34,861 nucleotides of DNA, taken from Microcaldota archaeon (GTDB taxonomy: Archaea; Micrarchaeota; Micrarchaeia; Anstonellales; Bilamarchaeaceae). The notes below the pieces were generated by a model. The model saw only the letters and a list, made by a program, of their open reading frames with translations, had not been told where the DNA came from and ran no database searches. Below, piece after piece: positions 1 through 34,861 of this stretch (position 1 is its first letter; every line of letters begins with the position of its first letter). The translations under genes were made by a program, and so were the position numbers. The stretch spans positions 1-34,861 of the forward strand of contig JAFGPA010000018.1 in NCBI GenBank assembly GCA_016926175.1, given 5' to 3'.

Positions 1-87
1 AAGGCTAAGGAAGCAGAATCAAAGAAAGAAGAAGCTGAAAAGCCAAAGGCTAAGGAAGCAGAATCAAAGAAAGAAGAAGCTGAAAAG
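1..87 (+). repeat. 45-nt in-frame tandem repeat
   Basis: Positions 1-42 and 46-87 are identical over 42 nt and are separated by one CCA codon, giving a 45-nt period inside the coding tail. Exact identity at synonymous positions suggests a recent duplication by slippage. More copies may lie upstream of the window. Confidence 0.9.
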
Positions 88-96
88 AAAAAATAA
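1..96 (+). CDS. C-terminal end of a gene with a Lys/Glu/Ala-rich tail (partial)
   Basis: Frame 1 is open from the window edge to a TAA at 94-96 and encodes about 31 residues, almost all K, E, A and S, with one proline between two identical 14-residue blocks. This looks like a charged, probably disordered or helical C-terminal tail of the kind seen on some archaeal ribosomal or nucleic-acid-binding proteins. The rest of the gene lies outside the window, so no function can be given. It converges on the next gene with a single base between the two stop codons. Confidence 0.75.
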   Translation, partial: KAKEAESKKEEAEKPKAKEAESKKEEAEKKK

Positions 97-97
97 T

Positions 98-1300
98 TTA
101 GCTTTTGTATAATTTATATGCAGAAACGCATGCGTTTCTTGCAAATTCTTCTTCTATTTCATCGCAGACAGTTACATCATCAGTCAGCTTTGCGGCTTCA
201 TTGTAGCACTTGTGCTTCCAGTGGAAACTGGTAACGTTTTTGCAGTTCTTTGGATCAAGATTCTCATTTGAATAGATTATTGCACCCTGGTAGCAGGTAT
301 CTCTGCTTGAAAGAGACTCGATAACCTGGCAAGCAGACGGATCGCCATGAAGCTTGGCAAATGTAAATGCGCAGTTGAACCGGTTGGTGGTTGCCAGTTT
401 ATGGATGGCTTCACATCCTGAGATATCCCCGCTTAGCAGTGAATAGTTGGTATAGCACTTCCAGAGGTCGTCAAGCTTCAGGCTGTCATCAGTACAAATG
501 CTGATATTTCTTTCATTTGCTGCAAATGTTGAAAGACAGTTCAGATAATAGATCGTATGCTTGGTTATGAATTTGCAGGAATGGAAGTTATTTGTGTTGA
601 GAGCATATGTCTCATAGCAGTAATCGCGTTCAGACTGAAGCCTGAGAGTATAGCATGCATCATTTCCAGTAACGGCAAATTCGCATGCTTTTGAAATAAC
701 AGGATTTTGTATAAGTTTGCAGCCGCTATCATCTTTCCTGGTGATGCTGTAATCCATAAGACAGTCCGTATTGTATTTGCACATGTACGGATCTGAATCT
801 TTTATAGCCCTGCAAAGATTTTCATTTTCAGATCCGATGCAATCATCAACGTTTCGCCTGCATTCTGCCCTTCCATCTTCAATAAGATCACATATATCGA
901 CGTCATTGTTGGAAACTGCAAATGAGGTTACGCAGAATTTCTTCTTTTCAGGATCAGAAACTTCAAGGCAGGCGGCCAGGGAAACATCGGCAAGCTGTTC
1001 AAAACATTCCTGCATCAGGGTAACGTTTTCAATTTTTTTACATTCAGTAACGTTGGATGCCAGAATTGCCTTTTCATAAAAGCAGTCGTCCCCACAAACA
1101 TATGTGGTGTTGGTGTCATTGCCTGGAGGCGGTTTGTCGTCCGGCTCATCCGGAACAACAACAGGCCCCTTTTCCGGAGGTTCCGCAGTCAGAATTATAT
1201 ATAATGCTCCACTGACAAGAACAATCAGCAGTAAAAGAAGTCCGATCAGAGGGATGGTATTGTCTCCGTCTTCAGTTTTGAATTTGTATTTGTCTCCCAT
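98..1300 (-). CDS. membrane-anchored cysteine-repeat protein
   Basis: 400 aa. A short charged N-terminus (about residues 1-15) precedes one membrane segment (about 17-38, rich in L/I/V) and a Pro/Asp-rich linker (about 40-65). The rest is a long domain with regularly spaced cysteines. The recurring unit is roughly C-x2-I/L, about 8-10 residues, C-x4-A, then a short polar spacer, repeated about ten times. The likely topology is N-terminus in and repeat domain outside, where paired cysteines could form disulfides. No enzymatic motif is visible. TTTAAATAT at 1323-1331 lies about 25 nt upstream of the ATG, so the transcript is probably leaderless. Similar Cys-repeat proteins occur in DPANN genomes, without known function to my knowledge. 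A surface or cell-contact role is inference only. Confidence 0.85.
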   Translation of the reverse strand: MGDKYKFKTEDGDNTIPLIGLLLLLIVLVSGALYIILTAEPPEKGPVVVPDEPDDKPPPGNDTNTTYVCGDDCFYEKAILASNVTECKKIENVTLMQECFEQLADVSLAACLEVSDPEKKKFCVTSFAVSNNDVDICDLIEDGRAECRRNVDDCIGSENENLCRAIKDSDPYMCKYNTDCLMDYSITRKDDSGCKLIQNPVISKACEFAVTGNDACYTLRLQSERDYCYETYALNTNNFHSCKFITKHTIYYLNCLSTFAANERNISICTDDSLKLDDLWKCYTNYSLLSGDISGCEAIHKLATTNRFNCAFTFAKLHGDPSACQVIESLSSRDTCYQGAIIYSNENLDPKNCKNVTSFHWKHKCYNEAAKLTDDVTVCDEIEEEFARNACVSAYKLYKS

Positions 1301-1390
1301 AAAATCATATGAGCAGAGAAGGTTTAAATATCATTATTGGAGCAGAACTTGGACAGGTATGGAAATAGGATTCAGGCGTAAAAATTCAGA

Positions 1391-1400
1391 TATATAAAAA
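1391..1400 (+). promoter_or_regulatory. TATA-like box for a possible small RNA
   Basis: TATATAAAAA lies about 25-30 nt upstream of a structured, non-coding stretch that starts near 1420 and ends in a T6 run at 1529-1534. A second box (TTTAAAAA, 1551-1558) fits the aEF1A promoter, so this upstream one is surplus to that gene. Confidence 0.4.
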
Positions 1401-1419
1401 GTATGGGTTTAAGCAATAA

Positions 1420-1535
1420 CCTCCTTATATGGAGAGAGTGGGAGGGAGAATGGAGCCTTTCGGTGTACCATTCCCCTCTGATATTCACGCAAGATAACCC
1501 ATCAGAATGGGGATTCCCCTGAGGGAGATTTTTTC
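1420..1535 (+). ncRNA. candidate structured small RNA upstream of aEF1A
   Basis: This is a non-coding stretch between a TATA-like box (1391) and a T6 run (1529-1534). Visible pairings are 1444-1453 with 1468-1477 (9 of 10 positions, one A-C mismatch) and 1477-1482 with 1501-1506 (6 bp). A GGGG/CCCC mini-stem lies inside 1509-1520. A purine-rich segment at 1430-1446 contains a GTGGGAGG-type motif that recurs in other intergenic regions of the window, in either orientation. I do not recognise it as SRP RNA, RNase P RNA or a tRNA. It could also be part of a long aEF1A leader, but a separate TATA box sits between it and that gene. Confidence 0.4.
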
Positions 1536-1550
1536 AAGTCCAAACAAAGC

Positions 1551-1558
1551 TTTAAAAA
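1551..1558 (+). promoter_or_regulatory. TATA box of aEF1A
   Basis: TTTAAAAA, about 55 nt before the start codon, predicts a start of transcription near 1578-1582 and a short leader that carries the strong Shine-Dalgarno GGAGGT at 1601-1606. Confidence 0.55.
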
Positions 1559-1612
1559 TATCTCGTAATAATCGTATTTCACCTTTTTCTAATAATTAAA
1601 GGAGGTTATGAA

Positions 1613-2881
1613 ATGGCAGAAAAACAACACTTGAACTTAGTGTTTATCGGACACGTTGACTCTGGCAAGTCAACAAGTGTAGGAAGAATCCTGTATGAAA
1701 CAGGAGCAGTCTCTGAGCAGGTCCTCAATAAACTAAAGGACGAAGCAAAAAAGCTTGGAAAGGATACGTTTGAATTCGCATATGTTATGGATTCTCTTAA
1801 GGAAGAGAGGGAACGTGGTGTTACAATTGATATTGCCCACCGAGAATTCGAAACAGACAAGTACCATTGCACGATTATAGATGCTCCGGGGCACAGGGAC
1901 TTTGTCAAGAATATGATAACAGGTGCATCACAGGCTGATGCAGCAGTTCTTGTTGTTTCAGTAAAGGATGGCGTTCAGCCACAGACAAAAGAGCATGCAT
2001 TTCTTGCAAAGGTGCTTGGAATCAACCAGATTTCAATCAACCTGAACAAAATGGATGCAGTTGGATACAAAGAAGAGGAATATAAAAAAGTAAAGCAGCA
2101 GGTAACTGACTTGCTTAAGGGCATTGGATACAAAATTGAGGATATTGCATTCCTGCCATGCTCAGGATATGCAGGAGACAACATTACAAAGAAATCAGCC
2201 AATACGCCATGGTATAACGGTCCAACACTGATTGAGGTTATCAACACATTCAAAATACCTCCAAAACCATCAGACAAGGCGCTCAGGCTCCCGATCCAGG
2301 ACGTATTTACAATCACAGGACACGGAACGGTACCTGTAGGAAGGGTTGAAACCGGTGTAATGAAACCTGGAGAGACCGTTGTTGTCATGCCATCAGGAGC
2401 AAAGGGTGAAGTCAAGAAAATCGAAATGCACCACCAGGAGCTTTCCCAGGCAAACCCGGGAGACAATGTTGGTTTCAACCTCAAGGGCGTTGACAAGAAA
2501 GACATCAAAAGAGGAGACGTCATCGGTCCGGCATCAGCACCACCTACAGTGGCAGAGGAGTTTACTGCCCAGGTAGTTGTGCTGAACCACCCGACAGCAA
2601 TATCAGTAGGTTACACACCGGTATTGCACGTCCACACGGCACAGTTTGCAGGAAAGGTCACTGAGATCATTGAAAAGAAGGATCCAAAATCAGGACAGTC
2701 TGCAGGAAAGCCGGATTTCATCAAAACCGGAGACGTAGCTGTGTTGAAAATCAAGCCTATGAAGCCCATTGTTATTGAAAAATTCCAGGACTTCCCTCCG
2801 CTCGGAAGATTTGCAATCAGGGATATGGGACAGACAGTAGCCGCTGGCGTTGTGCTTGAAGTTAAGGCCAAAGCAACATAA
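1613..2881 (+). CDS. tuf: translation elongation factor 1-alpha (aEF1A)
   Basis: 422 aa, the usual archaeal length. This GTPase delivers aminoacyl-tRNA to the ribosomal A site. G1 GHVDSGKS is near residues 13-20, the switch I motif RERGVTID near 68-75, G3 DAPGH near 90-94, G4 NKMD near 145-148, and G5 SGY follows. The two C-terminal beta-barrel domains are complete. Ile in the usual RERGITI is Val here, a conservative change. The start is fixed by GGAGGT seven bases upstream. A T-rich run follows the stop. The gene stands alone between a candidate small RNA and unrelated genes, not next to S10 or S7 as in many archaea. Confidence 0.97.
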
Positions 2882-2895
2882 TTTTCTCTTTTTTT
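2882..2895 (+). terminator. oligo-T terminator after aEF1A
   Basis: TTTTCTCTTTTTTT directly follows the stop codon. Archaeal RNA polymerase commonly terminates on such T-rich tracts without a hairpin. Confidence 0.55.
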
Positions 2896-2938
2896 ACATT
2901 TAGTTATATTTTTAAACACTTTTAATCTAATTTTATCC

Positions 2939-3343
2939 ATGGGTAAGAGATTGAGGGCTGCATTACTTATCAGCGGTTGGAGCGTCAATGCTTCAGCAGG
3001 AGCTTTCACGGGATACCATATTGCAATGGACACTAAATCATGGTTCTCACAGCAGAGCAGAACCCTGGAATTGGTGGAAAGATTCGAAAAATGCCCTTCT
3101 ACATTCAAAGCAACAAAAGAATGCTATACAGGAAATGAAGCCTCCGAGAAACTGGAGACTGCCTTGAAAAGCAGAAATAACGGGAATTTTGAGAATGCAG
3201 GGATTCTTTTTGCAGAACTCAACCGCTTCAACGATGCCAGGGAGATGGCAGGAAAGTGTTCTGAAAACGGAAATTCATCCGGCAAAAGAAGGATTCTTAA
3301 CGAAATAGCTGCAAGGGAGAAGGCAATGCGTGAGATTAAATGA
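2939..3343 (+). CDS. hypothetical protein with N-terminal signal or anchor
   Basis: 134 aa, family not recognised. The first 25 or so residues are basic then hydrophobic and small (MGKRLRAALLISGWSVNASA), which fits a signal peptide or a weak membrane anchor. The remainder is polar and helical, with two cysteines in the middle and a C-terminal charged helix. TTTTTAAAC at about 2909-2917 places the transcription start almost on the ATG, so it is probably leaderless. Its last bases overlap the next gene (ATGA at 3340-3343), so it is translationally coupled to the ankyrin-repeat protein, and the two products may act together. Confidence 0.7.
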   Translation: MGKRLRAALLISGWSVNASAGAFTGYHIAMDTKSWFSQQSRTLELVERFEKCPSTFKATKECYTGNEASEKLETALKSRNNGNFENAGILFAELNRFNDAREMAGKCSENGNSSGKRRILNEIAAREKAMREIK

Positions 3344-4104
3344 AATTAAGACTGTATTTTGAAAAATTGGGGTCACAGGCATATAAAACAGTAGAGCCAA
3401 TGGTAGAAAGGCTTCATGGAAGCGCAATCCAAAAATTATTCAAGGCAATAGAAAATGGGCGGAAGAGCAAGGTCAGGCATCTGATTAAAGAGGCAGATGT
3501 CAATCTGACAAATGATAACGGGGATACCCCGCTCATCCATGCAGCCCGGAATTGCAGGGATGTCAGCATATTGCAGATTCTGCTCAATGCAAAGGCAGAC
3601 GCAAAAAAAGCAAACAACCGGGGAGAGACACCTTTGATGGCTGCAGCAGAACGCGGAAATGAAAGAAGTGTCAATGTACTGATATGCCACATAAGAAATA
3701 ATGCAATCAGATCAGAGTTTAAACCTAAATTAAAGAGCAGGCAGGAAAGATTAGAGCTCATAAGGCGGTTCAGGGAAGATAAGAAATGTGATACAGTGGC
3801 AGAATTCATAAACCAAACGGACAACAATGGGGAAACTGCACTGGTAAAGGCAATAAGAAACGGAAAGCTGGGAGTTTTTAAACTGCTCATTTCATGCGGG
3901 GCAGATCTTGACATAAAAACATCGGATGGCAATACCCTGCTTATGGTAGCTGTCCAAAACAAAAGAAATAAGATTGCGAATGTTCTTCTCGAAAAAGGGG
4001 CAGATATAGAAGCAAGAAATGATTATGGCGAAAGCGTATTTACAATTGCTGAAAAGAACGATGATATGGGCCTCTGGAAAACGATGGCAAGAAAAAGGAG
4101 ATAA
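3340..4104 (+). CDS. ankyrin-repeat protein
   Basis: 254 aa with at least five ankyrin repeats. Typical signatures are NDNGDTPLIHAA near residue 60, NNRGETPLMAAAERGN near 93, TDNNGETALVKAIRNGK near 160, TSDGNTLLMVAVQNKRN near 195 and NDYGESVFTIAEKND near 228. A basic helical insert of about 35 residues interrupts the middle of the array. The ATG overlaps the stop of the preceding gene by four bases. No signal peptide is visible, so it is probably cytoplasmic or on the inner membrane face. Ankyrin arrays mediate protein-protein contacts, and the partner is unknown. The coupled upstream gene is the natural candidate. Confidence 0.9.
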   Translation: MKLRLYFEKLGSQAYKTVEPMVERLHGSAIQKLFKAIENGRKSKVRHLIKEADVNLTNDNGDTPLIHAARNCRDVSILQILLNAKADAKKANNRGETPLMAAAERGNERSVNVLICHIRNNAIRSEFKPKLKSRQERLELIRRFREDKKCDTVAEFINQTDNNGETALVKAIRNGKLGVFKLLISCGADLDIKTSDGNTLLMVAVQNKRNKIANVLLEKGADIEARNDYGESVFTIAEKNDDMGLWKTMARKRR

Positions 4105-4142
4105 AAAGACTATTTTTATTAGTTTCCGAATAACAACCAGTC

Positions 4143-5432
4143 ATGATTTCTGTTTATGATGTATTTACCCAGAAGATGGAAGGCAGGGAAATATCTGTAA
4201 GAGGATGGGTGCACAGGATCAGATCAAGCGGAAACATGGTTTTTGCTGTTTTGAGGGATCCTTCAGGAACAATACAGGTTACTGTGAAGAAAGACAAGAT
4301 TTCTGATAAAGACTGGAGGGAAGCCAATGAAGCTTATGTGGAAAGCTCACTGATTGTCCGGGGAACAGTGAAAAAAGATGACAGGGCTCCTGGCGGTTAT
4401 GAGATACAGGCAACTGGATTTGAGCTGATTTCAAGGGGTGAGCCGTTCCCAATTGCAAAGGACCTCAGCGAGGAGTATCTGCTTGATGTGAGGCATCTCT
4501 GGATCAGATCACAGAAAATGACGGCCATAATGAAGGCAAGGCATCATATAGTAAATTACCTCCGTGAATTTTTCGACAATAACGGTTTTTATGAGATAGC
4601 GCCGCCAATAATCACAAAATCAGGCTGTGAGGGCGGAAGCACATTGTTCGAAATGAACTATTTCGGTGAAAAGGCCTATCTGACTCAAAGTTCGCAGATG
4701 TATGCAGAAGTGTTTGTTTTTTCTCTTGGAAAAGTATATGTACTGGCGCCGTCATTCCGGGCAGAGAAATCAAGGACAATAAGACACCTTGCAGAATACT
4801 GGCACCTGGAGCCTGAAATGGCATTTTATTCACATGAAATGAATATGGAACTTCAGGAAAAAATGGTGCAGTATACAGTCGAAAAAATGGTGAAGAGCCA
4901 TCCGGAATTGCTTACAGCCTGCGGGAGAGACCCCCTTGATCTTGAAAAAGTTCTGGAAAAATTCGACAGAATGGAATACAAAAAAGCAGTTGAAAGGGTA
5001 AACGAGCTTGGCGGCAAGATGCAATTCGGAGAGGATTTTGGAGCAGACGAGGAAGCTTTACTGACAAAGGAGCTTGACAAGCCCCTTTTCGTGGAAAAAT
5101 TCCCGGGGGACATCAAGGCGTTCTACATGAAGCCTGACCCCAGGAACCCTGAACTTGTATTGAACAATGATCTATTGGCGCCAAGAGGCCATGGTGAGAT
5201 AATTGGAGGTTCCGAAAGGATAGTGGACTACGACCAGCTGGTTGAAAAGATGAATGCCCAGAACCTGAACCTGAAGGATTACCAATGGTATCTGGACCTG
5301 AGAAAATACGGAAGTGTGCAGCATTCAGGCTTTGGCCTCGGAATTGAAAGATTTGCAAAATGGATCCTGAACCAGCATCACATAAGGGATACAATACCAT
5401 TTCCAAGGACGATTACAAGATGCTATCCATAA
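4143..5432 (+). CDS. asnS: asparaginyl-tRNA synthetase
   Basis: 429 aa, class IIb synthetase that charges tRNA-Asn. An N-terminal OB-fold anticodon-binding domain (about 15-105) precedes the class II catalytic core. Motif 2 is in the segment SFRAEKSRTIRHLAEYW (about 205-221), and motif 3 is in GFGLGIERFAKW near the C-terminus, followed by IPFPRT. The YLTQSSQ and AEYWHLEPEM signatures match AsnRS; AspRS usually has FLAQSPQ and a different motif 2 tail. So Asn is probably made by direct charging and not only through Asp-tRNA(Asn) transamidation. A T/A-rich box (TATTTTTATT, about 4110-4119) lies about 25 nt upstream of the ATG, suggesting a leaderless mRNA. Confidence 0.92.
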   Translation: MISVYDVFTQKMEGREISVRGWVHRIRSSGNMVFAVLRDPSGTIQVTVKKDKISDKDWREANEAYVESSLIVRGTVKKDDRAPGGYEIQATGFELISRGEPFPIAKDLSEEYLLDVRHLWIRSQKMTAIMKARHHIVNYLREFFDNNGFYEIAPPIITKSGCEGGSTLFEMNYFGEKAYLTQSSQMYAEVFVFSLGKVYVLAPSFRAEKSRTIRHLAEYWHLEPEMAFYSHEMNMELQEKMVQYTVEKMVKSHPELLTACGRDPLDLEKVLEKFDRMEYKKAVERVNELGGKMQFGEDFGADEEALLTKELDKPLFVEKFPGDIKAFYMKPDPRNPELVLNNDLLAPRGHGEIIGGSERIVDYDQLVEKMNAQNLNLKDYQWYLDLRKYGSVQHSGFGLGIERFAKWILNQHHIRDTIPFPRTITRCYP

Positions 5433-5539
5433 TTTCTGGGAAGATTTGAACTGGGGATTGCCGTTCAAACTGATTCCCGGGTACTGTTGGGATATGCTAC
5501 TCCTGAGCAGATAGCGAATGCAGTTCAGATACAACCATA

Positions 5540-5548
5540 TATAAACAT
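5540..5548 (+). promoter_or_regulatory. TATA box of the sigma-like gene
   Basis: ATATATAAA is centred about 24 nt before the ATG at 5568, so transcription should start at or within a base or two of the start codon. The sigma-like gene therefore appears to be driven by an archaeal-type promoter. Confidence 0.55.
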
Positions 5549-5567
5549 TTTATACTAATTTTATAGC

Positions 5568-6431
5568 ATGAGGGCAGTTTCAAGAACTTTCAGGTCCCAG
5601 GCAATATCAAAAGAGGAGGAAAGGAAGGTCTTCGAAAAATACAAGGCAAGAGGCACCACGAAGGGATTGAAAAGATTCACTTCCGAAGAACGAAGAATTG
5701 CAGATCGTATGCTCAGGGCAAACACAGGACTGCTGATTAAACCGGCAAGGACTTTTGCAGAGATGTGCAGCCGGAACCAGCACATATTTACGGCTGCGGA
5801 TCTTGAGGATTTTGTACAGGAAGGGCAGATTGGACAGATGATCGCGATACTGAAATTTGAAAAAGAATATGGATGCAGGTTTACAACCTACAGCAACAAA
5901 TGGGCATATTCATATATGCAGAATTTTGCCAATGGCCTGGCAAGAATCAGGGGGCCCAGAAAGGGAACCCATCCGGTTGTGCAGGTTATTACTGAATTTG
6001 AAAAAGAAAACAGAAGAACCCCTACAATCGATGAGATCAGAGAAAAAACAGGGCTGACCAGGGAAATGATCAGCGCAATCCTGGAAATAAGGAAAGGGGT
6101 TGTTTCTGCATATGATAGAACCGGAGAATTCAGCGATGCGATAAGCTGCCTGCCGGACAAAAACGACAAACCTGCGGAAAGTGAAATGATAAGATATGAA
6201 ACTCTTGAAAAAGTTCATGGTCTGCTGGCAAGGCTTGACGAAAGGGAAAGAGACATCATAATGAGAAATTTCGGATTTGAGGGTGAGCCTGAGAACCTAA
6301 ATTCAATCGGAAAGATATATGGAATTTCAAGGGAACGGGTAAGGCAGATCAAAGAAGCCGTACTTGACAAGATGCGCAAGACAACCCAGAAAGAAGGTAT
6401 TGATGTTAAGTGCCTGGAAGTATTTGAATAG
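5568..6431 (+). CDS. bacterial-type sigma-70 family factor
   Basis: 287 aa with the complete order of sigma-70 domains. Region 2 is about residues 50-135: DLEDFVQEGQIGQMIAILKF matches core-binding region 2.2, and RFTTYSNKWAYSYMQNF matches the melting and -10 recognition helices 2.3-2.4. Region 3 is about 145-182 (RTPTIDEIREKTGLTREMI). Region 4 is about 218-272 (LDERERDIIMRNFG, then SIGKIYGISRERVRQIKEA, the -35 helix-turn-helix). No region 1.1 is present. Archaea normally initiate with TBP/TFB and lack sigma factors, although complete sigma factors were reported in some uncultivated archaeal single-cell genomes. Codon use and the AT-rich archaeal promoter resemble the neighbours, so it is not an obvious recent contaminant. 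Its target polymerase or other role is unknown. Confidence 0.93.
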   Translation: MRAVSRTFRSQAISKEEERKVFEKYKARGTTKGLKRFTSEERRIADRMLRANTGLLIKPARTFAEMCSRNQHIFTAADLEDFVQEGQIGQMIAILKFEKEYGCRFTTYSNKWAYSYMQNFANGLARIRGPRKGTHPVVQVITEFEKENRRTPTIDEIREKTGLTREMISAILEIRKGVVSAYDRTGEFSDAISCLPDKNDKPAESEMIRYETLEKVHGLLARLDERERDIIMRNFGFEGEPENLNSIGKIYGISRERVRQIKEAVLDKMRKTTQKEGIDVKCLEVFE

Positions 6432-6495
6432 CAGAAAAATAAGGAAATTGCCCTAAATACGCATAAATACTAATTCGCCGGGCATGATTTTTTCT

Positions 6496-6756
6496 TTAGT
6501 CTCTTTGCGGTTGCGGTCTTGCTTCACTAACTACTATTTTTCGTCCACCTACTTCTTTTCCATTCATTTCTGCAACGGCCCTGTCTGCCTCTTCGCCATC
6601 TGTAAATGTCACAAATGCGAACCCCCTGGGTCTTCCAGTATTCTTATCCTTAACAATGAAGACATCGGAAACTTCCCCGTATTCTGAGAATTCTCTCTTT
6701 ATGTCTTCGCCTGACATTTCGTAAGGAATGTTCCCTACGTACAATTTCTTTTCCAT
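6496..6756 (-). CDS. single-RRM RNA-binding protein
   Basis: 86 aa, one RNA-recognition motif. RNP2 is LYVGNI near residues 5-10 and RNP1 is RGFAFVTF near 44-51, followed by a short basic Arg/Gln tail. The size and layout match the small glycine-poor RRM proteins of cyanobacteria and other bacteria, which bind single-stranded RNA and are often cold-induced. RRMs are uncommon in archaea, so lateral gain is plausible. The start is supported by GAGGTT shortly upstream. A 7-bp inverted repeat in the leader partly overlaps that site. It lies convergent with the sigma-like gene and stands outside the ribosomal operon. Confidence 0.93.
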   Translation of the reverse strand: MEKKLYVGNIPYEMSGEDIKREFSEYGEVSDVFIVKDKNTGRPRGFAFVTFTDGEEADRAVAEMNGKEVGGRKIVVSEARPQPQRD

Positions 6757-6766
6757 AAATTAACCT

Positions 6767-6790
6767 CTTTCAGATAAGTATTACTGAAAG
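6767..6790 (-). promoter_or_regulatory. hairpin in the leader of the RRM gene
   Basis: CTTTCAG (6767-6773) pairs with CTGAAAG (6784-6790) around a 10-nt loop. In the minus-strand mRNA the 3' arm runs into the Shine-Dalgarno region (GAAAGAGGTT), so folding could limit ribosome access. A temperature- or self-regulated leader is a reasonable but untested idea. Confidence 0.4.
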
Positions 6791-6900
6791 ATTATTAAGC
6801 CTAACGCTGGGTGGTCTGTGGTATTAGAATATTAAAATAAGGAATAGCCAAAAAAGTTTTTTTCAGGATAAAAAGGAGAATATGGATTATCTGAAAAAGA

Positions 6901-7359
6901 TTATTCATCAGATGCCTTGAGATAGTCCTCTGCCTTAAGAGCATAGGAGAACAGTTCATCTTTTTTGAAGAATCTCGCAACCTCTTTTTTTGCAGTTTCG
7001 ATGGAATCAGATGCATGTATGACATTTCTTGATGTGCTGTTGGAGAAATCGCCCCTTATTGTGCCTGCAGGTGCCCTGGAAGCGTTTGTAGGGCCTACTA
7101 TCAGCCGCACAACCTCAACCGCCTCTTTCCCTTCAACACACATTGCAACAAGGGGATGCCCGGTCACAAATTTCTCGAGATCAGGATAAAATGGCTTATC
7201 AACAAGGTGGGCATAATGCTGTCTTGCAACATCCCTGGACATCTGCATCATCTTCAGACCCACAATTTTGAAGCCCTTTTTCTCGAAACGGGAAACAATG
7301 GAACCTACCAGTCCTCTCTGGATGGCATCAGGTTTCAAAAGAAGCAGTGTTCTTTCCAT
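6901..7359 (-). CDS. ndk: nucleoside diphosphate kinase
   Basis: 152 aa, the normal NDK length. It transfers the gamma phosphate between nucleoside triphosphates and diphosphates through a phosphohistidine. The N-terminal signature is ERTLLLLKPDAIQRG, and the active-site His lies in NVIHASDS near residue 118. The open frame extends upstream to 7416, but the conserved N-terminus begins at the ATG at 7359, which overlaps the L24e stop by one base (TAATG). It is the last gene of the L7Ae-S28e-L24e-NDK operon, the standard archaeal order. A T-rich stretch follows on the minus strand near 6847-6863. Confidence 0.96.
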   Translation of the reverse strand: MERTLLLLKPDAIQRGLVGSIVSRFEKKGFKIVGLKMMQMSRDVARQHYAHLVDKPFYPDLEKFVTGHPLVAMCVEGKEAVEVVRLIVGPTNASRAPAGTIRGDFSNSTSRNVIHASDSIETAKKEVARFFKKDELFSYALKAEDYLKASDE

Positions 7360-7562
7360 TATTTCACCTGTTTCTTGGCCTGGGATTTCTTGAACTCCCG
7401 GGATGCAGGAGTCCATTTCTGTCTTCTTCCTTCTCTCTTCAGGTTAATGAAATTCTTCTTTTCCTTGCTGGAATAGAAATAATAGATGGTGCCGTCTTTC
7501 TTGACGTACATAACTCCAATTCCTTTTGGAATTTCCTTGCCTGAAAATGAACATTTTACCAT
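7359..7562 (-). CDS. rpl24e: ribosomal protein L24e, zinc-ligand-depleted
   Basis: 67 aa. KCSFSGKEIPKGIGVMYVKKDG and the following basic half match L24e of the large subunit. The family normally holds zinc with four cysteines (CxFCG and FCSxKC patterns). Here only the first Cys remains, in CSFSG, and the second pair reads YFYSSKEK, so zinc binding is probably lost. The fold is kept by sequence similarity. It sits between S28e and NDK and is coupled to NDK by a one-base overlap. Confidence 0.92.
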   Translation of the reverse strand: MVKCSFSGKEIPKGIGVMYVKKDGTIYYFYSSKEKKNFINLKREGRRQKWTPASREFKKSQAKKQVK

Positions 7563-7566
7563 TTTC

Positions 7567-7773
7567 TCACCTTGCCTTTATCTCCTTGGCCTCTCGGTCA
7601 GTCTCAAGAAGAACTATGATCATGCCCTTTTTAACAGGACCTTTGACATTCCTCAGGATAACTCTGCCTTCGTCAGGGCCTTTGAGAACCTTGCAAAGAA
7701 CTTGGTAAATCTCACCGTAAACTCCTGTCTTGGTTCTGATTTCAACAATCTCTGCAGGATAACCTTCGCTCAT
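7567..7773 (-). CDS. rps28e: ribosomal protein S28e
   Basis: 68 aa, a small-subunit OB-fold protein near the decoding site. The body has [18 protein letters not shown], then [14 protein letters not shown], and the family-typical C-terminus [14 protein letters not shown]. It starts directly after the L7Ae stop (TGATATG arrangement) and ends four bases before L24e, as expected for this archaeal operon. Confidence 0.95.
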
Positions 7774-7778
7774 TCATA

Positions 7779-8144
7779 TCACTTCTTTTCCGGCTTTGGA
7801 AGCTTCTTGATTATATCCTGAAGTTTTTCCTTTGCTGCGCCTGCATCTTCAACTGCTACGGCAGAAGTGCCAACTTCGATTCCAACTGCAGTTCCAAGAT
7901 CTTTCTTTGTTTTAAGAAAAGCATATGGAATGCCGTTTTCCTTGCAAAGCATCGGAATGTGCACTACGACCTCTTCCGGAGAAACGTCTCCTGCAATCAC
8001 TACCAGCTGGGCTGATTTTCTTTCAATTGCTTTTGTTGTTTCGTTTACACCTTTCTTTACCTTACCACCATCTTTTGCCACTGAAAGCATTTCAGTTATC
8101 TGGGGCAATAATTCTTCTGGTATTTCTAAATCTACATATCCCAT
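7779..8144 (-). CDS. rpl7ae: ribosomal protein L7Ae (kink-turn binding)
   Basis: 121 aa. It binds kink-turns in 23S rRNA and is a core protein of archaeal box C/D and H/ACA RNPs and of RNase P. The RNA-binding signature is in KKGVNETTKAIERKSAQLV, followed by AGDVSPEEVVVHIPMLCKE. It heads the operon. GAGGTG lies upstream of the ATG, and TTTAAAT near 8207-8213 is a suitable minus-strand TATA box with a leader of about 40 nt. Any C/D, H/ACA or kink-turn RNA in this genome would use this protein. Confidence 0.96.
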   Translation of the reverse strand: MGYVDLEIPEELLPQITEMLSVAKDGGKVKKGVNETTKAIERKSAQLVVIAGDVSPEEVVVHIPMLCKENGIPYAFLKTKKDLGTAVGIEVGTSAVAVEDAGAAKEKLQDIIKKLPKPEKK

Positions 8145-8226
8145 ATCTTACACCTCATATCATCGGCGATTAAAAAATAGCCTGGAATGGATTACAGTCA
8201 AAAGGATTTAAATTAGTTGGCATAAG

Positions 8227-8607
8227 TCAAAGTATGGAAAAGCTTATTGATTTCACTGCCGGGTTTCTCTTTAACCCGGAAAATAATTCCTTTATTTGTG
8301 ACCCTTCGGCACACACCATGATAATGTCTATACAGACGCCGTTGTGATGCTGGTGGAGGGAGGTTCTTATACTGTCAGCATATTCATGGACTATTTCGTG
8401 GATTTTAGGCTGGTCGTTTGCTGTGTAAGTGACAACAATAACGGCATCCGTATGCCCTTTTTGCGATTCTATTTTCTTGTATTCGTTAAGTAATGAATTG
8501 ATGGTTGATCTTAGAAGTTTCGATCTGCTCTTATATCCAAGCTTTTGCTGGAGTTTGTCCAGATCATTTAAGCTCTTGTCGTCCAATGATACGCTGATAA
8601 TTTCCAA
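8227..8607 (-). CDS. nikR: NikR-type nickel-responsive regulator
   Basis: 126 aa. An N-terminal ribbon-helix-helix DNA-binding domain (about 1-45, ISVSLDDKSLNDLDKL and SRSKLLRSTI) is joined to a C-terminal ACT-like metal domain. The ligands of the E. coli protein (H76, H87, H89, C95) are matched by H74, H85, H87 and C92 in SLHQHHNGVC. The start codon is TTG with GGTGAT just upstream. NikR with bound nickel represses nickel uptake. A NikMN-type transporter gene and a [NiFe]-hydrogenase operon lie about 10 kb away in this window, which makes them plausible targets. A dyad at 8642-8665 may be its own operator. Confidence 0.9.
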   Translation of the reverse strand: MEIISVSLDDKSLNDLDKLQQKLGYKSRSKLLRSTINSLLNEYKKIESQKGHTDAVIVVTYTANDQPKIHEIVHEYADSIRTSLHQHHNGVCIDIIMVCAEGSQIKELFSGLKRNPAVKSISFSIL

Positions 8608-8641
8608 TTAATCACCAATGAATTTTTGCTTTGCTGAATCT

Positions 8642-8665
8642 ATGAAAATTTTTGAGGATTTTCAT
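8642..8665. promoter_or_regulatory. dyad upstream of nikR, candidate operator
   Basis: ATGAAAAT (8642-8649) and ATTTTCAT (8658-8665) form a perfect 8-bp inverted repeat with an 8-nt spacer, about 35 nt upstream of the nikR start. The half-site spacing is about two helical turns, which fits a tetrameric ribbon-helix-helix repressor. Autoregulation is inferred from position only. Confidence 0.4.
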
Positions 8666-8702
8666 TGCCATAGTTAATAATATGGAAAAAGTTATTTATT
8701 AA

Positions 8703-8963
8703 TCATTCGGAGGATGGGCTTTCTGAATCCAGCCCTTCATCGCCAATGGGCCTGTCGGTGCTGATGTTGAAAAATTTGGCAAGTTCTTGATCAGAAATTC
8801 CTGCAGAAGCATTGGCAGGTTTCTCATTTCCCGGACCTCCGGCAACGTCCTCTGAAGCATTCAGCTGAGGAAGTGTTTCATTGCCTCCGATAGTCCTTTT
8901 TGTGCATCCAAATGACATCAGGATGATTCCAATGACCAGCAACATCAGTAATTTTTGTTTCAT
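8703..8963 (-). CDS. small lipoprotein, unknown
   Basis: 86 aa. Residues 1-20 form a lipoprotein signal with the lipobox MSFGC, and the mature part is a polar, Asn/Gly/Pro/Glu-rich tail with no recognised domain, ending in a Ser/Glu cluster. The start lies one base after the stop of the preceding gene, so the two are co-expressed. The product is probably anchored to the outer face of the membrane. Function unknown. Confidence 0.75.
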   Translation of the reverse strand: MKQKLLMLLVIGIILMSFGCTKRTIGGNETLPQLNASEDVAGGPGNEKPANASAGISDQELAKFFNISTDRPIGDEGLDSESPSSE

Positions 8964-8964
8964 A

Positions 8965-9858
8965 TCATACGCCTTTTGATATCAGCTTTCCAATTTCATT
9001 AAACTCTTTATAGGCATCAAGACCTTCTTCCCAGCATTTGGTGTTCAGTCTTGCGTAATTCGCATTATTTTCTACTGTTGAAGAATATTCGCATTCCTGA
9101 ACCAGTGAGTCGGCAACGCTCTTTAATAACTGGATCCTCCCAAGAGCCTCCTCCCTGTTCCGGTTGTTTCCCTTTTCAATTAGCGGTTCGGCGTAATTAA
9201 GTGTTGCAAACACCTGCTCTGCCCTGAAAAGGAAAACAAGTCTGGAATGCCTCAGATGGATTTTCCTGACTTCAGCTGGATCCAGTACGCCATAGGCATA
9301 GTCAATATCAAAAACAAGGTCTTTTCCATGGTCGGCAATTTCCTGCATTCCTGATGTATCAATGCCTTTGGAGTTCAGCCGGCCAATTTCATGTTCTGCA
9401 TCTGCAATTTCGCTGTTGATATACGATTTTGCTGCATATTTTTCATTTTCCAATGCCTTCTGCCTGCAGCCGTCCCCTGCAACCTTCAAAGGATTCTCTC
9501 CATCACGGACACATGAAAAAAATTCTGGTGTTTTTTCATCAAATGCATCCTTGAACACTTCGCCGATAAGATTCAGGGAACTGGCTTTGATCTGCAATGC
9601 AATGATGGAAAAAGTTGATTTTTGGCCCCTGCCGGCTGCGGCTTTCAGTTCAGTCAGCAGTTCATCGCATTTTTGGGTATATGCTGATGAATCAAAAACA
9701 GGAACTGCTTCCCGTTCTGCACAACTTTCCCTCATTTCAAGCCAGGCCTTTGCATAGTCAACATCGCACAATATGTAATCATATCTTGCATTCAGCATGG
9801 TTGCATCATTTGCAAAAGAAAGGCTGGTCACCATCAAAAGCAAAAGAATTTTTTTCAT
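8965..9858 (-). CDS. exported all-helical protein, unknown
   Basis: 297 aa. A signal peptide (MKKILLLLMVTSLSFA, cut near residue 17) is followed by a helical domain with several scattered cysteines (near residues 31, 46, 64 and 115, and two near the C-terminus) that could form disulfides outside the cell. No catalytic motif is visible. It is the middle gene of a three-gene minus-strand run: BofA-like protein, this protein, lipoprotein. The spacing suggests one transcript. The family is not recognised; proteins of this style are frequent in DPANN archaea. Confidence 0.75.
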   Translation of the reverse strand: MKKILLLLMVTSLSFANDATMLNARYDYILCDVDYAKAWLEMRESCAEREAVPVFDSSAYTQKCDELLTELKAAAGRGQKSTFSIIALQIKASSLNLIGEVFKDAFDEKTPEFFSCVRDGENPLKVAGDGCRQKALENEKYAAKSYINSEIADAEHEIGRLNSKGIDTSGMQEIADHGKDLVFDIDYAYGVLDPAEVRKIHLRHSRLVFLFRAEQVFATLNYAEPLIEKGNNRNREEALGRIQLLKSVADSLVQECEYSSTVENNANYARLNTKCWEEGLDAYKEFNEIGKLISKGV

Positions 9859-9866
9859 TTTTTCAC

Positions 9867-10118
9867 CTAAAATAAAATTCCGAGAAAATGGAATAATATA
9901 ACCAGGAATACTCCTGCAACTCCGCCAAGCGCTACTATTGCCAAAGACCAGAAGTTGATCGGAATTCCAAGGCCAAGGGCCCAGTTGAGAACCAGGAAAG
10001 TTATCAGACCAAGAACAGAATTGTAAATGACCAGTTTGGGCTCATGAAAAAATCTTATTATCAGAACCACAACAAAAAATGCCAGCAATAAGGCGCCCAG
10101 TCCTATTTCAATTGTCAT
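9867..10118 (-). CDS. BofA-like small membrane protein
   Basis: 83 aa with two or three membrane segments (about 5-22, 32-52 and 57-80). The pattern SVLGLITFLVLNWALG followed by GIPINFWSLAIVALGGVAG resembles the pro-sigmaK processing inhibitor BofA family (PF07441), whose core is VxGLxxLxxxN with GxxxPxN later on. In Bacillus, BofA holds a membrane protease in check, but family members occur in archaea that do not sporulate, so that role cannot be carried over. The gene heads the run with two exported proteins. Confidence 0.65.
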   Translation of the reverse strand: MTIEIGLGALLLAFFVVVLIIRFFHEPKLVIYNSVLGLITFLVLNWALGLGIPINFWSLAIVALGGVAGVFLVILFHFLGILF

Positions 10119-10185
10119 GAAAGCTATTCTGCAGGATCATTTTAATGATTTGCGGAAAATGCCGGAATTTAAGGCATTTAAAGAT

Positions 10186-10402
10186 AAGGGGAAACTGGAC
10201 ACGGCCAAGGAAATGTCAAGGCATGGACTCGAACTTAACCCATTCATGCACTCAAATCATATTCCAAGATGCCACAGAACTACGCGAATGATACAGATTT
10301 CATACAATGAGACGAAGTCCAGTCATTGTATTAATGGTCGATATCAAACGGAGGTTTCCGCAACATACCTTTTTCCAAGGCAACCGAAATGTCCTTCCCC
10401 TT
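10186..10402 (-). ncRNA. candidate structured RNA, copy A
   Basis: The ends pair as AAGGGGAA (10186-10193) with TTCCCCTT (10395-10402), then GGAC (10197-10200) with GTCC (10391-10394), leaving a three-base ACT bulge. The same closing structure, bulge and internal sequence recur in copy B at 11244-11364. Read on the minus strand, both start AAGGGGAAGGAC and continue with a conserved stretch containing TGCCTT and GGAA. An AT-rich region with a TATA-like TAATATATAAT (10418-10428) lies just upstream on the minus strand, which favours that strand. Copy A is about 100 nt longer inside. I do not recognise the family. Confidence 0.6.
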
Positions 10403-10760
10403 AAAAATTAGAGAAGTAATATATAATAATGGGAAAAGTTTTTAATAGTATCTTTTTTTTGTTGTTTTTGACATAAAAATGAGAATTAATATAAAAAATT
10501 ATTGAAAATTATGGTTTATAATAGTAAATTTAATAGAATTATTTTAAAATTTATATATTGATTATTTCTGCCTTGGGTAACAGCGCTTTTATGAAAGCGA
10601 AATTGGAAAGTCTGTTTCCGCGGAAATGAACTGTCCTGGTTTTTCTTTATAAACAAAGCCAGCATATCTTTTTTTTGTGGATATAATCAGGGACGTTTCC
10701 CTGGAATAAAAGAAGGTAGGGGCCCGGTTAGGGCTTCATTATATTAACAAGGTGATTAGA
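10403..10760. other. AT-rich spacer with short hairpins, no gene seen
   Basis: 10403-10560 is extremely AT-rich and looks like promoter-type or non-coding spacer. 10561-10760 is more balanced. It holds CGCTTT/AAAGCG (within 10584-10599), the palindrome TTTCCGCGGAAA around 10616-10626, CAGGGA/TCCCTG at 10688-10703, and a 17-mer (10620-10636) that is repeated exactly at 12677-12693. I see no convincing coding region before the small ORF at 10761. Confidence 0.6.
10620..10636. repeat. 17-bp repeat, copy 1
   Basis: GCGGAAATGAACTGTCC is identical to 12677-12693. On the minus strand both copies have a TATA-like sequence about 10-25 nt upstream (TTTATAAA near 10649, TTTAAAATA near 12709). That may point to a shared promoter-proximal element. 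Confidence 0.55.
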
Positions 10761-10874
10761 TTGACATTTGATGATAAAATCAGGTCTTTGTTTCCCTATA
10801 GAGAAGCACTTGATGATGAGGATAAAAAAATATTTGATTTTTTGATTGAGAGCGCATGGGAAATGGCCCATTGA
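10761..10874 (+). CDS. 37-aa small ORF, possibly a truncated gene
   Basis: It starts with TTG, preceded by GGTGAT six bases upstream (10751-10756), a strong archaeal ribosome-binding site. The peptide begins MTFDDKIRSLFPYREALD and ends ESAWEMAH; it is acidic, amphipathic and protein-like in composition. It could be a genuine small protein or the 5' remnant of a longer gene lost here, since the sequence after the stop turns into a hairpin region. It is not recognised. Confidence 0.4.
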   Translation: MTFDDKIRSLFPYREALDDEDKKIFDFLIESAWEMAH

Positions 10875-10898
10875 TTTGTTCACCCCGAATTGCCATCA

Positions 10899-10940
10899 GA
10901 GGAGCGAGTTGCCGGGAGGCAACTCCCCTCCCACCCTCTA
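10899..10940. terminator. strong hairpin with C-rich flank
   Basis: GAGTTGCC (10906-10913), a GGGA tetraloop and GGCAACTC (10918-10925) make an 8-bp stem, extended by GAGG/CCTC (10899-10902 with 10927-10930). It lies just past the stop of the minus-strand gene ending at 10938 and could end that transcript. The adjoining CCTCCCACCCTCT (10927-10939) is identical to a loop segment at 29337-29349. Confidence 0.45.
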
Positions 10941-11207
10941 GTCCTGCAAACCAAAAACAAACTGGAGAAGCACCGGATGTCTTGACTGGATTACCTTATC
11001 CAGCTTTTCTTTCATTTCCTGTGATTCCCCGGCTTTAGTGTGAAGGTATTCCAGGATCTTGTGCCTGGTTTCCAAAGATTGGAGGATATGGCCATTCAGC
11101 TCTTCGAATTTTGAAGCAAGTTCTTCTGCTTCCGGCCCCAGTTCTTTCAAATCAATTTCCTTTGGCTGGCAATTGCAATCTTCACAGCCTTTACAGTCGT
11201 CACTCAT
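10938..11207 (-). CDS. small protein with N-terminal cysteine cluster
   Basis: 89 aa. The first 15 residues hold four cysteines in the pattern CKGCEDCNC, a likely metal or Fe-S binding site, followed by a helical, probably coiled-coil domain. TTTAAAA near 11240 is a minus-strand TATA box about 30 nt before the ATG. That box overlaps the 3' edge of RNA copy B. Family not recognised. It is flanked on both sides by structured non-coding DNA. Confidence 0.7.
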   Translation of the reverse strand: MSDDCKGCEDCNCQPKEIDLKELGPEAEELASKFEELNGHILQSLETRHKILEYLHTKAGESQEMKEKLDKVIQSRHPVLLQFVFGLQD

Positions 11208-11243
11208 AATATTACCTGCAGAATTAAGGAAAAGAAAGTTTAA

Positions 11244-11364
11244 AAGGGGAAACTGGACTCGGAAAGCATGAAACCATGCTCAGATTACACCAGAGTATGA
11301 GTGTCTTAGGTGGAGCCTCATACCCACACCTTATTCCGAAGGCAGCCAAATAGTCCTTCCCCTT
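11244..11364 (-). ncRNA. candidate structured RNA, copy B
   Basis: This is a compact 121-nt relative of copy A. The closing stem is AAGGGGAA (11244-11251) with TTCCCCTT (11357-11364) plus GGAC (11255-11258) with GTCC (11353-11356), with the same ACT bulge. Inside are hairpin 11265-11270/11275-11280, hairpin 11295-11301/11317-11323, and a possible pseudoknot of AGGTG (11308-11312, in that loop) with CACCT (11327-11331). A TATA-like TTAAAT (11393-11398) lies upstream for the minus strand, and a T-rich tract follows its 3' end. The pseudoknot suggests a compact fold. Family unknown. Confidence 0.6.
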
Positions 11365-11636
11365 AGATGGATTATTTAGGTTAGAAAATTACTTAAATGT
11401 GCCGATTTTCATATATATTTTATACAGAAATACAAGAAAAAGATATAAAAATGTTTAAAAAAAGTTAAAAAAATGTTAAAAATATCCAGCTGATTCTCCC
11501 TGCAGATGCCTCGGAAATACCGATTGGCGTATTTTGTCAGCCATAAGCATAAACAAAGAACAATTAGTATTTATGATAAAGAATTCAGCAACAATCCAGA
11601 AAGATTAGCTTTTGGAAATTTTATGGGAATAAGAAG
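11365..11636. other. AT-rich spacer, no convincing gene
   Basis: 11380-11490 is very AT-rich, like the spacer beside RNA copy A, and on the minus strand would be upstream promoter DNA for copy B. A 72-codon plus-strand frame begins at 11506 but runs into the DtxR gene on the other strand and has no ribosome-binding site or known similarity, so I do not call it. Confidence 0.55.
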
Positions 11637-12032
11637 TCAGTTTCGTCTTTTTTTGCAGATCTGGGTTGTTTCAAGGCGTTTCACAAATTCCCCGATATGC
11701 TTTGCTGTTTTTTCACTAACATAATGCTCCACAAGACATGCATCCTCATATGCAATTGAATTCGGAACTCCTGCCATTTTGAACAGTTTAAGGAAAATCT
11801 CGTATCTTTTCTTTATGGTTTCGGCTGTATTTTCACCTTTTTTTGTAAGCCTGATGGATCCCCTCTTTTCATGTATGACCAGTTCTTCTTTTCCAAGTTT
11901 AACAAGCATTTCAGTAACTGTGGGAGCTGAAACATTAAGCGCTTTGGCAAGATCAGAGGGCCTGACAAAGCCCTTTTTTTCAAATATCTCATATATTATC
12001 CTAAGATAATTTTCTGCAGTCCTTGAAAGCAT
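11637..12032 (-). CDS. DtxR/MntR-family metal-dependent regulator, short form
   Basis: 131 aa. A winged helix (about 1-62: ENYLRIIYEIFEKKGFVRPSDLAKALNVSAPTVTEML) is followed by the helical metal-binding/dimerisation domain, with the expected acidic and His residues in EDACLVEHYVSEKTAKHI. No SH3/FeoA-like third domain is present, so it resembles MntR in size more than DtxR. It probably senses Fe(II) or Mn(II). A second DtxR-type protein with a fused FeoA domain heads the feoB operon at 31.4 kb. Which genes this short one controls is not evident from its neighbours. Confidence 0.9.
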   Translation of the reverse strand: MLSRTAENYLRIIYEIFEKKGFVRPSDLAKALNVSAPTVTEMLVKLGKEELVIHEKRGSIRLTKKGENTAETIKKRYEIFLKLFKMAGVPNSIAYEDACLVEHYVSEKTAKHIGEFVKRLETTQICKKRRN

Positions 12033-12116
12033 GGTATAAGGAAGGTAGAGATAAATTTTAAATATTGTAAGGCAAAACCAAAGAGAATTTAAAGGTGTGC
12101 TAATAATGAGGAGAAC

Positions 12117-12686
12117 ATGGTGAAAGGTAGTTACAGTGTCAGGCCACAGGATGAAGTAGTTGTTGTACCAGCATCACAGTCTGAGGCCGTTAGAATTGCA
12201 AAGTTTGTATTTAATGGCGAGGGAAACCTGCATGGCATCCACCCCAAGTTAATCTGGGATATACTTGGAGAGATAGAAAAGAGGACAAATGTGCCTGGAG
12301 ACTATTTTATTGGTTTTGAAACGCAAAACCCTGTCGTAAGGGCAAACAGATTACAGACACGGTTCGCTTCAGTAAAAAAACTCAGGCAAGCAAAAGAGGC
12401 TAGAAACCTTGAGGCAATGATCTCCATAGTCATGGATTCCCGGCATGATCTTGATATACGCAATGATGCCGCCTGGGAAGTTGTTGAGCTTGCAAGAACG
12501 CCAAAAGAGCTCGAGGCGTTTCTCAGGGAGATTGTACCTGTAGAGAGTTACTTTGGTGGAACTCTGGCAAGGGCAGGGCAAAAACTACTGCAATTAAAGT
12601 ATGAAGAAAGAGAGCTTGGAAACAAAAGTTCCTTTGGTCCACGAGAGGCCTCATCAAAGCCACTTGGAAGAATTCTGCGGAAATGA
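12117..12686 (+). CDS. hypothetical protein
   Basis: 189 aa, not recognised. The N-terminal third is beta/alpha in appearance (DEVVVVPASQSEAVRIAKFV). The middle is helical with HEAT-like character (NLEAMISIVMDSRHDLDIRN and following), and the tail is basic (KPLGRILRK). No signal or membrane segment is visible, so it should be cytoplasmic. GAGGAG precedes the ATG and TTTAAAGG lies about 25 nt further upstream. The 17-bp repeat at 12677 overlaps its stop codon. Confidence 0.7.
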   Translation: MVKGSYSVRPQDEVVVVPASQSEAVRIAKFVFNGEGNLHGIHPKLIWDILGEIEKRTNVPGDYFIGFETQNPVVRANRLQTRFASVKKLRQAKEARNLEAMISIVMDSRHDLDIRNDAAWEVVELARTPKELEAFLREIVPVESYFGGTLARAGQKLLQLKYEERELGNKSSFGPREASSKPLGRILRK

Positions 12687-12693
12687 ACTGTCC
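12677..12693. repeat. 17-bp repeat, copy 2
   Basis: This is identical to 10620-10636. It spans the last codons and stop of the gene ending at 12686, so at least here the sequence is partly coding. Confidence 0.55.
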
Positions 12694-12741
12694 GGGTAAA
12701 GGCTTATTTTAAAGGAAAACAACTTCTTTTTCGGTGATAAA

Positions 12742-12840
12742 ATGGAAGATATTTTCGAAGAAGAGGAGTTCAGGCTTTTGGATGCGATAAAGAAAACAAG
12801 GCAAAGGGAAATCATTGAAGAGCTAGGAGATTTCTTTTAG
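12742..12840 (+). CDS. 32-aa acidic small ORF
   Basis: ATG with a perfect GGTGAT four bases upstream (12733-12738), encoding MEDIFEEEEFRLLDAIKKTR and on to ELGDFF. It is a single charged amphipathic helix in appearance. It overlaps the 3' end of the convergent HypC-like gene by 29 bp. The ribosome-binding site is better than that of most genes here, so I keep it as a candidate small protein, but there is no family support. Confidence 0.45.
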   Translation: MEDIFEEEEFRLLDAIKKTRQREIIEELGDFF

Positions 12841-13486
12841 TGTATTTTTCCAGCAGAGCATAATCAGAAGGCAACAGAACCTGGATTGCCATCCCCCAAT
12901 GCACAGATACAAGGTCTCCGGGCTTAATGGAATCAATGAACCGGATGCCATCAATATCAAGAGAGATTTCTTCGGTTTTTTGCTTGAGAACGGGGCCTTC
13001 TGCAATGTAATTGCGGTTTATTTTTGCTTTTTCTGAAACAGAAAGAACTTCGCCAAATGTAACGCAACATGAATCATAGTTTTCTATTGTTTTTGGCACA
13101 GCATCGGAAATGAAATTAATGTACAGGGAATTAAAGCTGTGGTGCGGAACAAGGCCTTCGGGGAGATTTTCTGCGAGGGAGGTTGCTCTTGGACTTTCCG
13201 GAAATAGCTCATTTGCTACAAAATCCCTGAGAGCTTCGTAGGGAATATTTTCCAGAAGCTCATTGCCAATCCAGAATGCTTTCACAACATCAAGATCAAA
13301 TGGATCCTTGTTGTTTTCTTTTGCGATTAACTGAAGATAGGCATAATGCGCGCGGAATTTTTTCAATTCCTTTTTTATTTTTTCCAGATCGCCGGATTTG
13401 TATGCTAAAACAAAAGAGGAAGTGCCACAGTAGCCCAGGTTATTGGGCTGAAAGGAATACTTTGCAGCAAGCTTTACTCCGTCCAT
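12812..13486 (-). CDS. hydrogenase-associated protein with HypC-like C-terminus
   Basis: 224 aa from the ATG at 13486. The open frame extends further upstream, but only through the reverse of the EamA gene. The N-terminus has FQPNNLGYCGTSS, which reminds me of the DUF6390 family found beside hydrogenases. The C-terminal 60 residues (IKPGDLVSVHWGMAIQVLL) resemble the OB-fold of HypC, which carries the Fe(CN)2CO precursor to the large subunit, but the HypC N-terminal Met-Cys motif is absent. It overlaps the EamA gene by 13 bp as last member of the hydrogenase operon, so a maturation role is likely. Confidence 0.65.
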   Translation of the reverse strand: MDGVKLAAKYSFQPNNLGYCGTSSFVLAYKSGDLEKIKKELKKFRAHYAYLQLIAKENNKDPFDLDVVKAFWIGNELLENIPYEALRDFVANELFPESPRATSLAENLPEGLVPHHSFNSLYINFISDAVPKTIENYDSCCVTFGEVLSVSEKAKINRNYIAEGPVLKQKTEEISLDIDGIRFIDSIKPGDLVSVHWGMAIQVLLPSDYALLEKYTKRNLLALQ

Positions 13487-14373
13487 TTGACCATCTTGAC
13501 GGAAAATAGTTTCATAATATTTGTAAATGCCACCATCAGTACGGCACCGAGCAGGATAAAAACCAGGCCGGATGCTTCTGCAAGAGTGACTGCTTTTCCA
13601 AGGAAAACCAGGTTCAGCAATGCAGTCACTATACCTCCGGTAGCAAGAATCGTTGTTGCCTGGAGAACGGGCAGGCGTTTCAAAGCCATATACCAGCAAA
13701 CAACAAATCCGGTGAGGATTAATGAGGTTAAAGCAAGCCACAGGAGGATGGATGTATCAATTGCAACTTCGGTTAAAGCTCCGGTGGCACCAAGATACCC
13801 AAGAAGCACCAAAGAACCGAACAGCATCCTTGAAACCATCACTGTCCTTGGATGAAGGCCCTTCATAACTTTTCTTGAAACAGTGTATTCAAGGGCCCAG
13901 AGCACTGTTGCACCAAAGACAAGGAGATGTCCTGTTTCAAATGCAAGCTCTCCTGGAATCAGAAGGAGATTGCCCAAAAGAATAAGCAATCCGGCAAAAA
14001 GATACTCTTTCCTGATGTTTTCTTTAAGGATAAGATATCCGAAAACTCCTGCAAATATGAACAGGGACCTGAAAATGAATGAACTTGCTGCTGCTCCGCT
14101 CATACTAAGTCCTGTAAAGAACATTGCAAATGGAATGCTGCCGCCTATGATGCCAATCAGTACAAGGTAGCTCCATTGCTTCCATGAGAGCCCCCTGAAT
14201 TTATTCCATTCGTTGAAAAGTAATACAATTGCAACAAGAAATACCAAGGCCCCTGAGTTCTTCATCAGTGTATAGATTATTGGATCGGACAATTTCACGG
14301 CAATCCCGTTGATGAAAACGGATATTCCACTTATTATTGCAGCCAAAACAGCAAATACAGCTCCTTTATTCAT
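13474..14373 (-). CDS. EamA/DMT-family transporter
   Basis: 299 aa with ten predicted membrane segments in two homologous halves, typical of drug/metabolite transporters: small-residue-rich helices, VLWALEYTVSRKV at the start of the second half, and a GxxxA/LLNL-type end. The substrate cannot be told. It begins four bases after the ferredoxin-subunit stop and overlaps the HypC-like gene, so it is co-transcribed with the hydrogenase. EamA genes are not usual hydrogenase subunits, so this is a passenger or exports a related metabolite. Confidence 0.88.
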   Translation of the reverse strand: MNKGAVFAVLAAIISGISVFINGIAVKLSDPIIYTLMKNSGALVFLVAIVLLFNEWNKFRGLSWKQWSYLVLIGIIGGSIPFAMFFTGLSMSGAAASSFIFRSLFIFAGVFGYLILKENIRKEYLFAGLLILLGNLLLIPGELAFETGHLLVFGATVLWALEYTVSRKVMKGLHPRTVMVSRMLFGSLVLLGYLGATGALTEVAIDTSILLWLALTSLILTGFVVCWYMALKRLPVLQATTILATGGIVTALLNLVFLGKAVTLAEASGLVFILLGAVLMVAFTNIMKLFSVKMVKWTE

Positions 14374-14377
14374 AATA

Positions 14378-14701
14378 TCACTGGCGTTTCAGTTTTTCTT
14401 TATCCTTTGACACTTTCTCATATTCATTTGTGAAATGGATACATTTCACAGGGCAGACTTCTGCACAAAGGCTGCAGAAGATGCAGCGCCCGATATCAAC
14501 ATATGCCTTCTTGTCTTTTGGGTCGACAACTATTGCTCCGGTAGGGCAATGAATCTGGCAAAGATAACAGCCAATGCATTTCTCACGATCGACAACTATC
14601 CTTCCCCTGTAATTTTTTGAAATGTCGCTTTTTTTCTTTGGATATTTGATTGTTGCAGGCTTTTTCAGCATGTTTTTGATAACTGTGATTGTCATTCCCA
14701 T
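14378..14701 (-). CDS. hydrogenase ferredoxin-like subunit, 2x[4Fe-4S]
   Basis: 107 aa. Two classical motifs, CIGCYLCQIHCP (about residues 42-53) and CIFCSLCAEVCP (about 73-84), each bind a [4Fe-4S] cluster. The layout matches NuoI, EchF and MbhN, which pass electrons between soluble ferredoxin and the small subunit. A basic N-terminal stretch precedes the clusters. The gene sits two bases after the NuoH-like gene. Confidence 0.93.
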   Translation of the reverse strand: MGMTITVIKNMLKKPATIKYPKKKSDISKNYRGRIVVDREKCIGCYLCQIHCPTGAIVVDPKDKKAYVDIGRCIFCSLCAEVCPVKCIHFTNEYEKVSKDKEKLKRQ

Positions 14702-14703
14702 TG

Positions 14704-15543
14704 TTACACCAGCAAAAACAGGTCAATAAATGCTAATATTGCCACAATTATAAAGACTTTCACTGCCTTGAACGTGCAGTATCTTGGAGAAGTTGCCTCC
14801 ATCAGGGTATAGAATATCACAAATCCGAATGCAGCAGGCAAAGCCCATATTTTTCCAAAGAGCAGCAGTCCGGCTACAAGCCCGAATGAAAGGTCTTTGA
14901 TAAATTCTGTAATTTTCAGCAATGCAAGATGATCGCCATAGTATTCGGCAAATAAACCTGCAGATATTTCAGTTTCTGCATTTACAACATCAAATGGAGT
15001 CACTTTCATGACTGCAAATCCAACAAGAACAAGCAGTATTGAGGCGAATGGAACCTGAAGGAATCCGAATTCTATCGAATATGTTCCGAGGCTGACAACT
15101 CCGGTCTTTGCAAAAAACAGTGACATAACCATAAGGAAAGTGGTTTTATAGCCGAGCATAAGCAATAATTCGCGGACGCCTGAATGTATCGCAAATGGGC
15201 TTCTGCTTGCAACTGCCCCAAATATGTAGAATGTATCAAGAAGAATGAAAAGGTATCCGAGTACAATGAAATTGTAGTCAAAATCAAATGATTCCCCCAC
15301 CAAAGCAGATGAAACAATGAACAATATCGCAAAAGAAGCGATTATTGATACGTATGGAACCGCATTGAAGATTGGATTCTCGTAGTTCTCTTTCTTCTTT
15401 GAGAACAGCTTCAGGGTATCATAAAAAGGCTGTATGACTGGCGGCCCTGTACGGTTGTGCAGTCTTGCAAGCAGCTTTCTGTGGAACCCTGCAAAGAGCA
15501 ATGCAACAAATACCAGCAAAAACGTCACTATAAACTCAATCAT
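14704..15543 (-). CDS. hydrogenase membrane subunit, NuoH/EchB/MbhM-like
   Basis: 279 aa from the ATG at 15543, eight bases inside the large-subunit 3' end; an upstream in-frame ATG at 15567 is less likely. About eight membrane helices. Family signatures include RTGPPVIQPFYDTLKLFSKK near the start and PFDVVNAETEISAGLFAEYY in the middle, the acidic loop that in complex I faces the quinone or ion channel. It anchors the hydrogenase to the membrane and links redox chemistry to ion movement. Confidence 0.94.
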   Translation of the reverse strand: MIEFIVTFLLVFVALLFAGFHRKLLARLHNRTGPPVIQPFYDTLKLFSKKKENYENPIFNAVPYVSIIASFAILFIVSSALVGESFDFDYNFIVLGYLFILLDTFYIFGAVASRSPFAIHSGVRELLLMLGYKTTFLMVMSLFFAKTGVVSLGTYSIEFGFLQVPFASILLVLVGFAVMKVTPFDVVNAETEISAGLFAEYYGDHLALLKITEFIKDLSFGLVAGLLLFGKIWALPAAFGFVIFYTLMEATSPRYCTFKAVKVFIIVAILAFIDLFLLV

Positions 15544-16687
15544 GTTTTTTTCCTCTGAACAGCTCATGGCTGCTCCATACTTCTGTTTTTCCTTTTTTTA
15601 TTACTGCAACCCTTTCCATGCAGGAAATGCACGGGTCCATGCTCATGACAATAACGGGAGCATCGGTAATGTCTGCACCCTGCAAAACCTTGGGGTACAT
15701 CACGAGATTTGCAACTGTTGGGGTTCTTATTTTTACACGTTTGGTTTTTGCCATGTCAATTTTAACAAAATGGAAGTTTTCGCCTCTTGGAGCTTCCACC
15801 CTTCCAGCGCCCTGTCCATGGAAAATCCTTTTTACAGGGTATTTTGGAACCTTGCTTTTCGGTATTTTGGAACATGCTTCTTCAACAATGCGCATTGATT
15901 CGAATGTTTCATCAAGCCTCACCAGGGTCCTGGCATGCACATCACCTTCTGTCCTTACAACAGGATTGACTTTCACAAACTGGTAGCCCAGATATGGGGC
16001 ATTGACACGAACGTCATAGCTGATTCCCGATGCACGTGCAACCGGACCTACAAGGCCGTATTTGACTGCATCTGCCCTTGTGATTTTCCCTTTTCCAATA
16101 CACCTGTCTCTTATCACATCATGGCCTTCTACAGATCTCCGGTAATCTTCCAGTTTGTCTTTCATCGAATCAAATGTTTTGGATATCATTTCAATATCTT
16201 CTTCACTGAAATTCATTTTCATGGTGCCTATAAGATCAGCAGAATGATGGACGCGGTTGCCGGTCAGTTCATCAAAAACATCAAGGATCTTTTCCCTTTC
16301 ACGCATGTAATACATAAACAGCGTTTCAAGGCCCATTTCATGCATCATAACGCCGCTCCAGAGCATGTGGGAATGGATTCTTTCAAGCTCTGCAATGACC
16401 ATCCTTTGCAATGCAACTCTTTTTGGTATCCTTATCTGCCCCATGGGCTCAACTGCATTGAGGAATGCAAGTGAATGGCATTGGGAGCAGATGCCGCACG
16501 TTCTCTGCACTGCATGTAGCGTGGTATCGATTTCTTTGTTCTCCATTTTTTCCTCAACCCCACGATGGGCATATCCAAGGTCAAATTCTGCTTTTTCAAT
16601 CACTGTTCCTTCAACATAGAGCTTCAGAAAGATCGGCTCCTTCAGGGAAGGGTGCTGTGGCCCTATTGGAAACATTGTCCGGTGCAT
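15536..16687 (-). CDS. group 4 [NiFe]-hydrogenase large subunit
   Basis: 383 aa. Both nickel-binding motifs are present: RTCGIC (C64, C67) and DPCISC (C353, C356), so this is a true hydrogenase and not a NuoD-type subunit that has lost the metal. A 24-residue tail follows DPCISCMER. In E. coli HycE the HycI protease cuts after the equivalent Arg, so cleavage after R359 by the protease encoded at 18196-18618 is predicted. The start overlaps the NuoC-like gene; MFPIGPQHP at residue 5 could also be the start. Closest type by motifs is Ech/Mbh. Confidence 0.95.
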   Translation of the reverse strand: MHRTMFPIGPQHPSLKEPIFLKLYVEGTVIEKAEFDLGYAHRGVEEKMENKEIDTTLHAVQRTCGICSQCHSLAFLNAVEPMGQIRIPKRVALQRMVIAELERIHSHMLWSGVMMHEMGLETLFMYYMREREKILDVFDELTGNRVHHSADLIGTMKMNFSEEDIEMISKTFDSMKDKLEDYRRSVEGHDVIRDRCIGKGKITRADAVKYGLVGPVARASGISYDVRVNAPYLGYQFVKVNPVVRTEGDVHARTLVRLDETFESMRIVEEACSKIPKSKVPKYPVKRIFHGQGAGRVEAPRGENFHFVKIDMAKTKRVKIRTPTVANLVMYPKVLQGADITDAPVIVMSMDPCISCMERVAVIKKGKTEVWSSHELFRGKKHD

Positions 16688-16971
16688 TTTTTCTCCTCCC
16701 GAAATAATCTTTTGCCGCTTGAAGGGTTTCCTTCAAAAGTTATTCCAAACATCTCTGCTGTTTCTGCTTCAAGAATTTCCGCATTTGCATAAAGAGAAAT
16801 AAGCGATTCAACAGACTCTCCTTTGGGAACTTCTATTTTCAGCTCTTTCATTTTCAGCTGGTTGTTTTTCGAAAAATGATAGTAAAGAAGGAATGGTTCT
16901 TCTTTTATGCCAGTAACTGAAACTAGCCGGTCAGCACTAATCCTTTTTGCCTTGCTTAGTATTTTTATCAT
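16663..16971 (-). CDS. hydrogenase subunit, NuoC/EchD-like
   Basis: 102 aa, short for the NuoC family. The recognisable part is the segment around LEAETAEMFGITFEGNPSSG followed by KRLF, matching the EREVYDMFGIxFxGHP signature. It bridges the large and small subunits in complex I relatives. It overlaps both neighbours (35 bp with the small subunit, 25 bp with the large subunit), consistent with coupled translation in fixed ratio. Confidence 0.88.
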   Translation of the reverse strand: MIKILSKAKRISADRLVSVTGIKEEPFLLYYHFSKNNQLKMKELKIEVPKGESVESLISLYANAEILEAETAEMFGITFEGNPSSGKRLFREEKKCTGQCFQ

Positions 16972-17359
16972 CTAACGCCTCCAGTATCGCTTTTATTATT
17001 GTTTCGGGCCTTGGCGGACAGCCAGGCACATAGACTGTTACGGGAATAACATTGTCCAAAGGTCCGGCATGGGCCTGTGACCCCCTGTAGATTCCTCCGG
17101 TAATAGCGCATGCACCAACTGCAACAACACGTTTCGGCTCTGCCATCTGCTCATAGATATTGATGATCCTTTTCCTATTATGCTTGTTTACAATTCCTGT
17201 TACAACAAGGACGTCTGCATGTTTTGCGCTTGCTTTTACTTCAATTCCAAACCTGGTAATATCAAATTTCGGATTGGTGCATGCAAGGAATTCAAGTGTG
17301 CAGCCATTGCATCCTCCTGCATTGTAAAAGCTCACCCACGGAGATTTTTTTATGGTCAT
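16937..17359 (-). CDS. hydrogenase small subunit, NuoB/EchC/MbhJ-like
   Basis: 140 aa. The four ligands of the proximal [4Fe-4S] cluster are visible: GGCNGCTLE (C17, C20), VGACAITGG and PGCPPRP. The short form without extra clusters fits group 4 hydrogenases. It passes electrons between the ferredoxin-like subunit and the NiFe site. Its ATG overlaps the stop of the 35-codon ORF upstream (ATGA), and its 3' end overlaps the NuoC-like gene. Confidence 0.95.
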   Translation of the reverse strand: MTIKKSPWVSFYNAGGCNGCTLEFLACTNPKFDITRFGIEVKASAKHADVLVVTGIVNKHNRKRIINIYEQMAEPKRVVAVGACAITGGIYRGSQAHAGPLDNVIPVTVYVPGCPPRPETIIKAILEALDDKNTKQGKKD

Positions 17360-17463
17360 TTTCTCCTCCAGATATCATTCAGCAGTGCCTTAAGGAACTC
17401 GTTGAAATCCTTTGGTGCAAGCTTGTTAACATCAATGTCTTCCCCGCCAAGATAGAGTTTCAT
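17356..17463 (-). CDS. 35-aa micro-ORF inside the hydrogenase operon
   Basis: MKLYLGGEDIDVNKLAPKDF continues through a helix to LLNDIWRRK. Its ATG overlaps the stop of the antiporter-like gene (ATGA), and its stop overlaps the ATG of the small subunit (ATGA), so it fills the space exactly with no other frame. Such perfect coupling on both sides is strong evidence for translation. Ribosome-binding sites for the small subunit (GGAGGA) lie inside it. I know no such subunit in Ech or Mbh; it could be an assembly or accessory peptide that binds between small subunit and membrane arm. Confidence 0.75.
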   Translation of the reverse strand: MKLYLGGEDIDVNKLAPKDFNEFLKALLNDIWRRK

Positions 17464-18164
17464 GTAACCATCTCAAGTATTGTAAAAAGTATTTGCGGGA
17501 TCACACCCAAACCGACAATTATTATTCCAAGGGCCGTTCCCAGGAATTTTAACGGGAGAGGCACTGGAATTGTGATTTCACTTGTCCTTACCAATAACGT
17601 ATAGCAAATTCTGAAATAGAAAAGGAATACGATAAGCCCTGCGAAGATTGCCAGCATTGCCAGGGCAGGATGAATTGCAAACAACGCTGAATAAAGCAGG
17701 AATTCGCCCACGAATATGTTGAAACCTATCCTGCCTCCCAATGACAAACAGCTTATTGAAATAAGAAAAACAAGGAATTTGTTTTTCTCATAAAGACCTG
17801 CATAATCAGTAAGATCATTTTTCCTGACAGAAGAATAGAGAAATACAAATACAAGCATGAAAAGGCCTCCTGCAATTGCAAAATTGAGAACTTGTATAAT
17901 AGTAAACCAGAGAGGCTTGCCGGTCATTATTGCAGATCCGGCATCCAGCACAAAATAGGCCGTCTGGATTATCGTCGAGAAAATAACATAGGAAATAATG
18001 GATTTCTGGAACAGTCCGGACCAGCTGAACAGGAGGATGGCAAATATGCCTATGAGAACAAGCGGAAGGCCGCAGGAAGCATCAATTTCGGGCTGAAGCT
18101 GCAGAAAGTAAATCATGCCTGCCAGTGCAAGCAGAAAAACGATTATTGCTATTGCTCCCTTCAT
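17460..18164 (-). CDS. truncated antiporter-like hydrogenase subunit (NuoN/M type)
   Basis: 234 aa, about eight membrane helices, roughly half the usual 450-600 aa. DLTDYAGLYEKNKFLVF and the following SCLSLGGRIGFNIFVGEFLL align with the NuoN/MrpD region that normally reads LSLAGIPPxxGFxGKF; here the Pro pair is missing and the Lys of GKF is Glu. The N-terminal half, which normally carries the TM5 Glu and TM7 Lys of the ion channel, is absent. No other NuoL/M/N gene is in the window. Ion pumping by this subunit is therefore uncertain. It starts 31 bases after the maturation protease gene. Confidence 0.8.
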   Translation of the reverse strand: MKGAIAIIVFLLALAGMIYFLQLQPEIDASCGLPLVLIGIFAILLFSWSGLFQKSIISYVIFSTIIQTAYFVLDAGSAIMTGKPLWFTIIQVLNFAIAGGLFMLVFVFLYSSVRKNDLTDYAGLYEKNKFLVFLISISCLSLGGRIGFNIFVGEFLLYSALFAIHPALAMLAIFAGLIVFLFYFRICYTLLVRTSEITIPVPLPLKFLGTALGIIIVGLGVIPQILFTILEMVT

Positions 18165-18195
18165 AAAGTGGCATACCCAATCAAGGATTAAAAAG

Positions 18196-18618
18196 CTATA
18201 CCAGTGAATTCAGGTGTTTGACTATATAATCTCCCGACGATTTCACTTTTTCGGTCATTTTTTCAAAACTCTCCGGCTGAATGCCCAGGATATAGATTTT
18301 TGATTCAGGAAGCATCCTGCACAGTAACGAGAGGGGAAGGGAATGGGTTGTAAGTGTCAGTCCTTCCGCCCTTTCAGCTTCTGTCAGAATAGTTTCACCT
18401 GGTTTTCCTCCAAAATCAACTGCATCTATAATGAGTATTCTCTTAGGACCGGCCCTTCTGATCTTTCCGGTGAAATTTTCCGGAACAGAACCGCATTGGA
18501 GCTTGTATTTTGTATTAAGTTTTTCTAGTATGTAAATGCCAATGCCATCGTCCCCTCTCCCGGAATTTCCGACTCCGAGTATAAGGAATGAATCCCTGAA
18601 AATTTCTTCCAGCTCCAT
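18196..18618 (-). CDS. hycI: hydrogenase maturation protease, HycI-like
   Basis: 140 aa from the ATG at 18618; the frame runs further upstream, but through the opposite-strand nikMN gene. It has the endopeptidase signature ILGVGNSGRGDDGIG, with the nickel-sensing acid in GDDG, a second Asp in IIDAVDFGG and the conserved His in TTHSLPLS. These proteases remove the C-terminal tail of the large subunit after nickel insertion, and the large subunit here has such a tail. It is the first gene of the operon, with an archaeal TATA box about 25-30 nt upstream. Confidence 0.92.
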   Translation of the reverse strand: MELEEIFRDSFLILGVGNSGRGDDGIGIYILEKLNTKYKLQCGSVPENFTGKIRRAGPKRILIIDAVDFGGKPGETILTEAERAEGLTLTTHSLPLSLLCRMLPESKIYILGIQPESFEKMTEKVKSSGDYIVKHLNSLV

Positions 18619-18666
18619 GAATTCTTCTGAAAATACAATTTTAAATATTAATATGGATAAACTGCC
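18619..18666. promoter_or_regulatory. 48-bp divergent promoter between hycI and nikMN
   Basis: One symmetric AT core (TTTTAAATATTAAT, about 18639-18652) serves as TATA box in both directions, placing each transcription start at or within a few bases of the two start codons. GAAAATACAATTTT nearby is a small dyad similar to the arms of the dyad in front of nikR. Joint nickel control by NikR is an inference. Confidence 0.5.
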
Positions 18667-19527
18667 ATGCACACTCCAGATGGATTTCTTACTGATGGCA
18701 TATGCCTCCTCATGATTTTTATTTCTGCAGTTCCATTGGCGCTTGCAATAAAAAATGTGCGGAAAAACAGGCCGGCAATTGCCCCCATAGCAACGGTTGC
18801 CGCAATAATCTTCCTTGCCCAGATGTTCAACTTCCCAATAGAAAGCGGCACGAGCGGACATCTGATTGGAGCAACTTTTGCGCTTTTGATACTGGGAATT
18901 GACGGAGCAATAATAGCAATGGCTTCTGTGCTTCTTGTCCAGACCCTGGTTTTTGGAGACGGAGGGCTCTTTGCAGTTGGAGCAAACATATTCAACATGG
19001 GGGTAGTTGGAATTTATTCTTCTCATTTTATCATGCAGTGGACAACTGTAAAAAGACACGTAAGAATATTTATTGCATCAGTGCTGTCTGTTCTGGCTGC
19101 GGCATCAGCAGTCTCTATTCAGCTTGCACTGAGCGGAACGGTTGTATTTTCGATGGTTGTTCCTGCAATGCTTTTCACTCATTCAATGATAGGAATCGGT
19201 GAAGGCTTTTTGACGATACTGCTGGTAAGCATTTTTTCAAACCGTCTCAGAATTCCAGGAATAAGAACGGCCCTGGGGCTTTCAGGAATGGCTTTTCTGG
19301 CACTTGCCGCGATCATTCCTTTTGCTTCAGATAATCCGGATGGGCTTGAAAAGATCGCAATAGATTATGGCTTCTTCGAATCGCAGACCCTTTTTTATTC
19401 TGCCCCGATTCCTGAATATTCTGTTCCGCTGATTGCTTCGGCATGGATTGCCACTGTTTCAGCCGCAGCAATAGGAGCTATATTAAGTTTTATGCTGCCA
19501 TATAGTACATTGGCTATCAGGGGATAA
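18667..19527 (+). CDS. nikMN: nickel transport protein NikMN (CbiM-type S component)
   Basis: 286 aa, about eight membrane helices. The N-terminus MHTPDG carries the His2 that binds the metal together with the amino terminus in CbiM/NikM proteins; this demands the ATG at 18667. A PDGLE motif (in SDNPDGLEKIAI) marks the fused CbiN/NikN-like C-terminal part, typical of nickel rather than cobalt versions. These energy-coupling-factor transporters need the CbiQ-type T protein and CbiO ATPase, which are not in the window. The neighbours (hydrogenase, HycI, NikR) indicate nickel. Confidence 0.9.
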   Translation: MHTPDGFLTDGICLLMIFISAVPLALAIKNVRKNRPAIAPIATVAAIIFLAQMFNFPIESGTSGHLIGATFALLILGIDGAIIAMASVLLVQTLVFGDGGLFAVGANIFNMGVVGIYSSHFIMQWTTVKRHVRIFIASVLSVLAAASAVSIQLALSGTVVFSMVVPAMLFTHSMIGIGEGFLTILLVSIFSNRLRIPGIRTALGLSGMAFLALAAIIPFASDNPDGLEKIAIDYGFFESQTLFYSAPIPEYSVPLIASAWIATVSAAAIGAILSFMLPYSTLAIRG

Positions 19528-19528
19528 T

Positions 19529-20425
19529 ATGGTCTTGTGTATAGTTGCATTTTTCGTATTTGCAGTGATGTCAATTTTTTCGGCAAAGTACAGGCCTCTT
19601 GCCGGAGATGCATTCCAGTGTATATTCAAGACGCTTACTTTGAAACCCTGCGATACCGGCCTGGATGACAGGATAAAATCTGACATTGTTTCATCAGTAC
19701 TGAGAATCTCGCCAACGGCCGCAAAACTTACAAACACGCACTTTGCCCTGTTTTCATGGATATTTGTCATTCTGACAGTTGCAAGCTTCGGATATTCTGC
19801 AGTCGGAATTTACAACTTCTATTTCTATGGTAATTGCGACGGCCCGCAAAGCATACAGGCGTGCATACTGAATGACCTTACAGGCGATTATGGAAGGTTC
19901 AGGGAACCGGTAACTCTTATAGTAACAAACGATACGCAGGGCATAGCATTGGGCAATCCGGATGCATCCAATACCATAATAGAATTTGGATGTTTCACCT
20001 GCCCATATACGAAAAAAGCCCAGGGCACAATGGAGCAGTTGGTTGCAAAGCATGATGTTTATTATGTTTTCAAACCATTTCCGTTGCCAAACCATGACTT
20101 CAGCTATGAAGCTGCAAAGGCAGTTCTTTGTGCCAACAGGCAGAACAAATCGCTGAAAATGAGGGATAGTATATTTGCACAGCAGGAAGCATGCGGCGAG
20201 AGCGGCGAACTGGCATTGAAAGCACTTGCAAGGCAGTCCGGTTTGGATATGGACGAATTCAGCAACTGCTATGACAACAATGATACGGTGAATGAGCTTG
20301 AACTTTATATAAGGCAGGGGGAAGAAGCCCTTATATATGCAACACCAACATTCTTCGTCAATGGCAAGGCAGTGGTCGGTCCAAAATCGCTGGAAGAATT
20401 CGAGGCGCTGTTAAATGAAGAGTGA
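19529..20425 (+). CDS. membrane-anchored DsbA-like thioredoxin-fold protein
   Basis: 298 aa. Two N-terminal membrane segments (about 1-17 and 72-95) flank a basic loop with two Cys (residues 31 and 41). A thioredoxin-fold domain follows (about 125-298) with the active site CFTC at 155-158 and the cis-Pro loop ATPTFFVNG. This is the DsbA/DsbG-like thiol oxidoreductase layout, with the catalytic domain outside the cell. It starts one base after the nikMN stop and overlaps the next gene by 11 bp. A role in disulfide or metal-site chemistry connected with nickel or hydrogenase supply is possible. Confidence 0.85.
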   Translation: MVLCIVAFFVFAVMSIFSAKYRPLAGDAFQCIFKTLTLKPCDTGLDDRIKSDIVSSVLRISPTAAKLTNTHFALFSWIFVILTVASFGYSAVGIYNFYFYGNCDGPQSIQACILNDLTGDYGRFREPVTLIVTNDTQGIALGNPDASNTIIEFGCFTCPYTKKAQGTMEQLVAKHDVYYVFKPFPLPNHDFSYEAAKAVLCANRQNKSLKMRDSIFAQQEACGESGELALKALARQSGLDMDEFSNCYDNNDTVNELELYIRQGEEALIYATPTFFVNGKAVVGPKSLEEFEALLNEE

Positions 20426-21551
20426 TTTCCCGGTTTTTGCAAAATATCCAAACCTGGTTTACCTGGACAGTGCATGCACATCCCTGAAGCCGCAGCAGGT
20501 CATTGATGCTGAGTGTTCATATTATAGGGAATACGGAGCATGCACCGGAAGAAGCTCCCATGTTCTTGGAAGAAAAACAAATGAAATGCTTGGCATGTGC
20601 AGGGAAAAAATTGTAAAATTCGTTAATGGAAAAAATCTTGTATTCACCAAAAATGCAACAGAAGCCATAAACATCGTTATCAATGGTTTTGATTTTTCAA
20701 AAAGAAAAAAAGTAGTTACAACCATAATGGAGCACCACGCAGTCCTTCTTCCCTTGATGAGGTTAAGGGATAAAAGGGTAATTGATCTTGAAATTCTTCC
20801 ATGCAACGAATATGGGGAAGTTGAATGGAAAATTGACAGGAAAACTGCTTTGGTTGTCACCAACAATATCAACAACACAACAGGATACGCCCAAAATGTC
20901 AAGGAGATTGCAAAAATGGCCCATGACAACGGAGCAAGGATATGTGTTGATGCTGCGCAGGGCACCCCACACAAAAAAGTTGATGTAAAAAAAGAGGATC
21001 TTGATTTTCTTTGTTTCTCAGGGCATAAAATGCTTGGCCCTACGGGAATTGGTGCGCTTACAATGAAGAATCTTGAAGAGCTTGACCAGTTTATTCTGGG
21101 CGGAGGAACAGTCAAAACAGTCCGGCTTGACAAGGTAGAACCGTTGGGCGATCATACAAAATTTGAAGCCGGAGTCCAGGATTATGGTGGGATATTCGGA
21201 TTTGCCGCAGCCTGCGACTACCTGAATAAAATAGGAATGGAAAAAATAGAGGAACATGAAAAGAAAATGGCCGGACTTCTTGGAAAAGCGCTTGAAGGAG
21301 TCAGAACATATGGAAGACGGCATGACACTGCATTATATTCATTTAATCTTGGAAACAGACCGCATGATGTTGCTTTGATGCTTGACAAGGACATGATAGC
21401 TGTAAGGAGCGGATTCTTCTGTGCACAGCCCGGAATGGAAGCGATGGGCGCAAAGAACGGTGCCGTAAGGGCAAGCTGCTATATATACAACGATGAAGAA
21501 GACATCAAAAAATTCTCTGAATCAATTGAAAGGATAAAAGTACTTTACTGA
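20415..21551 (+). CDS. cysteine desulfurase, SufS-like
   Basis: 378 aa, PLP-dependent aminotransferase class V fold. SACTSLKP near residue 19, the motif EHHAVLLP near 106, DAAQGTPH near 179, the PLP lysine K205 in SGHKMLGPTG, and the sulfur-accepting cysteine C336 in RSGFFCAQP match group II (SufS/CsdA) desulfurases. It moves sulfur from cysteine to Fe-S assembly or other thiolation paths. It overlaps the DsbA-like gene by 11 bp, so it is in one operon with nikMN, and would help supply the Fe-S-rich hydrogenase. Confidence 0.92.
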   Translation: MKSDFPVFAKYPNLVYLDSACTSLKPQQVIDAECSYYREYGACTGRSSHVLGRKTNEMLGMCREKIVKFVNGKNLVFTKNATEAINIVINGFDFSKRKKVVTTIMEHHAVLLPLMRLRDKRVIDLEILPCNEYGEVEWKIDRKTALVVTNNINNTTGYAQNVKEIAKMAHDNGARICVDAAQGTPHKKVDVKKEDLDFLCFSGHKMLGPTGIGALTMKNLEELDQFILGGGTVKTVRLDKVEPLGDHTKFEAGVQDYGGIFGFAAACDYLNKIGMEKIEEHEKKMAGLLGKALEGVRTYGRRHDTALYSFNLGNRPHDVALMLDKDMIAVRSGFFCAQPGMEAMGAKNGAVRASCYIYNDEEDIKKFSESIERIKVLY

Positions 21552-21740
21552 TTATTCCATTGCATAAATCAGTTCAATGACTTTGGCATTACTGTGTTAC
21601 AGTGCAGGCTCAGGCAGCAGCAGACGGCAACTATTAGGTCATGGATAACCGTCATTTACCACCCTTATTTATAAATGTTTCTGCCGCCACAATTTTGATA
21701 CCAACATTTATAAACATTAGAATACACAAGAGTTATAGGT
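21552..21740. other. intergenic region with two mirrored TATA boxes
   Basis: TTTATAAATGTT (21668-21679) and AACATTTATAAA (21703-21714) are perfect inverted copies separated by 23 nt. The second is correctly placed for the plus-strand gene at 21748. The first would drive a minus-strand transcript across 21552-21650, where there is no gene but short hairpins occur (21591-21603; 21623-21627 with 21649-21653). This may be a small RNA or an operator for one repressor. Confidence 0.45.
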
Positions 21741-21747
21741 AGTGTTT

Positions 21748-22131
21748 ATGAGTGGCAGAAACAATAATAGAGCTTTGGAAGAAAGTGCAAGATACATGTC
21801 CTCGGTGAGGCCTCCTCCAATGAAAATGAAAAAACCTGAGCCTGAAAGGATAATATCAAACCACCAGACAGTATCATTCCCAAATTGTTCCATGGCATAT
21901 CCAAAAAAAGAGGAAGTTGCACTGCTCGTCGTGATTGAGCATTTTGCGGATATCAGAAGAGCGCAGATGAACGGCACTGTTGCAGAAATTTACAGCGCTG
22001 ACGATGTCTTAAGTGCAATCAGAAAACTTACTGTTCCTGAAAAAAAGCAGATACGCAATTATCTGGAAAAGCTTGCCAGCATGAGCCCCTATCAGGAAGT
22101 AAGAAAAGAGCTGGAGGCTGTTACGTATTAG
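21748..22131 (+). CDS. hypothetical protein
   Basis: 127 aa, not recognised. The first 45 residues are polar and probably disordered (MSGRNNNRALEESARYMSSV and a Pro/Lys-rich stretch), and the rest is a helical domain (IEHFADIRRAQMNG and later RKLTVPEKKQIRNYLEKL). An in-frame GTG two codons upstream is an alternative start. The TATA box at 21703-21714 predicts a leader of only about ten bases. It is followed by a second unknown gene 24 bases downstream in the same direction. Confidence 0.65.
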   Translation: MSGRNNNRALEESARYMSSVRPPPMKMKKPEPERIISNHQTVSFPNCSMAYPKKEEVALLVVIEHFADIRRAQMNGTVAEIYSADDVLSAIRKLTVPEKKQIRNYLEKLASMSPYQEVRKELEAVTY

Positions 22132-22155
22132 GGTTATCATAAAAAAGTGATAAAA

Positions 22156-22692
22156 ATGACCAGCCAGGCGATAAAATACCGGGACCGCCCTTCAGGGGAA
22201 TACAAAGTCGATGACAGGATGCAGAAAATCGCCAGGTTCAAAGAAGCGGCAGAAAACATCAGAAGCTTGGTAGCAGATGACAAAATGAGAGAACATCCCG
22301 GAGTAAATAAAAAACTTGCTGACGCTGTAATGGCAATCAGTGAGTATGCACTTTATCAGGGTCTTGGAAAAGATGAATCAGGCGCTGACGGCTATAGAGG
22401 GCCTGGATTTGCCCGTGAAACAACAAGGATCAGAACCAATATTGAGATTGAAGGTGGAAAGCACATAAGCATTTGTACAAACAATTTTGTCAAAAAACAA
22501 TGCAAAAGCAATGTTTCTGCAGTTTCAATCATAATCTACGAGCCCGTAATTATAGATAACACAACCAGGGCAGTACTGGAGCATGCAGTTTCAATAAGAA
22601 ATCCCGGCTATGGAAATGTGGCAGACCTGAGGCCGGAAATGGCACTGGAAAAGCTTATCGGTGTTGTAGAGCAGCTGGCAAAAAAATTATAA
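22156..22692 (+). CDS. hypothetical protein
   Basis: 178 aa from the ATG at 22156, with GTGAT (22147-22151) as ribosome-binding site; a GTG at 22147 would add three residues. It has a helical N-terminal half (DDRMQKIARFKEAAENIRSL) and a beta-rich C-terminal half with IEIEGGKHISICTNN and VSAVSIIIYEPVIIDNTTR, ending in a helix. Not recognised and no membrane segment. It is probably co-expressed with the preceding unknown gene. Confidence 0.65.
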   Translation: MTSQAIKYRDRPSGEYKVDDRMQKIARFKEAAENIRSLVADDKMREHPGVNKKLADAVMAISEYALYQGLGKDESGADGYRGPGFARETTRIRTNIEIEGGKHISICTNNFVKKQCKSNVSAVSIIIYEPVIIDNTTRAVLEHAVSIRNPGYGNVADLRPEMALEKLIGVVEQLAKKL

Positions 22693-22711
22693 AGGTCAGA
22701 CCGTTTTCAAT

Positions 22712-23029
22712 TCAAACGTCAACTTCACAGAGTACGATCGTTCCTTTAAGAACCGGATCGACAATTTCATGATTTGAAGTGAATTTGGCCCTGACCTGAA
22801 TTCGTGATCCCGGAGCAACGCCTTTTGCACGAAGATCTCTGGCTAAAGTATCGTAAAATGTTAGGATTATCGTATTATCAGCTATTGCCCTGACAAGTTT
22901 TAGAGGTGCTTTGGTATTGATTTTCAAAGGTTTGAGCATGCGGGTTTCCTTTTTTTCAATAATCTGATAAAAAAGCAAATCAACCTGTTCAGTGGCAGCT
23001 AGTCTTTCAATTGTTCTTCTGGATACCAT
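22712..23029 (-). CDS. hypothetical protein
   Basis: 105 aa, family not recognised. A basic helical N-terminus (MVSRRTIERLAATEQVDLLF) is followed by a beta-rich domain (KLVRAIADNTIILTFYDT, GVAPGSRIQVRAKFTS, VLKGTIVLCEVDV) that could be an OB- or PilZ-like barrel. GATTTATAAAA just upstream (about 23051-23061) is a minus-strand TATA box about 27 nt before the ATG, so it is probably leaderless. It ends convergent with the preceding plus-strand gene. Confidence 0.65.
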   Translation of the reverse strand: MVSRRTIERLAATEQVDLLFYQIIEKKETRMLKPLKINTKAPLKLVRAIADNTIILTFYDTLARDLRAKGVAPGSRIQVRAKFTSNHEIVDPVLKGTIVLCEVDV

Positions 23030-23096
23030 ATAACTGAATTAAACAGGAAAGATTTATAAAAACAAAAAGAATCACGACTTGGCCCGGAATAAGAAA

Positions 23097-23435
23097 TTAC
23101 AGGGCCACGACCGGGCCGCGGGTTCCGTCCGAAAACTCGATGCGGAACTCGAAGAGGCGGTCCTCGCCCTTCATAAGGCCCTTGCGGACGCCTCCGGAGG
23201 CCTGGACCAGCAAATCGGCCAGGTTTGGCAGGTTGAAGCCCCCCTGCGTCTCGTAGCCTTTGGACAGGAGCGAGCTCGTGGCGTAGCGGATATAGCCGTA
23301 AACGGGCGCGTAAACCGGAATTTTGCCTATGGCGTGTAGGTCGACCAGCACGCCATCCTCCAGTGCGTCCTTGAGCGTGTAGGCGTACACGACCTCAACG
23401 CCCTCGGATGGTTCGTCAGAACTGGTTTCACTCAT
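23097..23435 (-). CDS. DUF6573-like phage/plasmid protein
   Basis: 112 aa from the ATG at 23435. After an acidic start, VYAYTLKDALEDGVLVDL matches the sense of the DUF6573 signature (YTRAQAIEDGVLVDV-type), a family I know mainly from bacterial phages and plasmids; function unknown. Codons are strongly GC-biased, unlike every flanking gene. The ATG overlaps the stop of the 34-codon ORF upstream (ATGAGTGA), an operon-like arrangement. The C-terminus (EFSDGTRGPVVAL) ends where the GC-rich block ends, so the protein may be cut short. Confidence 0.7.
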   Translation of the reverse strand: MSETSSDEPSEGVEVVYAYTLKDALEDGVLVDLHAIGKIPVYAPVYGYIRYATSSLLSKGYETQGGFNLPNLADLLVQASGGVRKGLMKGEDRLFEFRIEFSDGTRGPVVAL

Positions 23436-23532
23436 CGCAACCACACTCGGATTCGGCGATTTCAAGCGCCAGCTCCCGGGCACCCCGAAGCTGCTCTTCC
23501 TCGACGCTTTGCCTGCGGCATTGTTTGCACAT
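23428..23532 (-). CDS. 34-aa Cys-rich small ORF in the GC-rich block
   Basis: It begins MCKQCRRQSVEEEQLRGARE and ends ESECGCDE, with two Cys pairs (CxxC and CxC) that could bind zinc. GAGGTGG lies upstream of the ATG, and the stop overlaps the next ORF by eight bases. Its GC-rich codon use matches its neighbour, so both arrived together. Confidence 0.5.
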   Translation of the reverse strand: MCKQCRRQSVEEEQLRGARELALEIAESECGCDE

Positions 23533-23621
23533 GGAAGCCACCTCAAAGGGAGGGTGACGAGAAGCCCGCCCCTTGCCATGCCGCTTCTGCGGTACTATTG
23601 TCCGCTGCCTGGGCTGTAATC

Positions 23622-24947
23622 TTATTTTTCAGACCTGGATTCTATTCTTCTAATTGCTATACATGCTTGAGAATACAGCACTTGGTCATCATGTATTTGT
23701 TTGCTTTTTTCCCTTTCCAATGCAGGTATGGCAGAAGCATCCCCGATATTTCCAAGCGCTTCAATGGCGTAGGTATTGCCATTTTCCATTGCTTCGATCA
23801 ATACAGGAACAACAGACTTGTCTCCGATCTTTCCAAGCGAATGCGCAGCCATCAGCCGCACGTTCACGTCTTCATGCTTGAGAGCCTCAACAAGCAAAGG
23901 GACAGACCGATTGTCCTTTATCTCTCCGAGTGTCAATGCAATTATCTTCTGGAGATCCACATTGTTTTCCCTGTAAGCTGCCATCAATGCCGGCACTGCC
24001 ATTCTATCACCGATAAGCCCAAGTGACAACGCTGCATTAGCCCTTATTTTGCTTTTTTTATTTTTTACAATATTGATCAGTGCGGGCAACGCCCTGGCAT
24101 CCTTGATACGCCCAAGAGCTTCAGCAGCATACCCGTTTATCCTTTCATCATTCAAGGCTTTGATCAGTTCCGGCACTGCCGGCTTCCCGATTTTACTAAG
24201 AGTAAAAGTTATCCGATTCCTTGCATTATCATTTTCAGTATTCCTTAATGCTTCAAGCAAAGGCCGGGTTGTCTTGGGATCTGCAATTGTTCCAAGTCCA
24301 AATGCAGCTTCAATAACCATAGTCGCATCAGGACTTTTCAATGCATCAGTAAAAACAGGGGTCGCTCTTTTATCCCCCATTCTTCCAAGTGCATTTACAA
24401 TCTCCAAGCGCGCGTTTCCAGATTTATACTCTTCAATTAATACAGGAACAACCTGCGGGTCGCCGATTTTTCCAAGAGCTTCAATAACTGCTTTCTGTAC
24501 TTCAGACGGATTTCCATGAATTTCCTGCATAAGCTGCGGCACGGCTCTTTTGTCGCCGATTTCTCCAAGCGCTTCTGCAGTATGCTTTCGAATATCTGCA
24601 TCCTTCAAAGCCTCAATCAATTCGGGTACTGCTATCTTTCCGATTTTTACAATTGCTTCTGTTATGCTTTTTTGAACCGGTATCTTGCTGGTTTTCCATG
24701 CCTGGATTAATTGGGGGACAGCCGGAGCCCCTATTCTTTCAAGATCTCTGATGGCATTGACTTTGGCCTCTGCATTATTGTCATTCAAGGCTTCAATCAA
24801 AAATATTACAGAGCCACTCTCTTTTTTTCCATCCTGTTTTGCAGTCTGAGTGTCGACAATAGGCTCCTTTTTAGAAGAATTGCAGCCAGGGACCAATGTC
24901 GTAGACAATAGGGCGACTACCCCTATTCTTTTATAGTTCAGTTTCAT
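23622..24947 (-). CDS. HEAT-repeat (PBS lyase-type) lipoprotein
   Basis: 441 aa from the ATG at 24947, which has GGTGG just upstream; the open frame starts earlier at 25001. The signal peptide has lipobox LVPGC near residue 25, then a polar linker. About 12 HEAT repeats of roughly 30 residues follow, each with the pattern VPxLIxAL, a short loop, R..AAxALGxIGD. Strong repeat regularity indicates a curved solenoid for protein binding on the outer membrane face. Composition is that of the archaeal genome, unlike the adjacent GC-rich block. Partner unknown. Confidence 0.9.
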   Translation of the reverse strand: MKLNYKRIGVVALLSTTLVPGCNSSKKEPIVDTQTAKQDGKKESGSVIFLIEALNDNNAEAKVNAIRDLERIGAPAVPQLIQAWKTSKIPVQKSITEAIVKIGKIAVPELIEALKDADIRKHTAEALGEIGDKRAVPQLMQEIHGNPSEVQKAVIEALGKIGDPQVVPVLIEEYKSGNARLEIVNALGRMGDKRATPVFTDALKSPDATMVIEAAFGLGTIADPKTTRPLLEALRNTENDNARNRITFTLSKIGKPAVPELIKALNDERINGYAAEALGRIKDARALPALINIVKNKKSKIRANAALSLGLIGDRMAVPALMAAYRENNVDLQKIIALTLGEIKDNRSVPLLVEALKHEDVNVRLMAAHSLGKIGDKSVVPVLIEAMENGNTYAIEALGNIGDASAIPALEREKSKQIHDDQVLYSQACIAIRRIESRSEK

Positions 24948-25001
24948 CCCACCACCCTGTTTTAATTGATTGGAGATTGTGAAATACATATTATAAAACA
25001 T

Positions 25002-25266
25002 TGTTATGGCGCATGCATCAATCGATTAGCTCTTTCCGGGCGAAAAAGGGATAGAGAGCAAGAAGCAGACGGCAGGACGAACAAATAGGCATAACAGAAT
25101 ACTTAAGACACGAGGATTTTAATGATTGGGAGGATTATGCGAAATACCCAAATGCACTGACGGAACGGTTTATGTTTCCGCGTTTGCCCGGGAATCGAAC
25201 TGTAAGTATAGGACCATGAACGAGAAATGAATATTTCTCGGGAGTGCCTTGTTCAGAAAAAACAAG
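25002..25266. other. intergenic region with tRNA-end fragments
   Basis: No complete gene is visible. A plus-strand frame without a start codon (about 25047-25219) encodes protein-like sequence ending in FPRLPGNRTVSIGP and may be a gene remnant. GGGAATCGAAC (25194-25204) repeats the T-arm of the tRNA-His gene, but with no pairing partner. ATTTCTCG/CGAGAAAT (within 25220-25241) and AACAAGG/CCTTGTT (within 25247-25269) are hairpins following the tRNA 3' end on the minus strand and could terminate it. Confidence 0.5.
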
Positions 25267-25408
25267 GGCCACGACTGGGAATCGAACCCAGGCCGAGAGG
25301 ACCACAACCTCCCACGCTACCATTGCGCAGTTTCCGGCTCTCTGCATCCGGCATCCGGAAACCGGAGACGGGATACATCAGGCTGAAAACACCTACGCTA
25401 TCGTGGCC
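25267..25408 (-). tRNA. tRNA-His (GTG) with a 70-nt insertion in the D stem
   Basis: On the minus strand the T-arm (CTGGG TTCGATT CCCAG), the anticodon arm with loop TTGTGGT (anticodon GTG) and the D loop AATGGTA lie together. The matching 5' acceptor strand GCCACGA (25407-25401) lies 70 nt further upstream than expected and pairs 7 of 7 with TCGTGGC (25274-25268). An encoded G-1 (25408) faces C73 (25267), the tRNA-His identity pair. Removing 25326-25395 (or a one- to three-base shift, since GCG is repeated) restores a GCGC/GCGT D stem. No CCA is encoded. TTTTTAAAC near 25446-25454 is a good TATA box. Confidence 0.85.
25326..25395 (-). other. candidate tRNA intron (about position 12/13)
   Basis: This 70-nt insertion interrupts the D stem. 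It contains a strong hairpin, GTTTCCGG with CCGGAAAC, on the minus strand. The flanks pair as GCGTAG (25398-25393) with CTGCGC (25330-25325), so the splice sites lie in or next to a helix. I cannot demonstrate a canonical bulge-helix-bulge, but archaeal tRNA introns at non-standard positions are known. Confidence 0.65.
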
Positions 25409-25411
25409 AAC

Positions 25412-25432
25412 CCGCCTTTTAGGAGAAGGCGG
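25412..25432. promoter_or_regulatory. 7-bp hairpin just before the tRNA-His 5' end
   Basis: CCGCCTT (25412-25418) pairs with AAGGCGG (25426-25432) around a 7-nt loop. It lies between the tRNA start and its TATA box, so part would be in the precursor leader, or it may end the MBL-protein mRNA that comes from the same strand. Confidence 0.4.
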
Positions 25433-25473
25433 CCCAAAACTGACTGTTTAAAAAGATGGAATTAGAAATGTTA

Positions 25474-26361
25474 TCAACTATTTAAAAGAACTCCTTTTGC
25501 TTTTGACAGAACTCTTGAGCCGTTGCCGCAGAAGAATTCCACTTCCTTTGCTTCGCTTTGCTTTATGTAATGGACAAGATCATTGAAATCTGCATGGTCG
25601 GAAAGGGGAAATGCGGCATCGGCATTGAATCTGTAATGCAAAGCCCATCCGGTTGCAACAGCGCAGAGGGTTTTCCTTTCAAATGCATGCTCCAGCCTTG
25701 CGGCAAAATACCTCTTTGCCTTGCCCATTGGAACTATGGCAACAAAACGCCTCTTCATTTCCTCTTCCGCCTCGTCGCTACCGACAACCAGCCTGTCAAG
25801 CCTGATTCCGTATTTTTCATATAGAAAGCATATAGCTTCAGCTTTTTCAGTTATTACCGGGGTAATGGAGCATTCGTTGAGAATTCTGATCATTTCCTGC
25901 GCTTTTCCAAAATTATATGCTCCGATTATGATATTGCTTGAATCGTTGTTTTTTACGAAACGGCAGATCTCCTCCTGAACTTCTGTGTGATCAGGAAAAA
26001 CATATGATGGATCACCGTAGGTTGCTTCTATTATCAGCCTGTCACATTCAGGTATTTCTGCCTTAAATCCAAAGACACCTGGCTTCAGGGAAATGTCGCC
26101 TGTATAGACTGTTGTTTTGCCATCTTCTTCGACCAGAAGTTGTCTTGCTCCAAGAACGTGACCTGCCTGGAGAAGAGTAGTATGTTCTATGGAAATTTTC
26201 TCCGCATTCAGACCGGCAAGATCTATTGTTTCCTGGCTTGCAATGAGATGTTTCTTTTTTTTCAGCCCGGTAGTATGGTCAGAATGGGCATGAGAAAGGA
26301 ACTGGATGTCCCCTGCCGAAGAATCAAGCCCGATATTAATGCCATTGCATGGGATCATCAT
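25474..26361 (-). CDS. metallo-beta-lactamase fold exonuclease-like protein
   Basis: 295 aa from the ATG at 26361 (an adjacent ATG at 26358 is equally possible); a longer frame from 26427 lacks support. The metal site HAHSDH is near residue 25, with later ligands in QAGHVLGA, YTGDIS and PLSDHADF near the C-terminus, the pattern of the beta-CASP-related exonucleases annotated as mRNA 3'-end processing factor-like or ligase-associated exonuclease. It lacks KH domains and the long CPSF form. A TATA box at about 26384-26394 implies a leaderless mRNA. It lies next to XPF- and PIN-type nuclease genes. Confidence 0.88.
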   Translation of the reverse strand: MMIPCNGINIGLDSSAGDIQFLSHAHSDHTTGLKKKKHLIASQETIDLAGLNAEKISIEHTTLLQAGHVLGARQLLVEEDGKTTVYTGDISLKPGVFGFKAEIPECDRLIIEATYGDPSYVFPDHTEVQEEICRFVKNNDSSNIIIGAYNFGKAQEMIRILNECSITPVITEKAEAICFLYEKYGIRLDRLVVGSDEAEEEMKRRFVAIVPMGKAKRYFAARLEHAFERKTLCAVATGWALHYRFNADAAFPLSDHADFNDLVHYIKQSEAKEVEFFCGNGSRVLSKAKGVLLNS

Positions 26362-26392
26362 GCAGGATATTTGCAAATAAAAAATATAAATG

Positions 26393-26692
26393 CTAGTTGA
26401 TTTCCTTTGCAAGAACGTAATAGCCAACCAGAATTTCCTTCATCACCACTCCCTTGACCATCACCCTGGTGCCTTCTTTAGGAAGTTCCTGTGATGAGAC
26501 ACGAATGGAATAGTTGTCATCCTTCAGAGTGAATCCTGAAAGGCTGCCTATCTTTACTGCATTATGCACCGTTCCTTCAACATAAATTTCCTCTCCAAGA
26601 TAATCCTCCGGGTTCTCCTGGATTTTCTTTATCGGAGTGCTGATGCATCCCAGCATCAGAATTCCCAAAAAAATGGCAAACAATATTTTCAT
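26393..26692 (-). CDS. OB-fold lipoprotein
   Basis: 99 aa. A lipoprotein signal with lipobox LMLGC ends near residue 16. The mature part (ENPEDYLGEEIYVEGTVHN, SGFTLKDDNYSIRV, GTRVMVKGVVMKEIL) has the five-strand pattern of small OB-fold tRNA_anti-like or cytochrome-maturation-like exported proteins. The ligand is unknown. It starts ten bases after the XPF-like gene and is probably the last gene of that operon. Confidence 0.8.
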   Translation of the reverse strand: MKILFAIFLGILMLGCISTPIKKIQENPEDYLGEEIYVEGTVHNAVKIGSLSGFTLKDDNYSIRVSSQELPKEGTRVMVKGVVMKEILVGYYVLAKEIN

Positions 26693-26701
26693 ATTTACAC
26701 C

Positions 26702-27382
26702 TCAGTTCCCGTCTTCTTCTTCTTTGTAGGAATAAGCAAAAACACTTTTTATGATTTTGGCGCGCTTCTTCCCCATGCCTTCAACTTCAAGCAGATCATG
26801 TTCGCTGGCTTTGACAACAGCTTCTATTGATCCAAAATGATTCAGCAGTGATTTGGCAAGCTTTGGGCCGATCATTGGAAGGGATTCTATGACTGCCTTT
26901 GAGGTTTGGGAAGGAGTGAAAGTTTTCTTCTTCGCATATATCCTCAGCGGCTGTTTTTTTGCCGTCTGTTCATGTTTGGCAAAGTGAAAAACAAGTTCGG
27001 CGGTTGCTTGCTTGTCCCGGGTAAAAATAATAGAACATCCGTAATCTGCAATTACCGTTGCATAGGTTCCAAGAAGGGAGCTGCGGCTTAATCTTTCTTC
27101 GTCTCTTATTCCTTCCACGATAATAACCGTGCGTTCATAATTGGAAATAAGATTTGAAAGCTGGGAAAACAATCTCCCATCAATTACGGACTGTTCAAAA
27201 TCAGCTCTGGATTTCCTTTCGATGGCCAGTCTGGCTGAACAGAGAAAATCGCCTACATGAAGCACCCTTCTATCTACGTGTGCACCGTGGTTCTGAAAAA
27301 TTTCATCAAAAAAAGTATCCTCACGATGATCAATAACAACAGTTATTTTGTCTGGCGGAAAAGAATCAAGGAACTGCTGCAA
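26702..27382 (-). CDS. XPF/Hef-type structure-specific nuclease (ERCC4 domain)
   Basis: 226 aa, the short crenarchaeal-like form without a helicase domain. ERCC4 nuclease motifs are VVIDHRE near residue 15, GDF at 44-46 and ERKSRADF at 55-62. A tandem helix-hairpin-helix domain follows (SLPMIGPKLAKSLLNHFGS and LLEVEGMGKKRAKII). It cuts branched or flap DNA as a homodimer, usually with PCNA, in repair and fork restart. The start codon is TTG directly after the stop of the PIN gene. A clear C-terminal PCNA-binding motif is not obvious. Confidence 0.92.
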   Translation of the reverse strand: MQQFLDSFPPDKITVVIDHREDTFFDEIFQNHGAHVDRRVLHVGDFLCSARLAIERKSRADFEQSVIDGRLFSQLSNLISNYERTVIIVEGIRDEERLSRSSLLGTYATVIADYGCSIIFTRDKQATAELVFHFAKHEQTAKKQPLRIYAKKKTFTPSQTSKAVIESLPMIGPKLAKSLLNHFGSIEAVVKASEHDLLEVEGMGKKRAKIIKSVFAYSYKEEEDGN

Positions 27383-28063
27383 CTATTGCACCTCATTAAG
27401 GTATTCCTTGATTTCCCTGAAACCAACTGAACAACCGGCATATTTTATCTTGTAGAGCACTGCTTCCAGAATGGCAGGCTGGAGGGACTGAAAATCAAGG
27501 AAGTATCCATTTTCATAGGACAGCATGACAAGTTCGCTTGTTCGCAAAGCGCGCAGTGCCGATATTTCTGCAGTAAGATACTGGAAATTTTTCTTATTGA
27601 CTATGACATTAACCTTGAATTCATCGGCAAGATGGTCCTTCAGTTTCAATGGAGCTTCTATAAGCATTCTTGTGGTTCTTTCATCAATCAGGATATATTC
27701 CACTCCAAGCTCTTTTGCAAGTATAAGCATTTCTGATTCTCCCGGATCAATAAGATGAAGAGGCTTTCCCTTGATATAAAACAGGTTATTTGCAGCCTTC
27801 ATCAGCTTTGCAGTCTTTTCCTTTACTTCGGCATCGACGACGACAATAATGCCATCATCAATTGCAGCCTGAATTCTGAGGGCAGAAAAAAGATATCTTT
27901 TAATCTTGCTTTGAAGAGGCCTTCCAACAACCTCTTGTTCCACTGAAGGCGGAATGATAAATCTGACTTTATGTTTTTCTGCAAAAAAATACAGCATATT
28001 ATCAAGGCACGATGAAGTCAGGGAAATCAATACTCCCGCATCAACAAGAACATCTTTTTTCAT
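27383..28063 (-). CDS. PIN-domain protein
   Basis: 226 aa. The PIN ribonuclease fold is in the N-terminal 150 residues: VLVDAGVLISL (first Asp), DPGESEMLILAKE (acidic pair) and ILIDERTTR (third Asp). A C-terminal domain of about 75 residues follows (from about 150), ending in KIKYAGCSVGFREIKEYL. It is not a typical VapC toxin: it is longer and no antitoxin gene precedes it. Its stop is followed immediately by the TTG of the XPF-like gene, so the two are coupled, which hints at a nucleic-acid processing role. Confidence 0.85.
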   Translation of the reverse strand: MKKDVLVDAGVLISLTSSCLDNMLYFFAEKHKVRFIIPPSVEQEVVGRPLQSKIKRYLFSALRIQAAIDDGIIVVVDAEVKEKTAKLMKAANNLFYIKGKPLHLIDPGESEMLILAKELGVEYILIDERTTRMLIEAPLKLKDHLADEFKVNVIVNKKNFQYLTAEISALRALRTSELVMLSYENGYFLDFQSLQPAILEAVLYKIKYAGCSVGFREIKEYLNEVQ

Positions 28064-28092
28064 TGTAACCCTTTCTGCTTTTATTTTTTAAA

Positions 28093-28659
28093 TTATCCCG
28101 AAATGAGCTGCCTTGCAACCTTCATTCGCTCCTTGATAGTTTTTTCCTCCTTCAGGCGGTCAAACATCATAGTCTGGCCGGCATAGTCAAGTATTTCCTG
28201 CTTCTGCATTCCTGTCATCTCGGAAGCAACACCAAGGCTCATGCCCTGTGCATAGAATGTGGCCGCCATCTTCAGCTTTCCTTTTGTAATAAGATCGATT
28301 GCAAATCTGGGATCCTTGCTATCAAAGCATGAAATTGCCTTTTCAATTTCCTTGAAACATGCAAGAACCTGCGTTTCGTTGTTTTTCCCGGAGCATTTGA
28401 TGAGATTCTCAAGGGCAACGCCAACTTCCATATGACAGGAGTCGAAATCTCTCCTGAGAAATCTTGGTTTTGAAACGATTTTGCTTAATGCATATGAAAC
28501 GATGGCAAGCTGGAAATTGATTTTATTGCATTCGAGAGCAGTATCATTGAGCACATGATCATTGAGTTTTCTGAGTCTGCGCTGGTTTCTTTTACGAAAA
28601 GCAGACAAAATAGCGGGGGTATAGTCGATTAGAGCTCTCAAAAGGCCACCTTTTAACAC
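28093..28659 (-). CDS. hypothetical helical protein
   Basis: 188 aa, all-helical in appearance, not recognised. It has a basic N-terminal part (FRKRNQRRLRKLNDHVLND), several cysteines, a segment like DPRFAIDLITKGKLKMAATF, and the tail MTGMQKQEILDYAGQTM, which resembles short archaeal proteins of unknown function. No membrane segment is visible. It is first in the run with the PIN and XPF genes (29-bp gap). The palindromic TATA box at 28686-28693 serves this gene and the divergent one at 28738. Confidence 0.65.
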   Translation of the reverse strand: MLKGGLLRALIDYTPAILSAFRKRNQRRLRKLNDHVLNDTALECNKINFQLAIVSYALSKIVSKPRFLRRDFDSCHMEVGVALENLIKCSGKNNETQVLACFKEIEKAISCFDSKDPRFAIDLITKGKLKMAATFYAQGMSLGVASEMTGMQKQEILDYAGQTMMFDRLKEEKTIKERMKVARQLISG

Positions 28660-28685
28660 GAATTTTAGCTTGGAAGCACGATACC

Positions 28686-28737
28686 TTTATAAATGTATCA
28701 TGATTATATCATGACAGTTGCGTGATTTTATCGCAAC
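28686..28737. promoter_or_regulatory. divergent promoter with operator-like repeats
   Basis: The palindromic TATA box TTTATAAA is at 28686-28693. TATCATGA occurs twice at 28696-28703 and 28707-28714, one helical turn apart. GTTGCG (28717-28722) and CGCAAC (28732-28737) form an inverted repeat that ends directly before the plus-strand ATG. These are good candidate sites for the winged-helix-like protein encoded next. Confidence 0.5.
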
Positions 28738-29187
28738 ATGATGGTGATCATGTCCATGAAGGATAACGAAGAAAAGGAATTTAAAGCTACCGACAGCACC
28801 TTCCGACGAGAAATAGCAAGTGACCTCGAAGAGAACATAGAAAAATTCAGGGATCCTGTCGTCCTCGGAGAGATGATATACAGGCTCCTCGAAGAACGGG
28901 AAAACACAAACAGGCTTCTGAAAACAATATTGCAGAGACTTGACACGCTGGAAGCAAAAGGAATGCCGCTGGAGCAGGTAGTTGATGAGGTTCCTCTTCT
29001 CGCAGAGATCGACCAGGAAATCCTTGATTTTGTCAGGGGATCCGGGAAGGTAACTGCAGAGAATGTACGGGAACAGTTCAACTATCGCGGAAAGAATGCG
29101 GCATCATCGAGGCTTAACCGCCTTTGTAGCAAAAACCTGCTTTTCAAAAAGCAGGTCGGAAAGAAGGTTTTCTTCTTCCCGAAATAA
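28738..29187 (+). CDS. coiled-coil protein with winged-helix-like C-terminus
   Basis: 149 aa from 28738; a later ATG at 28750 or 28756 is possible. The N-terminal half is charged and helical (EIASDLEENIEKFRDPVVLG, then a coiled coil LLEERENTNRLLKTILQRLD). The C-terminal 65 residues look like a winged helix: AEIDQEILDFVRGSGKVTAE, NAASSRLNRLCSKNLLFKKQ, then a two-strand wing KKVFFFP. It could bind the repeats in front of its own gene. No known family assigned. Confidence 0.7.
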   Translation: MMVIMSMKDNEEKEFKATDSTFRREIASDLEENIEKFRDPVVLGEMIYRLLEERENTNRLLKTILQRLDTLEAKGMPLEQVVDEVPLLAEIDQEILDFVRGSGKVTAENVREQFNYRGKNAASSRLNRLCSKNLLFKKQVGKKVFFFPK

Positions 29188-29203
29188 CGTTGATGGCAAG
29201 GTA

Positions 29204-29408
29204 GAGAACGGATCGTACCTCCCACCTCTCTCAACCCTCATTGATCTGTTCTCAACTTGTTGTCCTCCCATAAAAAGTGCACACCCCCCTCGACCAGGGG
29301 TTGCACATTTATGCTGATAGAATGGAATGGACGTACCTCCCACCCTCTCTCAAAACGTCCATTCTATCTGTCCTCCCTCCCGCCTGGAAACCATTATGGT
29401 TTCCAAGG
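29204..29408. ncRNA. cluster of four hairpins, candidate small RNA(s)
   Basis: H1 has arms 29204-29214 and 29243-29253 (11 bp, one G-U). H2 has arms 29277-29287 and 29297-29306 (10 bp, one bulge). H3 has arms 29316-29334 and 29355-29368 (14 bp, one 5-nt bulge). H4 has arms 29385-29392 and 29398-29405 (8 bp). The loops of H1 and H3 carry nearly the same sequence, ACCTCCCACC(C)TCTCTC. On the plus strand this resembles the ribosomal anti-Shine-Dalgarno; on the minus strand it is purine-rich and SD-like. A T-rich tract follows H4 on the plus strand, while TATA-like sites on the right would fit minus-strand transcription, so the strand is open. Confidence 0.6.
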
Positions 29409-29565
29409 CATTCTATTTTTCCTTAAATTAAGCCAGGTTTAGAATTAAATTACATTTAAAAACATTACTAGACACATATTATTCTGCAGATCTCTTCATA
29501 TCAGGCATATAAGCCAGGAAAAAATCGGGATCGGTTATATAAAGAAGTAAGGTGGCATTATAGTT

Positions 29566-31005
29566 ATGGTAAAAAATTTCGATACGACTAAAGAGGTTGA
29601 AATTCCCGGCGGTCCGTTTGAGCGCATCATAGGCCAGGAGGAAGCAGTCGAAATCGCAAAAATGGTTCCATACCAGAGGAGGCATCTGTTATTGGTAGGG
29701 CCTCCCGGAACAGGGAAAAGCCTGATTGCCCAGGCAATTGCCAGCAACCTGCCAAAGCCAAAATATGAAGTATCAGTTCTGGAAAGTCCTGAAAATCCCG
29801 ACAGGCCGATTATTGAAATAAGAAATGAAAAACAAATAAACAAGGACAAAAACGAAGAAAGAAAGATCGGTGTTGAAGTTTCCCCCCTTGATGTTCCTAC
29901 TTTTGTCGCTGAAAGGCTGGGATACCGTTGCAGAAGATGCGGATCATTAGGCTCATTCACAGAAGCTATGTGCCCGCAGTGCGGAGCAAACAAGAACCAG
30001 AAGGGCGGATTGTTTGACAGATATGGAATTGCACCTGCAGGATCAGGAGGGCTGCATGAAGGAGACAAAGTAAGAATTGCAACAACAAGGAGAGCGCTTT
30101 CAGGAAAAGAAGAAGTTATTATTTATGAAAGGACTCTTGATGGCAAGATAGTGATGCTCAGGCAGGAAGAGATGAAAAAGCTTGAGGAAATGAACAAAAA
30201 ATCAAAAAGAAAAATAATAACTCCATTGAAAAGATCAAATTTCATCCAGGCAAGCGGCGGAACAGAAACCGAGCTGCTTGGAGACATCAGGCATGACCCC
30301 TATGGCGGCCATCATACTCTGGGAACATCTCCTTACCAGAGAGTGGTTCCGGGAGCGATCCATGAATCACATGAAGGAGTGCTTTTCATAGATGAATTGT
30401 CAACACTTGGGGATATACAAAGATACATACTCACGGCAATGCAGGACAAACAATTTCCTATTGTAGGCAGAAACCCTATGAGCAGCGGCGCGGCAGTTCG
30501 CGTGGAAGGGGTTCCCTGTGATTTCATATTCGTAGGAGCCTGCAACATAAACGATCTTAAGCAGATCCTTCCCGCAATGAGATCAAGAATAAGAGGGGAC
30601 GGATATGAGGTGCTTATGAATGGCTATATGGAGAATACAGCTGCAAATCAGGAAAAGATGGTGCAGTTTGTTGCCCAGGAAATCATAAAAGACGGCAAGA
30701 TACCCCATGCTGAATATGCCGCCGTTTCCCTGTTAATTGAGGAGGCAGGGGCAATTGCAAGAAAAGTTGACAATGCAAAGGGACTGACGCTGAGACTGAG
30801 AAACCTGGCAGGCATCATCAAAATGGCAGGGGACATTGCAACTGTAGAAAAGAAAGAACTAATTGAAAGAAAAGATGTTGTAAAGGCGATAAGGGAATCA
30901 AGACCCATAGAAGAGAAGATCAGGGAAAAGTATGGGAACTGGTGGAGTGCCGGATCTGCTGATTATGGAGTGCAGAATGAAAAGGCAGGCCCCGAAACAG
31001 CATGA
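29566..31005 (+). CDS. LonB-like AAA+ ATPase lacking the protease domain
   Basis: 479 aa. Walker A GPPGTGKS at 45-52, Walker B VLFIDE at 272-277, a sensor-like GACN at 324-327 and an RSRIRG segment near 339-344 match archaeal LonB. Archaeal LonB normally has membrane helices between Walker A and B and a C-terminal Ser-Lys protease domain. Here the insertion instead contains a zinc ribbon (C122, C125, C136, C139) and a basic helix, and the protein ends after the helical lid. It may therefore be an ATP-driven unfoldase or regulator, working alone or with another peptidase. No nearby gene supplies a protease. Confidence 0.88.
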   Translation: MVKNFDTTKEVEIPGGPFERIIGQEEAVEIAKMVPYQRRHLLLVGPPGTGKSLIAQAIASNLPKPKYEVSVLESPENPDRPIIEIRNEKQINKDKNEERKIGVEVSPLDVPTFVAERLGYRCRRCGSLGSFTEAMCPQCGANKNQKGGLFDRYGIAPAGSGGLHEGDKVRIATTRRALSGKEEVIIYERTLDGKIVMLRQEEMKKLEEMNKKSKRKIITPLKRSNFIQASGGTETELLGDIRHDPYGGHHTLGTSPYQRVVPGAIHESHEGVLFIDELSTLGDIQRYILTAMQDKQFPIVGRNPMSSGAAVRVEGVPCDFIFVGACNINDLKQILPAMRSRIRGDGYEVLMNGYMENTAANQEKMVQFVAQEIIKDGKIPHAEYAAVSLLIEEAGAIARKVDNAKGLTLRLRNLAGIIKMAGDIATVEKKELIERKDVVKAIRESRPIEEKIREKYGNWWSAGSADYGVQNEKAGPETA

Positions 31006-31042
31006 TTTTTCCCTTATTGATTGTTTTGAAGGCTGGAACGGA

Positions 31043-31315
31043 TCAGTTTTTCTTGCCAGTATTTTTTGCCATATCCAAAGCTGCTTCTGCACCTTGCAGC
31101 AAAGCAGAGCTTACAGGATCATTGCTGATCTGAGGCTTTGCAATATAAAGATAGGTGCAGTTTCCTTTCAGCACGCCTTTTTGTTTGTCTTCTTCTGATT
31201 CGAACCCCAGGTTTGCCTTGGATATTATAACCATGTATGGTCTTTTTTTGCATTTTTCTTCGATGATTTTTGCACACTCATTTATTGCTTCTTCAAGGTC
31301 TGGATCATTTGTCAT
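31043..31315 (-). CDS. hypothetical protein
   Basis: 90 aa, not recognised. An acidic helical N-terminus (DPDLEEAINECAKIIEEKCK) is followed by short beta strands (RPYMVIISKANLGF, NCTYLYIAKP) and a C-terminal helix rich in Ala. It is soluble, with three cysteines. It is divergent from the feo operon and convergent with the LonB-like gene, with 37 bp to the latter. Confidence 0.6.
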   Translation of the reverse strand: MTNDPDLEEAINECAKIIEEKCKKRPYMVIISKANLGFESEEDKQKGVLKGNCTYLYIAKPQISNDPVSSALLQGAEAALDMAKNTGKKN

Positions 31316-31364
31316 GGAAAGTATTTTCAGGGAAAGTTTTGTATTTGTTACTGTTTTTTAAATG

Positions 31365-31378
31365 TTAGGTGTACCTAA
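31365..31378. promoter_or_regulatory. DtxR-type operator in front of dtxR-feoA
   Basis: TTAGGTGTACCTAA is an inverted repeat with 6-bp arms (TTAGGT/ACCTAA) around a 2-nt centre, like the half-sites of DtxR/IdeR iron boxes. It begins just past the TATA-like TTTTTTAAA (31354-31362) and ends six bases before the ATG, so a bound repressor would block initiation. This implies autoregulation of the operon by iron. Confidence 0.75.
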
Positions 31379-31384
31379 GATCAC

Positions 31385-31990
31385 ATGAAAAAAATTCAAA
31401 GTCCCGAGATTGAGGAATATCTTGAGACTTTGTGCCGTTATGCTGAGGAAGGCAGACAAGCCAGGGTAAAGGACCTGGCTGGAGATCTTGGAATTTCTGC
31501 TGCCAGCGTCAGCCAGATGCTGAAGAAATTGTCGGAAAAAAACCTGATAAAATACGAAAAATATGGAAAAATACGGCTTACAAAAAAAGGAGAGGAAATT
31601 GGCAGATCGATACTCAGGAAACACCGGCTGGTTGAAAAATTTCTTGGATTCATTGGGGTAAAAAGAAACGTGCATGAGGAAGCATGTTTGCTGGAGCACG
31701 CAATATCAGACCAGGTTGAAGAAGCAATAATAAAAACCATGAAAAAATCCATGAAAAAGATCAGGGTACTTGCCGAAATGAAGAATGGTGAAAGCGGCAT
31801 TGTTCTCTTTATAGAGGGCGGAAGCACTGCATGCAAAAGGCTCACGGCAATGGGACTTACTCCGGGAACAAAAATTGAAGTTGAGCGTGAATCCACCCTG
31901 ATAGGCCCTGTAGAGATTTCCATAAGATCATCCAGGCTGGCTGTCGGGAGAGGACTTGCAAAAAAGATTTACCTGGCGGTGGACAAATGA
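31385..31990 (+). CDS. DtxR-family iron regulator fused to a FeoA domain
   Basis: 201 aa. A winged helix (about 1-65: DLAGDLGISAASVSQMLKKL) is followed by a metal-binding dimerisation domain with EEACLLEHAISDQVEEAI (about 98-115) and a C-terminal SH3-like FeoA domain (about 128-201: CKRLTAMGLTPGTKIEVERE). It is both sensor and, possibly, the FeoA partner of FeoB, since no separate feoA is present. The ATG lies right after the palindrome at 31365-31378, and the stop overlaps the feoB start by four bases. Confidence 0.93.
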   Translation: MKKIQSPEIEEYLETLCRYAEEGRQARVKDLAGDLGISAASVSQMLKKLSEKNLIKYEKYGKIRLTKKGEEIGRSILRKHRLVEKFLGFIGVKRNVHEEACLLEHAISDQVEEAIIKTMKKSMKKIRVLAEMKNGESGIVLFIEGGSTACKRLTAMGLTPGTKIEVERESTLIGPVEISIRSSRLAVGRGLAKKIYLAVDK

Positions 31991-33879
31991 GGATAGCTCT
32001 TGCCGGAAATGCAAATGTCGGAAAATCAGTATTGTTCAACAATCTTACCGGATTGAGCCGCCACGTCGGAAACTGGCCTGGGAAAACAATAGAAAAGGCT
32101 GAAGGAAAGCTGAACTTCAAAGGAATGGGAATAAGCGTGGTAGACCTTCCGGGAATTTATTCCCTTTCAACTTTTTCCATTGAAGAGCAGATATCAAGGG
32201 ACTACATAGCAAAGGAAAAGCCGGATGTTGTGATAAATGTTGTTGATGCCTCTGTACTTGAAAGAAATCTTTTCTTCACTCTGCAGATAATGGAACTTGG
32301 AAGGCCGATGGTCATTGCCCTGAACATGATGGACCTGGCAGGGGAAAAGGGAATGGACATAGATGTAAAAAAGCTTTCTTTAAGGCTTGGAGTCCCTGTA
32401 ATTCCCATAATAGCAACAAAGGGAAAGGGAATTGCTGAACTGATAGAAACTGCAATCAGGACAAAGAAAAAGCCTCCTGATATTAAGTTCAGGAAAAATA
32501 TTGAACAGGAAATCAAAAAACTGGCAGAAGCAATAAAAAGCACCGATTACCCCCCGCGATGGGTAGCAATCAAGCTGCTTGAAGAAGATGATATTGCAGT
32601 TGCTTCTGATATAAAAAAGAAGGCTTCCTTAAGCCTGAAAAAAATTGAAAAATGCGGACAGCGGGGCCATATTGCCATTTCATCCGAAAGATATGCCGCT
32701 GCAGAAAGAATTTCAAGGGAATGCATATCATTGCATAAAACCGGAATACCTTTTACACAACGGCTGGATGCGATACTTCTTCACAGGTTTTTTGGATATT
32801 TCTTTCTTCTTTTTATTGCTGGAATTTCGTTCCTTTCAATATTTGCATTTGGAGACATTGCATCTTCATACATGATCAGCTATTTAGAATACCTCAACCA
32901 ATCAGCAGGTGTACTGATAGAGAACAATATGATATCGGCAATATTTATTGGAGGAATTCTTGAAGGTATTGTAGCGGGAGTTTCTATAGCCCTCCCTTAC
33001 CTCATCCCATTCTACATAATACTTGCAATACTGGAAGATTCAGGCTATCTGGCAAGAATGGCATTTTTAATGGATTCGGTCATGCAAAAAATAGGAATGC
33101 ACGGAAAGGCATTTATTCCAATGCTGCTGGCATACGGGTGCAATGTGCCTGCCTGCCTTTCCTGCAGGATACTGGAAACCCAGAGAGACAGGCTATTGGC
33201 AACATTTGCAGTAACGCTTGTGCCATGCGCTGCCGTAACAGTAGTTGTGATGGGACTTGTTGCAAGATATGCCGGCCTGGAATGGGCACTTTCTCTATAT
33301 GCACTCAACCTGCTGGTAATTCTTGTGCTCGGAAAGCTGGCATTCAAAGCATTTCCAGGGGAATATATCGGACTTGTGATGGAGATGCCATCCTACAAGG
33401 TTCCTGCATTAGGTAATATTGTCTTTGGATCATGGAAAAAAATCCGGTCTTTCGTAATGGTTGCTTTCCCGGTCATAATCGCATCAACAATACTGATAAA
33501 GGCAGTTGAGCTTCTTGGATTGCTTGAAGATATAGCAGAGATACTAAGCCCGGTCACAGTTGGATGGCTCGGCCTTCCGGCAATTGTCGGGTTGACGCTG
33601 GTGTTTGGAGTGTTGAGGAAGGAACTGACAATAATCATGCTTGCGGCACTGCTTGGAACTGCTGAATTCGACACTGTTTTGACTAATGTGCAGATGATAA
33701 CCATTGCAGTCGTAACAATGTTTTATGTCCCATGCATGCCAACCATTGCAGTTTTGAAAAAAGAGCAGGGATGGAAGGTTGCACTTGCGATATCCCTGTT
33801 TGAGATAGTTTTTGCAATAATACTTGCAGGTTTGATAGCAAGGATTCTTACTTATCCTGGAATCAGTCTGCCACTATAG
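31987..33879 (+). CDS. feoB: ferrous iron transporter FeoB
   Basis: 630 aa. The N-terminal G domain has G1 GNANVGKS (7-14), G3 DLPG and G4 NMMD, then a helical GDI-like region and a membrane part of about eight or more helices. The conserved Gate motifs include GCNVPACLSCRI and VPCMPTIAVLKKE. It imports Fe(II) across the cytoplasmic membrane and is the effector of the adjacent DtxR-FeoA regulator, overlapping it by four bases. The length is at the lower end for the family, with short loops. Iron imported here would feed the Fe-S proteins of the hydrogenase. Confidence 0.96.
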   Translation: MRIALAGNANVGKSVLFNNLTGLSRHVGNWPGKTIEKAEGKLNFKGMGISVVDLPGIYSLSTFSIEEQISRDYIAKEKPDVVINVVDASVLERNLFFTLQIMELGRPMVIALNMMDLAGEKGMDIDVKKLSLRLGVPVIPIIATKGKGIAELIETAIRTKKKPPDIKFRKNIEQEIKKLAEAIKSTDYPPRWVAIKLLEEDDIAVASDIKKKASLSLKKIEKCGQRGHIAISSERYAAAERISRECISLHKTGIPFTQRLDAILLHRFFGYFFLLFIAGISFLSIFAFGDIASSYMISYLEYLNQSAGVLIENNMISAIFIGGILEGIVAGVSIALPYLIPFYIILAILEDSGYLARMAFLMDSVMQKIGMHGKAFIPMLLAYGCNVPACLSCRILETQRDRLLATFAVTLVPCAAVTVVVMGLVARYAGLEWALSLYALNLLVILVLGKLAFKAFPGEYIGLVMEMPSYKVPALGNIVFGSWKKIRSFVMVAFPVIIASTILIKAVELLGLLEDIAEILSPVTVGWLGLPAIVGLTLVFGVLRKELTIIMLAALLGTAEFDTVLTNVQMITIAVVTMFYVPCMPTIAVLKKEQGWKVALAISLFEIVFAIILAGLIARILTYPGISLPL

Positions 33880-34681
33880 GAAACATAGGAAATAGTTCGC
33901 CGTTTTGATTTTCTCCGGCAAGATTGACAACCCATCCGCCCAGCCCGGAATCATATCTTATCGGCGATGAAATTTCAGCGATATTGTGAAGATCAGGATA
34001 GAGCATCCAAAGCTCTTTTGGGGTAACTGCCATCATCCTTTCTGAGAATCTGCTTCCTTTTGGCCCTTCAAATGAGATATTATAGAATTTCTTAACCTCT
34101 GCTTCGCCCTTTTTTCCCGTGGAAATTACAACAAACAATTCTTCTCCTATGATCTTCACCACGGCATCAGCAACAACGGAAGACCATCTGTTTTTCTCTG
34201 ACAGCAGGGACAATTCCTTGGTTGCACGATCAGGAGTATTGTTTGCAATGTCCGGAAGCGAATAACGTATTGCCTGAAACATGCCGGTATTCGTAATAGT
34301 TGCAATTGTGATGTTTTCCCATTCAGTGCCGGGATTATCCCAGATATCCCCGCTTAAAATACTGACTCCGGGAACATTGTATTCGTCCGGTCTTGTATGC
34401 TTGTCTTTGAACAGTTCCTCAGCTTCAACAGCAGTTCCTTTTATGGAAAGCTTCTTGACGTGGAGATGGTTGTTTGTCAGCCAGAAAAGATGGCCTGAAT
34501 AGGTGCAAAAATAATCAAGAGGATCTTCTTCCACAATCTTCATCGGATACTCCATATCTCCAAGGCTGACTCTCAGGGTTTGATCCTTATAGTCATAACA
34601 CCTGAATTTATCTGGTTCCTTTTTTGAACAGCCAGCTGCCAGTAATCCCACAGCTGCAAATTTCAGAATCCTCCCTCTCAT
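33863..34681 (-). CDS. lipoprotein, beta-rich, unknown
   Basis: 272 aa from the ATG at 34681; the frame also has an ATG at 34699, but the TATA-like TTTTTAATC at about 34708-34716 places transcription start near 34686, favouring the later one. The lipobox is LLAAGC, followed by a KKE linker and a beta-rich domain with repeated short strands (e.g. GHLFWLTNNHLHVKKLSIKG, SGDIWDNPGTEWENITIATI), perhaps a propeller-like or beta-sandwich exported domain. It overlaps the 3' end of feoB by 17 bp on the opposite strand. Function unknown. Confidence 0.75.
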   Translation of the reverse strand: MRGRILKFAAVGLLAAGCSKKEPDKFRCYDYKDQTLRVSLGDMEYPMKIVEEDPLDYFCTYSGHLFWLTNNHLHVKKLSIKGTAVEAEELFKDKHTRPDEYNVPGVSILSGDIWDNPGTEWENITIATITNTGMFQAIRYSLPDIANNTPDRATKELSLLSEKNRWSSVVADAVVKIIGEELFVVISTGKKGEAEVKKFYNISFEGPKGSRFSERMMAVTPKELWMLYPDLHNIAEISSPIRYDSGLGGWVVNLAGENQNGELFPMFPIVAD

Positions 34682-34732
34682 AAGGGTGTATTTGGGCAAT
34701 AAGGATTAAAAATATTGTTATAAAAGAGGAAA

Positions 34733-34861
34733 TTATTTGGAATTGTCTTTTTGCTTTTTTTCTTTAGGATCGGCAGGGGAAACTTCTGTTTCTCCGGATG
34801 GAACCCGCTGTGCCGGAATATGATTGTGTCCTGCTCCGGAACGGCTTCGTTCTGTTTCTCC
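34733..34861 (-). CDS. C-terminal end of a gene with polar tail (partial)
   Basis: Minus-strand frame open from the window edge to TAA at 34735-34733, 42 residues. The peptide is hydrophilic and low-complexity, with SGAGHNHIPAQRVPSGETEV and a Lys/Gln/Asp-rich end, so it is probably a disordered tail. Identity unknown because the body lies outside the window. Confidence 0.55.
   Translation of the reverse strand, partial: GETERSRSGAGHNHIPAQRVPSGETEVSPADPKEKKQKDNSK

Follow-up and report, generated by a model that had tools for sequence, protein, structure and literature searches.

A structured RNA family of DPANN archaea, usually linked to a small basic protein gene, with two unequal copies in a Micrarchaeota contig

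The longer of two related minus-strand elements in a Microcaldota archaeon (contig JAFGPA010000018.1; the whole stretch of 34,861 nt that was analyzed is called the window here) is a complete member of a previously uncatalogued RNA family. The original prediction had taken both elements for diverged copies of a functional RNA transcribed from the minus strand and outside Rfam. Covariance search, Rfam comparison, and covariation all speak for such a family, as far as sequence can indicate. The reading favored here, with moderate confidence, is that of a DPANN-specific structured RNA that acts in trans and usually forms a ribonucleoprotein with a small basic protein. Apart from its variable closing stem the RNA measures about 205 nt, with four helical arms at a junction and a long-range pseudoknot; it would be transcribed from its own TATA promoter and act in trans. 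In most genomes, one transcript probably holds both the RNA and a tiny Lys/Arg-rich protein, its likely dedicated RNA-binding partner, and in other genomes, including that of the window, the RNA would be a stand-alone gene. The DPANN restriction and the partner protein both go beyond what had been claimed originally.

The two window copies (long copy, 10186..10403, closing stem to closing stem; short copy, 11244..11364, both on the minus strand) share their ends as described: positions 10186-10204 and 11244-11262 are identical at 18 of 19 positions, and 10372-10403 and 11334-11365 at 81%. In a BLAST search with the short copy, its 5′ block matches its own genome (E=1.2e-4). Used as a DNA query against 59 genomes, the short copy gave no BLAST match beyond its own genome; its short form therefore appears private, and for the same reason the family was reached through synteny, by examining the downstream genes of both window copies in relatives. 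The short copy is followed after 36 nt by the gene for a conserved Cys-rich protein of 89 aa (10938..11207, minus strand), which marks the ancestral cassette site and is present in seven of 17 genus genomes, that of the window included. At this site the relatives G008, G009, and G015 carry a full RNA, followed by a basic protein gene and the 89-aa gene. Their RNA and the long copy have the blocks CAUUUCGGUUG, GACUGGACU or GGCUGGACU, AUGGGUUAAG, and a GAGUCCAG-type block in common. The closing stems are GAUGCCUUUCGA/UCGAAAGGCAUC in the relatives and AAGGGGAA/UUCCCCUU in the long copy; different yet paired, they imply compensatory change spanning the entire helix, so that the closing stem is wholly changed in sequence with its pairing kept. 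BLAST with the RNA of the relatives gave matches in 19 of 43 family genomes.

An alignment of 17 sequences assembled without pattern selection (A3) has both-sided changes in 39 of its 69 pairs, and its 114 double-change cells compare with 41 ± 6 in shuffles. The covariance model R1 spans 206 positions and was built from 17 sequences that include the long copy and exclude the short one; on the window it scores 127.5 bits for the long copy (E=2.7e-34; match at 10197-10394) and 19.3 bits for the short one (E=3e-4; match at 11255-11356). Across 80 copies aligned to R1 (A4), 91.8% of cells pair, and the 730 double-change cells stand against 192 ± 16 in shuffles and a maximum of 144 in slid controls. 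Alignments A4 and A6 were made to R1’s own structure and favor that structure. The 78 source loci of A4 were found by a pattern fixing TCGG...ACCGAGTCCA, so that the invariance of P3 and GUCCA in A4 arises partly by construction; this constraint does not apply to A3 or to copies recovered by model or BLAST. When column pairs are ranked by mutual information, the strongest are nearly all predicted pairs, the main exception being the long-range pseudoknot. The long copy folds more stably than shuffled sequences (z=-3.2), and the short copy moderately so (z=-2.3).

The family RNA has 40-odd nearly invariant bases. In the long copy, the 5′ strand of the outer stem P1 (UAAGGGGAA, 10395..10403) pairs with the 3′ strand at 10185-10193 (UUCCCCUUA). 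Throughout the family the sequence of P1 is freely variable; at least 6 bp form in 60 of 80 copies, and the stem beats the 95th percentile of mismatched controls in 43 of 80. The closing-stem analysis also places an AGT bulge inside the long copy’s P1 (10194-10196). The three-base bulge recorded originally is real and finds its explanation here, since an AGN bulge after GUCC is conserved in nearly every copy. The P4 hairpin (10368..10381) with its UGGAA(A) loop is defined by the R1 alignment and has compensated pairs across the family, while the P6 hairpin (10303..10331) carries the invariant loop CUGGAC at 10317-10322. The pseudoknot joins AAUCU (10295..10299) to GGGUU in the P7/P8 loop (10237..10241); at the family level this is AACCY (model positions 97-101) with RGGUU (157-161), where compensated changes among CG, UA, and AU are found. 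Two distant genomes carry inserts of about 40 nt in the conserved P6 loop (GGACUA^UAACUC; G012, L076:1561-1845, and G020, L110 at about 1580-1640), and in G012 the P8 loop (GGGUUA^AGAUU) contains a further insert of a similar kind. These inserts form hairpins and may be introns; in a simple scan for bulge-helix-bulge introns, excision did not restore the consensus loop.

The TATA-containing flank reported on the same side of both copies is present: TTATATA lies at 10420..10426 and TTTAAGTA at 11390..11397, about 20 to 30 nt upstream of the respective closing stems. Family-wide, TATA-like boxes peak at the same distance: 50 of 78 copies have one 31-50 nt ahead of model position 1, vs 23 in shuffled sequences. 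A coding reading of the opposite strand (ORF 10117-10404, plus strand) was rejected, as it has no Pfam match and the base pairs are conserved on the other strand. A transposon end or mobile relic was likewise rejected given the lack of a conserved flanking gene, the one to three diverged copies per genome, and RNA-type covariation throughout. On both counts the original judgment that the elements are neither coding nor transposon relics is borne out.

The 3′ strand GUCCAG (10195..10200 in the long copy) is found in 83 of 89 copies, and its exact complement, the P6 loop CUGGAC, in 86 of 89. The two can form six Watson–Crick pairs in 85 of 89 copies, with compensated changes in L134 (AUGGAC/GUCCAU) and L193 (UUGGAC/GUCCAA); the exceptions are one uncompensated A-A in L111 and a C-U mismatch in three copies. 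GUCC also pairs with the 5′ strand to form P2. This 5′ strand reads GGAC in 50, GGAU in 25, and GGGC in nine of 89 copies, a variation that is almost only wobble-compatible. P2 and the P6-loop pairing are predicted to be mutually exclusive, which suggests a strand-exchange switch: GUCCAG would pair alternately with the 5′ strand and the P6 loop, and the particle probably switches between two conformations.

With the covariance model, a genome search found homologs in 27 of the 84 genomes searched in the order, and in 32 of 301 at class level (about 11%). When the GTDB species collection, with its roughly 85,000 species of bacteria and archaea, was scanned with a sequence pattern, 78 stretches were returned, whose record titles name Woesearchaeota, Micrarchaeota, Nanoarchaeota/Nanoarchaeia, Diapherotrites/ainarchaeum, Pacearchaeota, and one Aenigmatarchaeota, with six archaeal records lacking a lineage name; none of the 78 belongs to bacteria or to named non-DPANN archaea. 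The family is thus restricted to DPANN archaea, in several lineages. Some genomes hold several copies, with three loci in C4_metabat.bin.63. Tandem RNA pairs, each member scoring well, stand ahead of one basic-protein gene at L121:3896-4326 and L191:2846-3283.

A basic ORF follows the RNA on the same strand in 71 of 80 named copies (70 by motif script, plus L154). It encodes 35-95 residues very rich in Lys and Arg and mostly starts 8-60 nt downstream of the RNA, the distance for the upstream member of a tandem pair including the second RNA. These short distances imply a single transcript. The protein core GRxPSxKxKxSKVxKLIKLAK has an Arg, two Ser, and three Lys that are (nearly) invariant, and ten examples compared with Pfam and NCBIfam gave no significant match. 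A profile of the protein matches in 21 of 296 class genomes, 20 of which are RNA-positive with the match adjoining the RNA; the 21st, G007, has RNA fragments at contig ends. Among these 296 genomes the protein never occurs without the RNA, and the RNA also occurs alone. About a dozen genomes, that of the window among them, have the RNA without a detectable basic protein, the exact number depending on search sensitivity, as G048, counted here, has a diverged basic ORF. An all-against-all BLAST of RNA neighbors revealed no other recurring neighbor gene. The linkage and the charge of the protein suggest that it binds the RNA.

At the ancestral cassette site, the window genome has lost the basic ORF and the core of the RNA has been replaced. 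The short copy retains P3, P4, and the outer stems; P5-P8 are missing from it, along with the conserved pseudoknot and the CUGGAC loop that is invariant in the family. The view of two copies of one RNA stands, but the copies are unequal, one complete and one gutted. As for the pseudoknot originally assigned to the short copy, AGGTG (11308-11312) is indeed complementary to CACCT (11327-11331), and this pairing interleaves with that of GTATGAG (11296-11302) and CTCATAC (11318-11324), but only the short copy has it, and it is no family feature. The site of the long copy, between the 89-aa gene and a BofA-like gene, is without an RNA in the relatives examined. Most likely the RNA was duplicated and the ancestral copy then decayed; the short copy is a gutted duplicate at the ancestral site, probably decaying or reduced to a leader hairpin. 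In G006, the short-copy site holds a minimal perfect hairpin (L012:1900-1960, GAGGGGAAUGGUCUUUCGAGUCCAUUUCCCCUUC), which is the closing stem alone with the RNA core deleted; the full RNA of G006 sits elsewhere in its genome.

Further features of the window were recorded. The BofA-like membrane protein gene (9867..10118, minus strand; PF07441, E=1.2e-7), 67 nt downstream of the long copy, does not adjoin the RNA in relatives and is probably an unrelated neighbor. The 89-aa protein begins with a Cys-rich N-terminus (CKGCEDCNC), and its conserved helical part ends in HPVLLQFVFG. It is carried by several genus genomes, has no confident Pfam family, and is possibly metal-binding. Opposite its gene lies a small ORF (10757-10875, plus strand; MTFDDKIRSLFPYREALDDEDKKIFDFLIESAWEMAH) with counterparts at the same position in related genomes. 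By eye, the window also contains genes resembling those of an energy-converting [NiFe]-hydrogenase, together with a CbiM-like transporter (14378-18164, minus strand; 18667-19527, plus strand), and a NikR regulator at 8227-8607 (minus strand) has Pfam support. Such content is unusual in a 1-Mb DPANN genome.

The strongest alternative, less likely than the favored reading, is that the RNA is a cis-regulatory leader, riboswitch-like or autoregulated, at the 5′ end of the basic-protein gene, in which P1/P2 and the loop pairing would compete to control translation; copies without the protein would have been re-used ahead of other genes. It draws on the protein start 8-60 nt downstream in most copies, too near for an independent promoter, on the single gene type that follows the RNA in 71 of 80 copies, and on the common 3′ strand of the mutually exclusive helices, which adjoins the ORF. 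In the window, too, each copy has a same-strand gene downstream, at a distance of 36 and 67 nt. One subgroup, with the start codon 8-13 nt after GUCC and the outer stem little developed or absent, resembles a cis-acting leader and counts against a trans-acting RNA. A leader would, however, be expected always to lie upstream of its regulated gene, and nine of 80 copies have no common downstream gene. About 12 copies that lack the protein retain the whole fold. They stand ahead of tRNAs, of unrelated genes, or of no gene at all, with T-runs after them, and the RNA is much better conserved than the protein it would regulate. In the copies without the protein, 87% of pairs are kept, with double changes in 50 of 69 pairs at a mean identity of 60%, and the T-runs after the stem are longer (p=7e-6), which is what archaeal RNA genes standing alone should show; the kept fold and longer T-runs of these copies therefore favor a function in trans. 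The trans-acting RNA thus remains the preferred reading, with a leader role possible at protein-bearing loci, most of all in the 8-13 nt subgroup.

A selfish or addiction-type RNA–protein cassette spreading among DPANN archaea, in which the RNA might for instance neutralize or carry the small basic protein, is improbable. The patchy distribution combined with high conservation across families would fit it, as would the several copies per genome at varied insertion sites. Against it, no nuclease, integrase, or other recurring gene flanks the RNA, a search of IMG/VR for a viral carrier gave no match, the basic protein falls in no known toxin family of Pfam or NCBIfam, and retention of the RNA without the protein is contrary to what addiction predicts. 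Very improbable is a highly diverged known RNA (SRP, RNase P, tmRNA, H/ACA, or an rRNA fragment), which would share size and a single-copy habit in many genomes with housekeeping RNAs, but the family has no Rfam match, occurs in so few of the class genomes, and coexists with SRP and RNase P RNAs at separate loci.

These comparisons rest on several searches. At gathering thresholds, Rfam 15 recognized nothing in the whole window except a tRNA at 25275-25328. This tRNA-like match (minus strand, 37 bits, positions 10-63 of 71) has no ARAGORN counterpart and is possibly a partial or intron-containing tRNA gene. In E-value mode, 2.4 kb and the homologous loci gave chance-level matches only, located elsewhere, and 281 bases around a homolog gave none up to E=10. 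The initial failure to recognize SRP RNA, RNase P RNA, tRNA, or a riboswitch is thereby confirmed, as Rfam 15 has no match at either copy. Archaeal SRP RNA (RF01857) was rejected, as it has separate loci in 15 of 16 family genomes tested and is not found in the window’s own genome (G000), an incomplete assembly. Archaeal RNase P RNA (RF00373) was rejected as well; its best match in the window’s genome lies on another contig (G000:C21:2305-2610, E=1e-16, below the gathering score). K-turn, C/D, or H/ACA RNAs were set aside for want of matching boxes by inspection and of an Rfam match, OLE RNA for want of an Rfam match, and type III toxin–antitoxin systems on the ground that the ten partner proteins match neither Pfam nor NCBIfam and belong to no known endoribonuclease toxin family. 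No prior description of the family was found in the open-access literature, subscription papers and most preprints lying outside the scope of that search.

OLE RNA is a large conserved structured RNA with the gene for a dedicated small protein adjoining. The present family resembles the OLE, ROOL, and GOLLD RNAs, described in PMC12286853, as an orphan ornate RNA that is conserved and structured, and OLE in particular through its adjoining gene for a dedicated small protein; unlike these larger, bacterial RNAs, with which it has neither a sequence match nor an Rfam match in common, it is archaeal, and its partner is a short Lys/Arg-rich peptide. Four archaeal ribosomal-protein leaders, for S15, eL15, and L4, have been reported in a text from which DPANN archaea are absent (PMC7247131). 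Like them, the family has a gene for a small basic protein immediately after a structured RNA, but the partner matches no ribosomal family and the RNA persists without it. Type III toxin–antitoxin systems similarly have an RNA gene directly ahead of a small protein gene, at times in tandem, yet here an array of short antitoxin repeats is lacking, the partner is a tiny basic protein, and the RNA is kept without it. With archaeal SRP and RNase P RNAs the family has in common a closing P1 stem, a junction of arms, and an archaeal TATA promoter, whereas it matches neither model and both RNAs exist separately in family genomes.

The DPANN archaea rank with the most diverse prokaryotes and with those least understood; to our knowledge no structured RNA has been recognized as their own. 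RNAs of this complexity are often catalytic or form the cores of cellular machines. The family provides, in several DPANN lineages, a complex and strongly conserved RNA that contains a pseudoknot, probably switches by strand exchange, and is strictly linked to a tiny protein. It can be tested directly by means of the covariance model, the partner protein, and the two gene architectures. Tentatively, and with less than even confidence, the family may be a DPANN-specific ribonucleoprotein machine, composed of a pseudoknotted switching RNA, possibly a ribozyme, and a basic peptide cofactor, which would have been passed between lineages and would serve their reduced or symbiotic cell biology.
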